20,480 nucleotides of DNA, taken from the IMG/VR virus record IMGVR_UViG_3300044859_000289, positions 1 to 20,480 of that record, one strand, 5' to 3'. The DNA comes from a virus. A program made the position numbers and the translations under genes. Under the pieces are notes generated by a model. The model saw nothing but the letters and a program-made list of their open reading frames with translations. It was not told where the DNA came from and did not search any database. The first letter of the stretch is position 1, and each line of letters opens with the position of its first letter. Below, one piece after another: positions 1 through 20,480 of the stretch.

Positions 1-55
1 AGTGAGTAATCTTTGCTATAGTATCACCCAGCCCTTTACTTTCTTGATTTTTCAT
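1..55 (-). CDS. N-terminal part of a small GLGDT-type phage protein (runs off the window)
   Basis: An ATG at 53-55 opens a frame that stays open to the window edge and reads MKNQESKGLGDTIAKITH. The GLGDT-x-x-KIT string resembles the start of small (roughly 50-80 residue) proteins of unknown function that I remember from phages of Bacteroidota, which often end in a Cys-rich stretch; that resemblance is from memory and unchecked. The start lies inside the 3' end of the upstream membrane-protein gene, overlapping it by 20 nt in another frame, which fits the tight packing here. Only 18 codons are visible and no function can be given. Confidence 0.5.
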   Translation of the reverse strand, partial: MKNQESKGLGDTIAKITH

Positions 56-242
56 CGTCTATCTTTTTTTCTAAACTGGTAAATTTCATATCGGCCGCCA
101 TACCCAATATTTTAATATCGTCTATAATGCTACTCATTATTCTTTCTAACATATCTACCTTTCTCCACTGGAAAATTTGTATTGCCGCTAGCACCACAAT
201 TATTCCTATATACACGTTCTCGTTTGTTATTTCTAAAACCAT
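36..242 (-). CDS. small single-span membrane protein
   Basis: This 68-residue protein starts at an ATG directly abutting the TAA of the DUF5522 gene (TAAATG), so it is probably translated by coupling to it. Residues about 11-25 (YIGIIVVLAAIQIF) form one hydrophobic segment, followed by a charged amphipathic helix of about 40 residues ending in Lys/Asp/Glu. The layout fits a small bitopic inner-membrane protein with a cytoplasmic or periplasmic helical tail. Small phage membrane proteins of this shape include holins, spanin components and superinfection-immunity proteins, but no lysis gene is next to it and no family was recognised. The function is unknown. Confidence 0.7.
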   Translation of the reverse strand: MVLEITNENVYIGIIVVLAAIQIFQWRKVDMLERIMSSIIDDIKILGMAADMKFTSLEKKIDDEKSRK

Positions 243-2292
<2,050 letters not shown>

Positions 2293-2411
2293 TTCGCTTG
2301 TTTTTTTTATGTTTTATTAAATAATTGAGCCCAGTTTAGCCGTTAAGCATATTTTTATACCCCTATTATGGTTCGAAACCTTTTAAAGAAAATGTCAAGG
2401 AAAGCTTCTAA

Positions 2412-2633
2412 TTACCTAGATCCTGGAGCCGTTGTGTTGGAAGTAGGCGTTTGAGTGAACTGTGCCTGTGTTTTAGATATGCTATCTAATTTAGACACAT
2501 TGATCTTATTATATTGATCTGGAGCTAGTGCATTTAATTGCGCTATTTTATCATTATACTTTTGGTTAGTAGCTGCTGATCTAAAATTGTCCCCTTTAGG
2601 CGCTCTTTTAAATAAATCGATCAAAAATTTCAT
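2412..2633 (-). CDS. hypothetical small protein
   Basis: This 73-residue ORF starts with MKFLIDLFKRAPKGDNFRSA. The rest is polar, rich in Asn, Gln, Lys, Ser and Thr, and ends in a Thr/Pro-rich tail. The first ten residues are amphipathic and could form a short helix. No family was recognised, and there are no cysteines or catalytic signatures. It is accepted as a gene because it fills the space between the helicase and nrdJ on the coding strand, starts with ATG, and carries the recurrent ATATTTATT element 17 nt upstream, as several other genes here do. The function is unknown. Confidence 0.6.
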   Translation of the reverse strand: MKFLIDLFKRAPKGDNFRSAATNQKYNDKIAQLNALAPDQYNKINVSKLDSISKTQAQFTQTPTSNTTAPGSR

Positions 2634-2650
2634 AGGATGCGTTTTGTACT

Positions 2651-2659
2651 AATAAATAT
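2651..2659 (-). promoter_or_regulatory. ATATTTATT upstream element (73-residue ORF)
   Basis: On the coding strand, ATATTTATT lies 17 nt before the ATG at 2633, in the 44-nt gap after the helicase gene. The same 9-mer precedes three other genes (7532, 18640, 19701) in the same orientation. It may be a phage promoter core or a translation-enhancing leader. Confidence 0.4.
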
Positions 2660-2677
2660 GGCCTTTTTGTGATAAAT

Positions 2678-4054
2678 TTATATGTTCATCTCAAAGAATT
2701 TCTTAGACAGGTAATTTTTTTCATCCGCAGTGAAGCTTCCGTTATTGCCATGTCCAGTTGGTTTTCCTGTGTCAAAAGTCAAATCGTCTTCGTTTATCTC
2801 GTCTTTGTTAATCTCAATCCTTCCACAATTGGTGTTTACCTTTGCTGCGTAGGTCATACCGTCTGCGCCGTATCTATTTTTCATTACGTGCATTCTGCCT
2901 GTACCGTTTACCTTGTCCTGTCTCTTTCTTGATAAGGACATTGCAAAGTCAGCAATCATCATCTTGTTGTAAGATCCAGCGGCCTTGTCTCCTTCAATTA
3001 CGTCGTCCTTGGCTCCCATTCTATTTACTTGGGACACTGTCCACACTGGTACTTTGATTTCTCTTGCCATACCTTTGACTGCTGTGTATACATCGTCTAT
3101 CGCGTCCTTTGGGTCTATAGATCTTGTTTTGCTCTTTAACAAGTCAACGTAGTCTATAATGACTAAATCTGGAGGATGCCCTAAATCTCTACACTTTTGA
3201 ATGTGATTCTCTATGGTGTTAGGTGTGGTTTTACCCATTGGAAATTCTTTGATAATTAACTTGCCTTTTAGCTTGTCAATTTCTTGTTGAACTTTGTCTC
3301 TGTTCAAGTGAATCTGTTGAACGTCTATGCCTGTAAACAACGCATCGTATCTTTTACCAATATAGTCTTCTGATAATTCCAAAGTGTAGTGATTAACTGT
3401 AAAACCCATTTGCACTGCTATGGCGCCTAAGTTTACCAACAACCACGATTTACCTCCACCAGGATTTCCGAATATAATGCCTAGATCTCCTACACCCAAA
3501 CCTCCCATCAGCAATTCGTTTAGGTTCGCCCATGGAGTTGCGATAGGAGAACGCTGCTCCATTCTATAACGAGTTTCCATGTCCTTCTCGTATTCGTGTC
3601 CTATTCTCTTGTCTTGACCAGCTTTTAACGCTGTATCGATCATTGATCTAATCTGATCGAATTCACCTTTCTCCAAAAGACTAACAGAATTCATAATTGC
3701 ATTCTTCATCTGCTGATTCTTACAGAAGTTGGAAAATTCGCTCTCTACGTATTCTCTGTCTTCGTCTGTAGCTTTCAAAGAGTCTTTTAATTGTTCTACT
3801 ACGCTTACCTTTAATACGTCGTTGTCGATCTTCTTAACTTCGACCTGTAAAGATTCCATAGAAGGCGTTGTGTGATACTTGTAATAGTACCTTAATATCT
3901 CTTGTACAATCCACTTGTGCGCTGGATTATCGAACATCTCTACGTCCAAAATGTCGTTTATATTTTGTAAGAATTCTTTATCTTTTAATAAGCTCGATAA
4001 AACCTTGATTTGAAAACCTACTCCGTATTGCTGTAACTGATTTAAAACTGCCAT
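2678..4054 (-). CDS. gp41: DnaB-type replicative DNA helicase (T4 gp41-like)
   Basis: This is the predicted hexameric helicase that unwinds DNA 5' to 3' on the lagging strand and partners with primase. The N-terminal ~150 residues are helical, as in DnaB N-terminal domains. The RecA-fold motor carries a Walker A at 196-203 (GNPGGGKS), a Walker B with DLVIIDY at 296-302, a motif with Gln342 in WTVSQVNR, an SRKRQDK segment at 375-381 that could supply the arginine finger, and KNRYG at 392-396. The length (458) is close to T4 gp41 (475). The start is 3 nt after the stop of the nuclease gene, so the two are translationally linked. No primase gene is in the window. The C-terminal 30 residues are polar and may be a partner-binding tail. 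Confidence 0.93.
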   Translation of the reverse strand: MAVLNQLQQYGVGFQIKVLSSLLKDKEFLQNINDILDVEMFDNPAHKWIVQEILRYYYKYHTTPSMESLQVEVKKIDNDVLKVSVVEQLKDSLKATDEDREYVESEFSNFCKNQQMKNAIMNSVSLLEKGEFDQIRSMIDTALKAGQDKRIGHEYEKDMETRYRMEQRSPIATPWANLNELLMGGLGVGDLGIIFGNPGGGKSWLLVNLGAIAVQMGFTVNHYTLELSEDYIGKRYDALFTGIDVQQIHLNRDKVQQEIDKLKGKLIIKEFPMGKTTPNTIENHIQKCRDLGHPPDLVIIDYVDLLKSKTRSIDPKDAIDDVYTAVKGMAREIKVPVWTVSQVNRMGAKDDVIEGDKAAGSYNKMMIADFAMSLSRKRQDKVNGTGRMHVMKNRYGADGMTYAAKVNTNCGRIEINKDEINEDDLTFDTGKPTGHGNNGSFTADEKNYLSKKFFEMNI

Positions 4055-4057
4055 AAC

Positions 4058-5086
4058 TTATTTATATTTTGATAACTGGTGAAAATGATTGTGTAACCAC
4101 GACTGGAGATTTGCTATCGAATTTCCTAGGTCGTCTTCGTGATAAATTTCCATAAATTCCTTCGATCTATAAGTCTTGTTAGGACTCGCCAACATTTCTT
4201 GTATTTCTACAATGGAATCTTCTGGTATGTTGGGATTCGTTAGATCCATTAGCTTTTCGTTTATCTTTAATTGATGCTCAAAATTTCTAATATTCATGAA
4301 TGCTTTTCCATCTCCGTCTTTTGCTTTTTGTAGAACTTCTGTTAAAGTCATTTTATTGTAGCTCGCTAATTCCGGATAAAGTTTTGTTATCGTCTTTGGT
4401 CCGATACCTTTAATTCCAGGAACATTATCTCCAGAATCTCCGGTTAAAACTTTGTAATTCAAAAAGTTTTCGCTACTAACTCCGTATTGGTCTAAGACTT
4501 TTTTGGGAGTGTAGAAGATTTTTTTCGTAGGAGAATATACAGTTATCCTTTCAGATACGAGCTGTAAATAATCTCGGTCTGAAGACATTATTGTAAAATC
4601 TGTGTCCATCTGTTGAGTGATGTAACCGATAACATCGTCTGCTTCTATTTTGTCTATCGAAATTAAATCTACAGGCAAACACTTCAAATAATCTATCAAT
4701 CTAACCAACTGATTTGTGATTGCTTCTGATTCTTGTTCCTGATTCTCAAAAGCATCCCAGTTAGTGACCCTGCGTATGCCTCTATTAGCTTTGTACTCTG
4801 GATAGATATAACGTTTATTCGTTGATGAACCCTTGCCATCGAACGCCAGAATCACTCTGGTAGGTCGAATCAAGTTGATGGCAAAACCAAGCGACCTTAG
4901 GTAACCTGTTAATCCACCAACGTGATTCAAACTCTTGTTAAAATGCTGTATAACTGTAAATGCTCTTAGGAAAGTATTCAGTGAATCGATAATTAAAATT
5001 CTATCGTTTACCTTTAGATCTTCTTTTGTCTCTTCAACTTCTGCCTTTCCAAGCGAATCAAATATCTTTTGGTAATCTTTATTCAT
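4058..5086 (-). CDS. rnh: 5' nuclease of the FEN/T4 RNase H family
   Basis: The product should remove RNA primers and 5' flaps from Okazaki fragments. From the ATG at 5084-5086 it has 342 residues. Metal-binding acidic positions of the family are visible: Asp34 in LIIDSLN, Asp83 in AFDG, Glu148, Asp150 and Asp151 in IEADDVIG, Asp170 and Asp172 in SSDRDYLQL, and Asp217 and Asp220 in TGDSGDN. A helix-hairpin-helix GIKGIGPKT follows at 224-232. The size matches T4 RNase H (about 305) and related phage FENs. The frame continues upstream to a TTG at 5134, but those 16 codons lie inside uvsX. The ATG overlaps the uvsX stop by 8 nt (ATGAATAA), a normal coupling arrangement, so it is the preferred start. 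Confidence 0.93.
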   Translation of the reverse strand: MNKDYQKIFDSLGKAEVEETKEDLKVNDRILIIDSLNTFLRAFTVIQHFNKSLNHVGGLTGYLRSLGFAINLIRPTRVILAFDGKGSSTNKRYIYPEYKANRGIRRVTNWDAFENQEQESEAITNQLVRLIDYLKCLPVDLISIDKIEADDVIGYITQQMDTDFTIMSSDRDYLQLVSERITVYSPTKKIFYTPKKVLDQYGVSSENFLNYKVLTGDSGDNVPGIKGIGPKTITKLYPELASYNKMTLTEVLQKAKDGDGKAFMNIRNFEHQLKINEKLMDLTNPNIPEDSIVEIQEMLASPNKTYRSKEFMEIYHEDDLGNSIANLQSWLHNHFHQLSKYK

Positions 5087-6155
5087 GTTCTGAACTGTCA
5101 AATATGTCTTTAATGTCTTCGTCAGCCTCTTCAACTACATCGAAATCTTTTGAACCCAATGTTTTTAGCCACTGATGAGAATACTGTTTCTTGTAATTGT
5201 CCAATGCTTTCTTATCGTCGTCAATAAATCCGTGTACTGTCATAATAACCTTGTTCAAAGCAGTAACTCCAGTAACGTGGTTCTTATCGCAAGAGATTTT
5301 TGTTCTCTTTGCAAACTCAACCTCTTTACCATTCTTGGTAGCTTTGATCTTGTTTGTACCTGCATTAGTAACGTTTCCGAAAGTGATAATAAGAGACGCG
5401 TCAAAGAACATTGTGTCTCCGCCTTTATTCTTCATCTTTGGTTGACTCATAATAGTTTCAGGTTTTGCGACCCAAACTTTATTGATAGCAACGAATGAAT
5501 TTGTGTAAGGTTGACTCTCTTTTCTTGATAACGCAATCTTCTGATTAACGAACTGTCCGAACTGTTGTGACATAGCGCCCGCATTCCACTCGTTATTGTT
5601 CTTGTTTGACTCTATTGATAGTCGGCATGGGACGGAGCCCACAGAGTCCCAAAAGAAACAGATATCGTAAGGCAAGTTTCCTGCCTTCTGCTCGTCCAAA
5701 ATATCCAAGATAAATGCTGATACGTCTTCGATACAATTCATCTTTTCTCTATCAACGAATATAAAAAAGCCTTTGTAATCGGATACTACGCCGTCTTCGT
5801 CAGCGACCTCTTCGAATTGCAATCCCATTTCTTTAGCGTGTTCCCAACTCCATTTCATCTCGGTAATAATGAAAACAGGTAGAATGCCCATTTTTTGAGC
5901 GTTAACTGCTGCTTCCAATAAAGCTGTTGTTTTACCAGTATCGGAGTGACCTCTCAATAAAGTAATATGACCCTTTGGAATACCCGGGATTTGTAATGCG
6001 TCTTGAAACGATTTTGATAAAGGAATCCACGTTTGATCTTTGAATTTTATAGACGTAGAAGATAAATTCTTTGACTTCTTAAAGTTGTCCAAGTTGAATT
6101 CTGTCTTGATAGCTTTTGATATGGAGCTATTTAACCCTTCTTTAGCCTTTGCCAT
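5079..6155 (-). CDS. uvsX: UvsX-like RecA-family recombinase
   Basis: This 358-residue protein is the predicted strand-exchange protein that forms filaments on single-stranded DNA displaced from the SSB and primes recombination-dependent replication. The Walker A is GHSDTGKTT at 69-77 and the Walker B strand is ICFFWDS at 165-171 with Asp170. The C-terminus is acidic (DEDIKDIFDSSEHE), as in T4 UvsX, which has 391 residues. The first ~45 residues are basic and Ser-rich, the expected position of the monomer-monomer interaction segment. The gene begins just after a terminator hairpin and overlaps the 5' nuclease start by 8 nt. No Shine-Dalgarno sequence precedes it. Placement next to gp32, RNase H and gp41 supports the call. 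Confidence 0.92.
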   Translation of the reverse strand: MAKAKEGLNSSISKAIKTEFNLDNFKKSKNLSSTSIKFKDQTWIPLSKSFQDALQIPGIPKGHITLLRGHSDTGKTTALLEAAVNAQKMGILPVFIITEMKWSWEHAKEMGLQFEEVADEDGVVSDYKGFFIFVDREKMNCIEDVSAFILDILDEQKAGNLPYDICFFWDSVGSVPCRLSIESNKNNNEWNAGAMSQQFGQFVNQKIALSRKESQPYTNSFVAINKVWVAKPETIMSQPKMKNKGGDTMFFDASLIITFGNVTNAGTNKIKATKNGKEVEFAKRTKISCDKNHVTGVTALNKVIMTVHGFIDDDKKALDNYKKQYSHQWLKTLGSKDFDVVEEADEDIKDIFDSSEHE

Positions 6156-6166
6156 TGGTGCGGTTT

Positions 6167-6195
6167 AAAAAGCCCTCGTTTTTAGGTGAGGGCTT
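6167..6195 (-). terminator. Rho-independent terminator after the gp32-like gene
   Basis: On the minus strand a perfect 8-bp stem, AAGCCCTC paired with GAGGGCTT, encloses a 10-nt loop and runs into a short T tract (TTTTT, partly in the stem) complementary to 6167-6171. It sits 9 nt after the gp32 stop and its T tract ends about 11 nt before the uvsX ATG. The plus strand has no T tract after the stem, so the direction is that of the genes. Confidence 0.85.
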
Positions 6196-6203
6196 ATATG
6201 AAT

Positions 6204-7025
6204 TTAGAAGTTAAAAAGGTCGTCGATTTTGCTATCGATCTCTGTCTTACTTGTGTTCAAAGTGAAAGCTGCTTTTGGCGCTTCTTCTTTTGATTCCCAA
6301 GGTAAGTCGCCTGTTTCAGCAGTTTTTTCAACTACTGCGTCAGCGTTTTGCTTGATCTCTTCTTCAGGATTTAAGTGAGCTAATAAAGCCGCTTTCATCT
6401 CTTCGTAAGAGTAACGCTTGAATAATGTATCTGGCTCTGGTTGAGTTGTTAACCATAACTTTACTTTGTCAGCATCTTCTGATAACGGAGTAACTTTTGT
6501 TCTAACTCTTACGGTGCTAGTGTTGTACATTAATCCAGTGGTTTCTTTACCAGCTGTGTCGACTGTAATGTCGTGACCTTGAATAGGATCTGTAAAATCC
6601 CCTACGTCTTCATCCTCTAAGATTGCTAACAAATCCATGTAGACTTGCTTGCCGAATTCCCATAGCCTTACGCCTTTCTCTTCTTCGCCTCTTACGATGA
6701 CTGGAACGAATACACGTAATTTTGGTTCTAGCTTCTTAGCAGTTTGCCAATTGTCTCTTTCGTTAGACTTACGTAAGCCTTGTGCGAATTCAACGATTGG
6801 ATCTTTTTCGCCGAAAGAAGTCGGAGAAATCATGGTCTTGTTGTTGATGCCGTAGTGGAAAAATAATTCCTTGAATGGATTCGATTTGTTGTACACGGAT
6901 GGTACAATACGAACTAAGTGTTTACCTACAGTAGGTTTCCAGATTGTTAAACTGAAATCCTTTTTCTGTCCGCCTCTTGGATTTTGTAGGGAAGCGAGCC
7001 TAGACTTTAATTGGGAAATGTCCAT
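6204..7025 (-). CDS. gp32: single-stranded DNA-binding protein (T4 gp32-like)
   Basis: This 273-residue protein is predicted to coat single-stranded DNA during replication and recombination. The N-terminal ~20 residues are basic (KSRLASLQNPRGGQKK), matching the cooperativity region of gp32. The core includes FSLTIWKP and KHLVRIVPS, resembling the OB-fold of the family, and the last ~60 residues are acidic and end in KIDDLFNF, like the acidic partner-binding tips of SSB proteins. It contains no cysteine, so the zinc ribbon of T4 gp32 (one His and three Cys) is absent. The neighbours uvsX, rnh and gp41 support the assignment. It has its own leader of 78 AT-rich nt upstream and a terminator downstream, consistent with separately controlled, high expression. 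Confidence 0.85.
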   Translation of the reverse strand: MDISQLKSRLASLQNPRGGQKKDFSLTIWKPTVGKHLVRIVPSVYNKSNPFKELFFHYGINNKTMISPTSFGEKDPIVEFAQGLRKSNERDNWQTAKKLEPKLRVFVPVIVRGEEEKGVRLWEFGKQVYMDLLAILEDEDVGDFTDPIQGHDITVDTAGKETTGLMYNTSTVRVRTKVTPLSEDADKVKLWLTTQPEPDTLFKRYSYEEMKAALLAHLNPEEEIKQNADAVVEKTAETGDLPWESKEEAPKAAFTLNTSKTEIDSKIDDLFNF

Positions 7026-7103
7026 AACTGTTGTTTAATAATTTATTATATAGCTAATATACTAAATAAATTCGAAAGAAAAAAATTTATTTTTCAGTGA
7101 GAG
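7026..7103 (-). promoter_or_regulatory. AT-rich leader and probable promoter region of the gp32-like gene
   Basis: This gap is almost entirely A/T. On the coding strand it contains TATAAT about 21 nt before the ATG, an earlier TATATT, and ATTTATTTAG, a loose relative of the recurrent element. No TTGACA is at the right distance from TATAAT, so a host sigma70-type promoter is not supported. A promoter here is inferred from the length of the gap and the terminator that makes gp32 look like a unit of its own. Confidence 0.35.
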
Positions 7104-7532
7104 CTATACGGCAACTATCTTGTGGATAGAGGTATTTAGCTTTCTTAGATCTTCGCCTTGGGTCAATAGGATAGAGTTCCTATAGTCAGGCCAGTTCACC
7201 ATAAACTTGCTGTCCAATACTCCATTATTCAAAGTTTTGATTAGGGTATTAAGGGCGTTAATGGTGTATAGTGTGTTTGAGTCTTTCTTTCTGTGCAATA
7301 GAATAGTATTCGGTAGGATCTTGGTGTTAGGTCCTTCTATCTCGATGTTGTATGTGCACATGTACTCGTCAGACTCCGGGGAAGCCAATACGAATATCTT
7401 ATTGTAAAGTATCTTGTATTCTTTATTTATTTCTTGCAACCTTTCGTCTAATAACTCTTTTTTAGCGAATGTGCAAAACAGCTTGTTCATAAGCGATTCT
7501 GGTGTTAATTCTAATGTGTTTGTTTCTGTCAT
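7104..7532 (-). CDS. hypothetical protein between polymerase and gp32
   Basis: This 142-residue ORF was not recognised. Residues 12-50 are predicted mostly helical and charged (ELLDERLQEINKEYK), and the C-terminal half is mixed, with TLYTINALNTLIKTL and the polar FMVNWPDYRNSILLTQGEDL. It has no membrane segment, signal peptide or nucleotide-binding motif. It stands between two replication genes on the same strand, with the ATATTTATT element 10 nt before its start. A replication or recombination accessory role (for example a mediator or clamp-associated protein) is possible from position alone; the sequence does not resemble T4 UvsY as I remember it. Confidence 0.75.
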   Translation of the reverse strand: MTETNTLELTPESLMNKLFCTFAKKELLDERLQEINKEYKILYNKIFVLASPESDEYMCTYNIEIEGPNTKILPNTILLHRKKDSNTLYTINALNTLIKTLNNGVLDSKFMVNWPDYRNSILLTQGEDLRKLNTSIHKIVAV

Positions 7533-7542
7533 AACCTTGTTT

Positions 7543-7551
7543 AATAAATAT
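7543..7551 (-). promoter_or_regulatory. ATATTTATT upstream element (142-residue ORF)
   Basis: ATATTTATT on the coding strand, 10 nt before the ATG at 7532, in the 30-nt gap after the polymerase gene. It is one of four exact copies, all just upstream of starts. Confidence 0.4.
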
Positions 7552-7562
7552 TTGTAATTAGT

Positions 7563-8864
7563 TTAGAATGCATAGCTGGTTCCATGTTTGTGTTTTACCT
7601 TCATTTTGCTTGTTTCCAATATAGTTTTGATCTCCTGTAGTGTCTTTTTGCCGTCCTTTTTGCTGAAATCAAATAGAAACGAGTCGTAAGTGATCAGAAT
7701 TAGCTTGGTCTTGGCGCCTGTCGTTTTAAGATAGTTTTGAATCTCTTGTATCTTATAAATATTTTCTTTAGTCTCTAGGTTTTGCACCACGTAGTTAAAC
7801 AGCTTGTACTTGGTCATTGAATTGTCCTTCTTGATTATTCTGCCAGTTGGTAACTTGTAACCGCCTTGCTTACTGTATTGCTTCCACATCTCGTCTACGT
7901 AAGAACCCATTTGAGCGAAGAAGTCTACGTGTTTGTACTTTTTATCCACTCCACCGTAAAGCTGTTTGAATGTAATAGTTTTTGACTCTTTGTACTCCTC
8001 TTCCGTAAGCTCCTCTTTGTTGAAATAGCTTTTACCAAGATATTCGTGAAAAGACTCTTGTGGACATTCAAAATTTATAAGTTTAGCTATTAGCCTCAAG
8101 TGATATGCGTCGAAGTCAAATTCAACAAGAAAGTCATTAGAAGGTAAAAAGCAGCTTCTGAAATCGTTCTCTTTTGGAATGGCCAAGAAGTTAATGCCGT
8201 TAAACGAATTTGTTGGTCTTCCAGTTAAATTATATAAGTTGTAGCAAGAGTACATCCGCTCCCCTTTAATAGAATAGCTCTGATCGTGAATCTGGTACTT
8301 ATCTGTCAAACACTTAACGTCTACCTTTATTGGATTCTCCTCGACTGATTTGTACGCGTTAATGAAGTCCTCTTGAGTCTGTAGATCTGTTTCTAAACCG
8401 AAGTAGCCTTTAACGTAATCGTACAAACATTGGCACCTTTCGTAGTGCTTCGATATAGGTATTAATTCGTTTGTGATGGGAAGCTGCCCATAACGTGAGT
8501 AAAAATCGTGGTGTAAATTAGTATCGCAATCGAACTGGTTAAATTCGTTTGTTTGATCCAGATTAACGAAATGTAGGTCTATAGCGTTAGGTAAATCTAA
8601 GAAGTAAGAGTGAAACTTCTTGTCTAATAGGTATACTTTTTTGTGGAGCTTTAAAAACTCTTGAACCATTTTAAAATCCAAGTAAAAGCTTTCAGAGTGT
8701 TTGAAAGGGAATATGTAACCCTTTTCACCATCGTTGTAATACAGTAAACTTGGGTACGTCAACTTCGGGTGAACTCTATCGTTGCCCGCTATTAGTTGTA
8801 CGAAACACTCGTCTTTAATATCAAGGTTGCCGAATTGCGACAAACTTTCTACAATGAAATACAT
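7563..8864 (-). CDS. compact family A DNA polymerase
   Basis: This 433-residue protein has the ordered motifs of the Pol I polymerase domain: TGR at 214-216; motif A FDFDAYHLR with catalytic Asp250; motif B with Lys295, Phe299, Tyr303 and Gly304 (KTITFKQLYGG); an N-x3-Q pair at Asn357/Gln361; and motif C TYDSF with catalytic Asp394. Departures are notable: the motif A glutamate (E710 of E. coli Pol I) is His255, and HDE of motif C is YDS. The first ~120 residues look like a reduced 3'-5' exonuclease fold (GYIFPFKH and the following helix-strand pattern) without the DxE acidic pair, so proofreading is probably absent here. T4 uses a family B polymerase, so this may be the main replicase, with proofreading supplied elsewhere, or an auxiliary enzyme. 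A plain 54-nt gap separates it from the 208-residue structural gene. Confidence 0.85.
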   Translation of the reverse strand: MYFIVESLSQFGNLDIKDECFVQLIAGNDRVHPKLTYPSLLYYNDGEKGYIFPFKHSESFYLDFKMVQEFLKLHKKVYLLDKKFHSYFLDLPNAIDLHFVNLDQTNEFNQFDCDTNLHHDFYSRYGQLPITNELIPISKHYERCQCLYDYVKGYFGLETDLQTQEDFINAYKSVEENPIKVDVKCLTDKYQIHDQSYSIKGERMYSCYNLYNLTGRPTNSFNGINFLAIPKENDFRSCFLPSNDFLVEFDFDAYHLRLIAKLINFECPQESFHEYLGKSYFNKEELTEEEYKESKTITFKQLYGGVDKKYKHVDFFAQMGSYVDEMWKQYSKQGGYKLPTGRIIKKDNSMTKYKLFNYVVQNLETKENIYKIQEIQNYLKTTGAKTKLILITYDSFLFDFSKKDGKKTLQEIKTILETSKMKVKHKHGTSYAF

Positions 8865-8879
8865 AACCTTTTAATTTGA

Positions 8880-8888
8880 ACTAAATAT
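8880..8888 (-). promoter_or_regulatory. variant upstream element before the polymerase gene
   Basis: The coding strand reads ATATTTAGT 15 nt before the polymerase ATG, within TTATATTTAG, two changes from the exact element seen elsewhere. The position and orientation are the same. Confidence 0.3.
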
Positions 8889-8896
8889 AACCAATC

Positions 8897-8906
8897 CAAT
8901 CGATTG
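8897..8906. repeat. 10-bp perfect palindrome CAATCGATTG
   Basis: This palindrome lies between the end of the morphogenesis genes and the polymerase gene, just upstream of the variant element. It could be an operator half-site pair, but a single 10-bp palindrome in an AT-rich genome can occur by chance. Confidence 0.25.
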
Positions 8907-8918
8907 TATTCAATTAAT

Positions 8919-9545
8919 CTATGTAGTGGGTCTTGAGAACTTTGCGTATTCACCACCGATAAACTCTATAAGACCCAAGAAGTTTTTGCCGGCATCTTCC
9001 GTATTCTTTTTGTTTACTTCTATAATGCCTAATCGTATATCGTACTGAGAATATCTTTTTGTGTTTAAATCTCCTGTAAGTTTCCAAAACATCTGTGTCA
9101 CTAAATAAAATGACACATCGTATCTAACCGTTCCATTCACAAACTCGTTGTACTCTTCGGGAGAAATTTCGATAACAAAACCTTTGCTGTTAATCTTCTT
9201 GATAAAATATCTAATAAAATAGCCTCTAGTATAATCGTCAACGGTGGGTTTTGGATAATAAGATATAGGTTCTAATGCTTGGGTTTTAGTAACGTTAGTT
9301 TGTCTTAAGAATTGGTTCTTTACTGAAGATGGTAAATTAGAAGCGTTTAGATAATCTGAGTTACCGTAATCTTCAATTGTTTTTAATTCTTCGTTTGGTC
9401 CTACTATGGGATTAGGTCCACTATAGAATTTATTATCGTATGTTTGATAGTAGTCGCCAGAATAAGGAGCGCCATCTAATGAAAGACGATTTCCGGTTGT
9501 CTTCTGATCTGTTTTGACTCTAAATGATGGATAGTATTTTATCAT
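8919..9545 (-). CDS. hypothetical phage structural protein downstream of the hub
   Basis: This 208-residue protein is linked to the hub gene by a 4-nt ATGA overlap and is the last gene of the morphogenesis block. The N-terminus is rich in Tyr, Gly and Asp (YYPSFRVKTDQKT, then PYSGDYYQTYD), the kind of sequence seen in small structural proteins of marine T4-like phages. The C-terminal half has alternating beta-like stretches (RGYFIRYFIKK, YDVSFYLVTQMFWKLTG). It has no signal peptide, membrane segment or enzyme motif. Its position suggests a baseplate or hub-associated component, but I recognise no named family. Confidence 0.75.
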   Translation of the reverse strand: MIKYYPSFRVKTDQKTTGNRLSLDGAPYSGDYYQTYDNKFYSGPNPIVGPNEELKTIEDYGNSDYLNASNLPSSVKNQFLRQTNVTKTQALEPISYYPKPTVDDYTRGYFIRYFIKKINSKGFVIEISPEEYNEFVNGTVRYDVSFYLVTQMFWKLTGDLNTKRYSQYDIRLGIIEVNKKNTEDAGKNFLGLIEFIGGEYAKFSRPTT

Positions 9546-12500
9546 ATTAATTTACCTGTTGCGTCTAAGTAAGTAGATAATTTGCCCTCTTTTAAAGCGA
9601 TGTGTAAGTGAGTATCCCATGTATAATCTGGTCTTGGAGGCTGGCCTACATAACCTAATAAGTCTCCTTTTTTAACCGCACCTTTAGCTACAACTGAATC
9701 TAAGTGAGTATAAAACACCTGCGTTTTACCCCATAATGTGAATCTATATCCCCAAATATATGGAACTGTTTCATAGAAGTTTATATTTTCTACCTTGCCA
9801 TCGAATAGAGCATATACTGGCGTGAAGGCCGGCACAAATAAATCCCACGCATTTGAGCTTTGCCATTGACCTTGTTGTGAAGCGTCTCTTGCTCCATGTG
9901 CTGGTAGAGATATTGAATTTCCAAGAGGTTTGCTAGCTCCAAAAAGAAACGAAGACGTAGAAGCTGCAGAGTTTTGCGCAATGCCGGTGCCTCTTGGAGT
10001 AGATCCTCCAGATCCGCCCTTTGGATCTATTGCATTATAAAGAGAACTGCCTTCGGGATTAAAAGCAGCTTGCTTTCCCTTTTGAAATTCAGTATTTAAA
10101 CGTCTTCCTGCAAAATCAGCTCTTGTTTTTAAATATGTCATATTGGCTTTGATGGCTGTAGTCCACTCATTGTTCTCTATTGTGTGAACGTTTCCAGTAA
10201 CCATAAATCCAACTTTTTGTGAGCCTTTTGCAATGTTTGATTTTTCATCGGTCGATGTAGTTCTAACGTTGTATGTGTATGGAAGAAATTTTTCTGATAT
10301 TGTAAAGCCCTGCATCATATTGAATCCTGAGATGCCATCCAATGTAAAGTTGATGGATACCGGAATCATGGCTGCTGCTCTAGTCGGCGCGTCTAATTTG
10401 CTTACCGTAAGTTTTTCAATATAGTAGTTTGTTGCATGGCCAATATTTTCGGTAGACGGATTGTACGTACCGTAGAAATCTGTTACATTTTTATTGAATT
10501 TTAAAGCAGAAGATACTATAGCGTCAATATTTGCTTGATCTACTTTGGTTTTTCCATCTTTTTGTTTAGTTATATCAGAATTCTCTGTTCTGTTTGGAAT
10601 ATATCTATCGCTATAGTATTTGTTGATAAAACCGTAAGGAGTTCCATCTGTAGAATTAGCTGATTTTTTTTGTACGTCTGAGTTAGCACTGATTGCTAAA
10701 ACATTTGCCATTTTTGAAGATATGTCAGTTCTTAAATCCAAACTTCTGGCTATTGAATTTCTACCATATATTGGAATGTCGTAGTCTGAATTCTTGGGAA
10801 CGATATCTTCGTCTGATAACCCAGGCACCAATTGATCGTCTATTATTTGAAGACAATTAGAAGCATCGTCATAGGAAAATCTAAATATATTAAAATTACC
10901 CAAAGTTTTATTCATATCAGATAGTATCTGTTCTACGAAAGCTTTTAAAAATACGCTATTGGTTTGATCTTGAGAAAAGAACTGCTTAATTATGTCAAAA
11001 AGATAATCTATATTAACCAACACATTCATGATCTTACCTCTATAAGCATCGATTTCTTCTGCGCCTTTAAATCTAGGAATGTCTCCAGAAATAGTGTCTT
11101 TTTCAGGACTAAATAAAGCAGTTAATGCGTTGTTATTCTCTTTATTGCCTTTTATGCTATTTCCCTCTAAAACATCTGTATAGAATAGCGTTTTATAGTC
11201 TTCAAGAGTTCCTTGAAAAGGAATCATAAAAGTCATACCGTTAGTGGTCATGTGACATGGATGACTCAAACAAAAATTAGTTTCAGGATTATAATCCATG
11301 TACATTAGAGGCGTTTTTTTTCCTTCTGTTTTTTCGTCGTACAAATTACAACAGTGATTCAATATGAACATTACTAGACCTAACTGAATGTATACAGGGT
11401 GTGCTAATCGACTACCTTCGTTAATGTCTTGATTCACGTCGTAAGGAAGCACGTAAGATTTTAATAACTTTTTATAGTCTACTTCTACCTCTTTTGGTAT
11501 ATCTCCTGTAATTTTATTTGAGAGTACAGCAGAGTTAAATCCATACTTTATATTTTTTTCGAATGGATCGCTAGCGCTAAGACTATTGTTTATAATTTTA
11601 TCTATATATGTTTTAAAGATTCCATCAGAAAATACAGGAACCGCAAATTCTTTTGCCGTTAAATCTACTTCTTTAACTTTTCTTTCTAAATCAATTTTTT
11701 TAGAGCTCGCATTAATTGCTTCTATTAAAGAATAAATTTGTATGCTTCTTAAAGTTGCTTCTAAAGAGGATTGATACTGTACTGCTGGTTTGGTTTGTTC
11801 GGTGCTAGTATTAGAAGCGGGATTCGTATTTTCTGGCCCAGCTTTAGCCGTATCCTGGCTGGTTAAACTATCTCTATATTTTTCATATTCTCTTGTTGAA
11901 GCTTTTGCATTATAAATTTTTATGCTGTCTATTAAGCTTGTATCATTTAATCTTATAGAAACTTCAACATCAACAGTGGTTTCATCGCGATTTGACGTTT
12001 CTATTAAACTTCCGTCTGCTCGTCTTGTAGTCTTATTTTTCCAAGTTGTATAAGGCAGTTTGTAATAATATTTTAATTGTAATCCATAGTTTCCAGGTCC
12101 TGTCATTGATATGCCGATAGCTTCACCTTTGTCTTTATTTTTGCTAAGGTATCCTGGGTTATATACATCAGTACTTGTTTTAAATTCATTAGTTAAGAAC
12201 GTATTGGCCTGTAAACCGTCAGGAAATTTTAAATTTGCCAAAGAAATTGAATATCTAGAAAATGTTCCAACTAAATCTGTATCTTTTTTTTCTCCTGTAA
12301 AATAAGACACAATATCGTTTAAAATAGACTGCTGAGAGACTGAGTATGCTATTTCTTTGTTTGTATTTTTATTTATTGTAGGAATTTCTACGTCTATTGC
12401 AAAATTATAAGGAGTAAAATCTGAGTAATTTTTAGTTGTTAGGAAATTTGAAGGGGAAAAATATTGGGTTTGAATAGAATATTTATTCGGTGCTGTAGCA

Positions 12501-13816
12501 ATGGCCAGCTTCACAGTTTCTACAGCTAATTTATTTAGCAAAGCTTTGCTTTTAAGATCGCTAGAAAAACCTACAGATTCTATAATTTTATTTAAATCTT
12601 CGTTACCATTTAAAATCACTCCAAATTTTTTAATATATAGTTTGTTATCGATACTATTATTATAATAATAATCGTATTCATCTTTTTTATTATAATCTTT
12701 GCCTTTTCTATCTCTAGCGACTAGACTACTAGGAGCTGATGCATATCTGCTAAAAAATCTTTGAGTTACATTAGATAAATCGGTTTCTGCTGCTATGTTT
12801 TCGTCTTTTTTGTTATCACCTATTAAAAAATCTGAATAACTATCAAAAGCTTTAAGTTTTTCCTCTCTTTCTTTCTCTTTTGCTTTTTTTACTTTCGCGG
12901 CTTCTGCTGCTTGTTCTGCTTTTACTTTTTCATCTTGTTGTTTCTGTATGGTTCTATAAAGGCTATTTAATTGTTCTATTGTGGTTTTTAATGGCTGAGC
13001 TAAAGTTGCAGGTTGATTTATCTTTAGACTATCTGCTAAAGATCCAAGTCCAACTAGCTTTAAAACGCAATCGTATCCGCCTTCTTGATTGTACGAGAAA
13101 GAGAAATTACTAACCATACCCAACATACCATCATAGTTGCCTTTGGACTCTCTTCTTTTTAAACCTAAATCAAGAGCTATCTGTTCTTTTGTTAAGTTAT
13201 CTTTGAAAGGATCTAAACTAAATAATTCAGTAGCGCTTAAATTTGAAGATTCTGACTCGTAGTAGAAAGTGTTTCCCCATTCCAAAAACATTGTGTATCC
13301 CAACTTAAAATACAAAGCATCTATTACGTCCAACTGACTTTTGTCCCAAACTTTAAATTCTATTGTTGCGCCTCTAATAGATCCCAATCGACCTTGAGTT
13401 TCTATAACAACTCTGCTTAGTCCTGGCATTGGACGATAGCCAAAATCTCTAACCTCTTGATCTCCTAATAAAGAGTAGGTTTCTTTAAAACCTTTTCTTA
13501 GTTCGTAGTTGGTTTTACCTCCTTGATTGTTGTACTTAGAAACTCCACCGTATAGCACAAAGTTTTTCGATAAATCTTCTGGTTTGGTTAAGGTTAAGCC
13601 TGTTAATTCAGAAAAATATTTTGTATCTGATGGTTCGGTTATATTGATAGAAGACACTAATCTAACCCAACCAGTTTTGTTTCCAAGATACTGTAGGTTT
13701 GCATTGTCTCTATTGGCTTGAGTTCCTTTTTTGCTTCTAGTTTGTAATTGTTCTAAAAGCCAAACAGGAATGTGTGTACCAATAACGTTAGATATTTTAT
13801 TATCGTTTTGTGCCAT
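9542..13816 (-). CDS. baseplate hub protein with C-terminal M23-like peptidase domain
   Basis: The protein has 1424 residues. The N-terminal region (about 50-270) has LEWGNTFYY at 178-186 and NFSFSYNQEGGYD at 237-249, resembling gp27-like hub proteins of marine T4-like phages. A charged coiled-coil-like helix spans about 280-325. The last ~125 residues look like a zinc metallopeptidase of the LytM/M23 type: NAWDLFVPAFTPVYALFDG with Asp1325, FYTHL with His1371, a GDLLGYVG turn, and THLHIAL with His1403 and His1405. In T4 the cell-wall enzyme of the hub is the gp5 lysozyme; here a peptidase would cut peptide crosslinks during DNA entry. The first ligand position of the usual HxxxD (four before Asp1325) is Ser, although His1307 lies upstream. 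It starts 1 nt after the gp53-like stop. Confidence 0.82.
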   Translation of the reverse strand: MAQNDNKISNVIGTHIPVWLLEQLQTRSKKGTQANRDNANLQYLGNKTGWVRLVSSINITEPSDTKYFSELTGLTLTKPEDLSKNFVLYGGVSKYNNQGGKTNYELRKGFKETYSLLGDQEVRDFGYRPMPGLSRVVIETQGRLGSIRGATIEFKVWDKSQLDVIDALYFKLGYTMFLEWGNTFYYESESSNLSATELFSLDPFKDNLTKEQIALDLGLKRRESKGNYDGMLGMVSNFSFSYNQEGGYDCVLKLVGLGSLADSLKINQPATLAQPLKTTIEQLNSLYRTIQKQQDEKVKAEQAAEAAKVKKAKEKEREEKLKAFDSYSDFLIGDNKKDENIAAETDLSNVTQRFFSRYASAPSSLVARDRKGKDYNKKDEYDYYYNNSIDNKLYIKKFGVILNGNEDLNKIIESVGFSSDLKSKALLNKLAVETVKLAIATAPNKYSIQTQYFSPSNFLTTKNYSDFTPYNFAIDVEIPTINKNTNKEIAYSVSQQSILNDIVSYFTGEKKDTDLVGTFSRYSISLANLKFPDGLQANTFLTNEFKTSTDVYNPGYLSKNKDKGEAIGISMTGPGNYGLQLKYYYKLPYTTWKNKTTRRADGSLIETSNRDETTVDVEVSIRLNDTSLIDSIKIYNAKASTREYEKYRDSLTSQDTAKAGPENTNPASNTSTEQTKPAVQYQSSLEATLRSIQIYSLIEAINASSKKIDLERKVKEVDLTAKEFAVPVFSDGIFKTYIDKIINNSLSASDPFEKNIKYGFNSAVLSNKITGDIPKEVEVDYKKLLKSYVLPYDVNQDINEGSRLAHPVYIQLGLVMFILNHCCNLYDEKTEGKKTPLMYMDYNPETNFCLSHPCHMTTNGMTFMIPFQGTLEDYKTLFYTDVLEGNSIKGNKENNNALTALFSPEKDTISGDIPRFKGAEEIDAYRGKIMNVLVNIDYLFDIIKQFFSQDQTNSVFLKAFVEQILSDMNKTLGNFNIFRFSYDDASNCLQIIDDQLVPGLSDEDIVPKNSDYDIPIYGRNSIARSLDLRTDISSKMANVLAISANSDVQKKSANSTDGTPYGFINKYYSDRYIPNRTENSDITKQKDGKTKVDQANIDAIVSSALKFNKNVTDFYGTYNPSTENIGHATNYYIEKLTVSKLDAPTRAAAMIPVSINFTLDGISGFNMMQGFTISEKFLPYTYNVRTTSTDEKSNIAKGSQKVGFMVTGNVHTIENNEWTTAIKANMTYLKTRADFAGRRLNTEFQKGKQAAFNPEGSSLYNAIDPKGGSGGSTPRGTGIAQNSAASTSSFLFGASKPLGNSISLPAHGARDASQQGQWQSSNAWDLFVPAFTPVYALFDGKVENINFYETVPYIWGYRFTLWGKTQVFYTHLDSVVAKGAVKKGDLLGYVGQPPRPDYTWDTHLHIALKEGKLSTYLDATGKLI

Positions 13817-13817
13817 A

Positions 13818-14129
13818 CTATCTTAATGAGTTAGCGTTTCTGTATTGATTAACTACAGACTGAATATCTGAAGGAATTCTTAATTGAGCGCCTGGCGGTG
13901 GATACAGTGAATCTCCTGGTAAAGCGTTAGCCGATGCTATAATCCACCAAAAGCTAGTGTCTCCGTAAAAGTCGTAAGCCATTAAATCTAATCTATCTCC
14001 TAGTACTACTATCACATAAGTGTCCTCTTCTGAAACTGGAATTTCTGGATAAACGTTGTTGACATAGTATTGGCTACCTGTTGCTTGGTATTTTATTATG
14101 TCTATATTTTGGTATCTGTTAAAGCTCAT
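13818..14129 (-). CDS. gp53: gp53/LysM-like baseplate wedge protein
   Basis: The 103-residue protein contains YVIVVLGDRLDLMAYDFYGD, then FWWIIASANALPGD and PPGAQLRIP. This is the pattern of the LysM-like domain in small phage baseplate proteins (gp53 of T4 and similar wedge or tail-base proteins): GDRLD-x-A-x-x-FYGD, WW-x-I-x-x-x-N, LRIP. In such proteins the domain is structural and contacts the hub or tube rather than acting as an enzyme. The gene stands between the tube-initiator-like protein and the hub, both of which it would join in the baseplate. Its TAG is 1 nt from the hub ATG. The family is clear; equivalence to gp53 itself is less certain. Confidence 0.82.
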   Translation of the reverse strand: MSFNRYQNIDIIKYQATGSQYYVNNVYPEIPVSEEDTYVIVVLGDRLDLMAYDFYGDTSFWWIIASANALPGDSLYPPPGAQLRIPSDIQSVVNQYRNANSLR

Positions 14130-14133
14130 ATTC

Positions 14134-14184
14134 TTATGTTATTGGTAAAGAATCTCCCGATTTTTCTAAACCATTTCGTTTCAT
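14134..14184 (-). CDS. 16-codon mini-ORF between two baseplate genes
   Basis: An ATG overlaps the stop of the 616-residue gene by 1 nt (TAATG), exactly as at the junction of that gene with the tape measure. It reads MKRNGLEKSGDSLPIT and stops at TAA, 4 nt before the ATG of the gp53-like gene. It may be a true microprotein, a relay that carries ribosomes across the 54-nt gap, or chance. No homologue is recognised. Confidence 0.3.
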   Translation of the reverse strand: MKRNGLEKSGDSLPIT

Positions 14185-16034
14185 TATCGGTTATTTAACG
14201 TTTCGTTGATGTTGAAAAGTAATTCCTCTCTAGTTGGAGCTGGGCTATTACTTTCTTGATTGATACCCGCGAAAATAGCTAAAGCGTTTTGAATTTCGGG
14301 TATTGCGGCTTGACGTTTTCTTTGCTCTTCTGTTTTACGGGTATCATTATCTTTCTTTTGTAAAGTATCAACTATAAAGTTTCCGTTTGCCAATAAAGCA
14401 GGTGTATCTGTAAGATCTTGAGCTCTTCTTGGTAAAATATCCATAATTGGTTTGAAGGTAATGCTTACATTTAAGTAATGCGGTAATTCGGCTACTTTTC
14501 TGCCGCTGTATGCATCATTTTCTTGATTTATTTCCCAAGAAGCATTATCTTCTATTGTAATATTGATGCTTTCTAAAACTCCAGGCGTTCTATATAAATA
14601 ATCACCAATGGTTAGTTTAATGATTGGCGCTCTCATTGCTGAAGTATTTGGACTATAATCCGGATAAACTTGACTGGTTAAATAGTTTAACTTCTCGTAC
14701 ATTGGTCTCAATTCAGGTCTTGATTGAGCAAATATTTTGAATGAGAAAGAAACCGTACGATCGAACCCTTGATAAGTTCTAAAGTTTTCACCTCTACCCA
14801 AATATCTAAAAGAGTTGTATTCTCCAGAGTGATTATCGGATATGCCAGATAAGAATGCTCTAAATACTAAAGCTGTTGTCTTTGTAGGATTATCGTTGGA
14901 TATAGCTTCGAAAGCAAATTTAATTATGTCTTTAGCGTAGTCACCTGAAAATGGGGTGTCTCCTTCGTTAACAGTAAATGGGGTTAAAGCATTTAATCTA
15001 TCAATACCGACATCTGTACCTGGAACATAGAAAATGTAAGTTTTATTTAATCTACTAATTCTAGGATCTCCAGGGTTTCCGGCGTTCATTGCGTTTTGAA
15101 TACTTTGTTCAGAAAAATTCCACTTTCTTGCTTGTTGCACTGGACTTGCTACTTGGCTTCTGAAATCTTGTATTTTTGAAACGTCTTGAAACAGCGCATT
15201 AACTCCGTTAGGTTTTTGATTCTTTATTTGATCGTAGGTAAGAGTAAGTATATTTGAAACTAATGTTGTATCTGTAGCTCTTCTTATTATTGTTTTTCCA
15301 ACACCATAAGTAGATCCAGGGCCTTGTATGTAATCGAATAGGATACTTTTATTCAAAGACATGCCCAAAGTATTGTACAAATTAGGATCTGTAAATTTTA
15401 CCTCTTTGTTGCTGTTAAACATTTTAGTTTGATAGAAAGCGTATAGTCTGTTTCTATCTTTTCCGTTTACTGTAGTGAATTGCTTTTGAATGGTAGCTGC
15501 GTAAAAGTTTTGAAACTGAAAGCCATTGATACCAATTCTATCTGGATGATAGCCTGTACCCGAACTTAATACAGCGCTCAACATGTTCTTTCCTGATGGA
15601 TCGTATATCCAAGTATTTGGGATAGTTCCAAAAGAAGTAGACTGGTAACCTTGCGTGGTTTCCATTCTAGGATTTGTTTTTTGTAAATTTACTTGCTTGT
15701 TTAAAAAAGCAGGTCCTTTAGATCCGTCTTTAAGAAACTTTGATATTCTTAATTGATCTATCTCACCGGTTAAAGTTCTTCTGGCCGTTCCTGTTCCTGG
15801 GTCTAACTCTGCTCCGCCTCTTATTGGATAATCTAAACTGTTTCTGTTTCTTTGATAGAATTGTAAAATAGAATTTGTAACCGGTCCCGCATCTTGCATC
15901 GGAAATTTAACGTAAGGTAAACCGGAGTTTCCCCCTTGAGGTTGATCCATTCCGTATTTCAACGTGGTAAAGTCTGTCTTCTGATTTAAGAAAACTGAAT
16001 CTGATAAGTTGGAAGAGTTATAGTTTAGTGGCAT
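14184..16034 (-). CDS. baseplate / tail-tube-initiator-like structural protein
   Basis: The protein has 616 residues. Residues about 410-537 hold a pattern typical of tube-fold baseplate proteins: VSFSFKIFAQSRPELRPMYE, KLNYLTSQVYPDY, IIKLTIGDYLYRTPGVL, then WEIN and ELPHYLNVSITFKPI. This pattern occurs in proteins that cap the baseplate and start the tube, such as T4 gp48 and gp54, and gene order supports this because T4 genes 48 and 54 follow the tape measure gene 29. The first ~400 residues are polar, rich in Asn, Gln and Thr, and unrecognised, perhaps a sheath-side or wedge-contact domain. The last 80 residues are charged. It starts with a TAATG overlap on the tape measure stop. Tail-tube-like domain likely; exact role uncertain. 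Confidence 0.75.
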   Translation of the reverse strand: MPLNYNSSNLSDSVFLNQKTDFTTLKYGMDQPQGGNSGLPYVKFPMQDAGPVTNSILQFYQRNRNSLDYPIRGGAELDPGTGTARRTLTGEIDQLRISKFLKDGSKGPAFLNKQVNLQKTNPRMETTQGYQSTSFGTIPNTWIYDPSGKNMLSAVLSSGTGYHPDRIGINGFQFQNFYAATIQKQFTTVNGKDRNRLYAFYQTKMFNSNKEVKFTDPNLYNTLGMSLNKSILFDYIQGPGSTYGVGKTIIRRATDTTLVSNILTLTYDQIKNQKPNGVNALFQDVSKIQDFRSQVASPVQQARKWNFSEQSIQNAMNAGNPGDPRISRLNKTYIFYVPGTDVGIDRLNALTPFTVNEGDTPFSGDYAKDIIKFAFEAISNDNPTKTTALVFRAFLSGISDNHSGEYNSFRYLGRGENFRTYQGFDRTVSFSFKIFAQSRPELRPMYEKLNYLTSQVYPDYSPNTSAMRAPIIKLTIGDYLYRTPGVLESINITIEDNASWEINQENDAYSGRKVAELPHYLNVSITFKPIMDILPRRAQDLTDTPALLANGNFIVDTLQKKDNDTRKTEEQRKRQAAIPEIQNALAIFAGINQESNSPAPTREELLFNINETLNNR

Positions 16035-18640
16035 TAAGAGTTGTATCTAGTTGTGTCAAAATTTGTGTAAGAATTGTTTTGAAAACTATTTAATACTAAT
16101 TTACCGGTTGGAACTCCGTCTAACATAACGTTTCCTGTAACGAATCTCACTTGCGCGTTAGACGCATCAGGTTTTTGAGTTACCAATTTTGTCAATAACT
16201 CAACTGTCTTTGTTGAATTATCTGCGGTCATTTTAATTAACTGTAAACTGCTAGCTCCCAAATAGGTTTCTCCTGAGTCAACTTGGGCAATTCCAGAAGT
16301 TTTAACCACTCCACCTTTGGCTAGTTTTCCATAGCTTTTACCTCTTAGGTTTTCAGCGAAGCCTTTGATATTATCTCCGTAATCTTCTGCTATTTCGTCC
16401 TTTCCGAATAAAAATAAATTTGCTATCTTAGAAGCTCCATTAACGAAAGTTCCTATGCCTTCTAAAACTGTAGCAAAGAAATCTTTTAATCCGTTTACAA
16501 ACCCTTGAATTTTACTTGGATTCGACATAAACTCAATAGCTTTGTCTATGAATTCAGTAACTCCTGAATTCGCTATAAGACTTGTGAATCCTTGTTTGAT
16601 TTTTTCTATCAATCCCGCTAATCTTTCGTTAGCTGCTCCTGAAGCCAGAGCTTGATATTGTTGCTTTTCTTGTTCGGTAGTAATGTCCTTCATCGTAGCG
16701 AACCTCTTCTTCGCTAATTCGTACTGTTGCTGCGCTGACTGACCATCTTTAGCTCCTATCTTAGATAGGAACTCTTGCTTCTTTAACATGTCGGCCATCG
16801 TGTCCCTAGTCATACCAAAGCTAGATGCTAGTGACTCTGCTGCGATTCTATTTAAACCTAAGAATTGTTCTGAATTTCCAACCTGTTTTGTTATCTCTTC
16901 AGCTGCTGTAACTAAATCGTTGTTTAAGAAAGCTTCTCTTGCTTTATTTAAGTTGATATCTTTTCCGGTCAACAACTGAGCTTCCATTTCTTTACTAATA
17001 GAAGACTCGTAATCCAAGAAAGAATCTGCCAATGCGTCTACCTGTTTTAATTCTAGACCCATTGCTTTTGTTTGCAATACGGCCTTTGTAATTTTTTCTG
17101 GATACTTTGCGAATGTTAATCCTAAATAGCCTCCCAAATTACTAACCTCTTTTAATACCGCTTTGTAGTCTTGCGTAGCTAACCCAGCTTTTTTAAGATT
17201 CTGTACTTGTTGTAGTACATTTCCAACAATGTTCGCTGATTCTTTTCCAGTAATTACAGAAGTTTGAGCGATGCTGGCTTGTATGTCTTCTTCTAATCCT
17301 AAAACGTCTTTTAATCTTATGTTAGTGCTTAGTATCTCGTTAGAAAAAATTGCAGTAGTGCCCAATTGTTTGCTTAAAGCAACTTGAGCTTCGTATAGTT
17401 TTTTAGGATTTACAAAAACATCTTTAGTACTGCTAGCTATGTTACTAAAGTTGTTTGCTAGTTTTTGAGATTCGTCTGCGCTTAAACCAAGTTCTCGACC
17501 CATTTTTACGAACATGGAATTGGCATTCATCGCATAATCCATGAAAGTAGACATTATATCGACTACTCCACCAAGCAATCCACCAACTAATGGTATCTTT
17601 TCTAAGAACCCGCTAATTGGTTTTGTAAGATTTTGAATTGGTCCTTCTGCTAATTCTCCGCCCAAAGCTTTCATTCCACCAACCATTCCGTCTCTAAACA
17701 TTTTTATTGTTCCTTGTAAAGCGGAGTTTAATGCTTTAGCCGCTCCTAAGAATAAACCGGCTTTGAATAGAGGATCATTTTTCCAAGAGTCTGCGAAAGA
17801 AGTTTTGAATGCTTTAAAACCGGCTTTGAATACGCTTCCGCCGGCTTTTGGAACTTCAATTAAAGGGATAGGTTCTAAATTTTGTTGAGCTCTTGTTACG
17901 TTCTCAATTGCTATGAGTTTATTTTTAGCTGTAATTTCTTCTACTAATTGAAGGTTTCTGGCTTGTTGTACCATAGCCTCGTAAACCTCGCTACCCATTC
18001 CTAATTTCTTAGAAAAGTTTTCAAATAGTTTACCTGTAACACCTATAGAGCTTTGTATTTCCTTTTCTTTAGCTAATTCTTTTTCGAGCTCTTTTACAGT
18101 AAGACCAATTATCTCGCTGCTTTTTGATCTAGCTACATATTGAGCTTGTAAAGGAGTTAAGTTTTTAGTTTCTTTTTCTAAAAGCCTTTCTGCGATAGTT
18201 AATTGTCTTTTTGCAGAAGATATGGCTCTTGCGTTTCCGCTTGCTAAAGCTTCTGATAAGTTGTCTTCTTTTTGTTTTTTCTCATCCAGTAATTTAACAT
18301 AATCTTGAGCGCCTTTTAATTGTACTGCGCTTATTTTTTGAAGATCTGCTTGCGTTTCATTTAATTTGGCGGTGTTTACAAACTGCTTGGATATCTGATC
18401 GTTTATCTGTGATTGTATTCTCTTAACGTCTATGGCATTAGTTCTAAAGCCCTCAATAGAAGATCTAACCTTATCGTATCCGGTTTGAAGCTTTTTTAGT
18501 TCGTTTACCTGATCTCTGATAATGTCTCCAAAATCAGCGCCATCTCTTACTAGCGCTTTAAAAACACCTTGTAATTTTTTTGCTTCTTCTGCCCCTGTAG
18601 ATGATTTTGGGGTACTGCTATTTTGATTTTCGTTGGACAT
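16034..18640 (-). CDS. tail tape measure protein
   Basis: This long, mostly helical protein (868 residues) is predicted to set tail length and pass into the tube. Residues 20-260 are rich in Lys, Glu, Gln and Ala, typical of coiled coil. Residues about 290-375 are hydrophobic and Gly-rich, with LFLGAAKALNSALQG and IPLVGGLLGGVVDIM, as in the membrane-active middle of many tape measures. Residues 380-650 are again helical, and the C-terminus turns polar (NSYTNFDTTRYNS). At about 0.15 nm per residue, a helical ruler of this length would give a tail of roughly 130 nm, longer than the 590-residue gp29 of T4 would predict; this is inference. It follows the gp26-like pair of ORFs, as a tape measure follows its chaperones. 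No peptidase or lysozyme motif was seen. Confidence 0.9.
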   Translation of the reverse strand: MSNENQNSSTPKSSTGAEEAKKLQGVFKALVRDGADFGDIIRDQVNELKKLQTGYDKVRSSIEGFRTNAIDVKRIQSQINDQISKQFVNTAKLNETQADLQKISAVQLKGAQDYVKLLDEKKQKEDNLSEALASGNARAISSAKRQLTIAERLLEKETKNLTPLQAQYVARSKSSEIIGLTVKELEKELAKEKEIQSSIGVTGKLFENFSKKLGMGSEVYEAMVQQARNLQLVEEITAKNKLIAIENVTRAQQNLEPIPLIEVPKAGGSVFKAGFKAFKTSFADSWKNDPLFKAGLFLGAAKALNSALQGTIKMFRDGMVGGMKALGGELAEGPIQNLTKPISGFLEKIPLVGGLLGGVVDIMSTFMDYAMNANSMFVKMGRELGLSADESQKLANNFSNIASSTKDVFVNPKKLYEAQVALSKQLGTTAIFSNEILSTNIRLKDVLGLEEDIQASIAQTSVITGKESANIVGNVLQQVQNLKKAGLATQDYKAVLKEVSNLGGYLGLTFAKYPEKITKAVLQTKAMGLELKQVDALADSFLDYESSISKEMEAQLLTGKDINLNKAREAFLNNDLVTAAEEITKQVGNSEQFLGLNRIAAESLASSFGMTRDTMADMLKKQEFLSKIGAKDGQSAQQQYELAKKRFATMKDITTEQEKQQYQALASGAANERLAGLIEKIKQGFTSLIANSGVTEFIDKAIEFMSNPSKIQGFVNGLKDFFATVLEGIGTFVNGASKIANLFLFGKDEIAEDYGDNIKGFAENLRGKSYGKLAKGGVVKTSGIAQVDSGETYLGASSLQLIKMTADNSTKTVELLTKLVTQKPDASNAQVRFVTGNVMLDGVPTGKLVLNSFQNNSYTNFDTTRYNS

Positions 18641-18647
18641 GGCTACA

Positions 18648-18656
18648 AATAAATAT
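18648..18656 (-). promoter_or_regulatory. ATATTTATT upstream element (tape measure)
   Basis: ATATTTATT on the coding strand directly follows the stop of the 87-residue ORF and is 7 nt before the tape measure ATG, filling the 16-nt gap. At this spacing a promoter would give an almost leaderless transcript, so a translation role is as likely. Confidence 0.4.
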
Positions 18657-18920
18657 TTAAGCCTTTGGTTTTGCCTTGCTTGTTACGTAAGAAGGTTTTG
18701 ACTTAAGAGATTGCTTAACGGCGTCAGGCATTTGAACCTTACTTTTGTCGCTTTGCTCGGTAAGAACTTTGTCGTTCTCGTTCTGAGCCTCTTGCAATCT
18801 GTCTAGGTGTTCCTTTATCTTTTTTATATTGAATTTCCTCTTTGGGATATCCATGTTCCAGACCTCAGTATAATTAAAACCTCCGCCCCCATGATAAACG
18901 AGGTCGAAGACTTCAGTCAT
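18657..18920 (-). CDS. small ORF upstream of the tape measure; likely T-like extension of the gp26-family chaperone
   Basis: As an independent gene it gives 87 residues beginning MTEVFDLVYHGGGGFNYTEV, with a Pro-Lys-Arg segment (DIPKRKF) and then a charged helix and a Lys/Ser/Pro-rich tail. The same frame is open without a stop upstream of the ATG, through GAEYRGVF, back to 18965 inside the gp26-like gene, where it lies in the +1 frame. The order small globular gene, short overlapping ORF, tape measure is the layout of tail assembly chaperone genes, whose second part is normally made by frameshifting (lambda G/GT). The region before the ATG also has AGAGGTG 5 nt upstream, a good Shine-Dalgarno match in a genome where the other starts lack one, so direct initiation is possible too. 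Its role is inferred from position. Confidence 0.75.
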   Translation of the reverse strand: MTEVFDLVYHGGGGFNYTEVWNMDIPKRKFNIKKIKEHLDRLQEAQNENDKVLTEQSDKSKVQMPDAVKQSLKSKPSYVTSKAKPKA

Positions 18921-18930
18921 AAAGACACCT

Positions 18931-18965
18931 CTATATTCCGCTCCCGGGAAAAAAGAACTCGGCTG
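18931..18965 (-). other. candidate +1 programmed ribosomal frameshift site
   Basis: Frame 0 of the gp26-like gene and the +1 frame of the 87-residue ORF overlap only here, between a +1-frame TGA at 18966-18968 and the frame-0 TAG at 18931-18933. The coding strand holds GAG TTC TTT TTT CCC GGG AGC: slippage of Phe-tRNA on TTT-C, or Pro-tRNA on CCC-G, gives the same product, FFFP followed by GAEYRGVFMTEV. The fusion would have 347 residues. This is a reading of the sequence, not a demonstrated event. Confidence 0.5.
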
Positions 18966-19701
18966 TCATTGGCAGCTCGTCGATGACCTCCTCTCCATCT
19001 TTAGTCGAAAAAGTGATCTTTGTGTCGATATCTGGAATTACGCTCTCTATGTATTTTCTCAAAGGAAGAGAATCTTGGGATAATAAAGCTCCGCTATCGA
19101 TAAAGTCTCTAACTGTTTTTGTAGAATAATCTCCGTTAATAGAAGTGATCTGATGTTTTAACTTTGTAGTCAATAAACCTGGTGCAGCTTCTCCTAAATT
19201 CTTTTTCATGCCTTTCATCTCTTCGTCGATTTTTCTATCGTCTGCAATTGTTAAGGCTTTGAAAGTAACAGTGTTTTTGGTGAAAGGGAGTTCGAAACTA
19301 AATTCGTTCTTTTCGTTGAATAGAGTGGTATCAATACTCTTATACTTAACAGACTGTAAATCGCCTTTAACGACTTCTGATTCCATCGTATTTGGATTGA
19401 AGTAGTTAAAAGAGTAGTCTTTACCGTAAGCCAATATTCTAGCTGCGATAAGAATAGCGTTCCTGTCGCCCAGGATCAGATCCTCGTAGTTTATTGGAGT
19501 TTTAATGATAGACTTAAGCATTCTTTCAATAGCTAAGCCTTGACGTAACAGATTCGCATTGGTGAGAATGTCCTCTTCTCTAGCGGTCATGTATTTGATT
19601 TCGATTTGCCCAGAAGCTAATGGGGAATCTTTTGGGTATAACAAACCCTTTGATGGAAGATCTACCATTTCGGTAGGTACTGTAAACTTTGGTTCTGACA
19701 T
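18931..19701 (-). CDS. gp26: T4 gp26-family baseplate hub / tail assembly protein
   Basis: The protein has 256 residues. The N-terminal part has VDLPSKGLLYPKDSPLASGQ and IEIKYMTAREEDILTN, the signature I associate with the T4 gp26 baseplate family (gp26 of T4: 208 residues). The remaining sequence (DLILGDRNAILIAARILAYG, ALTIADDRKIDEEM) fits the same family. In T4, genes 26 and 51 sit in the hub region and act in hub assembly. In this phage the gene is immediately upstream of a small frameshift-linked ORF and the tape measure, which suggests a tail assembly chaperone role; this functional reading is inference. Frame 0 ends in PGSGI. Because a terminator precedes the gene, its own promoter should lie in the 45 nt between the hairpin and the ATG. 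Confidence 0.87.
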   Translation of the reverse strand: MSEPKFTVPTEMVDLPSKGLLYPKDSPLASGQIEIKYMTAREEDILTNANLLRQGLAIERMLKSIIKTPINYEDLILGDRNAILIAARILAYGKDYSFNYFNPNTMESEVVKGDLQSVKYKSIDTTLFNEKNEFSFELPFTKNTVTFKALTIADDRKIDEEMKGMKKNLGEAAPGLLTTKLKHQITSINGDYSTKTVRDFIDSGALLSQDSLPLRKYIESVIPDIDTKITFSTKDGEEVIDELPMTAEFFFPGSGI

Positions 19702-19716
19702 GTAATAACTATTTTA

Positions 19717-19725
19717 AATAAATAT
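19717..19725 (-). promoter_or_regulatory. ATATTTATT upstream element (gp26-like gene)
   Basis: ATATTTATT on the coding strand, 15 nt before the ATG at 19701 and downstream of the tube terminator. Of all copies, this is the best argument for promoter function, because transcription must restart between the hairpin and the gene. Confidence 0.5.
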
Positions 19726-19748
19726 AATCTATTAAAATTTCAGGGAAC

Positions 19749-19776
19749 AAAAAAAGACCGCGGTGAGGCGGCCTTT
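19749..19776 (-). terminator. strong Rho-independent terminator after the tail tube gene
   Basis: On the minus strand, AAAGGCCGC pairs with GCGGTCTTT (9 bp with one G-U pair) around a 6-nt loop and leads into a run of seven T. It begins 24 nt after the tube stop. The plus-strand sequence after the stem (CTTTT) is also T-rich, so weak activity in the other direction is possible. Confidence 0.9.
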
Positions 19777-19799
19777 CTTTTATATTCGTTATTTTTATC

Positions 19800-20285
19800 T
19801 TAGAAGTTCAAGATAGCGTAGTCCATACCCAAAGTCAAACTGATTTCGGTAGGATCTGAAGTAGACCAGTCGTAAGTTCCGAAGTTTGTTTCTTTGATGA
19901 AAGCGCCCTTGCAAATCCACTCTGATACAATATCTCCAACTGGACCTAAGATCGATAAGTTAATGTCTTTCTTATAAAAGTCAGAATAACCGTTTCTACC
20001 TGTTACAGACTCGTGATGTAAACGTACCCATTCCATTACAGCCTCTTGGCCTGATGGACTGATTGGATTGTATAAAGACAATGTGATGTCTCTCCACTCA
20101 GCTTTTCCTTTAATCTTACGATAAACATTGATGTGATCTAATTTGATTTCATTTAAAGTAAGACCTGGTGCGTCCGCTTTTTTAATCATATATGAAGGAA
20201 TACCGTCGATGTACATTACAAATCTATTCGATACTGTAGGTTCGAAAGCGGTAAACATTATTTCATTTGGGTCTAATACTGGCAT
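19800..20285 (-). CDS. gp19: tail tube protein (T4 gp19 family)
   Basis: This 161-residue protein matches the length of T4 gp19 (163). It begins with a short polar arm and TVSNRFVMYIDGIPSYMIKK, then ADAPGLTLNEI, the conserved opening of the family in which the second strand contacts the neighbouring subunit. It continues with AEWRDITLSLYNPISPSGQE, VMEWVRLHH and FGTYDWSTSDPTEISLTLG, the beta-sandwich pattern of tube proteins. It forms the inner tube through which DNA passes. A terminator directly follows, as expected for a very highly expressed structural gene that must be made in excess of the downstream baseplate proteins. Confidence 0.95.
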   Translation of the reverse strand: MPVLDPNEIMFTAFEPTVSNRFVMYIDGIPSYMIKKADAPGLTLNEIKLDHINVYRKIKGKAEWRDITLSLYNPISPSGQEAVMEWVRLHHESVTGRNGYSDFYKKDINLSILGPVGDIVSEWICKGAFIKETNFGTYDWSTSDPTEISLTLGMDYAILNF

Positions 20286-20301
20286 TTTTGGTTGTATTTA
20301 G

Positions 20302-20310
20302 TATAAATAT
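20302..20310 (-). promoter_or_regulatory. variant upstream element before the tube gene
   Basis: The coding strand reads ATATTTATA 16 nt before the ATG at 20285, one base from the exact element. It lies in the 34-nt gap after the Lys/Ala-rich gene. Confidence 0.35.
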
Positions 20311-20319
20311 TACTTTTAC

Positions 20320-20480
20320 TTATTTTTTCTTCTCGGCCGCTTTTTTCATATCTGCAGCTTTTTTGTCAGCAACCTTCTTAGCTTCCGCTTCTTTCTTTTT
20401 CTTCTCGTCAGCTTTTTTCTTGTCTTCAGCAACTTTTTTAGCGTCTACTTTTTTAGCTTCGTTTAAACCTGCGCCTTGAT
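20320..20480 (-). CDS. C-terminal end of an unidentified Lys/Ala/Glu-rich protein (partial)
   Basis: The visible 53 codons are low complexity: repeats of AKK, DKK and ADKK-like units in one long amphipathic, strongly charged helix ending in AAEKKK and TAA. In T4 the gene before the tube is the sheath (gene 18), so this could be the tail of a sheath or sheath-like protein, but no diagnostic part of the protein is in the window. The charged helical tail could mediate binding to other proteins or to nucleic acid. The identity cannot be decided from here. The start lies beyond the window. Confidence 0.7.
   Translation of the reverse strand, partial: QGAGLNEAKKVDAKKVAEDKKKADEKKKKEAEAKKVADKKAADMKKAAEKKK

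Follow-up and report, generated by a model that had tools for sequence, protein, structure and literature searches.

Predicted +1 frameshifting joins a gp26-family tail gene to a small downstream domain ahead of a tape measure-like gene

The window, that is, the whole 20,480-nucleotide stretch analysed here (positions 1 to 20,480 of IMG/VR record IMGVR_UViG_3300044859_000289), very probably carries a programmed +1 frameshift site, TTT TTT CCC GGG, at the 3' end of a gp26-family gene, through which a minority 347-residue G-T fusion would be made beside the 256-residue G protein. Comparison of related loci strongly supports a predicted +1 signal that is real and strongly conserved, and from the same patterns we infer the slippage itself, its efficiency, the slipping codon and the chaperone role of the products. 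By analogy, the pair is best read as a lambda-type G/GT tail-assembly chaperone produced by +1 slippage, with its function presumed from this likeness.

Locus and proteins

The features of the locus are as follows.

18931..19701, minus strand: G, tail-assembly protein of the gp26 family (baseplate hub), 256 aa, read in the zero frame (phrog_150, PF12322, AlphaFold model)
18943..18957, minus strand: predicted slip site TTC TTT TTT CCC GGG (TTT CCC kept by every one of 50 non-redundant relatives; CCC and GGG rank with the rarest codons)
18951-18948 and 18948-18945, minus strand: candidate shifts TTT_C and CCC_G, respectively, within the slip site
18931..18933, minus strand: TAG, the zero-frame stop of G, located 18 nt past the first T of the slip codon TTT
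18657..18947, minus strand: T, +1-frame domain, 96 aa after TTT_C, beginning PGAEYRGVFMTEVFDLVYHGGGGFNYTEVWNM (stop 18657-18659; +1 ORF kept in 244/245 loci)
18921..18947, minus strand: slip-to-ATG segment, translated only upon a frame shift (synonymous excess in the +1 frame only)
18918..18920, minus strand: ATG opening the 87-codon ORF, which may serve as a second start (50/50 close relatives; absent in most sister-clade loci)
18926..18932, minus strand: AGAGGTG, Shine-Dalgarno-like, not conserved
16034..18640, minus strand: tape measure-like protein, 868 aa, assigned by position (start 16 nt beyond the T stop)
19800..20285, minus strand: tail tube protein (gp19-type), upstream of G (phrog_4542, E 4.1e-24)

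The 3' end of G reads TTC TTT TTT CCC GGG AGC GGA ATA TAG on the minus strand, with the run TTCTTTTTTCCCGGG at 18957-18943, and TTTCCCGGG is found only once in the window. Ahead of the G stop codon, 32 nt of the +1 frame are open (35 nt including the stop), and this frame continues to 18657. Translation of both candidate shifts, TTT_C and CCC_G, gave an identical 347-aa fusion, as an earlier note on this DNA had claimed, and the sequence, coordinates, 35-nt overlap and open +1 frame that it gave were likewise confirmed. Per 1000 codons of the window there are 2.2 CCC and 2.4 GGG, which places both with its seven rarest sense codons. T comes after G and before the tape measure gene, the position occupied by the lambda-type pair in other phages; the 868-aa tape measure-like protein had no Pfam match, and its homologue is present in relatives on other contigs.

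By its family matches, G is a member of the T4_baseplate family: it matched phrog_150 (E 4.7e-12) and PF12322 (28.0 bits against a cut-off of 24.5), which bears out the gp26-like identity first proposed for it. Its AlphaFold model has a pLDDT of 91.9, and Foldseek searches of BFVD with this fold returned the SP-15 hub protein (E 7e-18) and gp26 of Aeromonas phage 25 (E 3e-4), while nothing credible was found in the PDB. The window-family G gave no direct profile match to single T4 gp26 or gp51 sequences; its link to T4 runs through the PHROG and Pfam families and through the cyanophage profile (window-family G versus cyanophage G, profile-profile E 1.9e-6). T is a small predicted helical domain with the motif [ED]YR...FDL.YHG.GGF..VYNMP.W.R.F, for which PDB matches were generic helical ones only. 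The window T did not match phrog_634 (baseplate hub assembly catalyst), and two T sequences of the Mel clade matched it weakly (E 0.012 and 0.031); the window-family T aligned with cyanophage T at a profile-profile E of 9.3e-7 over 44 columns.

Elsewhere in the window, a 1424-aa tail protein (9542-13816, minus strand) ends in an M23 peptidase domain at its C-terminus (PF01551, 29.9 bits) and is probably a cell-wall-cutting baseplate component. Replication genes adjoin the tail genes (442-2292, 4058-5134, 5079-6155 and 7563-8864, minus strand), their products being a ribonucleotide reductase (weak B12-type features), a 5'-3' exonuclease, a RecA/UvsX-like ATPase and a family A DNA polymerase-like protein, the last of which is short and under the Pfam cut-off.

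Conservation of the slip site and of the segment ahead of the ATG

Close relatives were collected as 80 IMG/VR loci with 67-100% G identity, 50 of them non-redundant. One of the six search peptides (PMTAEFFF) spans the Phe run, and because it was used as a degenerate back-translation the query cannot force TTT or CCC. Both TTYTTYTTTCCC and the open +1 frame were kept in all 80 loci. Within the non-redundant set, the third Phe codon was TTT in 50/50 and the Pro codon CCC in 50/50, so that the T/C run showed no drift, compared with CCC at 14 of 410 Pro codons (~3%) elsewhere in the G gene; the Gly codon after CCC was GGG in 39/41 cases versus 11/631 elsewhere in the gene. At conserved columns elsewhere the commonest codon accounted for a mean fraction of 0.63, against invariance at the slip codons. 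The G stop lies 6-21 nt past the first base of the slip codon in relatives, and in 6 of the 50 a stop (TAG or TAA) follows CCC directly, which means that the zero frame ends on the slip site there. Two loci (L047 and L050) have lost the zero-frame TAG (TATCG), extending G by a few bases with the +1 frame and T intact.

Across the whole family, 244 of 245 related loci had a +1 ORF overlapping G by at least 12 nt and extending at least 60 codons beyond the G stop or off the locus end, compared with 2/245 for the -1 frame, so that chance does not account for the overlap; the one locus that departs from this, L249, carries its T-like ORF in the -1 frame. These counts, together with the invariant slip codons, support the candidate +1 frameshift of the earlier note, and a stop in the +1 frame before the ATG was never seen in relatives. 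A lambda-type -1 frameshift with an X_XXY_YYZ heptamer was considered and rejected, T being in the +1 frame and a comparable -1 ORF occurring in 2/245 loci.

Searches with immuto (Flavobacterium) and Mel-JY01 (Microcystis) added 160 more distant loci, 107 of them non-redundant, whose site reads TTT TTT TGG CCT or TTT CTT TGG CCT, with TTT in 104/104 and CCT in 106/106. The same layout was present in RM378 (TTT TTT TGG), SP-15 (TTT TTT CAC) and Streptococcus phage GXN1 (TTC TTT CGT), at G identities of 25-26%; the T-like segment of RM378 had no recognisable similarity to T, and the SP-15 query returned SP-15 itself as its sole locus. The UUU_CGU of GXN1 is also the established motif of influenza PA-X (PMC3498833). 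Judged from these sites, the common denominator is a P-site UUU followed by U or C, plus a next codon that is probably slow.

The nine codons between the slip and the ATG carry a coding signature of their own. In the +1 frame, this segment gave 2621 synonymous against 1099 non-synonymous single-difference codon pairs, compared with 543:2722 and 340:2690 in the other two frames and with 16024:2474 in the +1 frame of the T core after the ATG; these numbers count pairs among related sequences rather than independent events, yet the frames differ clearly. [ED]YR is nearly invariant in the segment, and the first predicted helix of T (model residues 4-20) begins ahead of the ATG. These observations indicate translation of the pre-ATG segment into protein and, as no in-frame start lies upstream, point towards frameshifting.

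Proposed mechanism and rival explanations

In the mechanism that we propose, the ribosome would pause at a slow A-site codon, either CCC or GGG (both rare) or, in some relatives, a stop, with codon rarity taken as a presumed proxy for slow decoding. The P-site tRNA would then slip one base forward, tRNA-Phe from UUU to UUC or tRNA-Pro from CCC to CCG, both of which allow re-pairing in the P site, while the majority of ribosomes would terminate at TAG and yield G. For the window clade the slip may be at UUU_C, with CCC occupying the A site, or at CCC_N, where the A site would hold GGG or a stop: the invariance of TTT favours a UUU_C slip, and the rare GGG or stop after CCC favours a CCC_N slip like those of SPP1 and PSA. 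G and GT may behave like lambda gpG and gpGT, with G binding the tape measure protein encoded by the adjoining gene and the T domain of GT recruiting tail tube subunits.

Neither RNA structure nor an upstream Shine-Dalgarno sequence was found in the window clade as a stimulator besides the rare codons and stops. RNAalifold gave no consensus pair downstream of the site in this clade, and individual downstream stretches folded somewhat better than shuffles (mean z -1.74). An internal Shine-Dalgarno sequence upstream of the slip was rejected as a general element, occurring in 0/50 members of the window clade and 36/107 of the distant clade. In a subset of loci (L034, L042, L052, L055 and their relatives), a small hairpin of 6 bp lies a few bases past CCC and takes compensatory forms (GCGGAC/GTCCGC, GCCGAC/GTCGGC and GCCGAT/ATCGGC); it is absent in the window and the others.

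In the main rival explanation, ribosomes that have terminated on G reinitiate at the ATG (18920), aided by AGAGGTG, so that T would be a protein of its own and the run incidental. The ATG is present in 50/50 close relatives, and TAATG overlaps in the T4-type phages Vibrio K469 and Dickeya Coodle may serve reinitiation there. However, the run is invariant while neighbouring positions vary, the pre-ATG segment is under +1 coding constraint, and AGAGGTG is private to a few members, drifting among relatives to GATCGATC, GACACACA, GGTCCGCA and others, the opposite of a drifting run beside a retained AGAGGTG. Moreover, 65 of the 107 distant (sister-clade) relatives have no ATG, GTG or TTG within the first 20 T codons, and three (L190, L218 and L228) have no start codon anywhere in T, so reinitiation cannot make the T core in these loci. 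We consider this explanation, which the earlier note gave as its alternative, improbable. In sister clades T often has no start codon at all; in the window clade the ATG, at T residue 10, may act as an additional independent start that could coexist with frameshifting.

RNA polymerase slippage on the T run, with the loss of one U placing G and T in frame in the mRNA, would be in keeping with the T6 to T9 runs of many members. Against this, the window clade usually has T6 only, two members have TTCTTCTTTCCC, and the runs are of just three in the immuto-type TTTCTTTGG and in GXN1 TTCTTTCGT; the codon after the run is constrained as well. Several sites thus lack any run longer than three (TTT CTT TGG has no long homopolymer), which makes transcriptional slippage very unlikely. 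One continuous gene that only looks broken through a sequencing or assembly error is a natural suspicion at error-prone homopolymer runs, but it is refuted by the counts: the break recurs in 244 loci from many metagenomes, and the isolates immuto, Mel-JY01, RM378, SP-15 and GXN1 share it with differing sequences, leaving this reading a negligible chance.

Known systems and the T4 superfamily

Like the window pair, the widely conserved lambda G/GT pair consists of two overlapping ORFs just ahead of the tape measure gene, and its longer product likewise gains a small C-terminal domain; the shift is -1 in lambda and +1 here, and the proteins here belong to the T4 gp26/gp51 families, so that the two systems are likened by layout. 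A match in direction is the tail chaperone pair of the HF1-group haloviruses and HSTV-2, also +1, with a UUU_C-type site near the zero-frame stop, the proposed site of the HF1 group being TTT-CGC in a perfectly conserved short region (PMC7230728; PMC5009743). These are archaeal viruses in which the frameshift is likewise just predicted, and the likeness is one of site and frame. SPP1 gp17.1* (17.1 site CCC_UAA, PMC6316719) and the Listeria phages PSA, A118 and A500 (CCC_UGA sites, PMC5009743) slip, as may occur here, on a rare CCC Pro codon (CCC_UAA, CCC_UGA, CCC_UCC), and members of the window clade with CCC_TAG, CCC_TAA or CCC_TCC resemble these sites; in those phages the shift lengthens a major tail tube or capsid protein, whereas here the longer product would be a chaperone.

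To our knowledge, T4-related phages have been thought to be without the G/GT trick, and a search of the open-access literature, which is weak evidence, found no report of such a frameshift in T4-type phages. The T4 hub assembly chaperones gp26 and gp51 are encoded by two separate genes with no frameshift, whereas the window would obtain its G-T fusion by a shift. The window G shares the gp26 family (phrog_150, PF12322), and the C-terminus of T4 gp51 has T-type sequence linked to the window through cyanophage T. T4 gp26 corresponds to G alone, and gp51 (L085:4480-5229) is covered by PF12322 over residues 1-201 and by phrog_634 over residues 147-246; on these family matches, gp51 looks like an in-frame G-T fusion, and T4 seems to have replaced frameshifting by two genes.

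In cyanophages, gp26 and a short gp51 (Sf-FS3, S-SM2) are homologous to the G and T halves, with T directly after G, but T is in the -1 frame at T_TTT_TTC, in contrast to the +1 frame of the window. Among the cyanophage-type loci (L253, L255-L334), all 53 distinct sequences ended G with this heptamer and had T in the -1 frame, and the codons of the heptamer were TTT in 38/38 and TTC in 38/38 of a non-redundant set; with an ATG nearby, T may arise there by -1 slippage or by independent initiation. S-SM2, Aeh1, phiAS5 and EniLVp02 also carry T_TTT_TTC with a -1 T, pf16 has a T7 run at this place, and PA5oct, IC12 and Atu_ph07 likewise have the -1 arrangement. The earlier note had called +1 slippage in a T4 gp26-family gene unusual, which stands with the refinement that other T4-type phages have the homologous pair in the -1 frame. 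An unannotated -1 segment after gp26 of Aeh1 (L343:2215-2384) matched phrog_634 (E 2e-14), and an unannotated or mis-annotated one in phiAS5 (L339) did so as well (E 2e-15); this locates the T coding sequence of Aeh1, a phage reported without gp51 (PMC3037559).

Resting on family matches and profile comparisons, our reading of the T4 superfamily, held with moderate confidence, is that its ancestor was a phage with frameshift-made G/GT and that the direction has since flipped, giving +1 slippage at UUU_Y/CCC_N (the window lineage, SP-15 and relatives), -1 slippage at U_UUU_UUC (cyanophages, Aeh1 and others), reinitiation (Ackermannviridae-type) and, in T4, duplication (gp26 as G, gp51 as in-frame GT). 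This suggests that T4-type phages do have a G/GT system, with two opposite shift directions and gp51/gp26 as its duplicated form, and gp51 thereby gains a testable role. It also offers a possible explanation for cyanophage gp51 being only ~20% of the T4 length (PMC3037559). The loci point to an annotation that many genomes lack, and they supply UUU_Y +1 sites in hundreds of naturally varying forms. Vibrio K469 (L342), Dickeya Coodle (L344) and Cygsa01 (L338) have a -1 T with no canonical heptamer and a TAATG overlap, which suggests reinitiation in place of frameshifting in these lineages.
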